Assembly (NCBI GenBank): GCA_963969365.1
Contig: OZ017751.1
Span: 2,604,001-2,668,000 of the forward strand
DNA from: Asterochloris sp. CNOR1
Taxonomy: Eukaryota; Chlorophyta; Trebouxiophyceae; Trebouxiales; Trebouxiaceae
Direction: 5' to 3'
DNA: 64,000 nt
Both the position numbers and the translations under genes were made by a program. The notes under the pieces were generated by a model, which did not search any database, had not been told where the DNA came from, and was given only the letters and a program-made list of their open reading frames with translations. Every line of letters starts with the position of its first letter. The stretch's first letter is position 1. Shown here piece after piece: positions 1 to 64,000 of the stretch.

Positions 1-11
1 CCCTCGCGCTC

Positions 12-2686
12 ATGTCAACTGCCAATGGCAGCGCCAGTCCTGGCAAGCCAGAGCCAGCTCCAGCCTCTCCGGCAACTGTAGCGGCCCCAGCCACACAAGC
101 TGACACACAAGGAGACTCAGAATCACCCAGATCTGGGCGCAAGGTTAGTCTGGGCAACCTGTGCTGTCCTGGCAATATGCTGGGTGAGCAGGGCCTTTAC
201 CAAACGTGCTCTGCTGCATCTAGAAAGGCGCATGCTTGGAGCCGGGCCCCCACCATCCTTCTCAGACAAATGGCCTCCCGGATGCATCTGATCCCCAACA
301 AACAGGCCCCCAAGCCAAGGTGATAAGGCATTGCCTTGCCAGGAAAGCTGCGTCTATGCTCTTGTTGTTTTGGCCAGGGCAGCTGCCCCTTGTTACCCAC
401 TGCCTATTGACAGCAGCAACAGCCAGCACCAAGGACAGACCTGACACACCGGTGGCTGTGCAGATGTCCAGGACCTACAGCAGCTCGATGGCCCAGGAGA
501 ATGACGCCCTGCCACGCCCCAGCTTGGTGTTGCAGCTGCAGCGCCAGGTGCAACACCTGGAGGAAGAGAAACAAAGTGCACTGGAGCAATGCATGGCGTT
601 GGAAGGGGAACAGTCCACCCTGCTGTGCGAGGTATGCTTCAGGGAAGCACAGGCCCAAGCCCTTGCAGTCAGCCTGCATCCTGCTGCGTGAGGAGTGCTG
701 CAGGGAAGTGCGAGGCTCTCAGCGACTTGCAGTTGGCCTGTGCAAGGTCCGCTCTGATGAATACAGGCTCTCTATGCCCTGCAATCAGCATGCAACCCCC
801 TGTCTGAGGGGAGGCGCTCAAGTCTTGCAAGGAGCGTGCAGTGACGTACTCTGGCAGTGCACAGGGTGGCAACAGGCCTGCACCAGTCACTTGCATGCTG
901 CTGTCATGAGCTCTGCTATGGGTTAGGGCCGTCCAGCCCTCTCACGTGCTGCGTGAAGACACCAGCAATGTGCCTAGCCCATCTCGTCTTGGTCGCTGTC
1001 AAGAGCTCCGCTCTGCATTCAGATCTGCTGCCTGCAGATGTTGGACCTGCAGCAGAGGCTGTACCAGGCTGAGCAGGCCTCTGCGTCCCACGTGGCAAAC
1101 GCGGAGCAGCTGCAGCAGGTGAGTCCTCACCGCCCACCTGAAGTAGCTGCAATGGGGCATGTATTGCATCTTCCAAAGCAGGTTTGATGGTACTTTGTGT
1201 CCTGTGAACACATGCTGGGGCCTCGGCAGCAGCATAGTTTGAGGAACTCAGTCGCATGTGTCATGGATCCTGAGCCTCAGTCTGTGGCCTCATCAAGGGG
1301 TGACCCAAATCTGGGAGCATGACTGCAAATGCCTCCACTCAGACCGCCTCAGCACATCTTGCCTGCTGAACGTGCTCAGTTTGAGCTGCTGACTGGTTAA
1401 GCCTCTCCTGCAGGAAGTGCTAGACATGCAGCCTACTAAGTGAGGACACCTGCATGCGCAGGAGGTGCTCAGGCTCAGCCTGTTGACTGGAGAGGAGGAG
1501 GTGGCCCAGTCGGTGCAGCGAGACATCCATCGATCCCACTCCTCTGCAGCCACCCTCCCCAGTGGGCACATAAGTCATCAGGCTCTGGAGGCAGCTGGCC
1601 GGCTGGCCAGGGCAGCCTCTTCCCGTGAGCTTGCCATCCCCTGTCTGGTCCTACAAGCAATATGTTTTCCTACTGGGGGATCAAGCGCTGGTGCGTATCA
1701 AAGCAGCGTGGTTGTGGCGAGACATGGCAACAATGCAAAGGCAGCAACTTTCCCCACTTCTGGTTGAGCAGCATTGGCCAGCTGATGCATTCCAGATGAC
1801 GTCTGACATCTTCTTGTTGAAGTGGCAGGTTCCTACTTCGAGCCTGTCAGTCAGGCACACAACAGAAGTGCTTCGTTCTCTCAGCAGCGCCCCCTGTGGC
1901 CCCAGTCCGTCCTCCACGAGTTAGCTGGTGGCATTGAGGGGCCGACCAGCATGGACAGTGCTGAGGATATGCTTGTGGCACACCCCAAGTCTGTAACAGA
2001 GCAGGTGAGCCGGCTCGTCTCCATGTGCAGAAAAAGTGAGCAGCTGCTGCTGGCCATGGCGCTTCATGCAAAACTGCCTTGTCCCTATCCCAGCTACAGC
2101 TGGCGTTACTGCTTGATGCAGTCCTGTAGCATGACTGGCAGGCAGGCACGCTGCAGAAAGGCAGACGCTGTGGCAGGTGCCCAGTCCCCGCGCGCTGCTT
2201 CTTTGGCTGCAGATTCCTCAGACCGCCAAGACGGAACAGGAGGCGCCCATCTCGCTGGTGTCACCCTTGACAGGCCAGCCTGGCCCTCTGGAGCCAGCCA
2301 CCTCAGCAGAGTCAGGCTCAAGTGAGGAGCTGGAGTCATTGGAGGCAACCTCAAGCCGCACGGTGCAACCTGAAACGCCTGCTGCAGGCTGGGGCTGGAG
2401 TGGAGCCCAGCCAGGCTGCCATTTTGCAGCGCACCATGCTGGGGTGGATTACCCTGACCAGGCTGCCGGATCCTCCCACCTCACTTGCCTGAGGGTGCGG
2501 CAGGCAACTCTGCCCCTGTCAGCACCTGAACCGTTAGATAATGAAAGCATGGCAGGTGAACTCGAGGTGTCCCTCAGGCCCCGACTAAGAAATTGTGGAC
2601 AAGGTTTCAGCATCATCCTGGGGGCTGTGTTGGTCCTGGCACTCCAGGCTTTCTCACATGAGCGTCCTAGCAATTCATTCAGTTAA
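12..2686 (+). CDS. Coiled-coil protein with C-terminal membrane anchor, unknown function
   Basis: Recognised as a spliced gene, not as a known family. Exons that join in phase are 12-143, 464-631, 1038-1118, 1462-1624, 1829-2004 and 2213-2686; others may lie in the gaps. The first exon is Ala/Pro/Ser-rich and disordered. Exons two to four are rich in Glu, Gln and Leu and read as a coiled coil (for example QLQRQVQHLEEEKQSALEQ and LDLQQRLYQAEQA). The fifth and sixth exons are Ser/Thr/Pro-rich. Near the C terminus the segment FSIILGAVLVLALQAF is a good single transmembrane helix followed by about ten residues, the layout of a tail-anchored protein such as a golgin or a tethering or organelle-membrane factor. 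That role is inference. The start at 12 is the first ATG in the window, so more 5' exons could lie outside it. The gene ends 185 bp from the converging lipase gene. Confidence 0.6.
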
Positions 2687-2870
2687 CTTGAGGGTGTTTT
2701 GATTGTGGTGGGAACACTTGATCCCGGTGCTTGCTGGCACTCAAGTTGAAGGCTTCCCACATTGGGGACTAGCCAAGTTGCAAGATTGGTTGGAAAGTGC
2801 GCACTCCTGACAAAATGATGAAAACGTTCTTCAGCATGCATTATTTCTCAGGCAAATCTATGATTGCTTA

Positions 2871-5800
2871 CTAGCTGATCTCATATCCATTGGGGTCATA
2901 TGGCGCTCCTGAGTCTGGCAAGGCTCCTCCAAACTCCGTTGAATAAGCAGGGGCAAAGAAGGCTCCAGACTCATAGTAAGCGCAGGCTGCACACCAGCCC
3001 AGCAGGTCAGGAGAAGTTTACTCAAGGAGGTTGCAATTATACTGCAGGACTTACCATGATCATCCCATGTCCTGTTGGACACTGGCAATTCCGGTCTGGT
3101 GACCAGCTCACTCTGGTTGCTGTGCAGCCAGATGGAGTAATTGGTGTGGACATAGCCTGCACCAGAACAGCCAGGCCCCTGCGCTTAAGTCAGGCATGGT
3201 TGACAATGACAAGTCGTGCTCAGCTTTAGCATGTGCTTGTTGACCCAGGCCCCACCTGTAAAGGTGGGCACTGATGGGACGATGTCATTCTCGTGGACCA
3301 TTCTGCGCTCAACGCCCACAAGCTGAGCAAAAGCCTGCAGGCGGAGACAAAATCTGGTGGTGGGCACTGTTTGCGCACGACATCAGCCTCCCCAGGCCCA
3401 GCTGCAGAAGGGATCCCATGGCAGTTCTCGGCTTGCTGGCTTGTCATCGTGCAGCAAGACTCAGAACTTACATTGACAAAGGCCTGGTTGCCCACACGAG
3501 GCGAGCCGAATGTGACACATCTCACGTCTGCTGACGGCCACTGAAGTGCAGCCCAGGGCGCAAGCAGTGTTGCCACTGCTGCACCAAGGCTGTGTCCTGC
3601 AGGAGACGCAAGCCTGACTGAAGGGCATCCTGGAGCTTGCACAGGCGCTGACTGGCTCACAGCCTCCCACAAAACAGCCTTGAAACAAACTTTCGCCATG
3701 CAGCACTCCGGTGACGGCGGCAGCTGTCAATCTCACATGCATTGCCCCACACCCTCAGCAAACACCTCTGCCATCAGCAAGGGCCAGCGATGGGGGCAGC
3801 CTCACCGGTGACCACCACCAGCGTGGGGGTGGAGTTGCCCGACATCTGGTCCAGCACACTCCTGATGTTGTAAACATCGCTTTGTGCCTTGTCGGTCACA
3901 CTCTGAGCCTGCTGCAGGAACCCCATGTGCACAGCAGCGCCAGGATACAAGTTCTCGAGGGCCTGCAGGCACGAGTGCAGCTTCAGCAGAGAGCATCATG
4001 ATGTTCAGGCGGCTCATGGTGCCAGGCAGCAGCTTGACGACAACAGGCGGGGACAGGGGTGTCGCTGCTTGGCACAGGGTGTGCCGGCAGGGCTAGGTGC
4101 AGGCAGGCTGCACGTGGGACGGGTCGCCAGGGGCTGGCCGGCGTAAAAACTGCAGGTCGCCAGGGGCTGGCCGGCCTAAAAACTGCAGACTCACCGAGGC
4201 CAGGGGCGCATCTGTCAACGCCTGCACACACAGGGCACGATGCTCTGTTAGACTTGCAGAGCAGATGCCTGCCAGGCTGCAGTCCACAGAGCACCACTCT
4301 CTGCACCTGTTTGAAATCCTGAATCCAGTCTTGTGTGGTCACTGTGCCACGCACAGAGAACAGGGCTGTGCTGTTCTCAGGAATCCAGCGGACAGCCACA
4401 TTGGCATCGTAGTCAGGAGATGTGACAGTGATTGAGTCAGGACCAATAGAGCCATTGGTGTTCCTGCATCAGGCGTGCAGGTCACACAGCATGCCAAGTG
4501 AAGCTGCCTGCCTGGATCTTGTGTGCCACTCGGCAGGCTGACCGGGCAACGTTGTGGTGCCACAATCAGAGACTCACTGGTACACATTGCAGGCCGCAGA
4601 TGAAGCCCCTGACAACTTGCAGTTGAGCAGAGGGCAGCTTGCCAGAGGTGGGAAGATCTGCAGGGAAGGCATGGGGGTGAGCGCAGCACATAGCGCTCGA
4701 AGCACATCAGTCCAGCATTGAGCCATGCAGGCGCCAGACATGGAAAGTATAGGTGCACTTGTATCATCTTACAGCAGCTGCTGCAGCAAGACAGGCTTAA
4801 GCCAGACACATGTGGAGTCATGAGACTTTCGGAAGCTCACATCAACCGTGGTGATGTTCAGCTGGGGACCTCCGCCGGCGACTGCATCCCTGCACCAGAG
4901 CATGCAACTCTCCTTCTCAGCCATCCCAACATTGCTGCAGTCAATGCCAGTGCACAAGCACCCTTCCAGCCAGCTCTATAGGCCTGCAGGGCTTGGCGCA
5001 TGAACCCCATGAGCACAGCTTGCATGTTGGTGCAGTGCCACCCAGGCAGGCATCCCAGTCCCTTGCCCTCCACTGTCGCCTCTGACACAGCCACCTGGCC
5101 TTAGCAGTGATTTTGCCGGCCCTCTTCAGCCACCATAATGAGTGCGCTCCTCAAAGCCAGTTGGGGCGCAACCACTCCCGTTCACTTCAAGTACAGCCAC
5201 GGCAGCTGTGCTCAGCCTTTAGTGTAATCACAGGCACAGACCAGGAGGGTGGCCTTTCACCTTTTGGCAGTCTGTGGAATTCCCAAAGCGTCTGGCACAC
5301 CCAGTCAGGCCCTGCGGCATCCTTGACCGTCAGTGCCTGCTCACCCTGTCGAGACGCTGCCCTGCCAGTGCCAGGTCATCCTGGCTACTACAGCTGCGCT
5401 CCCCTGCCATCACATGCCTGTCAGCTTGACCCAATGTGAAGGGCCTCACTCACCCTTTGAAGACAGCTGCCTTGGCTGTGCTCAGGTCATCCTGGGCACC
5501 CTGCACAAAGCCAGCCACCTTGCACTCCAACTGGTCATAGGTGCTGCTGACCACATTCACAGCGCTGCCGACGGCATTGCTGATGGAGCTGCCCACGCTG
5601 GTGGCCACATTGGCGATTGCGCCCAGCACCCCTGGTTGTGCAGGGGGGGGTGAAGGTGAAGGGCTTGGAGATGGCCTGGGGGATGGTGAACCTATAAGGA
5701 TCAATCCAGCTCAGATGAGGTATGAAGGACGAGAGGGCATGCAGAAAATGCTGCACCAGGCGCCTGGCGGAGGCAGTGTACTATGCAGGCTGGGGGACAG

Positions 5801-6486
5801 TGAACCTGCACCTTCGCAGCAACAAGATTTGGCCAGAGACAAGATGCACAGACCAGGGCCTGTTGGGCCAGGATGCTAGGGTACAACGGTGTGGAAAGGG
5901 ATATGCGGCAGGGGGGTCCCCTGCGCCAGTCACTGGAGCAAGGCAGGACCCCAGGTGCTGCAGGCCTGAAAGGCAGAAGGGCCTGGGGGCCGCACATAGG
6001 CTGCAGCCCTGCGCTGGGTGTGGCACATTGAAGCACACATGCAAGGCAAGTGCGTGCACCTTCTGCACTGGGGTTCATACAGGTGGATAAGCCGTTGACC
6101 AGCGTGGGCTGCCCCGAGGTGCTGTTCTGCCCTGCCAGCGTCTGGGGCGCGGTCATGCCAAACCGGCTGGTCAGAAGTTGGACATATGTGTTCAGGTCTG
6201 CGCCTGTGTAGTTGAGGAAGGAGGTCGAGTTGCTGTTGTTGTCCCACTGGTAGGTCAGGTCAACAAATTGGCTGAGGGCGAAGGCAAAGTTGGTGTCTCC
6301 CACCTGCAGGAGGATGGCGTGGAGGGTGTGTTGCAGTCCATCAGATGAATTTGGGTTGTCAGGCAGTGTGCAGTGACCTGGGCCCGGGCTGCAGGTTGCA
6401 GTATTGGCTGAAGTCAAGGCTGAAGACAGTGCCCTGCATTCAGAGGTGAACCACAGCACAACAGCACCCGTCAGGCCAGCAGACAT
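2871..6486 (-). CDS. Secreted class-3 (fungal-type) triacylglycerol lipase
   Basis: Likely hydrolyses acylglycerols or galactolipids outside the cell or in the secretory pathway. The start at 6486 gives a short hydrophobic signal segment (SAGLTGAVVLWF). A proline-serine linker follows (5454-5691, SPSPRPSPSPSPSPP), then the Lipase_3 core. Landmarks in order are the FRGT-like strand FSVRGTVTTQDWIQDF (about 4300-4390), VHMGFLQQAQSV (about 3900), the nucleophile elbow TGHSLGAA and the strand VTFGSPRVGNQAF (about 3470-3590), the catalytic Asp in HENDIVPSVP (about 3270-3300) and the catalytic His in YVHTNYSIW (about 3140). The full Ser-Asp-His triad is therefore present. The last exon ends in YDPNGYEIS and a stop at 2871-2873. 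Exons between 4900 and 5450 are only partly resolved. The neighbouring upstream gene is a diverged paralogue, which points to tandem duplication. Confidence 0.85.
4123..4188. repeat. Two perfect-register 33-bp tandem copies in the lipase gene
   Basis: Two adjacent 33-bp units (4123-4155 and 4156-4188) differ at one base. Each ends in TAAAAACTGCAG. They lie in an intron of the lipase gene just beside a short exon; on the minus strand each copy begins with CTGCAG. Confidence 0.9.
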
Positions 6487-6535
6487 GCCACGGCATGCAT
6501 GGAGCCAGGCTCCAGCCAATGATGCAGATGCAGGA

Positions 6536-8080
6536 TTAGCACATCAACAAAGCCAGGGTTAAGCAGCCCAGAGTATGCTGCAAAACGGCGCAGAGGTCGC
6601 TGGAGGGGCATCGCTTTGTGGCAGATTGGGCAGCCAACACGCAAGGAAGGGCAGGTCGCTGCTGCAGCAGGTCTGCCTCACATGCGGGGCTCTGAAGCCA
6701 TACATGCTGCGCTCGCGGACAACAGGCATTTCGCCCCGATTGTAAGCAGAAGTGGGCTGCATATTCATGCCTCTGCATGCTTGGGCTCACCGGCGGTGCA
6801 CCAAACGTGATGAGCCGGACCTGGGCTGCAGGGTAGGTTACTGCTGCCCAGAGGGCAGCCAGCGCTGCCAGGCTGCCGCCGGTGCCCACGCCGGTGCACA
6901 GGACGCGCTGAGGGTAGTCCCCACGCGACAGGCGGGAGACCAGCTGCAGCAGCGCAGGGTCGCAGCTCAGACCCGGCTGTGATGTCTTGATGCTCTCAGC
7001 CTTGTCCCAGAGCTGGAGGGGGTAATGTTTGCAAACAGCCACCAAACAGCAGTCGTCACGCGACGCATTGGTTGAAACGCCACCAGATGCAGTGCGCAGG
7101 TGGCTGTGAGCAGCCCCGCCCAGCAGCTGCCCTGCGCCCTGAGGCAGCCAGGCTGCTCTCATTGCACCAGCTGCGCTGCAAGAGCAGCCTGTATGCAGGT
7201 CCAATGCAGATGCCTGCCTTCGTCAGCCCGCTGCATGACAGTTTGTTCAACAACGCCCGACATGTTACCAAAGGCATCCAACCTTCAGCAACCTACTTGC
7301 TCCAGCGTCTCATTGCGGCCCTGACCATTGAAGAGCTGGGTGAGGGGCTGCAGCGCCGGAGCTGAGACCTGCACATCGCCAAAGTCGGCGTCCAAGAAGT
7401 CTATCACAGTCATGCTGCCGGAGCTCAGAATGGCCTGGGACAGCTCGGTGCTGGGAGAGGTGAACGCCATGGCCACACTGCTGGAGTTGTCTGTGTAGGC
7501 AACCAGCAGGTCAGCTCCGGTGTTGTTGATGGGCAGCAGCGCGCTGTTGTCTGCAGGGGAGTGACCAGCAAGTAGCAGGTGGGCGATGGGAGCTGGTGCA
7601 CCTGGGAAGCATGGTGTTGGCATCTGGCAGCAGGAGGTGCGGCCTCTTACCGATTGGAAGCGGGGAGCTCTGGGCGGTGGTAGAGCTTGCTGCATCCGCT
7701 ATGTCATTGAATAGGGCAGCCTCTGCTGTCTTGTAGACGATGGGGTTCACGTTCTGCTGCGCGAGCACTGCCTGCAGCATTTGCAAGACGTCTGTTGCAG
7801 ATTCCAAGCATAGATGTGAAGATGCCATAGGTAAGACTGAGGCCTGTTGCAAAGAATAGCTTCTGTCAGGACCCTCTGGTTACTTCAAGCTTGTCAAAGC
7901 TGCCATCCATCAACTGGACGTGCACAAGTTGGTAGGAGGGTCTGTAACACCCACCTGCAGATCTGTGAGGAGGTTTCCAGTGGATGGTGAAGGCGCGGGC
8001 GCCTGGTATAGCCTTCGTGCATGGCCCAACGTCAGCAGCACAAACATCCACAGCAGTGAGAACTTGCCGCTGCACAACAT
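6536..8080 (-). CDS. Secreted class-3 lipase-like protein lacking the catalytic serine
   Basis: Paralogue of the adjacent lipase. The ATG at 8080 opens a clear signal peptide (MLCSGKFSLLWMFVLL, then TLGHARR). Exons read 7955-8080, 7651-7791, about 7300-7555 and about 6790-7000. The N-terminal part carries several Asn-x-Ser/Thr sites (NNTGAD, DNSSS). The lipase elbow region reads CTGVGTGGSLAALAALWAAV, then VRLITFGAPP. Against the family pattern TGHSLGGALATLAALW the histidine is Val and the nucleophilic Ser is Gly, so hydrolysis by the usual mechanism is not expected. After FGAPP the reading is uncertain: two frames stop near 6536 and 6559, and no convincing Asp or His triad exon was found. It could be a non-catalytic lipid-binding protein or a gene in decay. 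Fusion with the next lipase was considered, but the phases do not match. Confidence 0.65.
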
Positions 8081-9222
8081 GGCCTGTGCGGCAGGGGAGA
8101 TGTGCGGGAGGGTGGCTTCAACGACCGAAACTGCTGTTCTCGCAACACTGAGGCAGGTTACGTCATCACATGGTTGACGATGATGTGTGACTGATAGCAG
8201 AATCTATCAAGTTGCCAGGCAAATTGCACACAGTCTCTACAAAAGCAATGACACTTCACAATGTCTGCACACTGGCTATACAGAGAGAGTTATATTTATG
8301 AAGCATGAGGGGAGTTTGTGCTCAGAGAAAACAGGTGGACCCGGGTATGACACTTGGGGGACTGGGTGACTCTTGGTACAGGTGGGCCCGGTCAGTTGCT
8401 TGGCAGCACAGCACTCAACCTTGAGTGCGCCAGCAAAGCAATGCCGGCTGGGCTGTGCTGAACGAACCAATACAGATGGCAGCCAAAGGTGTCTCTGAAG
8501 TCTGGTGTAATGTCCTTATCGGAGTGCTTCCACAGGGCAGCACAGCCGCCAAGAGTGGGGGGAGAAAACACACAAAACCAAAACTTGCGGGACTTGCAGA
8601 GTAACACCCTGCACTTCCTGACTAGCCAACACGAAGACGGCTGCTGGGTCTCATGAGATCAAGAGACACCTGGGGGCCCACGAGTTCCAGTGGCACACCC
8701 CCACTGCTGCTCTGACTAGCTGACTTGATACGTGAATACTGAGCGCACGCTGCTGGACTGTGAACTATAGACTCAAGATGTCCCACAGCCTGCACACACA
8801 GAGTTCCAGCACAGTCAGCTGTTGTAGTACTGCCAAGGAGGACCCTGGGCTCCCGAAATGCCCCCTTCAGAGGGCACAGCCTTCTGACAAGCAGCCCTGA
8901 AGGCCATGAAACAAGCACTGCTGAAGAGCTGAAGCATGCATGGGCTGAAAGCTCAGACAATTGACGACAGGCCCTCACTGTGTTCAGGGCTTCCTCGCTT
9001 GGTGCTGAGCTCTGCTGAGAGCCTGTCAAGCTCGGTTGAAGGGAGGACCGCCGCTGCAGTGGCGAGGGGGTCAGCTGATGCTCGCTGCTGAGCTTTGTTC
9101 TGCATGCAAGTGAAGTGACAGGCACCTTACAGAGTGCAATGCAGCACACAGCCCAGGCTGGGTTGCGCGGCACCCTCAATGCACCTGCAATGCAGCTGAC
9201 AGCACGGACGGCAATATAGCTC
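8081..9222. other. Intergenic stretch, no convincing gene
   Basis: This lies between the CAMTA stop and the start of the lipase-like gene, both on the minus strand. A 209-codon minus-strand open frame (8622-9251) has no ATG start, no family resemblance and overlaps the CAMTA end, so it is probably 3' UTR plus spacer. The region also serves as the promoter of the lipase-like gene. Confidence 0.5.
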
Positions 9223-12200
9223 TCAGCACCTGGCAGCTTTGCGACAGGCACCTCTTTGGGCCGCAGAGAAGGCGAGCATGAAGGCTACTATGCTGGCAGC
9301 TTCGTAGCGCAGGCTAGATGCTCCTTGTGGCAGTAGATGGAGGGGGTCAGGGAGGCCTGGGAGGAGCTGTTACAGCTCGTATCTTGAAACAGAGTGGAAA
9401 ACTCCCCCAAGGTGGGGGGCCGCAGACTGAGTGGCCTGAAGTTCAGCGTTGCTCTGTTGAGGATCTAAGGCCGCAAGGGGCTACATAAGGCCCGCACTGT
9501 GCCACTCACCCTCTGCGATGGCTCCTGGCATGGCTGACGGGGCCAGACAGACCTGGCATGTCTGAGTCACTGTTGTAGTCCTCTAGCCTGGCACTTAGAC
9601 TACTCACGCGGCCTGGCTCAAGCTTGAGCATGCTTGGCAGGGCATCCTTTCCAGCATCTGTCTCAACATCTGCAAGCAGCATTGCCCTGCAGGAACAGAC
9701 AAGTCAAAGTGATCACTACCCAGTGAACAACTGCGTATTGCGACCTCAAAGCCTGCACATTTCATACGTACCCAGGTGTGGGCAGCTGGCATCAGACATG
9801 AAAGACATGTCCAGGACCTTGTACAGGAGGTTGCACAGCAGAGCATTGTCTCATTGCCGTCCCCTCGGAACACTCCTGAATCTGCTGAGAGCTTGAGCTT
9901 GCTGGGTAATGGAGAGCAGTGGGGCCCCATAGGATGGAATCATTCACGCTGGTAGCCCCTTTTGGAGGGTTCAACCCCAATGTGAGCCAGGCCATTGGGC
10001 AGGTATGGTCTGAAGCAGGGGGTTATGCAATACATAAAAGACAATGCAATACATAAAAGACACACGCCCGGAGATGGCCCTTGAAAGCAGCATGTCCCCT
10101 ACCTAACAGAGTTGCTCAAGCTGGCAATGCGCATTCCCAGGTTGAGGATGCGGAGCAGGGTAGTGTCCTGGGGCCGCAGGCCACCAGCCAGCAGCTGCTG
10201 GCGTGCTAGCTGCTGCACCTCTGTCCATGCTGCGGCTGAGGCTTTGAGGCGCTCCAAGGCAGCAACCTCCCTGCACGTGCAGAGCCATCAGCATCAGCGC
10301 CTGGGTTCTGCGCATTGGGCTGCCTTTCAGTCACCTTTTGACAGGGACCTCCTCACTGCAGGCTGACACGGTACAGATTATGCACACTTGCCATCCTTAC
10401 ATCAGCCAGCCAGCAGCAGACACAGCTTTCCGGCACATCTGGGTCCACACACAGACTCAGGGCCTCAAACAGGCCTGGCCCTGACTTTTGGCTGACAAAC
10501 CAACAGTTGTGACTGTGCAACCAGTCTGCTTGCGGAGGCTACATGCATGCAGACTGCAGACTGCAGACTGCAGAGGGCTGTCAGGCTGCGTCAAAGCATG
10601 CAGAGCACTCACTGCTGCCTGAGCTGGTTGCGCCGCTGCCTGCTGGCTGTTGCCTGCTGCTGCTTGGTGGAGTGCCAGCGCACAATTCTGTGGGCAGCCT
10701 CCCTGGCTGCTCTGGCGGCAGAGGCGGCCTCACCCACTGAGCTGGAGGCTTCCGCCACAGACCCTGCAGCCACACATGCAAGCTCTTGCTGTTTGCCTGC
10801 CGGGCGTAACCACTTGCACTCCCAATTAGTGGCGCAATGGTGGACCCCCTTGTGCAGCAGCTTTTGTTGAACACAGCTAAGGTGATGCCTCATGTCCTCC
10901 ACAGCTGCAAACAGTTCACACCTGAGCTGAAGCCATCAGAGTCCATGCTGCCTGACGGTTGCATGCTGTTCAGGCGTGGTATGTACTGGGTTGAGGGCAT
11001 GGCATCCCCCCGCATATCCCGCGACCTCTTGCGCTGCAGCAAGCATTGCTCTGCCGGGGACTGCCGAGCTGAGTGGTAAACAGACTGTAGGCCTGCACAG
11101 CAGGGTTGTGGCAAAGCTCAGGCTAGGTAGTGACATGCACACAGCCCTGCTGGCTGCTGCATCCTGAGTGGCACTGCCAGCCGCGAAGGAATTTGACTCA
11201 TACAGACTTGAGCCACCCGCTCTGTTCGTGGCGGGCAGCAGGGCCGGCTTCATGACAATTATCATGGACATGCATTGAAAGGGCAGTCATTGGTGCATCT
11301 CTGTGAAAAGCCGCTTGATGTGTGGCAACAGAAGCCCTCATGCCAAGTGGGCCCCAGCCGACAATCTTGACACTCACCAACTGGCTTGATCCTGTCAGGT
11401 TTGCTGATGCGCAGCGCTGTCAGAGTGCTGTTCAGCAGCGTCTCCGACAGAAATGCCGCTATGCCTGCGCAGTGGTGCTGCGCCGCCAGCTGCGCTGCAG
11501 TGGCAGCGGGGCTCATGTTGGAGCCATGAGACAGCAGGCCAGGCTGGCAGCCATGGGCCACCAGCATTGCCACCGTGGCCTCTTTGCCTCTCATTGCTGC
11601 CCAGTGCAGTGGACTGTAGCCCAGCGAGTCCTGCAGGAAAATGAGTGCCAGCTGGGTGGTGCCCGCAGACAGGCACCATGCAACCAGAATGTGGCTGGCA
11701 CCTGAGCGGAACTTTGGCGCATAATGCTCAAGCATGCAGCTGAGGCAGCTAAATAGCAAATATCAATGAAAACTGCCGCAGGTGCAGAGGCTCCCAGGCA
11801 GCCAGCAATGTTGCACCACGCGAGAAAGCTGAAGGCACACAGCTGGGGCAACACAAGTAACGCCTGCACGTCAGTAATGGCAACTGCTGCCATGAGATGG
11901 GAGGCAGTCACTTCTGGTAGCTTGCCAAGCAAAATTCTCAGATCAGTCCCAGCGTCTGCCTTGCAGAGGTGCAGCCTGCCCACCTGCTGGTCAATGTTGG
12001 CGCCCCCTGCCAGGAGCTGTGAGACAGCCCAGTCATAGCCCAGCGCTGCACAAAGGTGCAGCATGCCCATGCCTGATTGAGCCAGCTCATCAAGAGGGTT
12101 GACCTTAATGCCCCCACGCTTTCCGCTTGCAGCAGTCGTTGATGACTGTGACCCCACCGCCTGCCGCAAAATGAGTGTGATGTTGAGGTTGATGTTCCTC

Positions 12201-15200
12201 ATGACAGGGGGCTGCCAGCCGTGCAACTACACATAGGACCAGGTTGCTTTCACGATGAACCAGCAGACGCAACATCTGCCCAGCAGAACAGGACATACTA
12301 GCTTGAGCGCTGCGACATATCTAAATGACAATTGACTTCTGCTCAGGCTGCCTCCAGGTGCAGCTAAGGCGCACACTCTAATGTTACCGGCTGTGCCTGT
12401 GGAGCACGCAGCTCCCAGCTGAGAGGCACCCTGAGCTCCCAGCAGTGTTTGTACCTGTGGAGCATTACAGATCCAGGATTGCTGGTGACCATGAGCAGCA
12501 CTTACTGTGCCTGTGGCGCGCAGCAGCTCTCTCTGCATCAGACCAACAAGCACACTCTCCCGCTGGTCCGCTGGAACAAACTCGAGGCCCTCTGCCTCCC
12601 CACACGGCACAAAATCTGGAGGCAGCATGTGCACGGGCCTCAGGCTACGCCAACAGCGGGTGTGAGGGTGATGCTTGACAATACTGCTGCAGAGCTCATA
12701 ATGCCCAGACAGAGCTGGCGAGGGTGCAGCCTGCCCAAGGCTGAGCTTCAATGCCACAAATTGAACATCAGAAACAAAGAGGCAGAATTGGCTTCCCTGC
12801 ATGGTTCACAACTGAAGCAAAGGCACACACACATCCAGGTTGAAGGCCAGGGATGTGCAAAGAGCTGGTGAGGGCACTGCAGCTGAGTTAAGGCTGTGCT
12901 TCAGAGCACGCACACCTTTCTGCTGCCTAAGGCCTGGGGAGGTGCCTGAAGAGGGACCGCCAGAGCTCTGGCTGCCGCCACTGTCCCTGTCGCTGCTCTG
13001 CCGCTGCCCGTGCAGCAACATTTGGATGAGCTCAAGCTGCAGGTCCCTGTCAGCCAGGTTTGCCATGCCCCTGCAGGAAGGCACAAGGTACGTGCAGCTG
13101 AGCTGAATGCAGTCAAGGTGACGCAAGTCCTCCCTGCCAGCTGGGCAATGTCTTGCCCAGGCTCAGGACAAGGCACTCTTGAATGTCACCTGCAAAGCCC
13201 TGCAGCCAGACTGACTGCACAGGCGCGCACAGTGCCCCCTGCAGCGAACATTTGGCTGGGGAAGCTGGAACTCTGTGTGAGGGTGTTGGCGGATAGGAAG
13301 GCTTCCTGTCAAGCTGAGGAGGCTCCCATGCAGATCCTTAGGACATGTGGAGCAGATCATACCTTGCTGAATTCTGCTGCTCAGTTGCTCAGTCACATTG
13401 ACAACAGAGCACCTTGTACCTCCCCTGCTGCTGACAATGGTGCCCTTGCCAGAACTGCCGCCAGCAGTCAGAAAGGTCGGCACTGCGGCTCACCTTTCGT
13501 TCTTCTGGGGGCGAGCCACCTCTGGGATGAGCCTGTACTCAAAGGTCACCGTTCTGCTGCAGGGGCGCCCATCCCCAGCGGTCACACATACCCCCACAGC
13601 GCCTGCTGAGTGTGGTGGGACGCGGCAGCGCAGCACACCTGGGCCCACAACTTGCGCAGGCACCTGCAGAGCAGTGCTTGCACCGTGGAGGACCCTTGCA
13701 GCCCTGCCGGCCAGAGTGCTGCCCACCTCTTCATTGTACTGCATGAGCCTGACCTGCAGGGGTGGGTCTTGTGCCTTTGCAGCATACAGAGGCCCTTCAC
13801 GCAGCAACAGCACATGCATGCCAATGCTTGCTGGCTAGCACCATGTATGCCATACATTGGCCCAGCAGCATCTCACCACCAGAGGGTGTTCTGAGCGCAC
13901 TCGCCACCATCATTCAGGCATTCAAGCATGCTTCACCGCCTCAGTGCATGTGGGCCCACCTCCTGCTGGTCAAACATTATGTGCATGGAGCGTTCAAAGC
14001 TGTCGCTGTTGGCCTCCAGCGTCCCTGTCACCAGCATCTTGACGCCGCCAGCAGTGAAATCCCACTCAGGTGAGAAGTCCAGCAGGTGGAAGATGTGACT
14101 GCTGCCAGTGTTGTTGTCAGCCAGGCCCAGCCCTTGCGTAGTGGGGCTGGAGCTTGGGCCTGCACACGGCAAAGCGCACTCCGTGACCTGTGCTGCAAAG
14201 TTCTGCAGGCATGGCCTGAGGATTTGCATGGAGCCATGCATGCGTGGTGGGGTGTTATGCCAGAGTGTCGGCAAATTGCCAAAGTAGGCAATCAAGCACA
14301 AGTGCAGCCCATGAAGGGGGCTCTTTAGGCCCAGCATTTCAAGCCTGTCATGAGGACGGCACCAGCTTGTCTTCTGCGGATATGCAGATGGCACAGATAG
14401 GGAATTGAGACTGCTGACAGGTGCCGGAGTGTCGCACCTGACCCCTGGACATCTCTGCTGCTGCTGTCCATCCAGTCGCTGCTGCCATGTTGGCCCTGCA
14501 GAGTGCGTGAGGGACCTCAATGATATGACATGGGGCAGCCAGGCAGGATGGCCCACAGCTATCCAGTGAAGCCTGAGCTGGTCAGCTGCCAGATCATGCA
14601 CTGCTGTACACATCACACCATGCTCAAATGCACACCTGCTCATCCAGCCCCCCCTGTTGCGAGGTTGCCTGCATGAGGTTCTCCTCTAGTGTGATTACTG
14701 TGCTTTCCCATCTGCCCACCTGCATGAAGCAACCACCGCCTCTTTCAGAAGTTGCGTGTCTCAAGGCTTGAGGCAATCAACGTGGCCAGCATGACACTCC
14801 CTGCATGGCTGGCTCAAGTTGCTGCCCCACATCAGCCACGCATGCCTGCTGTTGCTCGTCCTGTCTGCGAGGGCTCCCAGAACAGCTGCTGCTGCCCAGT
14901 TCACTCCGAGGTTGCTTGTGGGCACCAGACACCGTGCGTGGCCTGCCTACATGCAGCTCAGGACAGCCTGACATGCAGTGCTGCACCACTGCATGCCCGG
15001 CAGACGGTCCACTTGCAAGCAGGCTGTGCCTCACCTGCTGCTCAAAATCCTGCCTGGAGGCTGCATCATTGGTGGGCCTTCGATTCAGCAGGTGCTGCAT
15101 GATCTGGGCGTCCAGCTCTCCAAGTTGGCCTTCCAGGTGAAGCGCAGCATGGGGATCTGCCCTGGCGTGACCCTGCTGAGCAGGCTGGCTGTCCACATTG

Positions 15201-18200
15201 CTCCCACCTGCAGGTGCAGGGACGCGGCAAGAGAAGTCAGAGTCAAGGCTGATCAGGGGCCCGCTGCAACTGGCATGCCTGCCTGCAATCCCAGAGCAAG
15301 CAGCCTGTCAGACATGCAAACAGAAAGTGGCCAGAGGGCCTACCGGAACGGCTGCCCATCTTGCAGGAGTTTGAAGAGGCCTGGCCAGTGGTGTGGTCTC
15401 AGACTGCTTGACAGATGCATAGTGCCATAGCAAGTCAAACAACTTCAGGCAATGCATGCTGTTCTGGCAAGCCATCAAAAGAAGGCCGCATATGAATATC
15501 TCATCCCCTCGTGCAGTGCCACAGCACAGAAAACCCCATGCAAGCTGGCCACACATGCTGACTGGCTGCTGGCAGGCCAGTGGCCAGCCGCTGGCATGGC
15601 AGAGCCACTGTGCTGGGGGTCGTGCAAAGCATGCTCTGCATGCACGCAACACATGCAAGCTTGCCCCACCTGCTCCCATGGCATCTAGGAGCCCGCTCCC
15701 CAGCCCCGCGAGATGGGGCTCCCCTCCAGCCATTGGACCCATGGTGCAAGCAGCACTGGCAAAGGGCGAGGAATGCCTGATGCCTCTGGGCTGATGCTGG
15801 CCCTCGGACCCTTGGGAGGTCTCACGCTGGGGGCTGCTGCCTGCACACCAGACATGTGACTGCTGCCTGCTTGGCTGAGCTTCTGCGCCATCCTGGCCTG
15901 CCAACAACAGGCAGCCTATCCCATGGTGCACAGGTAGCTGCGAAGCAAAGCACAGCGATGAGAGAGCCTCTAAAGTCAGCCACCTCTTGACTTGAGCACC
16001 CAGGCAGGCGTGCTTGCCTGGATTTCAGTCATACTTATCCAGCAACACGAACTTGCCTAGGAGTTCCTGCCTGCCGCCATGTGCTGCCTGCTGCTGCCTG
16101 TACGCCCGTGTGGCCGCTACAGCAGCCTCAGCAGCATCCATGTCTGCTGGCGCATCAGCCATGTCAACCGGGGCTTGCGCAACCGCAAAAGGACTCATGG
16201 TGGCAGCTGCAAAGGGGCTTCTGCCGGGGCTGGCAGCTGCAGCAGCAGCCTTGGCAGCAGCTGTGGCTGCTGCTGCAGGCGACAGTGGGCCCAACATGAC
16301 AGCTCCACTGCCTGGGAACTGGAAAGGGCTTGGGGCATGGCCGGCAGTCATGCCTGCTGAGGCGCCTGGCGTGGGCATGCCATATGCGGGCGCCGCAGCG
16401 GCCTCAGGCTCAGGGCCAAAACCTGAAAACAAGGAGCCTGACAGCTGCTGCTGTGGCTGCTGTAGCTGCCTGGGCATCAAATGTCCTTGCCCGGGCGGTG
16501 GCGGCAGAGTAAAAGGCTGTGACACAGCTCCAAATTCTGCTGTGGCTGCGTTGCCAGCCATGGGGACAAAGCCTTGAACACTGTTCATGGCCGCTGGGAT
16601 GCCAGAGTGAGGATCCGACACATGTGAGGCTGTTCCACTGGTGAAAGGGCTCCCAGACGGCTCCCTGTCAGGTAGTACAGGCTGCAAAGCAAGAGCACAG
16701 ACCCACATCAGAAAGCAGCCTTGGTCATTTGCTGGTGACTTGTTCACCTGAGACATCAGTGCAGCCTGAACACGGGTGCTGTGGGCTTTCAAGGACAATA
16801 AGCAGCCCCGGGCAGGGGTTCTGTGGGCTTCCCAGGCTGGCAAGCAGTTTCCAGATGAGAAATCAAGCTCATTTGGTGGTGTACACAGCTTGATGACATC
16901 CAGGCAGCCTGGCTGGGTTCACACCTGCCACTGGTTGCCCAAGAACGGCAGCGACTGCTCCATGGGGTGCCCTGGCTGCAGCTCGCTGCCCCACTGGTGC
17001 AGCAGGTCGTTTATGGCCAGCGTGCCAGACTGCATCCTGACATCCTCACGCTCTCTGCACAAAAGCAGCGTGTCACTCCCTTGAAGTCTAAGCTTAGGCA
17101 GTCATGCTATTTAGACCTGGTTACAACTGTCCTATGCTGCTCGGCACCCTTCACACTTGAGCCATGCCTCAGCACATCCTGTGAGCAGAGCACAGCAGGA
17201 GCCAGGCAAGCAAGGATGCCATGCGCACCACGCTCAAAACATGAGCCCTCTTGGATCAACGTGAAGCAGCGTCTGCTACAGCATGGGCGAGTCTGAGCTA
17301 GTACCAGTCAGCTGAGCGGACACCGCTTGATCTGGTGTCCAGCACCATCAGCAATTGCGCTTGACATCCGAGACCCGCAGAAGGCTTTCATCAAATCGCA
17401 TGCTCTTTGTCAAGTGAGCAGAGCGAGCGCGTACCTGGTGTCCAGTACTGTGAGGAATGAGTCCAGGGACATGGACGGCATTAGGGGCATCAGGGGATCT
17501 ACTGGAGGCTCATCTCCGGGGGGTGCAAACGCTTGGTCGTGTGGCCGCCGCTCAAAGATGACCCTGGACGGCCGTGGCGGCTTGCCAGCGCCAGGCGGCA
17601 GCTCCAGAAGGCCGGCTTCTGTGCTGATGAAGGCGCTGTCTGCAGGCAGGTGCAGCTTGAGTGGGGATGCTGGTGCGGCCTGTGGATGCCCTGATGCTGC
17701 AGGCCTGGCCTTCTTCACAGCTGCGCTGCTGCAGGGATATAACCTCAGAGTGTTGAGGCCCAGTTGAGTAATACTCCCGACCATCAAGACTGGATGCAGC
17801 ATCTTATGAAGACCGGAGGCTCTTCCCTGCTGCACTGGCATGCAGTGCCAGCAGCCGCCATATCACAAAACGGAATTTGCTGCAGCCTCTAAGAGTCTTG
17901 GCTGACACAATCCAGAGCGAGTGTGGCTTGCCCCACTCAGTTGATTTTACCAGGGCTTGCAGCCCAGGGTGGTCCCTGACATTGCGCAGAGCAGCTACAA
18001 AGTGATAGCCTTGCCTGGTCTCTTCTGACGGGATGCCCTTGTCACGATTGTGCGTGCAGGGCGCTCGTCAGTGCTCTCAGACATCACTGTGTAAGGAATG
18101 TCCTCCCCAAGGCGACTGCTGTTGCTGCGCCCTGCCTGCTGCCGCGCAGCTGTGTGCAGGTAGTGCACAAGAACAATGTCCCCCTCCTCGGTGGTGTGCA

Positions 18201-19466
18201 GCAGCCAGTAGCAGCGCCGCTGCAGCACCTGCACATGCACCAAGACACACTGTGCTTCTGCACATGCTGTGATTGCTGGTACCAGGTCACCACCAAGCCC
18301 AGGGCTGTCCTGTGCCTCCTGGCAGGCTCACGACTCACAGGCGCAGGTCCAACAACAAGCAGGCACAGTGCCCACTTGGTGCTCACCAGAGCTATGGCAA
18401 ACATGCAGCCATGCCACAAGGGCCTGAAATGGTGCCCACCCCCGCACCAGCTGTGGGACTGCTCCTCAAGCAGGACACAGTCTGCAGCTGCGCAGAGGTG
18501 TCTCACCTGCAGGCCGTCATCCTCGTCCGCGTGGGCATAGTAGCAGTTCAGCATGTCCTGGTTCCCAACCTGAACGGCACAATTGATACAATGGCCAGAA
18601 CAACACCAGATGCCCCAGGAGGGCTGGGGACACCTCCAGGGCATATACAGGCCACAGGCTTCTGCGCATCTGGTTGAGCTGCTGCTGGCAAGTATTGACA
18701 GTGCAGCATGTTAGCCAAGCTGTGTGGGGGTGATGTGCTGACCACCGTGGCTGCTCTGCAGCTGTGGCCTGACACATCTGTCGTGGGGGTACATCGACTG
18801 CAGGCTGGCCTCAGCTCTGGCAGCCCAGTGCTCGCCTCACCTTGAGCTTCTCATGCGTCTCCCGCACGGTCTTGCCATCTGCCTTTTTGCGCCAGTTGTG
18901 GTTGTCCCGGCGGAAAAAGCGCACTGCCTTCCTGTCAAACAGAAACAGAGAGCCACCTGCAGAAAGGTTGCCTACCCTCAGAAGGCAGTGCCTCTCAAAG
19001 CCAGGGCCCCTGGAAGCAGGCAGCGTGGTTGCCAAGCCCCTGGACAGGCTTTCTTGACAGAGGCAAGGACCTTCACAATCCCAGCAGGCCGTCCTTCTGG
19101 TGCTCAGGTAGGTCAAGCTGCTTGCAGGGTGCTTCCTTGCATGCCAATGGCAAGAGTCACTGCTTCAGGAGTGGAGGATGGCAGCACCACCTCCCTGCTG
19201 ATCTAGCATCACCAACAGTGCCAGTCAGCCAGCTGGGCCAGCAAGGTGGGCCAGCAAGCTCGTGACGGCCATGAGCGCTCACCAGGGGGCTGATGGGGCG
19301 GCTTGTCTGCCGGCAGTAGGCCATATTGCAGATGGTTGGTAAGAAGATCCACGCACTCGGTGTTTTTGAGCCAGCATCTCCTGGCCTTCAGGACAGTCTC
19401 ACGGATGTGAGCAGGCAGCGTCTCCACGTCTGGAGAGATTGGTTCAGCATGCTCCCCAATGTCCAT
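9223..19466 (-). CDS. Calmodulin-binding transcription activator (CAMTA)
   Basis: Nuclear DNA-binding factor that in plants links calcium/calmodulin signals to stress genes. The CG-1 domain is unmistakable and phase-checked over exons 19283-19466, 18841-18956, 18507-18569 and one starting at 18228: ARRCWLKNTECVDLL, GSLFLFDRKAVRFFRRDNHN, WRKKADGKTVRETHEKLK, MLNCYYAHADEDDGLQ, RRCYWLLHTTEEGDIVLVHY. A long Ala/Gln/Pro-rich, probably disordered linker follows (about 15000-17750). The TIG domain lies at 13494-14137 (FSPEWDFTAGGVKMLVTG, then VPAQVVGPGVLRCRVPPH and RTVTFEYR). Ankyrin repeats lie at about 11385-12200 (GMGMLHLCAALGYDWAVSQL, YSPLHWAAMRGKEATVAML). A basic helix near 10610-10760 (AHRIVRWHSTKQQQ) sits where IQ motifs belong but lacks the IQxxxRG core. 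Helical exons near 10110-10270 and 9610-9690 precede a last exon ending RGACRKAARC and stop at 9223-9225. Many internal junctions are approximate. Confidence 0.9.
10025..10062. repeat. 19-bp direct repeat, two perfect copies
   Basis: The unit ATGCAATACATAAAAGACA occurs at 10025-10043 and again at 10044-10062, inside a CAMTA intron. It is AT-rich compared with its surroundings. Confidence 0.9.
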
Positions 19467-21000
19467 GGCTGGTCCTCACAGTGCACTGTGTGGTGAGCCT
19501 CAGCTGCCACATGTCCGCAGCAAAGCGTTCTCTACGCACATCACATGCCCTGCACAAGGCAGGACCTTCAGGATGCACTGAGATAGCCTACACAGAGCAG
19601 GACCACATGGGAGGCCTCCTGTTGGGACATGCCCTGGACTCACCGCAGGGCATCATGATAAGTAGTGAAGAAGTAGCCAACCTGGCCTTGCCTCAAATGC
19701 TCAGTCTGCACATTTTGCCAATGAAGGAGCTGCCTTGAAGGTTGCACTTTGCCTTGCCCTTTGCCAGGGAATTTGCAGACTTGCACTCCTCTGCGCAGAG
19801 CTTGGGCACCTACTGTGCCCAGAGATGCACGAGATCTGAGCCCAGGGCTGAAGGAGGGGTGACTAAGTGCTGGCTTGAAATTTAGAGTCCTGGATTGTTT
19901 GCTGGACGCACTGCGCAATGCATGGCATGTACGTTCTGCTGACCGTCTGTACCTGATGCTCTTGGGAAGCCTACCCCTGGGCTGCAGCACTGCTTAGACT
20001 TGCCAAGTCAGACTTGCCGAGTTAACTAGCTGGATTGATCAGTGATCATCTCTGCAGCCCATGGCTGTTGTGTCAGGTGGGTCATGTTCTGAAACTGAAT
20101 GTCACCAAGGAGACAAGTGTATGCCATGCCACATGCTGCCGCCATCTGGCATTGGCAATGTTGAGGAAGCTGCGAGGCCTGAGACCTGCCAAGTGGTGAC
20201 TGGATGGCTGGCCGTGGGGCTATGCCTGCAGAAGTTCAGGCCCATGCCGCAGATGCTGGGAGTCCAACAACCCGCAGCACAGCTGCCTGTGCAATGCCTG
20301 CTGGAGGCCGTTGTCCATGTGGTGCTGCTTGTTGCAACATGCTGGAACTGCGATAGCATTGCCGTCGCACGTGTAGTGTTGCCCTGCTGAGGTTACTCTG
20401 CAGTACGATTGCTCACATGTGTCTGGTGATCTGTCCTCTGTGTCCACACCACCTTGCGCCATCACATTCATGCAGATACCTGCAGGCGCCCGTCAGAGCC
20501 TCCTGGCCAGCAGCAGACACAGGTGCTGCAGAAGTGTAATGTGTCCACCAGGCCAGGTCGCATGTGGCCAGCAGCAGCAAGCCCGTCCCCAGCAATAGTA
20601 GCAGGGGCGGAATCCTCCAATCAAGGAGTCCAATTGTTCCCACACATAGTTTGTGCCCATGAGAGGGTTGCTGACTGTTTGCACAGGACCTCTTAGCACT
20701 CATGAGGGCAGCATGAACAAGATGGCAGGAGGAGCATGACAGACACCTCAACGGCGACTTCTGCTGTACCTGGTAAGCACATTCCACCTGCTTCCCTTGT
20801 TTGAACATCTGTCAGCAAGCAAGGGCTTCAAAGCGTTTCATGCGCAGTCTTAGGGGGCCAAACAAGTGTAAGCAAATTTAAAGGTCAGAGGGCTGGGCAG
20901 CACAGCAGTCTGCTGCTGTGCAGATGGTGTTCTTGGTGCTCAAGGATTCAGACTGAAGAAACAGGAGGCATGCATTGTGTCTATGTTCCTGGGCAGGCTC
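19467..21000. other. Unresolved region upstream of CAMTA; possible small membrane or Cys-rich gene
   Basis: No family was recognised. The CAMTA promoter must lie near 19467. A minus-strand frame at 20413-20808 starts with an ATG and holds the strongly hydrophobic run PPLLLLLGTGLLLLATC. Another minus-strand frame just downstream (about 20220-20440) is Cys-rich (DTCEQSYC, HYTCDGN, PACCNKQHH, RQLCCGLL). A single-pass protein with a Cys-rich ectodomain would fit, but the splice joins I tried did not stay in phase, so this is a suggestion only. Confidence 0.25.
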
Positions 21001-24000
21001 TCATTGTGTCACCTTGCTCTTGACCTTCTTGCGATGCTTCACAGCGGCAGGCGCTTCTGCCTTCCCAGCTCCAGCTGACAATGCAGCTGGCAGCTGCTTG
21101 GCGCTGCTGCCAGATGGCAGCTGAGCCACTTCAACAGCAGACTGAGGTGTCTGCTTGGACTTGCGCTCAGCAGCAACCTCCTCAAGTGCCTCCCTCACAT
21201 AGCGAGGCAGCTTCTTGGATTTGGCTGGCTGCTGCTGCTCAGGAACCGGCTTTCTGCCCTTGTGTAGCCGGGCCTGGCTGGGTACCACTTCAGGCGCCCC
21301 TGTCTCTGCTGGTGCCACCTCAGGCTTCTCATCTGCAGCATCAGCACTGTGCATAACCTCAGACCTGCCCATTTGGTGTCGACGTCTGCACCAGCTGGCA
21401 CCAAAGGAAGGTGCTGTGATGGTGCTGTGCTGGCACTGCAAGGTGCTAAGATGGTGCTTAGAGGTTGCTGGAAATGGTGCAACAGTAGGATGGTCAAGGG
21501 GTGATGTTGCAAAGTCTGGTTGCATAAAATGCTGCTGACAAGGGCCAGAGTCTGAACTTGGTTTGCTGGGACTGACGTGGTGCCCTCATAGCACTGTGGA
21601 CCAGCAACAAGTTGTGTGTGCGCCATGCCTGACAGAGGCACAGGCAAAGCTGCAGAAGGAACTGCCACTCAAGGTGCGCTCAGGCCGATGCAAACCGCCA
21701 GAACAGGGGTCCACTACATGTCACAAAAAGGGGCCGTGGCAGGGGAATTGGCAGCTTCTCACCGCCAGACTGCTGAGCAGGCGCTGCCCTGGGTCGCCTG
21801 CCAGCCTTATCCACAGCAGCAGCACCCAGCGTCACGGCTACAGCCTTGGGCTGCTTCTTGCGCTTGGGCTGCTGCCCAGCAGCAGCAGCCTCTGTGCTGA
21901 GGTTGCCGAGCTCTGTGACCTCAGCAGCAGCCTGGGCAGCAGCTGCCTCACCCTTAGCGCTGTTGCCCTTGTCACCCTTCTTCTTGGTGTTGCTCGTTTT
22001 CTTGAGCTTGCACACGAAGAAGCCTGCAGCGCAAGGCAGAGGACGACACTTGAGACCTCTCCAGGGCTTGGACATGCAGCTCCGCCTGGGCCTCAAACCC
22101 GGAACAGCTGTTGCAATAGGCTCTGTGGTCAGATCAGCGCTTAACCAGCCATAGACAGACCAGGCAGGGACACACCAGAGCCCAAGCAGCAGACAAGAGG
22201 AAACAAGTCCAGGCGGCAAGGGGGCAAGACAGGTGGCAACAGGAACCTACCAGCTGCAACCACATTGCCAGCAAGGTCATAACCAGGTCACCTGGGGGAG
22301 TAAAGGCTCCTAGGGCGCCTCTAGCACCCTCTACCAAAGACAGATAGGATTTGGCCTCTCAGCACAGGCATCAAGAGGACACAACCCTGAGCCAAGAGCT
22401 ACTGTGATGTTTTTCACCCTATGGAAAACCACAGCCAGCCCTGCACTCACCAATCAGTTCATCTCAGGACGCAAAAGCGCGAAGCGTCCTCCAGGCTGGG
22501 CTAGAGTCTGGGAACAGGCCTCAATCACAATATGTTCAGCCTGGCCCCTGGGGATCGCTCCGCATGGCACCAATGCAAGCGCTGCTCTCTCACCGTTCAG
22601 GTTCTGAGCATGGGGTACACACGTCTGTTTAGCGTTGACCATCTGCTTCACCTGGCACCAGCCCCCACCTCACAGCACGTCACACCCATACTGACCATCC
22701 AGGTTCTGCGCATGAGGGTAGAAGCGCCGGGCGTGCTCCAGGCTGGGCTGAAACCTGAATTCACGGTACTTGGTGAACCCTGGGCGCCCAAAATCTAGGC
22801 CGCAGGGTACCACCCTAACATCGCGTTTTCGCAGAGCGTAGTTGACCACATTCTCGTTCTCCTCCACCTGCAGTCAAGGTAGCTGTCAAGGCAGCTGGAG
22901 TGCCTTTCTGGAGGTAGTTGTGCAGCCTGCGGGCCTGAATTTCAGGGCGCTTTAAGCAGGCTCAAAAGCTGCAGAGAAGGCACTCCTCAGAGTAGAGACC
23001 TGTGCACAGGCGAGACTGACACTAAGAGACAAGCCTGACAAGGGCCCCAGCACAGTGCGTAGCTGGTGAACTGTACAGGCGGTGCTGTGCAGCCTCTACC
23101 AACCAGAGAAGCGCTGTGGCACCAAATGTCGGTTGAAAAGTGCAGAATGTATACTCGTGAATGGTGCCTCAATCTGGGGTCATGAGCCGCAGCCGGGCTT
23201 CGAGTGCCTCAATCTGCTGCCTTTCAATCCTGCTCAAGCCATGGGCTGGCAAGCGCAGCCTATCAATAAGGCAGCTCTCCCACAATTGTCAAGGGCCTGA
23301 CATGCACGGGCCCAGCGGGCAACAGTTCAGACCAGAAGGGGTGCCAGCGCCCCAAACAAAACATCGGCTTTGCCTGGTAGTCTAGCCGACAACAACACGT
23401 GAGGAACCCCATGCAGGCTGTTTTTGTGGTGTGCATCTGCTGCTATCGGCACTGCAGATTGCGCTGCTGGACCAGCCAGGCCAACCCTTACATGCCCTGC
23501 ATTGGCAGCCATTGCAAACAAAGAATCGCGGCTGGACCAGCTGCATCTTGCTCTGATGTGCACCGATGCATCTGCAGGGGTTGCAGCAGCTCACCATGAT
23601 GGAGCAGGTGGAGTAGACGACATAGCCGCCGGTCTTGCTGGAGGCATCCACCAGGTCAATGGCCGCCAGGAGCAGCTGCTTCTGGAGGAAGGCGCACTTG
23701 TAGATCTCGTCCTGACTCTTGTTCACCTGCACAGGGTGGGGACTGTATGGGTTCAAATGCAGCAACATGGAGACTGCCTGAGACCTGGACATTGTCGTGG
23801 TTCTTGCTCACCTGCAGGGCTTTAGTTCACAGCTGGCCCTCCTTGCTCAGTATCTACCTGAGGGGCTAGCACACCCACGGTACTCCCTGTAGACGGGCGT
23901 AGTGCCAGACCCAGGCTTGTCCTGCCACTGCTTACTGAAGAGGTGCAAGGAGACAAGAAGTTGCCGCAGCCCAGCCCACAGGGGAACTGCAGCCACCGCC

Positions 24001-27000
24001 GGCACGCTGCAGCCCAAAGGCAGCACCAGCCCCTAAACCAGGCACGCCCACCTTGACAGAGGGATCCTTGGCAATGACTCCTGTCCCGCTGCAGGGCGCG
24101 TCCAGTAATACCCTGTCGACACTGCGCTCCCCCAGCACGCCCGGCAGCTCGCGCCCGTCATAGTTGCAGACCACTGTGTTGGTGACGCCCATGCGCTGCA
24201 GGTTGCCCTGGATGGACTTGAGGCGCTGCTTGTTGATCTCATTGGCAAAGATCATGCCTGTGTTGCGCAGCAGGGCTGCAACATAGGTCGTCTTGCCGCC
24301 TGCAGCCACGGCAATTACGCAGCATCAAAAATTTGCAGGTGTTTGCCTCCACACAGCATGAGGAGCTGGCTCGTGCCCATGGTGCTGCGTATGGAGGGGT
24401 GCAGACTGAGGCAAGCTCTCATGAACCAGCAACAATGTCCAATGCCTCACGATTTGTTGGCTAAACAAGCGCTAAGATACCTGACCCACAAGAGGCCCGC
24501 CAGACGTTCCAGCCACAGCCAGCCAGCACCTAAGCTTGTGGCAGGCCCAGGTTCCTCTGGGCCTGCTCCGTTGCTCTTACACAGTCCTGCCAGCAGTGCC
24601 TCACCTGGCGCCGCAGCCATGTCGACGATGCGCTCCCCCTCCTGTGGAGCCAGAGCCATCACCGGCAGAAAGGAAGACGCCCCCTGCAGCATGTAGTGCC
24701 CCGCCATGTACTCTGGGGTGGCCCCCACAGGCACACTGGAGTCATAGACCACCAAGCCCACCTGCAACAGGGCAGAGGGATGCAGGGGTGAGCAGCGGCA
24801 CATTGAGGGGCGTGCAGCCAGCGACTAGCAACTGAAAATTATCTCAACACCCCAACCCACCTGCAAAGGGCGCTGCAGGGAACAGAAGATTGCAGGCTGG
24901 GAAGATAGTGCTTGTCACATCAGGAGCGGGGCAGACTGGCTTGAATTCAGGCGCACCTAATGCAGCTTCTCCTGTCTCTAGGGGAACTCTGTGACCAAAG
25001 ATCAGGCACGTCGTTGGTCTTGAGGCCAGGTGTTGTCAGGGTCTGTTCAGCATACTGCTGGCTGCTGAAGCTTTGCAAGAAAGCCTTTGACCAATCTAAA
25101 GCATAAAGATGTTGTCTGCAACACCCTGCAACCATAAGCTGCAAATGACAGAACACACTCCCCTGCCCACCTTGGACCACTTCCCAATGGGCTGCAGGTC
25201 CACCCCCCGATTGATAAGGGCAGCCGCCAGCTCCCGCCGTCGCGTGCGCAGCGTGTTGGCACGCAGCGTGATGGGGCGCTTGAGCTCGTTGGCCTCGATG
25301 CACTCCAGGGCCTCGGGCACGCTGAACATCCCCAGGATGGTCTTGAGCATAAACTCATTGTAGCCATAGTAAGCAGCCAGGTCCTTGGTCAGCTGCAGAG
25401 CAGGCAGGGGCAGGGGTCAGCTGCAGCTGACCCTTCGCACAAACAACTTGTTGGTACACGCAAGCAGCACAGAGGGCTGGGACTGGTGCACAGGCAGAAG
25501 ACGGGCCTGCTGCAGCACAGGCGAAGCAGCCAGCTCATCACCAACAACACGAGACTTTTTGCATGGAGATGTCGATCAGAGAAGTGTGCAGCAAGAAGTG
25601 TTGTGGTCATTGTGGGCAGAGGAAGAGGTCTGTGCAGGACTGGACCGAGGCTGCCTGAGCAAGAGTCTCTGCTCACACGCAGTCCATGCACTGGAAAGGT
25701 CCACTTAGCAGCTTGAGACTCAGGATCTTGGCTGCAGAACAGTGTGAGTTCCGATGCTGGCAAAACGCTTGCAGCAGCTCCTAGAGCGTCTGCGCCCCAC
25801 AGTACTGTTACAATGGCGCATGAGCCAGGGCACTGCTCTGATTCAAGGCCTCAAGTAAAGAGCCTGTGTTGCTGCTTTCCTTGAAGCAGCAGCAGTGTTG
25901 ACCCTATGTTGGCTGACCTGGTCCATGTATTCTGACCTCGGCCGCAGGGGGTGCTTGACTGGCTTGCCTGCAGTCGCCGCATCTGCCTCCATCTTCCGCC
26001 GCTCCTGCAGCAGTTTGGAGAATGAGTTTGCCAGCATGCACCTAGACCAGGTTGCAGGGCAAAGCAACCTGCAGGCAGCAGCAGGACAATCTAATGCCGC
26101 TGCGCCTCCTGATTGCTGGCACATGGCAGACAGATGCCTTAGTGCCAGCAGCTGCTGCACTGTACAGGCCGACTGATCTGGGAAGCTCTTCAAGACAGAC
26201 ACTGCAGGTCCCAGTCGCGCATTGTGCTTGACCCAGGTCAGCACAGGCAGCCAGAGTGGGGAGTTGATGGACATCTATGGCTTTTCAATAAAACAGGCCA
26301 GACTGCTTTAACAACACCAACCCACATCAATGTCCCTCATGCAGAAGTTTGACGTCCCTGGTGCGATCAGGACCAGCTGCTGCAGGCCAGGCAAAACCTG
26401 AAGCTGATGCTGCACACAGCAAGTACACCCAAGACCCTTGGACCGTAGTGTTTCCAGTGGCTAATGCAGTGGGCAAAGTGGTACAAAGTGAGCTGGTGTG
26501 CAATCCCTGGGACACACACACATTGCCTGGGGCAAGCAGTTTCACTGTTGGGCTTCCAGGAGGCAAAAGCCACCTTGAAGTTCTCCAGCAGGGCCTTGAT
26601 GTCCTTGATGCGCTGCTGCACCAGGGCCAGGTCGGGGGGTGCCATGCTGGCTGCCTCCACCTCCTGCCCGCTGGCCAGCAGGTGCCTCTCAGGCTCCTCT
26701 ATGTTGGTGGCCAGGGGGTCCACATGGCGCGCCTCAGCAGCCGCCAGCTGCTCATTGCGCCTCCTGCACCAAAGCACAACAGGGGATTGGCTGCCAGTCT
26801 CAATATCTAGCTGTCTGCATCCCTTTGACAGACTCTGGGAATAGCAGCCTGGGGCTGCTGCCTGTGCATAGCTGCAGCCGCCTGGGGCGCCCAAGACTGC
26901 AATTCTGCATGCAGCCCGACCCACCTCTTCTTGTCCAGCTTGGCTGCCTTCTTCTCAATGGGCAGCATGGGCTCATCGTCAGACTCCCTACCCTCCTCGT

Positions 27001-28533
27001 CAGAGCTGCCCTCCTCTGCATGTGCAAACATGGAGGTGGGACAGGGCTGACTGGAGGTCCCTGAACCCACCCAGCACCCACATTCCAGGCCAGGTACTGC
27101 TGAGTACAGCGTGATGCTCGTGAAACGAGCCTGTGCATGCCAGATTGTGCAAGGCAGCCCCAGCAATCACTGCAGATGCAAGCACGGTCGATGGAGCCAT
27201 TCACGCATGGGCTAGCAGAGCAGCCCTGTGCTTGAGAGATGCCTCTGAAGCAGTGGTTGCTGGCCCCACTGCTGGTGGAGCCTGCCTTGCCAGGCACAGC
27301 AGACCAGTCCTATGCTGATGGCCTGCGTGTGAAGCAGCAAGTTGGCGGATGCAGGCCCTCACCATCGCTCGAGCCTTCCTCCGCACTGCTGCTGTCAATC
27401 TTGGCGCCGGAAGGCAGGGCAGGCTCTGAGCCGCTGTCATCCTCATCGCCGTCCAACAGGCCTGCAGCGCCAGATGTGAGACTAAGCAGCGTGGCGACTA
27501 AGCTGCGCAAACCTAGGCGCCAAGACCTGCTCATAGCCTTCTATGCCACCAGCGCTGCGCATGCCAGAGCAGCCCCCTCAGTTGTGGCGGCAGCAAACAT
27601 GGCAACAACATCGACCGCCCCTGCTGCAATCAACAACTCAGGCAGGCAACAACTATAGTCACGCCCTTTCTGCATGCTGTTACCTCCACAGTGCCTCTAT
27701 CTGCAGTACCTTGCTTCCCGACCCTCTTGGCCCCAGCTGTGCCCAGCCCAGCTGCCCCTGCCCCCTCTGGCTGCTCGTCAGTGTTGTCCATGTCTGAGTC
27801 ACTGGCCCCTGCCAGCCCGACTTCGCTGCCTGACACCTCCTCGTTGTCCAGGGCATCCATGTCACTGCCCAGCTCTGCCATGTCAAATTCATCATCCAGC
27901 GCGCCTGCACTGACAGACAAGCCGTTGCCACCTCATGCGCACAAGGAGGCTAGGTGGCCCGCAGCTGCTGTATTGGATTGCTGCTGCACAACCCCTCCAG
28001 CCTGATCAGGAGGCAGCAGGCACCAAGGATGGTGTGCTGCTGTGCAGGCTGAGAGGCAACACTTCCCTGCAAGAGGCACTGTCACGGGCTCACCGTCATC
28101 GTCGCTGCTGCCGCTGCTGGGATCACCAGCCAGCATGTCCTCCACATCTGGCTCCAAGGACTTAGAGGCTGCCAGGTGCTCCTGCTCCCTGCGAATCTTG
28201 CTGCTGGGCTTCAGCCAGCTTTTGTTATGGTCCGTGAAGCCCTTGCGGCCTGCCTGTGCAATTTGCAGTGTCTGAAGGGTGTCAGGGCTTGCAGATTGTG
28301 CAGCAGATCAGCGGGCAATGAACAGCTGGGCTGACCTTCTGTGTGGGTCTGCCGCCTGCAGCTTTGCTATTGTTTAGCTTGGCTACTTTGACTGCACGGC
28401 CTCCAGCTGAACCATCTGGTCCCCTGCAGTTGTCAGTGCACAGCTCATGCGATTGGGGTCCAGCAGCCGCAGTGAAACATGGGCAGCCCCTGAGGCCTTA
28501 CCTTTTTCTCGATGCTGCTTGCTTGCCTGCCAT
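21001..28533 (-). CDS. NOP2: NOP2/NOL1-type 25S rRNA cytosine-C5 methyltransferase
   Basis: Nucleolar enzyme that methylates a cytosine of large-subunit rRNA and is needed for 60S assembly in known organisms. The start at 28533 gives [15 protein letters not shown]. Exons 28502-28533, 28336-28423 and 28094-28253 join in phase into [18 protein letters not shown], typical of plant NOP2. Acidic Ser/Asp/Glu exons follow (26930-27910). The catalytic half contains [19 protein letters not shown] and [20 protein letters not shown] (about 25170-25395), VDMAAAPG plus [15 protein letters not shown] for S-adenosylmethionine binding (about 24280-24630), [19 protein letters not shown] (about 24060-24120) and [11 protein letters not shown] (about 23600), which supplies the catalytic Cys. 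Exon 22696-22866 joins in phase to one starting at 22023 to give [15 protein letters not shown]. The tail is Lys/Ala-rich and ends at 21001. Divergent from the Nudix gene. Confidence 0.95.
22470..22620. repeat. Degenerate intronic copy of part of the adjacent NOP2 exon
   Basis: This stretch, just downstream of exon 22696-22866 in the sense of the gene, resembles it. The block CTCCAGGCTGGGCT after an AAGCG-containing lead occurs in both, and TTCAGGTTCTGAGCATGG (about 22596) matches CCAGGTTCTGCGCATGAG at the exon end. On the minus strand it still reads HAQNLNGE where the exon reads HAQNLDG. It is read as a decayed tandem exon duplication. Confidence 0.6.
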
Positions 28534-28787
28534 CCTGTGAATCCAGACCTCTGCTGGGGGAGGGGCCCAAGAATCCGAATACTAAATCTACGCTTACTGC
28601 TGAATGCCCATGTCGGCCGGCCAGCACAGGTTTAGCCCTGTGCAGGCCAGATGAGGGAGCTTTGAGACACGCAGCCGTGTGGCGTCATCTGACTGGGTGC
28701 CTCACGACCAGCTCAGTGTGTCCAGTGATGGCCATGCCACCTGAGGGCTGACGCTAGCTGGCTTCTGTCAGTGACTGCAAGCTCAGC
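28534..28787. promoter_or_regulatory. Shared intergenic region between divergent NOP2 and Nudix genes
   Basis: Only 254 bp separate the two start codons, so both promoters and 5' UTRs must lie here. No TATA box or clear repeated operator was seen. The region contains GGCCGGCC (about 28616-28623), a GC palindrome. Confidence 0.5.
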
Positions 28788-31700
28788 ATGCAGCTGCCAG
28801 TTGTGCGCATACGGTCTCCTTCTGTGGTGGCCAATGCTGCCACAAATGCGCGCACACTGAAGCAGAAGCCACTGCACCGCAAGGCAGCGCGTGCCCCAGA
28901 CTTAGCCTTGATGCAGATCACTGGGGGCGGTGAGCAGATTGTGCAGCCCCAAAGAATTCATCTGCTCTGCTACCGCAAGCACTATGCGATCTACTTGCCT
29001 ACAGCGTTATGCTCCGCTGCTGCCCAAGCTGTATGCTGCGCAGTGACTTGATTCAAGGGACTGCCTGCAGCCTGCTGCTATGTCCAGTGTCTGCAGAACT
29101 CCTGCCCCTGCCTGCAGCCTCCTGCGACACGTACACCCGCGCCTTTGAGTGTGCAGAGGGTGTCCTGGGTCAAGCTCTGACGGAGCCCAGTCTGGAGAGG
29201 AGCGACTGGCGGGAGGTCCTCACTGAGTTCAACTTCATGAAGTGAGTCTGCATCTGCAGGGAGCTTGCAGTCTGCTTCACAGTGGGTGTCCTGCCTGAAT
29301 ACGATGCTTTGTCAGTTGCCTGCAGCATCAGCATCTGCTCATCTGGATTGTCTGCAATAGCTTCTGAGATGCCAGCCCGTTACTTGCCAGCAATAGATGA
29401 TGCGCTTCACTGCCTCATGCGCTTTCTGTGGACTGACAGGGTCACAAATTTCTGCAGGGGAAAGCACCTGGACTTGTCAACTACAACCCTGGGGTGCGAT
29501 GCCAGCCCCTTGATGCGCACACACAGCTGTTTGTCCTGCAGACCCTGATTCTTGCATTTCATTGCTTGCCAGCCAAGGCTGGCAGCAAGCACAGACACTA
29601 TAGCAGCCACGAGCCCTGAGCAGCGTGCACTGCTGAGGGGCACCAACCACAATATGTCAGCTCGCTTTCATGCCTATCTGCCTGCATTGTAGCAGTTCTT
29701 GTAGTATTACCTCAGACAAGGAATAGTTGAGAGGCTTCTCGGTCCAGGAGCAGTGCATATCAATGGGCCAGCTGCCTGCATGTGGGGAAGGTCGAGGTGA
29801 GTCAGCTGCTCCTATCTGCAGGTTTGTGACACGGCAGGCGGAGCGCCCAGCCATGCTGGCCTACAGTGGCGCTGGTGTGGTGCTCTACACGTTTGATGAC
29901 GCGACTGATGGCCACATGTGCCTGCTGCTGCTGGAGGAGGTTGGCGTAGGGTCGCACCGCCCATCTAGGCACAGGTGGCGGGATCCACATTTCAAGAATG
30001 GGAATCAGCTCACGCTGTCGCTGCCAGGTGGGCAGCTACCCATCGGAGAACGACAAACAGCTCATGATTTCACTGCCAAGTGGGAGGGCCCTGTGGTTTG
30101 CGGAGATGTGCTGGGCATGCAAGTTGGCAGTTGCCTTTTAGTGTGGTTGCTGCAGAACGGAGGGACCTCAGCTTCACGCTCTGCTGGCACTTGAATCTGC
30201 ATGGTTTTGCACAGAGAGGTGCAGATTGCCCTGAAAGCCAAGAAAGCCTTCAGCCTTGGCACGTTACTGCCAGATTACATGTCAAGACATGCCCGCTGTG
30301 GTGTGCAGGAGGCAAAAGGGAGCCTATGGACCCCACCCCTGAGGCCACAGCTCAACGAGAGCTGCGTGAGGAGTCTGCAGGTTAGCAATGCCACAGCATG
30401 CATCATTGTGGCCTGCACCTGCCATGCCTGCACAGCCATGGCTGCATGATGAGCTCTTGGGGTCTGCGGGCAATGCCGTAATGACCCAAGCATATGCATC
30501 TCCAAGTTGTGACATCACGCAGATCTGATCACATGATGCCTGGAACGGATCTGTTACGATTGCTTTTGTTCCACAATGCAGGCCTTATCTCGCCTGAGAT
30601 CCTGCGAGGCGGCATTGAGGATATGATCTATGTTGGGCTTGGCAACTTCGCTTTTTTCCCCTGCCAAATTGCCTCCATGGTGGGTATGGTGGTGGCATTG
30701 CTTGTGAGACCACAGCAACTGAGCATCCTTGATATCAGCGTCCACGACCTTCTGCTACGCTGACATGAATGTCGATATGCCACATTCTTGCATTGTGCGG
30801 TTGTCATTTCCTACATCTCCACTTCAGAAATGCACAGCCACGCACTGGCCGTGCTCATGAGACCAGGCCAGCACGGCGTTGTGTTGTGACTGACGAGCTC
30901 AAGCGACTTGCCTGGTAGCTCAATCTTCCTTGAGGCACCCCTTTGTCTGACAGCTGTATCTTGCCATGGCCTCTGCCGCATCGCAGTTTCCCTTGCTACC
31001 CTGTCCTTCTTGTTGAGCCCGTTTGCCCTGCTTGCAGGAGGACATCCCGGCCCAGTACTGGGGAGGCCATGTTGGCAGGAGCACTGACACACATGCTCAC
31101 TGGGTGCCTGTTCGAGACCTGCCTATGTGGGTTTGCCAGACCTTTCCTAATATGAGAGCATGACTGCCTGGCGCTGCCGCCAGGGTACTGAATCAAGCGC
31201 AAATTGCTGGCATCTCTAGCCCTGCATGGTATGAATGCCTACATTGGCAAGTCACCAGGATACGCATCACTGTTTCGAGCACTCTGCTGGTGCCACGTCT
31301 TGAGTGCTGAAGTCAAGCTATGAGGTTGACAGCAAGTTCCTGCCACAGCTCGTCATGGTTGTGCTGCTCTTGCTGCTGCAGGCGGCCCATCAGTGCCTTC
31401 CTGGAGCATGCCCTGCAGAAGTGCCCCCTGCTGCCCTGGCTGTACCTGCGCCAGGTGAAGCACGACCGGGAGGTGCAACAAGCCCGCGTGCAGCAAATGG
31501 TGCACCAGGTCTCTGCCAAGCGCAAGGCCGCGGCCGGCAGGGGGAATCCTCCCCCTGCCGCGTCATCAGACCCCAGTTGGGACAGCACCATATCTGCCAT
31601 GAAGGCATCCCATGGCCCACAGAAGGGACCACTGGCAGGGCGCAGCAAAGGCCGGGCTGCTTTTGCCAAAATGGTGACAGCTGCTGCCGTGGACGGCTGG

Positions 31701-32915
31701 CACAGAAGGCGCCAACATTTGCAGTACACTCTCCTGCGTGCGCGCCAGCGCAGCTCTGGGGAGAAGCTGCTGGGCATCGAGCAGCTGTACTCCTCAGACC
31801 TGCCCCCAGCAGCTGGGGACGGGGGCAACAGCAGCCAGGGTTGGCCTGGCAAGCCGGCTGCTTCTGATGATGATGTGCTCAGCAGGGGCCAACCCTCTGG
31901 CTCAGAGGGGCCCAGCGTGCAGGCAACTGGACGTGCTGCTTGCGTGGCAGCACCAGGGAGGGCAGGCAGCAGCAGCCAAGAGGCTGCTGGCAGATCGGCT
32001 GCATTCAGCAACGGCCGCAAGTCTAGCCCAGGAGGGGGGACTCCCTTGCCAGCAGAACCCCCCGCATCTTCAGGGAAAGCGAGCAGCACCAGCCCGGAAG
32101 CTTCCAGGAGACAGGATGCTGCACCTGCTGGTGCTGACCATCGCGGTGGCTGCCAGTCTACTTTGGGAGGCTGGGTCATGCCAGAGGCCCCTCCAGTGGC
32201 ATTCAGACTGGGAGACGGCAGCAGCGTGGAATCTCCCAGCAGACAAGGTGCTGCTGGCGCTGCACACCATGACGGCGGCAAGTCCAGCCTTGGCAAGTGG
32301 GCCATGCTAGCACAGGCCGAGCGCCGCAGCCCAACTGCAGGCGATACTAGGAGTTCCAAGCAGCAGCAGCCTGGAGAGGCAGGAGGCTGGTTGGCCAAAA
32401 CAACACCTGCAAGCCAGCACAAACGGGGTAAAATCAGCCAGCAACCTGCTGTGACCCTAGAAGCAGAAAGCGCTAGCTCCAGAAACTACACTAACAAGCC
32501 TGCTCCTCAGTCAAGCCTAGAGTCTTCTCCTGGGACTGTCGTGTCACTGAGGACTGGCAGAACTGAGGGCCAGGACATCCGACGTGGCTCTCAAAGAGTC
32601 GCACGTCACCTCGCCAGCATGGACTTTTTCAGCATAGATGAGCCTGACCCCTCAGTCTTTGAAGTGGCAACTGCCCCTCGCAGTGTGGCAGAGCCTGCGG
32701 CCCCAAAGCGCTCGTTGGCTAAGGCTGAGCTGTCAAAACGCTCACAGGTCAAGTCTGCGCTGCACAAGCAGGCCAATGAGGGCAAGCAGCAATCAAGTGC
32801 AGATGCCGGGCCTGTCAAGCCAACAACCTCAAAGAGAAGGCGAGGCAGGTCACATCATGCAACACCAACAGATTTGAACAATCATTCTGGCAGGACCATC
32901 AAGGCTTCACATTAG
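28788..32915 (+). CDS. Nudix-domain hydrolase with a roughly 500-residue disordered C-terminal tail
   Basis: Eight exons join in phase throughout: 28788-28929, 29097-29241, 29716-29796, 29822-30027, 30309-30380, 30582-30679, 31038-31126 and 31382-32915, giving about 788 residues. The Nudix fold starts with the strands GAGVVLYTFDD and MCLLLLEEV. The box reads LPGGKREPMDPTPE, then ATAQRELREESAGL, with the REL and EE metal-binding residues present but one extra residue on each side of REL compared with the common spacing. Nudix enzymes cleave nucleoside diphosphates linked to another moiety; the substrate cannot be told here. The final exon starts with a helical, basic segment (ISAFLEHALQKCPLLPWLYL, KRKAAA) and then becomes a Ser/Gly/Pro/Lys-rich low-complexity tail. 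The tail ends with basic clusters such as SKRRRGRSHH, a possible nuclear localisation signal. An N-terminal domain (residues about 48-120) is not recognised. Confidence 0.85.
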
Positions 32916-33165
32916 CCTTGATGGTCTTGGCCCTCTCCTACATCCTTCTACGTTAAGAAATGAATGCATCAGAATGTCAATGAACCAGTGCTGCTCTTAT
33001 GAATAGGAGAGCCATCAGGCATTCCGGAGAGTGCCATCAGATGTGGGGGTAGTGTCACGACAATATAACTTTTGCGACTGAGTTCCATTCAGTGTTGGCG
33101 GGATGAACATGAGCAGCCATGGTTGCTCAATATGCAGTCCTACTGCACCAGCTGTTCCTAGACTG

Positions 33166-34467
33166 TCAGGTCATCCAGGCTGTGAGGGCTACCCTGGCAG
33201 CTGTACTGGGCTGGACTGCATGATCCAGTGCCCCACTCAGAAAGAGCACCAGACGGCCACCCAGCGGCTCAATGTCCGTCTCCTCTGCAGAGCCGTCCAT
33301 GTGTGTGCCAGGAGGCTGCCACAAGCGCAGCATGCCTCCATCCTGCTGTCGCCAGTCTGTTGATGTGTACAGGATGGCAGTCACCTGTACGCAGCACAGA
33401 TTATTGCCCAGCTTTGGCACCGTCATCACAGCAATGCGCATGTGGCTGTTGACCTGAGATTTCTGTGGGGTGCAGGGTAAGTGCAAAAATTTATGGCACA
33501 GGCCCACCTTGCGTTCGGTGCTGGAAGGGTCGTCAGTTGGCAGTGCATCCCTGTGCTTCACATACTGACAGCCACCCTCTTCTTGTGGGTACAGTGCTAG
33601 CTGAAGCTCAGCAGGCTGATTGGAGAGTGCTATGACCTTTCTGAGATCTGCATGCAGAGCCTGCAATAAACACTGAAGCGATGTGCAGCACAAGTGGCAG
33701 GAGACTGCCTCCGAGGCAGCTGCACGCTCTGTTATGCCAGCTCAGCCAGGTACTCACCTCCAGAGCTTGGCAAGCTGCGTCCAGAGCCTGGCTCTGACTG
33801 CGCAACTCCTGTGTGGCCCAGCAGACATAGTCATCACGAGCAGTGTGGTCTGCAGTGAGCAGCAGCAAGCGCATTGAGGGTAGTGCCTGTCACTGAGCAC
33901 CCAGACACACGCTGCCTGGGTGGCAATGCACCGAGCTTCCCCAAAGCCTCAGAGGCACTTACCAACAGCCTTTGCAGCCTGCAGTGCATCCCCCAGCTTC
34001 ACCTCACGGGCAGCTTGCAGTCCACCTGCACGCCAACTGGTTGGTGTGTCGGGCAAGTTACGTGGAGGCGATCTCAGAGCAGGCCCCCTACCTTGCTCAT
34101 GCTGCTGAATTGCATACGATCTTAGCGCTTCCACCTGATCAACTGGAAAGAAGCTGTCATCAATGACAACGCCAGTGGTCTGGAGCTGCAGCATCTGCGC
34201 ATGCGTAACCACCTGAAGCTGAGCATGCTTTGCATCTGGCAGGAACAAGCGCCTGCAGACCTGGAAAGCAGTGCCAGGGCCTCAGCACATGCAGCTGGTC
34301 CTCTGGTGAGAAGAGGGCACAAGGCGTTCCTGCAGAGGAGGCTCCTGCCCATCGAGTATCTGGAGTAGCTCTTCCTCAGATATTTCAGCTATCTCCTCAT
34401 GCTCTTCACCCTCAATGGAGGCCTGGGACCACTCAGAGGAGCTACCTTCCATACTCGGCTCTGCCAT
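33166..34467 (-). CDS. 2-oxoglutarate/Fe(II) dioxygenase, EGLN/PHD-like prolyl 4-hydroxylase
   Basis: Oxygen-dependent hydroxylase of the family that includes animal HIF prolyl hydroxylases and protist PhyA/Skp1 hydroxylases. The start at 34467 opens an acidic N terminus (EGEEHEEIAEISEEELLQIL). Next come TTGVVIDDSFFPVDQVEALR (about 34095-34200), typical of the family N-terminal helix, then RDDYVCWATQELRSQSQAL (about 33770-33840). The core holds the metal-binding HxD as QYVKHRDALP (about 33540). After the intron 33385-33506 it continues VTAILYTSTDWRQQDGGMLR, RLVLFLSGALDHAVQPS with the distal His, and ARVALTAWMT with the Arg expected to bind 2-oxoglutarate. Stop at 33166-33168. Length and gaps are close to the minimal EGLN catalytic domain. 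The substrate is unknown. It is convergent with the Nudix gene and divergent from the ELIP gene. Confidence 0.88.
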
Positions 34468-34780
34468 GAAATGCAGGTCTCATGCAGCACGAAAGAAAGC
34501 GGAAGCAGAATGTTGCTTTGCTGAGACTGCAAGTGTAGGCAGCAATGCGTTCCTGACAGGTCAGTGTGCCAGACATGTATCATCTGGCACACATAGTGCT
34601 CAGGAGTGGGGCATCTTTCTTTCCATGCTGCAGAAGACGTGGCCAGCTTGTTGCCCCAGCCACACAATTCTTCCTTCCTGCAATTTGCTACATTCGCAGT
34701 CTCGTTCAGCAACCTCCCTTGCTACACAGCCTGATCTCGCTTCTCTTCATACCCAGCGGCCCCATTAAGCCTCTCCCGCA
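34468..34780. promoter_or_regulatory. Shared intergenic region between prolyl hydroxylase and ELIP genes
   Basis: This is 313 bp between two divergent start codons, holding both promoters and 5' UTRs. No individual element could be assigned with confidence. A light- or stress-responsive element is expected for the ELIP side but was not seen. Confidence 0.45.
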
Positions 34781-36251
34781 ATGCAGACCTCGATGATAAG
34801 CAGCAGCCGCTGCCTGAATGGCCGTGGCATCCAGATGCGGTGCCTTTCTGCCCCCAAGACCTGCAGGAGCAGGCACTCCCTGACAGGTGGGAGTTTGCAC
34901 CACAGTGACAAGGCTAAGCACTGATGGACCACTTTGAGCATCCTGCTGGTCTGGACTGTCTGGACTATCTGGGCTGATGTGGTTGTACCGCCTTAGGAAG
35001 GATGTCTGTCTTGACGAACCACGCATGCTGGCGTGTGTGGCTGCTGGGCATCACCTGATGGCTGCATCACCTGATGGCTGGCTGCCTTTCCTGCAGTGCG
35101 CGCAGCTGAGCGGGAGCCTCTCAATGAGGGAACAGAGCAGTCAAAAAGTGTAAGTGCGACAGCACAGGCTGCATCATCATGTCTGTCTTGAGCAAAGTGT
35201 GACAGCCCGGCACCTGTTCTGCAGGTCCCCAACCCTCAGGTGGACCAGTCAAAGACCAAGAACATTGAGGCGGGCAACATCAGCAACCAAAATGGTGAGC
35301 CCATGGCTGAGAGGGTGCCCAATACAAATATGAAAATGTGCATTTGCAGTTTTGTTGACCTCGGAGCCCTTTGCTGATGACTCGTGCTGCCTGCAGCTGA
35401 GAAGAGGGCTGACATTGGCGCCACGCGAGCTCCCACATTCACAGAGGCACAGGCGTTTGATGGGCCAGGTGAGGGCGCAGTTCGCACTGAGGGGTGGTGC
35501 ATGCTTGTTCACAATTCCCCCTACAGGCACTCACCGGTTCGTTGTCCCCGCTGCAGCACCTGAGACCATCAATGGGCGCCTTGCGGTGAGCACTGCAAGC
35601 AGCTGCTCTTGCTTTAGAGGCCCTTGTGTACAGCCAGCTGAAAGCGAGCTTCCTGAGGAAGGACTCAGCCGCATGTGCCTCTCTGCAGATGCTGGGCATT
35701 ACCTCTGCCCTAGCTGCTGAGTTTGCCACGGGCGTCGGCCTCAAGGAGCAGTGGCTCATCGCCCCAACACCCATCTTCATCAGTTTTGCCGTGGTCGCAA
35801 TTGCCACCTACATCCCCATCTTCAAGGTCAGCAGCACATCTGAACCTGTGCTGGCCAGGTGCTGGCCAGGTGCAGCAAGTCTGTGCAAGCCGTGCACGAG
35901 GTTGTGACGAGTAGTCAAGTCCTGCTGATCAAGCAGGAAGCTTGGGTGCTGTCTGTCTGCAGGGTTTCACCAGGAAGGAGCCTTTTGAGAACGGCGTTTT
36001 CACGGCCAAGGCCGAGGTGAGCCTGCAGCTTCAGACTTCTGCACGACAAGCAGACAGACAGAGTGGCATGTTCTGCTGGCATGACAGCCTTGCTGCGTTT
36101 CAGACAAGCCTATAACACGACACAGATTTGTTGCTGACACCATGCTTTGCTGCAGAACTGGAATGGCCGTGTTGCAATGGTGGGCTGGACAATCCTGATT
36201 GTCCAGGAGGCGCTCACTGGCAAAAGCATCCCTGCCTTCTGGGGCTTCTAG
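34781..36251 (+). CDS. Early light-induced (ELIP-type) three-helix chlorophyll-binding protein
   Basis: Thylakoid photoprotective protein of the extended light-harvesting family. All eight exons join in phase: 34781-34886, 35106-35149, 35225-35294, 35397-35468, 35527-35585, 35689-35826, 35963-36016 and 36156-36251, giving 212 residues. The N terminus (MQTSMISSSRCLNGRGIQMR) is a Ser/Arg-rich chloroplast transit peptide. The mature part has helix 1 as ETINGRLAMLGITSALAAE, a second hydrophobic helix PIFISFAVVAIATYIPIFK and helix 3 as NWNGRVAMVGWTILIVQEAL. The E-x-x-N-G-R signatures of helices 1 and 3 are the chlorophyll- and salt-bridge-forming residues of the family. The protein ends GKSIPAFWGF. 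Length matches ELIPs (about 190-220). In the family, expression is induced by high light and stress; nothing in the promoter was identified to show it here. Confidence 0.93.
35048..35079. repeat. 16-bp perfect tandem duplication
   Basis: GCATCACCTGATGGCT occurs twice in a row (35048-35063 and 35064-35079), just upstream of the acceptor of ELIP exon 2. It contains the near-palindrome ATCACCTGAT. Confidence 0.9.
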
Positions 36252-36428
36252 AGTAATAGTGAACTTTAAAAAGGAATGAATAAACTTTTGGCAGCTCATG
36301 TGTTATCACCATTGCTGCAGTGTTCTGAAACAGTGAGGAGTGATTCCTTGTCCACTTCTTGGGTCAAAATGTGAAGTTGCGACCAGTAATTCAGGCAGGC
36401 TGGCAACGTCATCAAAATTCCAGACCCT

Positions 36429-38310
36429 ATGGCATTATTTGTCTTCTTTCTAGAAAAGCTGGGAATGACAGTGCATGCTTCAGCCAGGCCTGCCATCAGG
36501 GCTCAGAAGCCAGTTTCAAAGCAGCAAGCCTCCAGCAGCAATGCTGGTCCACTGTTCCTGCCTGTGCACCTTGGCCGCCTGGCTGCAAAGCACAGGGTTG
36601 TCTTGGCGCCTCTGACTAGGGGCAGAGCCCCAAGGTGGTCTGCAGCTTCTGCATGAAAACCATGCTCATGTCACTGAGCGCTTCCCACCTGAACCCTGCA
36701 GCAATGTGCCAAACGATCTCATGAAGGTCTACTACACGCAGCGTGCACAGGGCTCCCAGGGCGGCTTGCTCATCTCAGAAGCCACCTGTGTGAGCCCCAC
36801 CGCGCATGGCTATCCGGATACGCCTGGCATCTATACAGAGGGGCAGACAGAAGCATGGAAGCCCATTGTAAGGGCTGTGCACGAGAATGGCGGCATCATA
36901 GTGTGCCAGCTGTGGCATGCGGGCAGGACAAGCCATCCTGGTGAGGGGGCTGCTGCACCAAACGGCTGGCTGTCACACCATTGCACCACCTCATGCTGAG
37001 AATGCAGATCAGGCCACTCCCCTGTCGTGGACAGAGCTGCACTCCCAGGCAGTGAGATGTCAGACGTTAGCTGCTTCCCCTTTCAGGCAGTGAGGCTTCA
37101 GTGTTAGCAGTGCAGGGCTGTCTCCGCCTTTGATTTCTTGAGCACATACGCCATGCCTCTGACCAAAGCTTGTGCTGCTGCACAGATTGGCAACCTGGGG
37201 GTGCGCTGCCAGCTGGCCCTTCAGCCAGGTGCCCTGAGGGCCAGTGCCTGACACCCAGCGGCGAGATGAAGCCCTATGTGACGCCACACGCCCTGTCCCG
37301 GCAGGAAATCTTGCAGGTCATTGCTGACTATGCCAGGGCTGCAGAGAATGCCATGGCTGCAGGTGTGCCTTGTGCCTGCCTGCTGAATGCTGCCAGCATG
37401 ACCATGAAGCATGCACACTGCCTCTCTATGGCCGCATGCCCGAATGCGCCTCAGAACACATAGTGGTGCCCTGGCAGGCTTTGATGGCTGTGAGGTCCAC
37501 TGCGCCAATGGCTACCTGCCTGAGCAGTTTCTGAAAGACGGGCCCAATGGCAGGCAGGACGAGTATGGTGGGGATGCACAGCGGCGATGTCGATTTGTGC
37601 TGGACCTCATCCAGGCAGTCTGCAGAGAGGTTGGCAGCAATGCTGTGGGTGTCAGGTAAACTTTGCTCTGCAGAGATACTGAGCCAGCTCATCCTGGTAC
37701 AATCAGGCTGCTGTTGCAAAAATGGCTGTGCTTACTGAGACCTTCACATTGGAATGTACTCTGAGTTCCAGTTGCAACCCTGCAGGCTGTCCCCATTTGC
37801 CACTGAGAACGATTGCTTGGACAGCGCCCCCACCCAGACATACAGCACCCTCATTGAGCAGCTCAACAGCCTGCAGCTTGCCTACCTGCACCTGATTGAG
37901 CCGCGTGTTCACTACAACTTTGATGTGGAGACAGTGGACACCAACTACAAGGGTCTTAAGGCACTTCGAGAACTTTTCCAGGGCCCAGTGATTGCTGCAG
38001 GTTAGCTGTACGCTGGCATGCAATGCTCTGCTTCTGCAGTGTGCAATAAGGCCGGCATGGCCAACAGCCACCATCGCACAGCTTTTGCTGTGCTTCAGGT
38101 GGCTATGACAGGGCAAAAGCAATTGATGCTGTGAGCTCTGGGCGAGCGGACGCCATCGCCTTCGGGCGGCACTACCTTGCCAATCCTGATCTGCCACTCA
38201 GGCTCCAGCAGGGCCTGCCCCTTAACCAGTACAATCGCTCAACGTTTTACTCGGGAGGTGCAGAAGGCTACACAGATTACCCCTTTCATGAGAGTTCCTT
38301 AGTGCCATAA
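36429..38310 (+). CDS. Old Yellow Enzyme family flavin oxidoreductase
   Basis: FMN-dependent NADPH oxidoreductase that reduces activated C=C bonds, the family that includes plant 12-oxophytodienoate reductase. Exons are 36429-36634, 36702-36940, one starting near 37190, 37478-37656, 37785-38000 and 38098-38310. Motifs in order: VVLAPLTRGRAP, NVPNDLMKVYYTQRAQGSQG, LLISEATCVSP, IIVCQLWHAGRTSHP (flavin-binding Gln and His), then the active site CEVHCANGYLPEQFL with the His/Asn pair that binds the substrate carbonyl and the proton-donating Tyr. RQDEYGG, PVIAAGGYD, ADAIAFGRHYLANPDLPLRL and a phosphate-binding Gly-rich turn follow. The His-x-x-Asn arrangement is like yeast OYE1; plant OPRs carry His-x-x-His, so jasmonate synthesis should not be assumed. 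The N terminus is Ser/Ala/Lys/Arg-rich and could be a targeting peptide; an alternative ATG is at 36465. Confidence 0.93.
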
Positions 38311-39116
38311 CAGTCTGTCAGGTGCAGGTCAGGGCTGCTGCAGCCCCAGGGGGATGTCATGAACCGCTGCCCATCCTGACCACTTGCAGCTCATTGTGAT
38401 GCCTGAAAGGGGAGATATGTTAATTCTTGTCCGGGGCCCACCACCAACAAGCATAGGTGATGTAAATCTATCAAATCGGGTGGTAGCCACCAAGCCTGAA
38501 GTCAGAGAGTTGCTGCTGAGGAATCCTTATGGTGGAGGCTGGGAACTGAAGGACAGCCACAGTGGAACGGCAGAAGCAAGAGAGACCACAGATCTACAAG
38601 CAGCATCGGCACGTCAGCCCGCTGCACCTCTTTGAGCTCTGCCTGGAGGAGCCAGTACACAGTTCTCAGGGTACCTGGCAGCCTGGCCCTGCTCAGCAGT
38701 GCCCTAGCGGTGCTGATGGCCTCAGCACTTGTCCAAACAAACTTCTCATGCCAAGATTGTCTGCAGCAAGCGCGCTAAACGCAGGTGACACACCGCACCA
38801 GAGCTTTCCTGCAAGCTGTTAGACAGGCGTTGTGAGAGGCCCTCTGCTTCCATAGGAGCTGTGAGCCTGCCTCCTGCAACGGGGGGATTTGGCTGCATCA
38901 TCTGTTTGCGTCTCTGTTCATGCCACACTTCGCTGCAGTCTAGACCATCAAGCATCTACGGTGGTATCCCTGGAACCTGAGAGTCCCAACTGTAAAGCCC
39001 GAAGGTCAGCGCCCTGAGGCCTGTTTCACTGGCTCGAACAACAAACTGCCAGATACATGCGAGGTCATGCAGGTTTACATTTAGAGCTCAAAAATTTGAA
39101 GACGTTGACCAGCAGC
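38311..39116. other. Intergenic region between OYE and protease genes
   Basis: Both neighbours are on the plus strand. An 83-codon plus-strand frame (38384-38635) has an ATG but no recognisable domain and probably lies in the OYE 3' UTR. The protease promoter must lie near 39000-39116. Confidence 0.5.
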
Positions 39117-42100
39117 ATGGGGCTGTCTCATGTGCTCCATGGCTCGGTAGCATTGCTGCTGTGTTTGCAACTTGCCAGTCCCTCAAATGGCGCTCCAATC
39201 ACAGTTCATCCCCGGCGACCCAGATGGCCAAAGCAATATGAGGTAGGGGACCTGGTTGGTCCAATTGAATCTGACAGCAGGCTCAGCAGCCCTAGTCATG
39301 CTGAATGGGGCAGCCCACCATCTGTGGGCTCTGCCTGCAGGTCTCCTGGCAGTTCTCTCTCCCCTACGTGAAGCGGCTCCAATCTGTGGGCCTTGTGTAA
39401 GCATCACAGCAGCTTGTTGTCAAGCGCCATCCATTTCCATTCACAACCTGATCCTGCCCTTATGCAGCTACAACTACACAGTCTATCAGGACACAGAGCA
39501 TGGCCGCCAGTGCTTGGTGCGAGATGGCGTGGAGATCACTGTGGAGATCATCAGTACTGTGAGTGTTGTGCTATGCCACCTTCAAAGGTGCCAACTCAGG
39601 TCTCACCAGTGCTGCCCTTAGCATGCTGGCTGCGTTGACAGGAACCGGCACAGGCATGGGCAACTTGCTGCTCAGCTTGGCATCGGTGTGTGTCATCTCT
39701 GGTATTGGCACATCACAGTCCACATGCACATTCTGCAGAACCAGATGTTCCAGATTTATCCCAAGATCGACAAAGTGGGCTGCCGCGTGCTCAAGATCGA
39801 TGAGGGCGGCGGCCCCACCCTGCAGATGCAGGGACCAGCTGCACCCGGCGTAGCCGTGTCCAGTGGTGCAGCAGGCATTGCAGCCAGTCGCAGGCTGCTG
39901 GAGGACAAGCCCCACCCCCACCTGACCTTTGTGAGCTTTGGAGGCCTGGCTGCGCCACGACTGCTTTGCATCTCATTCTGAGCAGCAGGTCCTTGACAAC
40001 ACTGCTTTGCACAAGCGCCTGCTGCCGGTGTGCTTCAGGCTTGAGGATGACCAAGGCCACCTGGGCTGCATGCTCGCCTTCTTCCCCTGATGCATCAGCT
40101 GTCCTCAGCTGGCTTGCCTCTAAGCGCTGTTGCTCCACAGCTCTGGGCCCACATTGACTCCTGCACCTGGCTGCAGGTGTTGCCTGACCTGACAGAGTCA
40201 CGGTGGCAGTACAATGGCTGGGTGGAGCTGGGCAACCTGAAGGCTCATGAGTGGCAGTGGAAGGTCACAGAGGAAGAGGGATACGGCCAGTACCCCCTGT
40301 CCTACAAAATGTATGTGGATGATGTGAGCCTGCTTGGGCCTTAGCTTTGGGGGTCAAAGCCATGGACGAGTAGTGGGAGCCTGCGAGTAATGTGGCAGCA
40401 CTGTGGCGCAGCCCATGCCTGCCTGGTCATTGTGTTCCATCTTTTGCAGGCACTGCACGCTCGACAGGAGAGGGGTCACTTCGCCTGCATGGTCTTGGCT
40501 TGGGTGCTGGGCTGCAGTATGCAGCACCACATAGTAGATCGCGGGCCCTGCAGCAAACTGCAACCACTGCTATACTGGCAGTGAAGTGTAAGCGTGCCCT
40601 GCAGGAGGATGCACCCCTGGAGCTGCACATGTGGGGCACCAACCTCTATACAGGTGAGCTGCTGACAGACCTGCACTGGCCTTGCAAACAGCTGGTCACC
40701 TTTCAAGGGGTCTAGTCTCTTACCTGCAGGGTCATGGGCATGTCTGCAAGCCGGGGCTCACCAAACCCTAACGCTCATGTGGCTCTGTGCGCTGCTCTTC
40801 AGAGCTGCACCCTGTCTACCCTCAAAGGAGGCTGTGGCAATCTTCACACCAGCATTGAGCACTCACACACTGCGGCTGGCCTGTGCAGGTGGACACTATG
40901 ACGAGTATGTGGCCGACTTCCATGACTGGAGGCCAGGACCAATTGACGATGAAGTCTGGGAGACCCCCGATGTGTGCCGTGATCATCCTGACGCCATGCA
41001 GGCCCACCATGTGGACAGTGGGCTGCGCTTGGAGATGGCGAGGCAGGCCCCCAACAGGCACTGGGGTGAGTGCTGGAGCATGCAGGATCAGCCAGCACTG
41101 CGGAAATGGGGTCCAGTGTTGTTCACAGGGACTGGCGTCAAGAGGCCTTGCAGACCTTGCAATGCTGCCAGCTGGGACAGCTAGCCTTTGATGCTGCACG
41201 TCAGACGCCACAGCCAGTAGAGTTGTTTATTGCAGTGCCATACAAGCCTTTGGTCTGTAGCTTGCCTGCAGGCCTGACCGCTGCACTGCGCACGTGCACA
41301 GTGTGCAGACCAGCAGGCACCACGCAGCATCCACCCCTGCATCCTTTGCTGGGCCCCATGTCAGCACGCCACTGTCCCAGGTCCACAGTGTCTATGCGCT
41401 GCAGGTGATGCGGAGTACGATGCGTTTGTGCACCAGCACGGGAGGCGTCACTTCAGCGCTGAGGACTACAGCAGGCGCCAGCAGGTCTTTGGGGACAACA
41501 AGCACCTCATTGAGGTGGGAAGCAGCTGCAGCCTGCGGCCTGATGGTGTTAGACTAGGAAGAGGTGTCCTGAGCTGTCTCCAGGTGTTTCTATGCTTTTC
41601 AGGGTGTAGTCAGACTTGCTGTGCGGTGCTGACGCCATTATGTGCCAGACGCTCAAGTTGGTCTCTGCAGACAAGGAGCAGCTCTTATGGTGGGTAGCAG
41701 CTGCACCATCATTGATTGGCAGGTTTCTGAAAGCTGACAGTGTGGGGTCACTTCTGCCCAGAGGCAGCCCCTGCAACTGCTGCCTGCTGGCAGATCCCAG
41801 CGGCAGTCCTGGATCCCCTGCTCTGCCCTGCAGGAGTGGAACTCTGATGGTGCCAACAGCCACAGCCTGGGCGTCAATCGCTTTGCTGACTGGACCCACG
41901 AGGAGTACCTGCGCACGATGCTGCCCAACCACGGGCAGCCACGCCCCCAGATGACCCCAGACGGCCACAGCATGAAGGTTCACGTGCCCCTGGTGGCGGA
42001 GCACATGCTGCCCAGCACCGTGGACTGGCGGGGGACGGGGGCAGAGAGCCCCATCAAGGACCAGGCTGCATGCGGGTCCTGCTGGGTGAGCACTGGTGGC

Positions 42101-43943
42101 TGGGAACTTGCTGCAAGGGCCTGTGGGCTGGCGTGCTGCTGCAGCAGGATAGGTGTTTCAGGCTCTGCTGTCTGTCAGGCCAGCTCATCAGGCAGGAGCG
42201 GCTCCTACAGGCATCTCAAGGCATAGTCTCCAACACTGTGGACCAGCTGGGGGACCAGTGCGAAGAGCCTCAGACCGCCAGCGGGTTCTGCTGGGTAAGC
42301 TGGGCGGCATTGGCGTTGTGGACATGTCTGTGGGGTAGCTCTGGGAAGGACAGTTCAGTCCTCTGCTTCTGACTGCCTGGACATGATGGTGCTTGATAAG
42401 TGAGTGGGAGCCTGTTAGCATGGCCTGCAGACAGGCTGTACTCGGGCGGGCTGGTCAACTGTGCACCTCTGGCAGCTTGCATGTCCTGATAGTGCAGCAG
42501 AAGGCGCTGCAGTTTGAAGCGTTGCACTGCCAAAGAGTACGTGCTGCGCAGACCGTGGCAGTTGATGGTGCTGTGTGCCATCTGGGGCATGCCTTTGGCC
42601 GGCTCTTGGAAGCAGTCTGAATGCCCTCTGCTCCTGCAGGCCTTCGGCGCTGTAGGCACCTTTGAGACAGCCCTCTTTCGCGTGTCTGGCAAGCAGCGGC
42701 TGCTGTCTGAGCAGAACATGATGGACTGCGGCTGGGACACGGGGAACACTGCCTGCATGGGCGGCTATCAGGTCAGCCCTCCCCGCTTCAACAGGCAGCT
42801 GCCGAGCAGTCAAGACAAGCAAGGCCTGCTGAGTTGGGTGGAGCACTGCTGCCTTAGTTGACTGTCAAAGCCTGCTGGCACGGTTGGCCTGCACTGTGCT
42901 CAGGGCGGGCTTGTCGGGTCCACAGAGTGAGCTCTTTGCAGGGGCTGCAGAGGCCCAGTGCGGACACCTCACTTCGTTGTACAATGCATGGGCAGTGCAG
43001 CCATGCCCTTCACCCCATGAGCGCGACACGCCCCTGCCCGCTGCAGAACTTGGGCTTTGACTGGGCCTTCAAGCACGGCGTCCTGGACGCAGAGGAGCAG
43101 TACCCCTACCAGGGGGTGTCCAACTACTGCCGCAACACCTCCGACAAGGCCATTCACTTCAAGGTGTGCACGGTGCCAGCATTCTTGGCTCGAGCCGGTA
43201 CACTTTGGGCTGTGGCTGCTGCCTGCCACCTCAGAGTATGTGCTGCGGCTGCTGACACAGCATATCTGCTGCATGCTGCGAGCAATGGCCATTTGGCATC
43301 GACAGCTGCACTCAATGCAAGCCCTGACCAGCCCGCTCCAGACCTGCAGGGCAACTATACAATAGTGGACGGCTCTGAATATGGCCTGAAAGAAGCCCTG
43401 TTCACCAAAGGTGGCACTTTGTTTGCTGCGTGCATGTGTCAAGATTAGCATGCCTTTCAGAGGGCTTCCATCTGTTGCTGCACTTTGCTGCAGGTCCCAT
43501 GACTGTGTCAGTTGATGCAGCGCCCAAGTCATTCGTGTTCTACAAGAGCGGCGTCTACAACGAGAGCAAATGTCGCTCTGACCTGCCCGATCTGGACCAT
43601 GCTGTGTTTGCCTCAGGCTATGGGACCACTGAGGATGGGCAGGATTACTGGTGGGCCCTCCAGGAGAAACATGTTAACAGACCTCTCAGCTGACATGCAT
43701 TGCATCTGAGGGAGCTCTGCTGTGCTGCAGGCTTGTGCGCAACACCTGGTCCACATACTGGTGAGCGAGCATGAGATTACTGAGCACAGCGTGAGAGGAC
43801 TGCTGCATGCAGCAGGGCAAGCGCTCACTTGGGTGATGCATGTCTGCCGCAGGGGCGAGGATGGCTACATTCGCATTTCCAGGCGTGTGAATGATTGCGG
43901 CATTGCAACGCAACCCATGTATGTCGACCTGGAGCTCCAGTAA
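39117..43943 (+). CDS. Secreted papain-family (C1A) cysteine protease with an extra N-terminal domain, 26/29-kDa protease type
   Basis: Start at 39117 gives a signal peptide (MGLSHVLHGSVALLLCLQLA). Phase-checked exons include 39117-39242, 39342-39398 and 39468-39558; later ones lie at 39739-39929, 40177-40323, about 40605-40650, 40889-41063, 41405-41513, 41833-42084, 42641-42770, 43047-43161, 43351-43410, 43495-43649, 43731-43761 and 43855-43943. A roughly 250-residue N-terminal domain (for example WQFSLPYVKRLQSVGLVYN) resembles the extra domain of insect 26/29-kDa proteases and Dictyostelium CfaD. An I29 propeptide follows (VNRFADWTHEEYLR). The mature enzyme holds the oxyanion Gln and active Cys (DQAACGSCWAFGAVGTFE), GCRS-type cysteines, the catalytic His in LDHAVFASGYG and the Asn in LVRNTWSTYWGEDGYIRISR, where NTWS replaces the usual NSWG. 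It is probably lysosomal/vacuolar or secreted. Confidence 0.9.
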
Positions 43944-44201
43944 CCCCTGCTGTCAGTTGGAGTGAGCTAGCCAGTACAGCCAGATACCTGTGAGCAAACC
44001 TGTGACCCACAGCGCAGCCTAGGATCCCTTCTTGAAGCACTTCCCTGAGACTGGTACAATGTGGTGATGTATGAATGAATGCAAAGTTGCTTAGTGTCAG
44101 GTACCTCATGCGTTGCATATCTGCAACTGTCAAGGTGCGATGTCCAGCATTTTTTGCTCGACATGACCCTTCATGTGTGACTGTCAGATGCTCCAAGCTA
44201 T

Positions 44202-47200
44202 CTAGCTTTTCTCTTCAACTGTAGGGGTGGGCGGCTGAACTACAGCTCCAGCAGCCTTTGCAGCCTTGCTCAGTTTCCGGCCAAACTTGGAATTCATTAC
44301 TGCTGCACTGCAAGTGATGTCCCATACAGCCACTGTCCCCTTGGCCCCTCCCGCTGCCAGCAGCCATGGCGCCTCAGGGCAGAAGGCAGCCGAGAAGGCT
44401 GCCCCAACCTGCAAGGCATCCAGGCATGTCAGCAGCCTGTTTGCAGTCCAATAAGCAGTCCACAACTCAAAATTGTGAACAACACATGTTGCTGACCTTG
44501 AGGTCCTGCGCAGTGATGAGGCTTGGCTGTCCTGTGGACACGTCCCACAGCTTCACCTGCATGACACGATAGGGTTGCCAGGCTGCATGCATGCTGGACA
44601 GGGCATGCCAACAGCAGCATGCACGTGGCCCCGAGCAGACAACTGTTCACGCAAGCGATGGCAGCACACTGTACCTGCTTGTCTGTGGAGCAAGTGGCAA
44701 GGAGGCCAGGGGCGGCTGAGCTGAAGCTGAGGGCACATGTTGCGTGATCATGGGCTGACAGGCGGTACAATGCATCAGAGTTGGCGCCTTTGCGGGCGTC
44801 AAAGCAGGCCACAATGCCGTCCTCTGAGGACACCTGCACACAGGGGCAGGACAGACTCAGCATAGCAGGTGCTTGTGGTAGAGCGTAAGGCGCAGTAGCT
44901 GCCCGCTTGGGCTTGTGCTCCCCGTCAGATGCTCCTCTAAGCTGAGACTGCTGATGCTGGTTCAGCGGCTGGTCCCGCCGGTGGAGACATGTCCAGGCAG
45001 TAGGGGGCATGAAGGCATGAACCCTCCTTGAGCATATCTTCCAATCCTCAGTGTGCTCACCATGAAGCAGGTCGGGTCATGGGGGACCCACACCAGGGCC
45101 TCCACGTCTGCAGTGGTGCTCCAGTGCAGCACATCTGAGCCGTCTGAGCGCACATCTGCCTGCAGCCGCAGGCAAGCGCCCATTCAGTGCACCTGACCAT
45201 GCAGCAGACATGCTCAGACACGGCATGCCTGCAACAGCCGGGCTTCCTAATACTGTCCCACAATTTGTATGGGCAGGCCGCTGCTGGCCCAGCATCAACT
45301 GAAGCCTGGCGACCAAGTCCAGGCTCCTCTAGAAGAGCTTGCTCCTCCACGAGAGCTCCACATTGGCGCTATGATGCAGCGATGGCTGACCGTCTTCAGC
45401 AGAGTCTTTGAACAAGCCTCAAGGTGCTGGTCGCTGGCCCCACCAGGCAGCCCAGCTACTTACCAGACAGGCGGATTTGTCAAAGCTGCCGCTGAGCAGG
45501 ACGGAGCCCTGGTCGGGATTCCAGGCCACTGCCTGCACCTTGCCCGAGTGGTGCTGTAGTGTTGTGCTGCACTCCTGCGTCGCCAGATCCCACACCTGCA
45601 AACACCAAGAAGTGTAGCTGGGCTGCAACCAGTCTGGGGCACAACCCTTGCTTGTGGGGGAGTTGGCCCCTTCATGGCAGGGGTACCTGCTTTTGCGCAA
45701 TGCCGACACCCCTGTTGAGCACAACTTTCGTAGTGCAGTACCTGAAGGCTGCTCAAGCATGCTTTGCACTGCTAAGGCTGCTTTGACAACACATGGTCCA
45801 CTGCGTACCTTGACGGTGGTATCTGCAGAGGCGCTGGCCAGCACATTGCGGAAGGCAGGGTTCCAGGCCAGCCCCAGCACCGCGTCCGTGTGGCTGCCAG
45901 GCTTGACCTGGTGCCGGACTTTACGTTTCTTCTGCAGCACCAGCAGGAACACATACTTGCGGTGGCACATGCTTCTGGCCAAGATGCCGTGGTGCAGTGA
46001 GGGGAAGGCAAAGTGATGGCGTAGCAGCAAAGGTCAACACATGTCATGCTGACAGGGACAACTTTCCTTGACCATGCTGCATCAGAAAGGTGTTGAGGTA
46101 TCAGTCCCATGCATGCTTCTGGCAGCATGCAAGAGTCCTCACTGAGTCGTGTGCAGGCTGGCCAGCGCTCCATGTGGACATCTGTAAGTGTGAGAAAGGC
46201 AGCTCTTCACCTCTTGCGCCTTCCTCTACTCTGCCTGCCCTTGATCCAAGCAGGCAGGCAAGCTGAGCTGAGCACCTATCCAGCACTCTGACAGATCTGG
46301 CGATCACGATGTGGAGTGTCTTACCTCTCGCGCCTTTTTCTTTGCCTTTTTCTTCTCGGCCCGCGCCATCTCCGGCTCGATGTCGGCTGCCGGCGCTTCA
46401 GCCTCTCCCCCGAGCACCGCCACAGGCTCCACAGCACTGACATCGTTCAGGTCCCACAGCTCAATGCCCGGGGTCATCAGGCCCACGGCGGCCAGGTTGG
46501 CAGGGTCTGCGGCGCCTGAGGGGTTGCAGTCCAGCCAGGCCAGGCACAAGGGGAAGGCTGGCAGCATGATGTCATGGTGCACGTAGGCGTTCGCGCCGCC
46601 TGAGGGGCCAGCGGGCTCGTACACCCACACCTGCAGGGGCAGGAGGGAGCTTTTTTACAAGGAATGTCAAGACCTGTCATGCCCTGCAGTGGCCAGACGG
46701 TATGGCAAGCAATCGGCCCAATGATGCCCGCACTCAGCTGCCACAGATGGTGACATACAGCCCCACTGGAGACATGCCAGACAGCAAACACTGGCCCACA
46801 GGCTCGCCTCCGGGTTTCAAAATGAATTTTGAAAGCAGCTCATGGAGCCAAGCATGTGTGCAATCCCATGCTGCCTTTGCCCGCTGAGGATAGCAGCTGG
46901 CAGCCAGTGGCTTTGGCATCATCAAGAATGGGGGATGGCAGACTTGCATAGGCCGCTGACAATCTGGTTTTGGGTGCAACAGGGTGGCCCTGACAGCAAC
47001 GGGGCAGCCCACATTGCTACCAAGCGCTCACCTCAAGGTTGCTGATGTCTTCCTCGTTTCTGGCAGCCAGAATGACAAAGTCGGACTCCTGCATCTCAAA
47101 GTCCTCTGCCTCGCTGTCATCTGCATTGCCGGCTGTACGAATGTGGGGGTCCTGCAGGACAGGGCCACAACCCTGTACAGGGAATGCAGAGGAGCTGGTG

Positions 47201-48210
47201 ATCAGTCCAAGCCAGTGTCATGTCATGCAAGTGTCAGACAGAGCCTTGCTGCTGCAAAGTTCTGTGACAGGAGGTGGCCCATCAGAGGACCTGTCAAGGT
47301 CAGCATTTGTGTCAATGCAAGGGCTCATGTGCTGCCTGCAATCCAGCACGCAGCCAGGAGGAGCACAAAAGGAGGGAACCTGCTGCCTCAGTGTTCCTGT
47401 GGAGCACTATGCCATAAGCGGTACACAAATGGGAGCATTGGAAACAAAGACTAACATGGGTGACTGCTGCCCCATGGCTGGCGGAGCCTCACCTGCACAT
47501 TGCTTCTGTAGAAAGTCATGCCAGGGTTGCCTGAGCCAAAGATGCGGGCAGTATTGTCCTCTGCATCCTCGTCGTCATAGGCATCCATGTTCAGCTGAGC
47601 CAGCAGCTCGTCATCCGGCTCAAGATTGGCCTCTGCATCATTTGGCAGGGCAGTGTAACAAGGTGCGCTGAAGGCTGAGCAAGAGTGCTGACATGCAGCG
47701 CGTGGTGAGCCAGCAGCTTGACATCTCGCTCAGGTTGCTGCCCCTGCATCCTGCAGGAGAGCAGCACGGGCAGGGTTGCTGTTAAGATGTGTTTGTTTGC
47801 ACCTTCTGCAGGCACCCCGCATGTGCCTGCTGTGCGCTGGGAGCAGCACCTGTGACCTCTGCACGGCCTGTGCACATCAGTTTGGCTCAAATCGCAGAGT
47901 GCGGAATGGGGACGCCAGGCAACAAGCCTCAAGCTTGAGCACTACAGCAGCAAACACAGCACCGACCTGTGCTGCCATCCTGCTGGCTCTTCAGGTTAGC
48001 AGCGGCCGCCTTGGCCTGTGCTATCTGCTGAGCCTCGTCCAACATGGTCGTGTTCTCATCCTCAGAGCTTTCGCTCTCGCTCCATATGCCATCAGGTTCT
48101 TGCGGCGCTTCATCCTGCAGCTCTGCCAGCTGCTCCTCTGTGAGATCATCCTCTGGGGCTGTCACTGGATCAACCACTCCCCGCGGCAGCCAGGTTAGGG
48201 CAGAGATCAT
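44202..48210 (-). CDS. PWP1: PWP1, WD40-repeat nucleolar protein
   Basis: Periodic tryptophan protein 1 homologue, a chromatin- and nucleolus-associated WD40 protein implicated in rRNA production. The start at 48210 reads MISALTWLPRGVVDPV, as in PWP1. The N-terminal part is acidic (ESESSEDENTTMLDEAQQIA, DDELLAQLNMDAYDDEDAED, then DFEMQESDFVILAARNEED). The propeller blades follow: LAWLDCNPSG to GIELWDLNDV (about 46440-46560), HTDAVLGLAWNPAFRNVLAS (about 45840-45890), VWDLATQECSTTLQHHSGKV (about 45540-45595), VEALVWVPHDPTCFMVS (about 45060-45110), DGIVACFDARKG (about 44790-44830), APGLLATCSTDKQVKLWDV (about 44550-44720), and AAGGAKGTVAVWDI near the end. A Lys-rich insert (EKKKAKKKARE, about 46325-46360) interrupts the blades, as in known PWP1. 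Stop at 44202-44204. Divergent from RecN; convergent with the protease gene. Confidence 0.94.
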
Positions 48211-48729
48211 GGTTCAACAGCTGCAGGTGTCTTTATAAGGTGTCAACGCCCAGCCCGGACTTGCTGGGCCTGCTGCATGCAGATCATTGGCGGCAACGTT
48301 GCTTGTGAGACCCTTCCAAAACCCTTGCAGCTCTGCATGATTGGTTTTAGCCTGCTCATTATGATGTGTGCTTGTCATTGTATGTCTGTGCGTCACCAGA
48401 GCACGGGTGAAGCAGTCGTAGGGCCCCAGCTGTGGCCTGCTTTTACGATGATAATGTAAAATATCGTATGCTTGCTGCAGAATGTCACGGCCAGATGGTG
48501 CTCTGATGTCTGAAGCTGCTTCGGCAGGAGCAACGTCTTGGCTTCCGTTTATGGTGGAGGTCAGCTAGTGAGCCATGCATGAATATTGTTCCTTGATGAG
48601 CTACTGGGCGTACACCAGCTCCTCACAAATTTTCTGGCATCAAGCATACTCGAAACCTGCAGCTGAGGATTGAGTGCACATCTGGGGCTTGCAGGATCCT
48701 GCAAGATAAAGCCTTGTTTGAGGGCCACT
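48211..48729. promoter_or_regulatory. Shared intergenic region between PWP1 and RecN
   Basis: 519 bp between divergent start codons. It is somewhat richer in A and T than the flanking genes near 48340-48480 (for example ACGATGATAATGTAAAATATC). No specific element could be assigned. Confidence 0.45.
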
Positions 48730-51700
48730 ATGCTGATCCAGTCGCCCATACAGAGTGGCTCAGCCTCACCCGCTGGACTGGCACAGCAGCCAGCCAGACT
48801 CCATGGGGCAAAACAGCGCTGGACAAGCAGGGGTCACCGCGTGGCACAGTTTAGTGTCTCAGCTGCTGCGCCTACAATGCAGTCCCAACAGCAAGTGGCG
48901 CCTCAGAAACTACAGCAGCTTGACCCACAAGCCCCCGTGCAACTGCACGCTGCCAAGCAGTCCACTGACGGGACATATCTGCAGAGCCTTGCCATCCAGT
49001 GAGCTTGTGTCTGTGTGCCTGCCGGGTGGAAGCGCCATGTGCGTATCCTGCTGATTTGCTGGCTGCCAAGACTGCGCGGCATCTGCCTCATGCTGTGTGG
49101 CATGTGCCATCAGCTTCAGCCTGTGTGCGAAACCCTGGTCCACTTGGTGCATGTCGATCGTCTGCCTCATGCTGTATGATATTCAATGAGCTGCATGCAG
49201 CACCAATGGGAAGGCTGCCACAAGTCTGCCCTGTCCTGCTGACAGTTCTGGCCCTCCCTGCTGCCAGAAACTTTGCGCTCATCGAGTCACAGGAGGTTAC
49301 CTTCCTGCCCGGCCTGAATGTCATCACAGGCGAGAGTGGGGCAGGCAAGAGTGTACTCATTGAAGCACTGAACCAGGTGAGGCCAGCACTACCTTTGATA
49401 ATCGAAGCCTGAGACAGGCTGGCTGGTTGTCATTTCAGCCTTCAGCCAGGTGGGGCCAGCGTCAGCGTCAATGACTAGCAGACTGGAATGTTGTGGCCAT
49501 TTCAGCAGTCCGCGCACAGGGAAGCAGTGGCTGCCTGGTGCCGTGCGGGCAGAAAGGTGTGGAATGCTGCTGCACTTGCATCTCAGGGACTGCCCCCCCG
49601 AGGCGCTCTTGCTAATGGCACAGACAAGCACGGGCTGCCTGACGCTGTACAGTACAGGAGGCGTGCATTGCTGCTGCATGCATCTGCCGGCCTTGCAGCT
49701 GACGAGCGCAGGGCTGCAGATTGCTGCCTCAGGCAGACCCAACAGGCTGTGCCTGAGTGTTCCAGGTGCTGGGACTGCCAGCCTCTGAGGAGACCGTGCG
49801 GCACCCAGCAGATTGCGCTCAGGTCCGGGCCACCATCCACCTCTCCACCAGTGCACAGGTGGGCCACAGGGCAGCACATGGCAGACCAGTATCGCCTGGC
49901 AGCAGTGATGCCATGTTGGGTCATTTAGCCAGTCTCCAATGTGAACGCTCTAGCTGTGGTGGCAGATGTTGCCTGCAGCACAGCAGTCAGAGGCAAGCTT
50001 TCCCAGAGCTTGGCGCAAGCTGCGTCCCATGTGATGCTGCACATGGTGCTGCCACACCTGTGCTGTCAGGGTGGTGCTTGTACAGGATGGCCGCAGCTGC
50101 AGCTGGGGCGGAGTTGCCCCTCAGCCTCTCCTGTTGTCCCCCTGCAGGCGCAACTTCCCTCCCTGCTGCATGCCCTGGGGGTGCCCCGCCGCATCCGGGC
50201 CCAGCAGCAATGCCCCGATGAGCTGGTGCTGCTGCGCGAGATCTCGGTGCAGCAGGGCCTGGTGCGCAGCCGCTGCTACGTGAACGGCGTGGCCACCTCC
50301 CTGCGCGTGCTGCGTGAAATTGGGATCGCGCTGGTGGATGTGAACGGGCAGCATGCAGCGCAGACCGTCAGGTGAGTTGTGCTGGTTGACTTGCTGCTGG
50401 GGTTGCATGGCGGCCCCAGCAGGCATCTGTTGCTCCTTGCATGCTCAGCATGCTGCCTTTCCACAGTGCAAGAGCAAGTCACGCTGCGCAGGGGCTGTGG
50501 CGTCAAGCTGCCAAGCATTCAAGTTGCTGCATTGGGCTGCAGTGATCGCATTGCACAGCCTGCAGGAGGACACTTTGCACCACTGAGGAAGTGCGCTCAG
50601 GCTCCCTGCCACTTCCAGTCCTGCACAACTTCCTGCCTTCTCAGACTGCAACTGCGCACCAGCGCCCACACCATCTGCTCCGTGGGCGGTCCAGGGTCTG
50701 TGGGGAGCAGACTGCGCCGGGCAGGGGTTCCCATGCAGGTGGATGTGCAGTCACCGACTCTGCATTGCTGCTGCAGGAGCTGGGCATGCAGCCGACTGTG
50801 CATGCCACAGCATCTGCCAGACCACCCGTGCCCATCCAGCTCACTTGCTGCTGTGCAGGAGCGCGGGCACCCAGCTGGCTCTGCTGGACCGCATTGCAGG
50901 CACCAGCGCGCATGCCCGCCTGTTTGGCGCACGCCTGCAGCAGCTGCACTCTCTACGGGAGCAGCTGCAGGCTGTCGAGGCGCTAGGCAGCGAAGATGCC
51001 CGTGACCAGCTGCAGCACCTGGTGGACACGGTGGGACCCGGCTGTGGGAGCAAGCAAGGCTGCACTGCATTGATCATGCTGGTCATGAAGCCTGCCAGCC
51101 AGCACCTTGGCAGGTCTGATGCTGGGGGAAGTCGTCCAGCTGACACTAGGCTGCTGTGCTCTCTAGTCTCCTGCTGCATCCTGTCCACTGTAGTCATCTT
51201 TGGCTGGGTCCTCATCTGCCGTCGCTTGAGGCCACCTTTGGCTGTCTCATGCAGTTCCTGATGTCCCCAGCTGCTGCTCATGCTGCTCGCCCCCCCCATC
51301 TCTGGCAGGCTCAGCCCTCATCTCAAGAAGCAATGGCAACACCGTTGATTCTGAGCAGATGCCATACATGCAACGGCGGCAGGAGCATTCCAGGTGCCGG
51401 TCCGCCTCAGCCAGTCTGACATGCAAACCCACTCAGGAACAGCTTTTGTGCTGTGCAGGTGGCTGCCGAGGACCTGGCCCCAGGCGAGGACCGAAAACTG
51501 CGGCTTTGTCTGCGTCAGCTGGAGGCGCGGCGCTCCAGCGTGGAGCGCGCCGGCCTAGTCCACAGTGCCCTCTCTGGGGACGGGGGTGTTGGGGGGCTGG
51601 ACGACATGCTGCGCTCAGTGCGGGGCCACCTGCAGGCAATTGCCGAGCAGGAGCAGGCGTTTAGCGCACTGGCAGGTCAGCTGTCCAGCTCCTGCAGGCG

Positions 51701-54700
51701 CTGTGGTTTCAAGAATCAACAGCAATCTCTCAAGTCGCAACACAGTGTGGTCTGCCCCAGAGGCTGGGGGGCCGGACAGGAAAAGTGGGCAGCCAGACCG
51801 GGGCATCTAGAGGGGCTGGCAGTGTTCCTGCACTTTTCAGCAGCACGGCATCAGCTTTGCAGGGCTGGTCTGCCTCTGAGCAATGTACCAGGGAAGCATC
51901 TGCACTCCCGCACGGCAGCAGCTGAGGGCCGTGCCGACGCTCTGCAGGCAGTAATGAGGCAGTTGATGACCCTTCAGATGCGCCAGAGGCAGACCCTGAC
52001 ACAGATAACAGCATTGAGGATGTTGAGGCAGCGCTGGCAGCAATAGAGGAGGCTCAGCAGCTTCTGCGAGAGGCAGACAGCAAGGTGGACCTTAGACCTT
52101 TCTCGTTGTGCACCCTTGGAATGGTTGCGTGCCGGTGCTACCCTTCTGCCAGATGGCATGCTAGCCTCTGCAGCTGCAGCACACCTCCTGCGGTCTCAGC
52201 ATCCTGCAGTCCTTGCATCAGCACAGGGTCGCCTGGCAATACGCAGGTGCAGGTTGTAAGCTCTAAGAAAACAGCAGGGAGGGGCTGCTTGAGGAAACTT
52301 GTGTCTTTAGATTTTGCTACACCCTGCTTTGCAGACCTGCAGTCCAGTCTTGATGCTGAACAGCGCCCGGTAGTGTGCACTGTAAGGACAGACTGCAGGC
52401 CAGAGCAATAGGCTTTGTGGCCCCGTCTGTTGCTGGGACTGGCGTCAGGGGCTGGGGTTGGTGTGAAACACCCAAGCTGCAATTTGCTTGGGGACACCTA
52501 TGCTGGGCCGCTACGCAGGTCCAGCCGTCAAGGGCTTTCCTGGAATGCTTCTGTTGCCACTATTGGCAGTGCAGACTGAGCTACACCTCTGACTGCATTC
52601 AACCACATCCCTGCATTGCAGGCTGGGGGTATTCCCCGGCGGTGGCGATACCTGCAGCAGGCAGCCCCAGCAACTGGATTGTATAAGAGACAACCTGATG
52701 GTACTCTGACCCCAAATCTTTGCTTGATGCAGAACAGAGTGATTGGCACCAATGGAATGTATCACAACCTGCCCTGCAGGCTGGCGCCTATGCGCGGCAG
52801 TGGCGCTACCTGCAGCAGGAGCATGATGAGGTGGCGGAGCGCCTGCAGCAGGTGGAGCTCCTGCTGCGCCAGTTCGACTGCACCTCGGCCGACGAGCTGC
52901 TTGAGTGCAGTGCCCAGGCAGAGGCTGACCTGGACGCCTGGTCTGCCATGGAAGGTGAGCAGCACCACATGACAGCCAGGGGCTGCTGGCAGGAAAAAAC
53001 ATGCATCCACTACCTATGTTTGTGCAGCACCTTTGCAGCCTCCTTGAAAAGGCTAACGCCAGAGTGCGGCAGTTGGCAAGCAGGTTGAAGAGCAGCCTGC
53101 TGCACAATTGACCTCGGCGCTGCTTTCACAAACAGGGGGGTGAGGGGAAGGGGGAAAGTAGGGCACAGCCTTCAGTCCTGCTGCAAGCCAGAGCTGCAGC
53201 AGCAGAGGAGTAGGGCTTGCATGCTGACAATGCCTCTGCTGCTGCAGGCAACAAGACTGCCCAGCAGGCGGAGGCCAATGCCCTGCAGCACGAGCTTGCA
53301 GCGGCGGCTGTGCAGCTGAGCAGTCGGCGCCGTGAGGCTGCTGGCAGACTCCGGGCTGCAGTGGAGGGCTGCCTGGCAGATCTGGCCATGGGGGGCTGCA
53401 GATTTGACGTCATGTTACGCTGGCAGCCAGCTGCAGCACATGTGAGTTGACTGGGGTATCACTTTTGGGGTTTCTGCATGCATTGCTCAACATCGTGTGC
53501 AGAGGGCAGTCTGCCCGACCTGGCCATGGGGCCGGCAGATGTGAAGTCATGGTCTGGCAGCCAGCTGCGGCGCAAGGGGGTCAGATGGAGCCTCTCTTGC
53601 TAGTCGCTTGAAGCCAGCGCACATCAAGGACAGCCTGACTGAGGCAGTGCCTGCCCCCCTGCTGAAGTGAGACAGCCTGCATGGAGTGACACATTTAAGC
53701 GCGCATGTGGCCCAGCTTGCCCGACATCATTTGCAATGGGCCCTCCTTGCAGCAAGAGCACAGTGCTGTGGCTGCATGTCTGCACACGGCACACCAGCCA
53801 CCTGGCAGGCAAGAATGGCCTCTCCACACCCAGCTCAGGCACCTCTCTGACTGCCCATCTGTCCGTCTGCCTGTAGTCGTCAGATAGCCTCCATGTGTCA
53901 GCAGAGCGTGCCGCCCTGGCCGGGGAGCAGGGAGAGCAGGACTGCGTAGTCACGGCATCGGGCCTGGACACAGCAGAGTTTCTGCTGTCAGCCGGGCCCT
54001 CCGAGCCCCTCAGAAGCCTGGCAGCAACTGCCTCGGGGGGCGAGTCCGCTCGAGTCATGCTTGCGCTGAAGGCTGCGCCAGCAGCTATCCCACTGGTGGC
54101 CAATGATGCTGCTGGGGCGGCAGAGCAAGGCGGGCCAGGTCAGGGTGCCATGCGGCTGTGTGCCCCAGGAATGTTGCTGGCATCCCACTACAAGCAGCCA
54201 TGCGTCAAGGGGAGTAGCTGGCGTCCTGCTGAGCAGCCTGTGGCAGGGTTGTCACTCACCTGCCAACCAGTTCATGGATGAGCTGCCTGACCTATAGAGC
54301 CTGGTCTCCCACTGCGGCCACTGCATTGATGGGAGCCTGTTGTGAGCCATACGCGGCAGCATGTCCATGTGGATCAAGCTTTCTGACAGATTGTGGTGCT
54401 GTGCAGTCTTGGAAGGGCATGAGTCCATGACCCCCGGCATCATGATCCTGGATGAGCTGGATTCTGGAGTGGGAGGCAGGCTGGGGGCTCCAGTCGGCCG
54501 CATGCTCCGCAGAATGGTGCTGCCCCAGGCAGGGGGCAGAGCTGCCACCTCCCAGATTCTTTGCGTCTCACACCTTCCCCAGGTGAAGGGCAGAAGGGCG
54601 GGCTGAGATCTTGCAGAGTGCCCATAGATGAGCGGTGGATCGCTTGCCATCTGAGGTCTGCGTCATTGAGCACCACACTGTCTTGCAGTGGCCAGATGAC

Positions 54701-55103
54701 TTCATGTGCTGGTGCAACTAGGACCCAACTCCTCTCTGCACCTGAAGCATGTGCCAGCCTGAATGCCACCTTCCAACTGTTTGCTGCGTGCAGGTTGCCG
54801 CCCATGCAGAGCACCACCTCCGCGTCACAAAGGGTCTTGATGGCAATGGCAGAGTCATAACAAGGATTGAAGAGCTGCTGGACAACAGCCAACGCCTCGA
54901 GGAAATCTCAGCCATGCTTGGTGAGCCGTGTGTCTGCCACTCTGCGCCCTGACTCTCGCTGTCCCACCTCATTGCTTGCCTGCCTTCAGTGCTGACAGTC
55001 ACTCCTTGTTGCAGGACTGGGGGAGGCTGAGGCTCAGCACATGTTGGAGTCTGGCAATGCTGTCCAGTCAGGCACATCTCCTCATGTTCAGCCTGAAAGC
55101 TGA
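48730..55103 (+). CDS. recN: RecN-type SMC-like DNA repair ATPase, probably organelle-targeted
   Basis: Bacterial-type double-strand-break repair ATPase encoded in the nucleus. The start at 48730 gives a Ser/Gln/Arg-rich presequence (IQSGSASPAGLAQQPARLHG). Exons 48730-48998 and 49268-49376 join in phase into LAIQNFALIESQEVTFLPG and Walker A ITGESGAGKSVLIEAL. Next come VLGLPASEETVRHP (49767-49858) and RSRCYVNGVATSLRVLREIG plus ALVDVNGQHAAQTV (about 50150-50371), the latter the conserved DIHGQH-like region with Asn for the usual His. Coiled-coil arms run through about 50860-53440 (EQEQAFSALAG, QQEHDEVAERLQQVELLL, and others). The second ATPase half has the ABC signature ATASGGESARVMLALK (about 54020-54070), Walker B GIMILDELDSGVGG (about 54435-54480), ILCVSHLPQ and VITRIEELL. 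The C terminus ends HVQPES at 55101-55103, phase-checked over the last junction. Plastid or mitochondrial import is inferred from the presequence. Several middle exons are approximate. Confidence 0.9.
53502..53577 (+). repeat. Intronic degenerate echo of RecN exon sequence
   Basis: The stretch 53502-53577 matches the exon end at 53365-53445 over most of its length: GAGGGC, then CTGGCCATGGGG, GCAGAT, GTCATG and TGGCAGCCAGCTGC occur in the same order and spacing, with scattered differences. It lies just after the donor, in the following intron. Confidence 0.75.
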
Positions 55104-55503
55104 TGTGTATGATATACAGACTAGCTTCTCCCCTCATTCTTCGTGCGCATTGTAGCATCAGCACAGCCCTGACCTTTCTCATCCCCAGGCATGCCGACTT
55201 CCAGACTTGTTGCACACACTCGGATCTGAATCTTCAGTGGATATGTCGCTTTGGTTTTGAAGCTGTGAAGCAAGGAGGTGTCTACTGCTCCCGATAAGCA
55301 GTACTGGTGCTACTGAAATGGATCACACTGCAAGTCTCAAAATGGGGGCAATGCTCTAGCATGTTCTGTCTGACTTCACATGCCTTGGGCAATCCTGGGA
55401 GTGGTGAGCTGGATGATGCTTGTCGTCAAGGCGCAAAGCGACCAGGAGGGAGTTCCCCTGCATCCTCTCGCGCATGCAGAGGCTGTTTGCGGATAGCCTG
55501 ACT
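55104..55503. other. Convergent intergenic region, 3' ends of RecN and phytochelatin synthase
   Basis: 400 bp between two stop codons on opposite strands. It holds both 3' UTRs. No open frame of interest and no strong hairpin was seen. Confidence 0.5.
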
Positions 55504-58500
55504 TCATGTGTCGCTGGCAGTTCTGAAGGCAGCAAGCTGGAATCCCCGCTTGTCCTCCACATCCCCCGTGGCCAGACGAGAGTGCCCTAGCAGCCTTGCG
55601 CGCTCCTTGAGGCGGTCAATGGCCAGGTAGGCGCCGATGGCCACCACAGCCCCGATCAGAGGGCCCAGCACGCCCACAGCCCACATTGTTCCAGAGCTGG
55701 GGCCCCGCTGCTCCTCGGTGCTGCTGGCCAGGCTGCTGCTGTCATCTCTGTCGCTGCGCTCAGGGCGCTTCCGGTATTGACTGCAGGCAGGGCCGCACAG
55801 ACAGAGATCAAAAAGTAGAACAATGGCAGTGCTGGGCCAGGTGACATCGCACTCAGAGCCCCTTAAGGTTGTGCCCGTACAGCAGCATAGGCAGCACATT
55901 GAAACCGCTCGTCAGCATTGCCTGAGAGGCTGCTGCTGTCATCGTGCTGTGCCTTGCTGGAGTCGAGCCCACAGTCCGCAGGTCATAAGGAGCATGTTTA
56001 CTGACGACTGTGGCGCCTCAGAGCACCATGCCGCAGGAACGAGGAGGATCTGGTTGTGCCTGCTCTGACTACCAGGGTGAGTTGCCCTTTAGCAGGCAGT
56101 ACATGAAGTTCGGTGGCAGCCCACAGGCATGGACTTGCCTGGGCAGGGGCAGCTGCATTGCGTTGGGCTTGGCAGAGATGCGGATGAGCCCCCTGTGATT
56201 GCCCTCGTCCAGCCCGGCATCAGTGGCTGTGGCATCGTACAGCAGTTCTAGAGGGGCCCAGAAGGGAGGGTAGCGATCTGCAGGCAGTGAACTGCCAGGG
56301 TCATCCTTGGCCAGGAGACAGCTGGCTGTCAGCGTGCATGATGCCAGACCCCATGAGCCAGTCTGGAAGTTTAAGAACCATATGGGAAGTCAGCTCTGCA
56401 ACAGCCAGGGGTACCGCCCTGGCCAGCTGTGTGTCTCACCAATGCACCCCTCTGTTGATCCACCCCTCTCTCAATCCACCCCTCAACATACAATCCACCC
56501 CTGGACATGCACTGGGGCTGAGCTGCCAGAGGTGCATGAATGAGCAAACAAGCTCCAAACAGTGTACATAGCATGACCTCCTAGCGCTCAGCAGCAAGCC
56601 CAGCAGACGAGGATGCCCTTGAGCAGGCATCACAAATTGCGTAGCACTGCTGTGTGACAGCTCACAGCGTGCGACGTCCAATACGAGCACCATGTCGCGA
56701 ACTGCATTGTAGGCTCCCAATGGAGAGTGGTGGCCACCGCCCCTGGACATCACGGTGTACCTGCAGACAGGGTTCAAGTGAGAAAAGGCAGGCAGCAATA
56801 GGCTGGCTGCCATGCACAACTGCAGCTGGCAGTGCTGATGCAGCAGACACAAGGCTGCTGGGGGATGCCTGTCACAGAGGCCACATAGTCGCCATGCTGT
56901 TGAGAATGCAGGTTGTGTGTTGGTGCGCCACACAGTGCTTGACACGCCTTATGGGCACCTGTCAAAATTCATTATCAGCATCTCGTCGCTGCTGGTCAGC
57001 GCGCTGGCAATGTATTCCCGAAACTCCTCCAGGCTGACTGCAGCAGGGTCTGTTTTCTGCATGACTGCCACCACGCCTGCACACAGGCACTTTAGGGTGG
57101 GATGGTGCGACAAGAGCTGGCTGCAGGGGCACTCAGGCGGCTATGCTGGCGTGGAGATCAGCGGCAAGCAGACCAGAACATGCGGAGGCAAGCACTAAGG
57201 GTTTTGCCGCTGACCCCACACACGGCTGCTTGCCAGAGCCAGCTGCAAGCTGATATGGGCAAGATGCTGCACGCTGCCATGGCGCACCTGTGTGGGCTGC
57301 TAGGATGCGCTGCAGAGTGGCCAGCCCAATGCCCCACTCCTCCACCTGCAGCACATTGAATCCGCTGCCAGGGCTCGCTGGTACACCAGGTGCTGCCCTT
57401 ATTCAGCTCACAATGGTGGTTGCACCGCTGGCATTGCTGATTGTCAAAGCAAACGCTCCACAGCCTAGTTCTGCTGTAGTTGTGCAGCACTAGGCTGTGG
57501 GAGCGTTCGCCTACAGCAGCACTAGGCTGTGGGAGCGTTCGCCTACAGCAGCACTAGGCTGTGGGAGCGAGCACTTCAAGGGTTGGCTGCACAGGTAAGA
57601 ATGCTCAAGCAAATCACATCACTGAGAGCTGAGTTTGCAGATTGGGATTGCAGGCGGTACAGGCGTGCCCACCTGATTCTGAGTGATCACAGTGTGGTTG
57701 GTCGTCTCAAGCATGTTTTGCTGGAAGAACCATGGATAGCTGCAGCACAGTGCAGAAGCTGCTTGACTTGAAGAGCCTTGAGAAGGGCATGATTTGGAGG
57801 AGCTGCACGCCGGCCACACAGCAGGGGCTACAATCTACTCATCGCACATCAGCTGCTTGGTGAAGTGATCAGAGACCCTGCTAAGGCATCAGCTCAAGCA
57901 CTGGCAGAGATGTGGGGTGCCACTCACCCGTCGAAGGCATAAACCTCAGGCTTGGGCACTGGCAGCGCATTCAGCACTGTGGCTGCTGCGGCTAGGCCAC
58001 ACCAATCCTGAGTGACCTGCACAAGGCTCCAGGAGCTTGGCCTAGTGAGGTCTGGCAGTGTACAGGATGGCAGTGTACAGGAGGGCCAGTAGGGGCCAGT
58101 GCGGTCGAGACCATCGCTGGCTACACTCAGCTAGACTGCAGATGGCAAGTGCCCTTCCATTGTCTCATTCAGGTGGCAGTCTGTTGTCTAGTTCTCTACC
58201 TCAAGGCATGTGGCGGTGCAGTCAGAGATGGGACCGGCTCAGCGTGTGTCTGCGTGTTGCAGCATCGTCTTGGCTGCACACGCTGACCTGGGTCTCCCAT
58301 GTCTGGATGAGGGCATTAAATGCCCTCCTGTTGGTGCAGTCCTGCAGGAGCTCCTGGCCAGCTGCTGTGTTGAGCCCAATGAGGGGGCTGGGCAGGCTGC
58401 TCAAGGCTGACACTCTGCTCATGCAGGCTGCAATCAAGAGGATCACCAGCCACCTAGGCATGCTCAGCCACATGACCACCGAAGATTCTCGGCAGGTATC

Positions 58501-58704
58501 ATGCAGCTGCACACTCAGGGCTCACTGCGGCTTGGTAGAGCTGCAGGAACACAGGCTGGCCCAGTCAGATCTGCCGAGATGGCGTAGCATGCAACTCCTG
58601 ATTTGTTGTTGTTCTGCTCCCTTCTTGCTTCACAAGAACAAACTGTGCGACTTTGCGCTACAAGCATACAGCTCTGATCCCGTGGAAGTTGCTTCAGCCG
58701 GGAC
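55504..58704 (-). CDS. PCS: Phytochelatin synthase with a C-terminal transmembrane helix
   Basis: Gamma-glutamylcysteine dipeptidyl transpeptidase that makes metal-binding phytochelatins from glutathione. Family landmarks in order: LPSPLIGLNTAAGQELLQDC (about 58345-58400), the catalytic Cys in QDWCGLAAAATVLNALPV (about 57950-58010) joining in phase to YPWFFQQNMLETT, VEEWGIGLATLQRILAAHTG, DPAAVSLEEFREYIASALTS (about 57000-57060), the catalytic His in SRGGGHHSPLGAYNAVRD and catalytic Asp in VLVLDVAR (about 56650-56760), then YPPFWAPLELLYDAT and GNHRGLIRIS (about 56150-56280). The terminal exon (55504 to about 55785) is unusual: a polar stretch (RKRPERSDRDDSSSLASS), then WAVGVLGPLIGAVVAIGAYL, a clear membrane helix, then a basic tail. 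Known PCS proteins are soluble with a Cys-rich C-terminal domain, which is not seen here. The start is unresolved: 58704 is the nearest ATG, but the first exon-exon join was not proved. Confidence 0.88.
56440..56504. repeat. Short imperfect minisatellite in an intron
   Basis: Four imperfect copies of CAATCCACCCCTC spaced 13-18 bp apart, in a phytochelatin synthase intron. On the gene strand they form GGGGTGGAT runs, a possible G-rich secondary structure. Confidence 0.7.
57449..57572. repeat. 32-bp tandem repeat with an adjacent inverted copy (hairpin)
   Basis: Two perfect 32-bp units lie at 57485-57516 and 57517-57548, followed by a partial third (57549-57572). The preceding 57449-57480 is a near-perfect reverse complement of the unit (AACGCTCCACAGCCTAG against CTAGGCTGTGGGAGCGTT). 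The block can fold into a long stem in RNA or single-stranded DNA. It sits in a phytochelatin synthase intron. Confidence 0.92.
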
Positions 58705-58819
58705 ATCTCAGCTTCTGAGAAAAATCGGGGTCTGACGTAGCCACAGCTTCTCACTCTTTTTTGCTTGCTGCTACGGGCCCTGAGACTGAGCAGACCCAGC
58801 ACAGCCCAGCTTCGGAAAG
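58705..58819. promoter_or_regulatory. Very short divergent promoter region
   Basis: About 115 bp lie between the nearest phytochelatin synthase ATG and the ATG of the small plus-strand gene. If the true PCS start is further upstream, the transcripts overlap. No individual element was identified. Confidence 0.35.
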
Positions 58820-59873
58820 ATGGCTGCCGTTTTCACTACCGCTCTGCTGGGGCAGCTGGCTTCTGCTGCTGACAGCGTGGGCAGTGCCGCCTTGAGGTGA
58901 GGATGCACTGCTTACCTGCAGTGTGCGGTCCAGCGCACACAAGCCTCCCAATGGAGTGCATTCTTGAGCAGGGACAGCATGTGCAGGGGTGTCATGCAGC
59001 AGCGCATCAAGGCGACTGCCTGTGCAGCAGCGAGTGGCACCTTGGCAGGCACAGTGTGCTGCTCAGCAGAGGCTCTCAGCGGAGAAGTTGTATCCAGCAG
59101 CTGGACGGGCAGCGCCTGCAGTCCGCCACGTACGACCCGCCGTGTCAGATGTGCAGTGGCCCCAGCGCACTGCATTGCGCCCAGCAAAACCCGCAGGTGG
59201 GGAGGGACAGACAGCTTGTCCATCCGCACAAGCCACTGGCTTCTTTCGCAGTGGGAGCATGGGTCCCCTTCAATGGGGCTTGGCCTGCCTGCTCCTGCAA
59301 GGGCAGACTAGTCCCGGTGTCATGTCAAGCACATTTTCAGCAAGTGGGCAAGTCTTTTGTGATTGCAGCTAATGATGCAGAATCAGCCCAGCGCGAGGTT
59401 TGAGCAGGTCAAAAATGCTGTGCAGGCGGAGGCAGCCACCAGACGGTGGAAATGGCGACACGGGGGACTCTGATGAAGACGGGGGAGCTCCCCCGCCTCC
59501 AGGCGGAGGGGGCGGCGACGAATTTTGGGGGGACGGCGCTGGCGATGGGGACAGCAGCAGTTCTGGGAATGCGTCCATGCTGTGGCGCCTGCTGTGCATC
59601 GCTAGCATGCTCCAGGTGAGCAGCAGGATTGCTGCCCTGGTGCCCTACTTGACAAGGTGTGGAATTGGCCTGTCGTGGAGGCATCCCGCCACCATGCATC
59701 TGGGGTGGGCCCTGTTGTACTAAGGCCTGTACGCTTGCCTGCCGCAGGTCGTGCACTTCATGGTTTTGGGCCACAGACCAGCAGGGCAGCAACAACATGC
59801 AGCTTTTGCTGCCCTGGCGTGCGCCTTCTACCATAAGCCACACAAACATGTTGCCGTGGTTGCCCCTTTATGA
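58820..59873 (+). CDS. Small unknown protein, possibly plastid-targeted, with a Gly/Asp-rich segment
   Basis: Not recognised. Exon 1 (58820-58896, ATG in AAAGATGG context) reads MAAVFTTALLGQLASAADSV. An exon ending at 59196 is either Cys-containing in one frame (DPPCQMCSGPSALHC) or, in another, Ser/Thr/Arg-rich like a transit peptide (RRVRCAVAPAHC); phase did not settle which. An exon ending at 59615 encodes a striking acidic and glycine run (GGNGDTGDSDEDGG, GGGGGDEFWGDGAGDGD), then NASMLWRLLCIASMLQ, which joins in phase to the last exon (59747-59873, VVHFMVLGHRPAGQQQ) and the stop. The acidic Gly/Asp stretch followed by a hydrophobic helix resembles small chloroplast membrane proteins of algae, but this is inference. 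Confidence 0.5.
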
Positions 59874-60093
59874 TAGCTTGAGGTGTGCACTGTACGCTGG
59901 ACATGCATGTATTATATAGCTTGCCAAGCAACATCATTGTACTCTTTTGCAAATTCCCCTGCTTTGAGAAGAGAACAGCAAGAGCCACCTCCTTAAAGTT
60001 GCAGCTTGATCATGTTCAAGTTTTAATCAAGTGCTGACTGCCTTGTGCACCATGAAAGAATGTTGGAGCTGTAATATGAGCGCCCTTATAGTA

Positions 60094-63000
60094 CTACAGG
60101 CATGTGATTGCCTTTAGTAGCAGCTGGTCTACGTAGGACAATGAAATGAGGTCTGTTTCCTCAGCAGAGGCATCATCGCTTTTTGGCAGGTGGGCTGCCT
60201 CCAGTGGCAGCTGCTGCTGCGCCGGTGGCGGCAGCTGGCGCCTTGCGTTTCTGAATGGCATTCGCTCACAGATGTCAGCACCTGCCCAGCTGCGCCTCTG
60301 AAAAGAACTGCAGCGACCCACAGATCCCACACAGGGGCCTACAGTGATTGCTCCAGCACTGGCTGGCGCCTGGGGAGTGACAGCCCCATTGTGAGGCAAG
60401 TCCTGATACATTCATACAGGCAATCTACCACGCTTGCCTGGCTGCGGGTGTCCTGTACTTGCAGGCAGTAACAGAGCAGCACCCCCACTGGCTGTGGACT
60501 TGGTGGCCGAGAAGACTGGCGTGCCATGGTGAGCCGTTGCCTAGGTGCAGCCCACATCAAGTCCTTGGAGCCTAGCCACAAGAAACCCAATACAAGTAGC
60601 AACACACCACACATTCTTTTGGGACCCGCGACCCATAGGAGTCGTCCCGTAGCTGCACAAACATACTTATCCTACCTGTAACCTGCCAAGCAGCCAGCCT
60701 CAAAGCAAGCCACCAGGCAACACCCGCCTTGTTAGCGCCCATGTCCCCTCAGCATTTGGTGGCACAAAAGGCAATATGTGGCAGCACATCCAGATGCCCC
60801 CAGCCTATGAGGCTGGCTACAAGCATCAGAGCAGCCATACTCTGTACAAGCCACAACAGGACATGGCCCACCTTGCTGGCGCCCGCGGCCCCTGAGGAGT
60901 CGGTGGCGCGGCTGGCAGCCCCCGCCTTCTTGCCTCCCCCTTTCTTGCGCTCCTCCCGCTCTGCTGCATCAAAGTCCTCGTTTTCCTTCTCCACCAGGCG
61001 AATGAGGGTGTCGCACCGCCGCATCAGCTCCTGCAGGCAGCTCACAGACAGACTGGGCCCATGCACCATGGTCTGCCTGCTGCTGCAGCCATGTTGTACG
61101 CTTTGGCGGGGCCATGACAGTGATTGCCATGGGGGGTGTCGCATTGTCGCATGAGCCCCTGGAGGCAGCATAGGAGCAGACTGAGGCAGCACAAAAGCGG
61201 CACTTCTCCCTTGGCAGATCAGTCCGTTGCAGCTCCTGCCAGTCCCCACTCAGCAATTTGGGCTGGGTGCCCACTATCCAAATGCTATGGCTGCCATGCT
61301 GTGCCTTTGGGTACAGGCCTGGCACCTACTGCTGCTAAGCCACCAACAGGAGGCATGTGAGGAAGAAGGGGTGCAGTGCTGCGCGTCAGCTCATCCAGGC
61401 AGCACAATGGCAGACTGATGCAGCGCGCAAGGAGTGCGTTGCATGTGCATGCCGCCTGTGCAATGTGCGTTCAGCCCACAGAGGTCAGATCCGGAGGAGG
61501 CATACGCAGTAGTCATGCCGCAAGCTGGGTGCGAGTCAAAGGTCCCCACAGGTAAGGAGGGCAGGCCCTCAGCCCACCATTCAAAGCATCGCTAACACCA
61601 CTGGACAGTACTGCCCAGCTGCGGGCTGCTCTGCCAGCTTGGGATGCGCGCTCCCTAGCAAGACAAAGGTGCACTGCATGTGGCATCCAAGACAAGGGAT
61701 CTAAAGGTATGCCCAGGCCCCTGTTCCTGCTGCCAAGCTCTCCCAAGTCACACATGGAGCCTGGGACCCACCTGCGGGGTCCTGGACTTGAAAAACCAGT
61801 CAAATCTGAAGCGCCAATGCTCCCGAATGGCTGCCTTCAGCTCGTCCCATTGCCCGTAGCCCAGCGTGTGGATCTGGCAGAGGATGAAGCGGTCCTCCTC
61901 CTCAGTGTACGCCTTGCCCTTGTTGGCGCCATACATGATCTTCAGTTCCTGCAGATGGGGAGCGCAGCAGGGCTGGAGCCCATCCTTGACGACTGCAGTG
62001 CGGCTTGAGCCAGCTCTAGCAGAGCCACCACGCCACACACAGTCCAGCCTGCTGACACCATGGAGGGTGGGAATGGCAAGAACAAGAGGGGCCGGCAAGC
62101 CCCTGCTGACTGCGTGCCGGACTGGAGGAAGTCTCCTGGAACAAAACATGTCAGCACTTGCTGCACGACATGCTGCCAGCCTTTGCAGCATGCTGCGCAC
62201 GCAGGCGTGCCACACATGCATTGTTCCTTCTGGCAGCAAGCATCTGAACAGAGCAGTCAATTTGCACAGGCAACCCCCACCTGGTGGGGGTTCTTGTAGC
62301 GGTTCATCTTGCTGGCGATGGCATTCATGATGTCAGTCTGCCGCTGGATGCGGGCCTCTCCACCCTCAATATTTTTGATGTGCTTCTCCCAGTCGTTGAT
62401 GTCCTTGTGCCGCTTCCAGAACACCTTGCTGTACGCACGCACCTGCAGCAGCACTTGCTGCTGAAAGTTGACTTGCTCAACTGCCCCTGTGAAAGCTCCT
62501 GCAGTGTGGCAGCCTACACCTGGCTGCCTAGAGAGACACAGAGAGGTGTTGATGCCAGACGTTTCAGACTGGCCTGCACTGCAAGCACGCACCCCCTTGG
62601 CACAGATGTAGTGCTGTGCTTGTCACCGTCACCAGGGACACGGTGCAGGCTGTCCATCTGAGGCTGCTTATGGACCTATTGACATGCTTCATGCTGAGCA
62701 GCACACGTCCCTCGGGCTGCACCGTGCTGACGCAGCCTCTGGTACAGGCATGTCAGCAAGACAAGCTCTTAGCACCTTCCCCTCTGTCTTGCCCTCAACC
62801 TGACATGCGACATCGTACATGCCTTCCCCCAGGCTTCTCCTTCCAGGTCAATCAGCCTCTGGGCACCTCAGGACACCACAGAAAGCAATGTGCTGCAGCC
62901 CTGCCAGCCTGCCCACCTCCTCCTCTGTTTTGCCCTCAACCTCCCGCGCCACGTCCGACAGAGCGTTGCGCCCATACTTGGTGCACGCCCGTACGAAGGC

Positions 63001-64000
63001 GCTGAAGTCGCGGCGGCTCCAGTCCTTGAAACCTTCGTCCAGCAGCTGCGTGCGCTCCTCAAGCTCCTCCTCCGTCAGGGACTGGGGGTCCTCTGGAGAG
63101 GCTGCTGCTGCCAGCTCTGCCTGTATTGCATCCTCAGATGCCCCCTGCACAGGAGGATACTGCATATGAGGTCTCCAATCGTGGGGTCACGTACGGGGCC
63201 TGCCATCCTCCAGGCCGTCGGCTGTGACAGTAGCGCATCCTCCAATGCACTGCAGGTTGGTTCTCAGCGTGTAGCTTTCAGCGAAGGGGATAGAGCCTGA
63301 CCTGCCTCCAGGGGTGGCCTGCTGGAGCAAGCTCTGCCACATAGGCACACACAAGCAGAGGTCAGAGCACAGGGGCATCCAGCAGAGGCAGGCCATCTGG
63401 CTTGCTGGGTCATGTTTGCTGCCTGGCACTATATGCAAGCTGCTGGGCTGGACGGAACCATGCCTGCACTATCCAGCGGCGTCCCACTGCTGAGGCCAAC
63501 CATTAGCACGGGGCCTGTCTGTCCCGCTGAGGGCTGTGCGCTGCACAGCTTTGTCAGAGCTGCACAGCAGCGCAGCAATCTGGCTGCTCACGCTCCGTTC
63601 AGGGCGCGCCGGTGTTGATGCCACCAGAGGCCAGCACTGGGGCCTGCATCCTGCACACCCCTGCCTGCAAGGTCTGCCACGCTGCACCCTTGCTTCCACC
63701 CCACCGGATGCCCCACATGATGCCAGCACATCATTGGCAGCTCGAGCTGACGGTCAAACATGAAACAGCTACGCTATATTGCCTTTACCTGCTTCTTGAG
63801 GGTGCTCTCCTTCTCCTGCAGGCTGTGCTTGTGCTGCTCAGCTGCATGCTCCTTCTCATACAGTTCCTGGATGCGAGGGATGTTGAAGAACTGAAAGTCG
63901 TACAGATTGGGCATCCTTGGGACACGTGGCTGCTGGGGAGCCCTGCAGAGAGATACACTGTTGAATCCATCTGCATGGCATGGAACACTGCCTGTGGGAA
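60094..64000 (-). CDS. ISWI-type chromatin remodelling ATPase, C-terminal half (cut by window end)
   Basis: Only the nucleosome-binding C-terminal module is in the window; the SNF2 ATPase exons lie beyond 64000. HAND: PNLYDFQFFNIPRIQELYEK (about 63790-63940). SANT: EERTQLLDEGFKDWSRRDFS and FVRACTKYGRNALSDVAREV (about 62910-63090). Linker: VFWKRHKDINDWEKHIKNIE and GGEARIQRQ (about 62330-62440). SLIDE: KIMYGANKGKAYTEEEDRFI, QWDELKAAIREHWRFRFDWF and KSRTPQ (about 61770-61945), then QELMRRCDTLIRLVEKENED (about 60960-61040) and a Lys/Gly-rich stretch. The protein slides and spaces nucleosomes in known organisms. The 3' end is unresolved: an exon donor near 60874 shows at least one more exon, and a terminal open frame at 60094-60411 is only a candidate. 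Confidence 0.9.

Follow-up and report, generated by a model that had tools for sequence, protein, structure and literature searches.

The question raised by the phytochelatin synthase (PCS)-like gene of the green alga Asterochloris sp. CNOR1 is whether its product is held in a membrane and, if it is, on which side of that membrane the active site would lie. The gene was assembled by hand from raw sequence in a 64,000-nucleotide stretch of DNA (hereafter the window) and the assembly was verified by script; the spliced model runs on the minus strand from 58473 to 55504, with eight exons comprising 342 codons and a stop. Exon 1 (58288..58473, start codon at 58473) is followed by exon 2 (57928..58016), exon 3 (57673..57739), exon 4 (57288..57345), exon 5 (56959..57076), exon 6 (56666..56760), exon 7 (56139..56277), which contains the end of the domain, and exon 8 (55504..55780), which encodes a polar linker, a helix, a basic tail and the stop. 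The interval 55504-56280, in which a preliminary description had placed a membrane-anchored PCS, holds only exons 7 and 8 of this gene. Six of the seven introns are of the GT-AG kind, and the last (55781..56138, minus strand, predicted from sequence) is GC-AG (AG/GCAAGT ... CTGCAG), with a donor that matches the usual form of GC-AG donors. Of the three frames of exon 8 only the one in the spliced phase is open, and the exon's position-specific GC (0.66/0.55/0.75) is like that of exons 1-7 (0.60/0.45/0.72); openness alone is weak evidence, because about 8% of random stretches of this length are open as well. When the last intron is retained the frame stops at 56069, and a transcript of this kind would give a soluble secreted form ending there.

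The 342-aa protein matches Pfam PF05023 over residues 26-224 (56219..58398, minus strand, interrupted by introns) with an E value of 6.9e-51, and its score of 172.9 bits against a curated cut-off of 24.9 places it within the family (peptidase family C83); in the PDB it matches Nostoc Alr0975 (E 2.1e-30). By alignment with Alr0975 and bacterial relatives the catalytic residues are Cys68 in exon 2 (57999..58001) and His183 (56730..56732) and Asp201 (56676..56678) in exon 6, all on the minus strand and all in invariant alignment columns. The preliminary description had reported that this triad is complete, which is correct, yet all three residues lie outside 55504-56280. Six residues before Cys68 there is a Gln that aligns with a Gln of Nostoc Alr0975 and that we take to be the oxyanion Gln. 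The mature protein has only two Cys, Cys46 and Cys68, and the stretch from Cys68 to His183 contains no further one.

In the available text of Ferrari et al. 2024 (PMC11314372), algal and cyanobacterial PCS are divided into group 1, which is short and bacterial-like and has Asn ahead of the catalytic Cys, and group 2, which is plant-like with Glu or Asp at this place, four extra Cys and a C-terminal region; Trebouxiophyceae are given there with group 2 only. The three group-1 profiles score the Asterochloris protein at 159.9-190.3 bits, as against 123.2 bits for the group-2 profile, and the protein has neither the E/D before the Cys nor the four conserved Cys of group 2, which carries no export signal, while its own start resembles one. 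The Asn of group 1 is also absent, since Thr stands four residues before Cys68; of the 24 named group-1 rows from proteobacteria, 13 likewise have Thr there, so that the Asn rule is not general for group 1. These residue counts, and those given below, refer to the named-phylum rows of a reduced 104-row set (25 cyanobacterial, 24 Pseudomonadota and 3 Myxococcota) and to 19 group-2 rows. On these sequence features the protein resembles group 1 (the "N" or half PCS), and would be termed group-1-like where the Asn rule is regarded as binding.

Comparison with characterized and named relatives follows the same lines. Alr0975 (NsPCS; PDB 2btw/2bu3/6tho) and the group-1 half PCS have, as here, one domain with the same triad and no Cys-rich C-terminal domain, and relatives carry a leader, as the Asterochloris protein is predicted to do. 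The stretch from the catalytic Cys to the His is free of further Cys in all 49 named rows of cyanobacterial and proteobacterial half PCS that were counted; the residue four before the Cys is N in 24 of the 25 cyanobacterial rows and T in the algal protein. Plant-type PCS, including AtPCS1 and the second PCS of the same algal genome, share the domain family and the triad, and differ in having E or D four residues before the Cys (18 of 19 rows), three to five Cys between Cys and His (17 of 19 rows, the countable ones), no leader (0 of 21) and a long C-terminal region.

This second PCS (L005:2207-4926, on contig C18; seven exons joined by hand) has no leader, carries the CC and CxxxC cysteines and is placed inside the group-2 clade (clade support 99), with profile scores of 303.0 bits for group 2 and 134.0-146.0 bits for group 1. 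In a common alignment the introns of the two algal genes share zero columns, with one same-phase pair two columns apart, a pattern that would fit separate origins of the two genes without proving them. It had been proposed earlier that the last exon of the PCS-like gene replaces the expected Cys-rich C-terminal domain; because the bacterial-type and plant-type genes are two separate genes, no such domain has been "replaced", and loss of the Cys-rich domain was likewise rejected, given the likeness of the protein to a group that lacks one and the separate plant-type copy. The model of the contig C18 PCS reads QFSMQDEPAYC up to the catalytic Cys, with Met, seven positions ahead of that Cys, in place of the Thr that is phosphorylated in AtPCS1; this site adjoins an exon border, and the hand-made model may be wrong there.

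Other algal group-1 PCS have been described from extremophile green algae, diatoms, a red alga and Mamiellales, one example being CaPCS2 of Chlamydomonas acidophila, an alga in which, as in Asterochloris, an intron-containing PCS of bacterial type exists beside a plant-type PCS (PMC9265389, PMC11314372). The catalytic Cys70, His189 and Asp207 of CaPCS2 are near Cys68, His183 and Asp201 in position, and its 380 aa, with Cys70, leave room for a signal peptide and a C-terminal helix (PMC9265389). In the available text of these two sources no mention of a signal peptide or membrane helix in algal group-1 PCS was found, the comparison being one of descriptions (PMC9265389, PMC11314372).

With regard to the membrane, two hydrophobic segments of the Asterochloris protein have to be considered. 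It starts with MWLSMPRWLVILLIAACMSRVSA (residues 1-23; 58405..58473, minus strand), a predicted signal peptide that by eye looks like a textbook one for the ER, its cleavage site being chosen by eye as well, with an 11-residue Kyte-Doolittle (KD) mean of 2.89; it stands immediately ahead of the domain, in the same position as the leader of many bacterial homologues. The top 19-residue KD means, about 2.1, lie at residues 285-305, within a predicted transmembrane helix at residues 284-305 (55618..55683, minus strand), and a second peak of 2.03 is at residue 9. The 15 residues ahead of the C-terminal helix carry a net charge of -1 and the 15 behind it +3, and a tail of 37 residues follows; the last exon does encode a linker, a hydrophobic helix and a basic tail as had been stated. 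One N-glycosylation sequon is present, at N106. The topology call draws on hydropathy, charge and homology: a signal-peptide-like start directly before the domain means that the enzyme part should be lumenal, and the leader, the helix at 284-305 and the charges (+3 vs -1) together make type I the simplest topology. In hydropathy and charge the protein has the marks of a type I membrane protein, namely a signal peptide, one later helix and positive charge on the C-terminal side, and its catalytic domain is therefore predicted to be lumenal or extracellular, with the 37-residue tail in the cytosol.

The membrane in question may be that of the vacuole, as the preliminary description had suggested by way of example, with the difference that the active site would then be inside the vacuole and not on its cytosolic face. 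The tail contains ERARLL (residues 310-315; 55588..55605, minus strand), which fits the EXXXLL endomembrane sorting pattern of tonoplast proteins; it is suggestive only, and as a motif of this type arises in 7.9% of shuffled tails, the vacuole is preferred to the cell surface only as a lean. Algal protein targeting is hard to predict in general (PMC11314372).

Whether a leader and a C-terminal helix are known elsewhere in the family was addressed through a scan of bacterial and archaeal genomes, from which the best 80 of 538 relatives were taken; these loci are therefore no random sample. Most of the 80 have a hydrophobic leader right before the domain. An 11-residue stretch with KD of at least 1.8 precedes the domain in 106 of 113 non-group-2 proteins and in 0 of 21 group-2 proteins. 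The split was drawn from 149 distinct domain segments, less 15 with a length below 180 aa; some of the sequences counted are nearly identical, and in some of the proteins the leader may instead be a membrane anchor at the N-terminus. The group-2 labels in this count were given to 19 proteins from the tree and to six names by hand, all others being treated as group 1, odd long rows included, and hydropathy was taken from stop-to-stop frames, so that some stretches may precede the true start. Among the seven rows below the threshold, L040 is cut by a contig end and L038 (leader hydropathy 1.48, under the 1.8 threshold) and L159 are signal-peptide-like by eye, while L143, L100, L162 and L138 are not. 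From their sequences, then, the non-group-2 bacterial relatives look to be mostly exported. Five Myxococcota PCS (L105, L108, L109, L111 and L115) have a hydrophobic stretch well upstream of the domain, which is maybe an N-terminal anchor.

The complete order of leader, domain, linker, helix and RR/basic tail is found in three of the best 80 of 538 loci, all from Myxococcota: Polyangium fumosum (L020), Polyangium sp. y55x31 (L038) and a Deltaproteobacteria MAG (L017). Their helices have KD19 values of 2.27-2.47, their identity to the algal protein is 35-38%, and their tails are shorter than its own. The two Polyangium proteins have T four residues before the Cys, as in the algal protein, where L017 has R; they also have two Cys between the triad Cys and His, where the algal protein has none. 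Outside these three Myxococcota loci the helix is absent from the best 80: in 76 of the other 77 the protein runs on for fewer than 19 residues beyond the domain match (one of them, L061, being cut short within the domain), and one has a helix-free tail. A profile check of L010-L177, in which 164 loci matched and four fragments did not, gave ten C-terminal hydrophobic stretches, those of L017, L020 and L038 and seven in group-2-labelled proteins. A PCS match was found in 32 of 329 genomes of Myxococcota, the phylum of L020, including those of L020 and L017, in 1 of 246 from the phylum to which L073 belongs (the L073 genome itself), in 12 of 398 of that of L082 and in 25 of 244 of that of L018, the L082 and L018 genomes included, and no further group-1 helix form was present among the loci from these scans of four phyla. 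Elsewhere, PCS relatives were matched once on viral contigs and in 20 plasmid records. The layout shared with the myxobacteria suggests that exon 8 belongs to the gene and is the best available support for this; exon 8 as a separate gene is disfavoured by its frame, its composition and the parallel bacterial layout, all of them features of sequence.

The origin of the layout is a different matter. In BLAST the best match of the algal protein is a helix-free Hyphomicrobiales protein (142 bits), ahead of L017 (140) and L020 (134), so that the myxobacterial parallel is not proof of descent; across the tree columns identity is highest to L020, at 39%. The full quick tree shows group 2 as a clade from which the algal protein is excluded (SH-aLRT 99), and the long branch of that protein, the three myxobacterial rows and group 2 share a fork (85) that has to be read with a long-branch warning, the branch measuring 1.55 in the full tree and 2.82 without group 2. 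When group 2 and five other long rows are left out, the algal protein groups with four picocyanobacterial rows (34/34, bootstrap unsettled). A clade of the algal protein with the myxobacterial helix forms gains no support and is not rejected either (AU p 0.344), this clade having been named for testing only after the layout and the first tree were known.

Three other accounts of the protein have to be weighed against an anchored enzyme facing the lumen. It may be a soluble exported enzyme, with the GC-AG intron kept or exon 8 outside the main transcript and an end near 56069 that leaves no anchor. Intron retention does keep the frame open to 56069, and an end soon after the domain, with no helix, is the rule among the bacterial loci (76 of the best 80 of 538, and one more with a helix-free tail); against this, the spliced phase of exon 8 gives an open frame, its base composition is like that of coding sequence, the donor has the usual GC-AG shape, and the helix and basic tail after the domain are those of L017, L020 and L038, all of which makes a soluble product unlikely.

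The remaining two accounts keep the helix and change the compartment. In a tail-anchored protein the main domain stays in the cytosol and a signal peptide is absent; a tail anchor is what the preliminary description had put forward. The C-terminal helix with its short tail is real, and with the three myxobacterial parallels it upholds the membrane anchor itself, while the signal-peptide-like exon 1 was overlooked. A strong signal-peptide-like N-terminus where many bacterial relatives carry one, a 37-residue tail that is long for the class and a positive charge on the C-terminal side that agrees with a domain in the lumen and a tail in the cytosol make a cytosolic PCS tethered in this way very improbable, and on the evidence of exon 1 it was rejected. 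Targeting of the N-terminal stretch to a plastid or mitochondrion, with the enzyme in an organelle membrane, is improbable as well: there is one Arg in the first 8 residues, the 11-residue core with its KD of 2.89 and the V-S-A site have an ER-type look, and transit peptides are less hydrophobic. In its favour are the predicted mitochondrial signal of a Schistosoma PCS (PMC3561135) and the difficulty of predicting algal targeting (PMC11314372).

The company that exported PCS keep in bacterial genomes bears on what a type I, lumen-facing enzyme might do. On a Pantoea plasmid (L182:5354-8584) an exported-type PCS is located between genes for DsbB and gamma-glutamyltransferase (GGT); this row is near ATP-grasp and amidinotransferase genes. 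With the single Pantoea GGT as query and flanks of up to about 3 kb, GGT was found beside PCS in 10 of the 80 loci (best 80 of 538), all within the 16 loci ranked Nostocales (L018, L019, L023, L024, L027, L034, L041, L065, L067 and L090), divergent or downstream on the same strand, the match in L041 coming in two pieces. More GGT-flanked cyanobacterial PCS loci appeared in the scan of the phylum of L018, some of them the same genes again, and a leader-like stretch is present in all 14 GGT starts examined (ten from Nostocales and four from that scan, with at least one repeat). No GGT was found in the flanks of the remaining 70 loci of the best 80, including the three myxobacterial ones, nor beside the 25 group-2-labelled loci, for which less flanking sequence was covered (mean locus length 3.5 kb); among eight annotated plasmid loci, two of them group 2, GGT is beside PCS only in Pantoea and in none of the other five non-group-2 loci. 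Exported group-1 PCS and GGT in Nostocales are thus likely to form a pathway for extracytosolic glutathione. In one cyanobacterial genome (G1042:C1:1780784-1781247; L172, L175) the PCS match is fragmented, with an in-frame stop in one piece, and is near a GGT match; it is perhaps a decaying copy.

The host alga has GGT matches on contigs C15 and C8. A Pfam search of 10 long frames of the 64-kb window found no glutathione link among the neighbours of the PCS-like gene; one frame has a clear domain and another has only weak, sub-cut-off beta-propeller matches. Upstream of the PCS-like gene on the same (minus) strand there is an exon at 61751-62332 with a SLIDE domain (PF09111, E 1e-23), which we take to be part of an ISWI-type chromatin remodeller gene.

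As to chemistry, PCS have been reported to use their triad to cleave glycine from glutathione; the cyanobacterial and Schistosoma enzymes are active without added metal, Schistosoma PCS removes Gly from glutathione S-conjugates, and Nostoc PCS makes short phytochelatins only (PMC3561135, PMC11314372). From this reported chemistry and the GGT gene company we infer a lumenal deglycinase of glutathione or its conjugates, followed by GGT; the splicing of the last exon and the targeting, substrate and partner of the protein are all of this inferred kind, whereas the open frames of the gene model, the family, the triad, the two hydrophobic segments, the presence of two PCS genes and the bacterial parallels are direct observations. 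The reading that we favour, and hold to be probable, is that the gene encodes a PCS-like cysteine peptidase of group-1 type, a type I membrane protein that would remove glycine in the lumen, with phytochelatin synthesis in the cytosol left to the plant-type PCS. The signal peptide would bring the catalytic domain to the lumen of the ER, and the C-terminal helix, followed by a short basic tail in the cytosol, would anchor the protein in the vacuolar membrane, in some other endomembrane or at the cell surface. A gamma-Glu-Cys acyl-enzyme would form on Cys68, with release of glycine, the candidate substrates being glutathione, glutathione S-conjugates and metal-glutathione thiolates; the acyl group would pass to water or, less often, to a second glutathione, which would give short phytochelatins. 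An exported gamma-glutamyltransferase might complete the breakdown, while the plant-type PCS would handle metal-induced phytochelatin synthesis in the cytosol.

A wider picture, more tentative and open to real doubt, is that the two kinds of PCS are divided by space, group 2 being cytosolic and group 1 exported and sometimes encoded beside GGT, and that the algal copy is an anchored, lumen-facing form, probably vacuolar, that would trim or extend glutathione-metal and glutathione-conjugate cargo once it has been transported, with a layout that came maybe from a myxobacteria-like anchored form. What separates groups 1 and 2 was asked by Ferrari et al. 2024, with localization beyond their reach in the available text (PMC11314372).

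The PCS-like protein is a new layout within a known family, and as an observation this layout is real; among the literature matches listed, from a search that lay mostly outside subscription papers, none describes a PCS of this kind that is exported or anchored in a membrane. Its interest is raised by the export pattern of group 1. Phytochelatin synthesis has been regarded as cytosolic (PMC9265389), the usual view being that phytochelatins are transported into the vacuole after synthesis, and a lumen-facing PCS would add a second site for glutathione and metal-thiol chemistry. The export pattern could also explain why half PCS have been described as metal-insensitive enzymes that make short phytochelatins only, and if group-1 PCS are extracytosolic glutathione degraders, cytosolic assays would be testing them in the wrong compartment.
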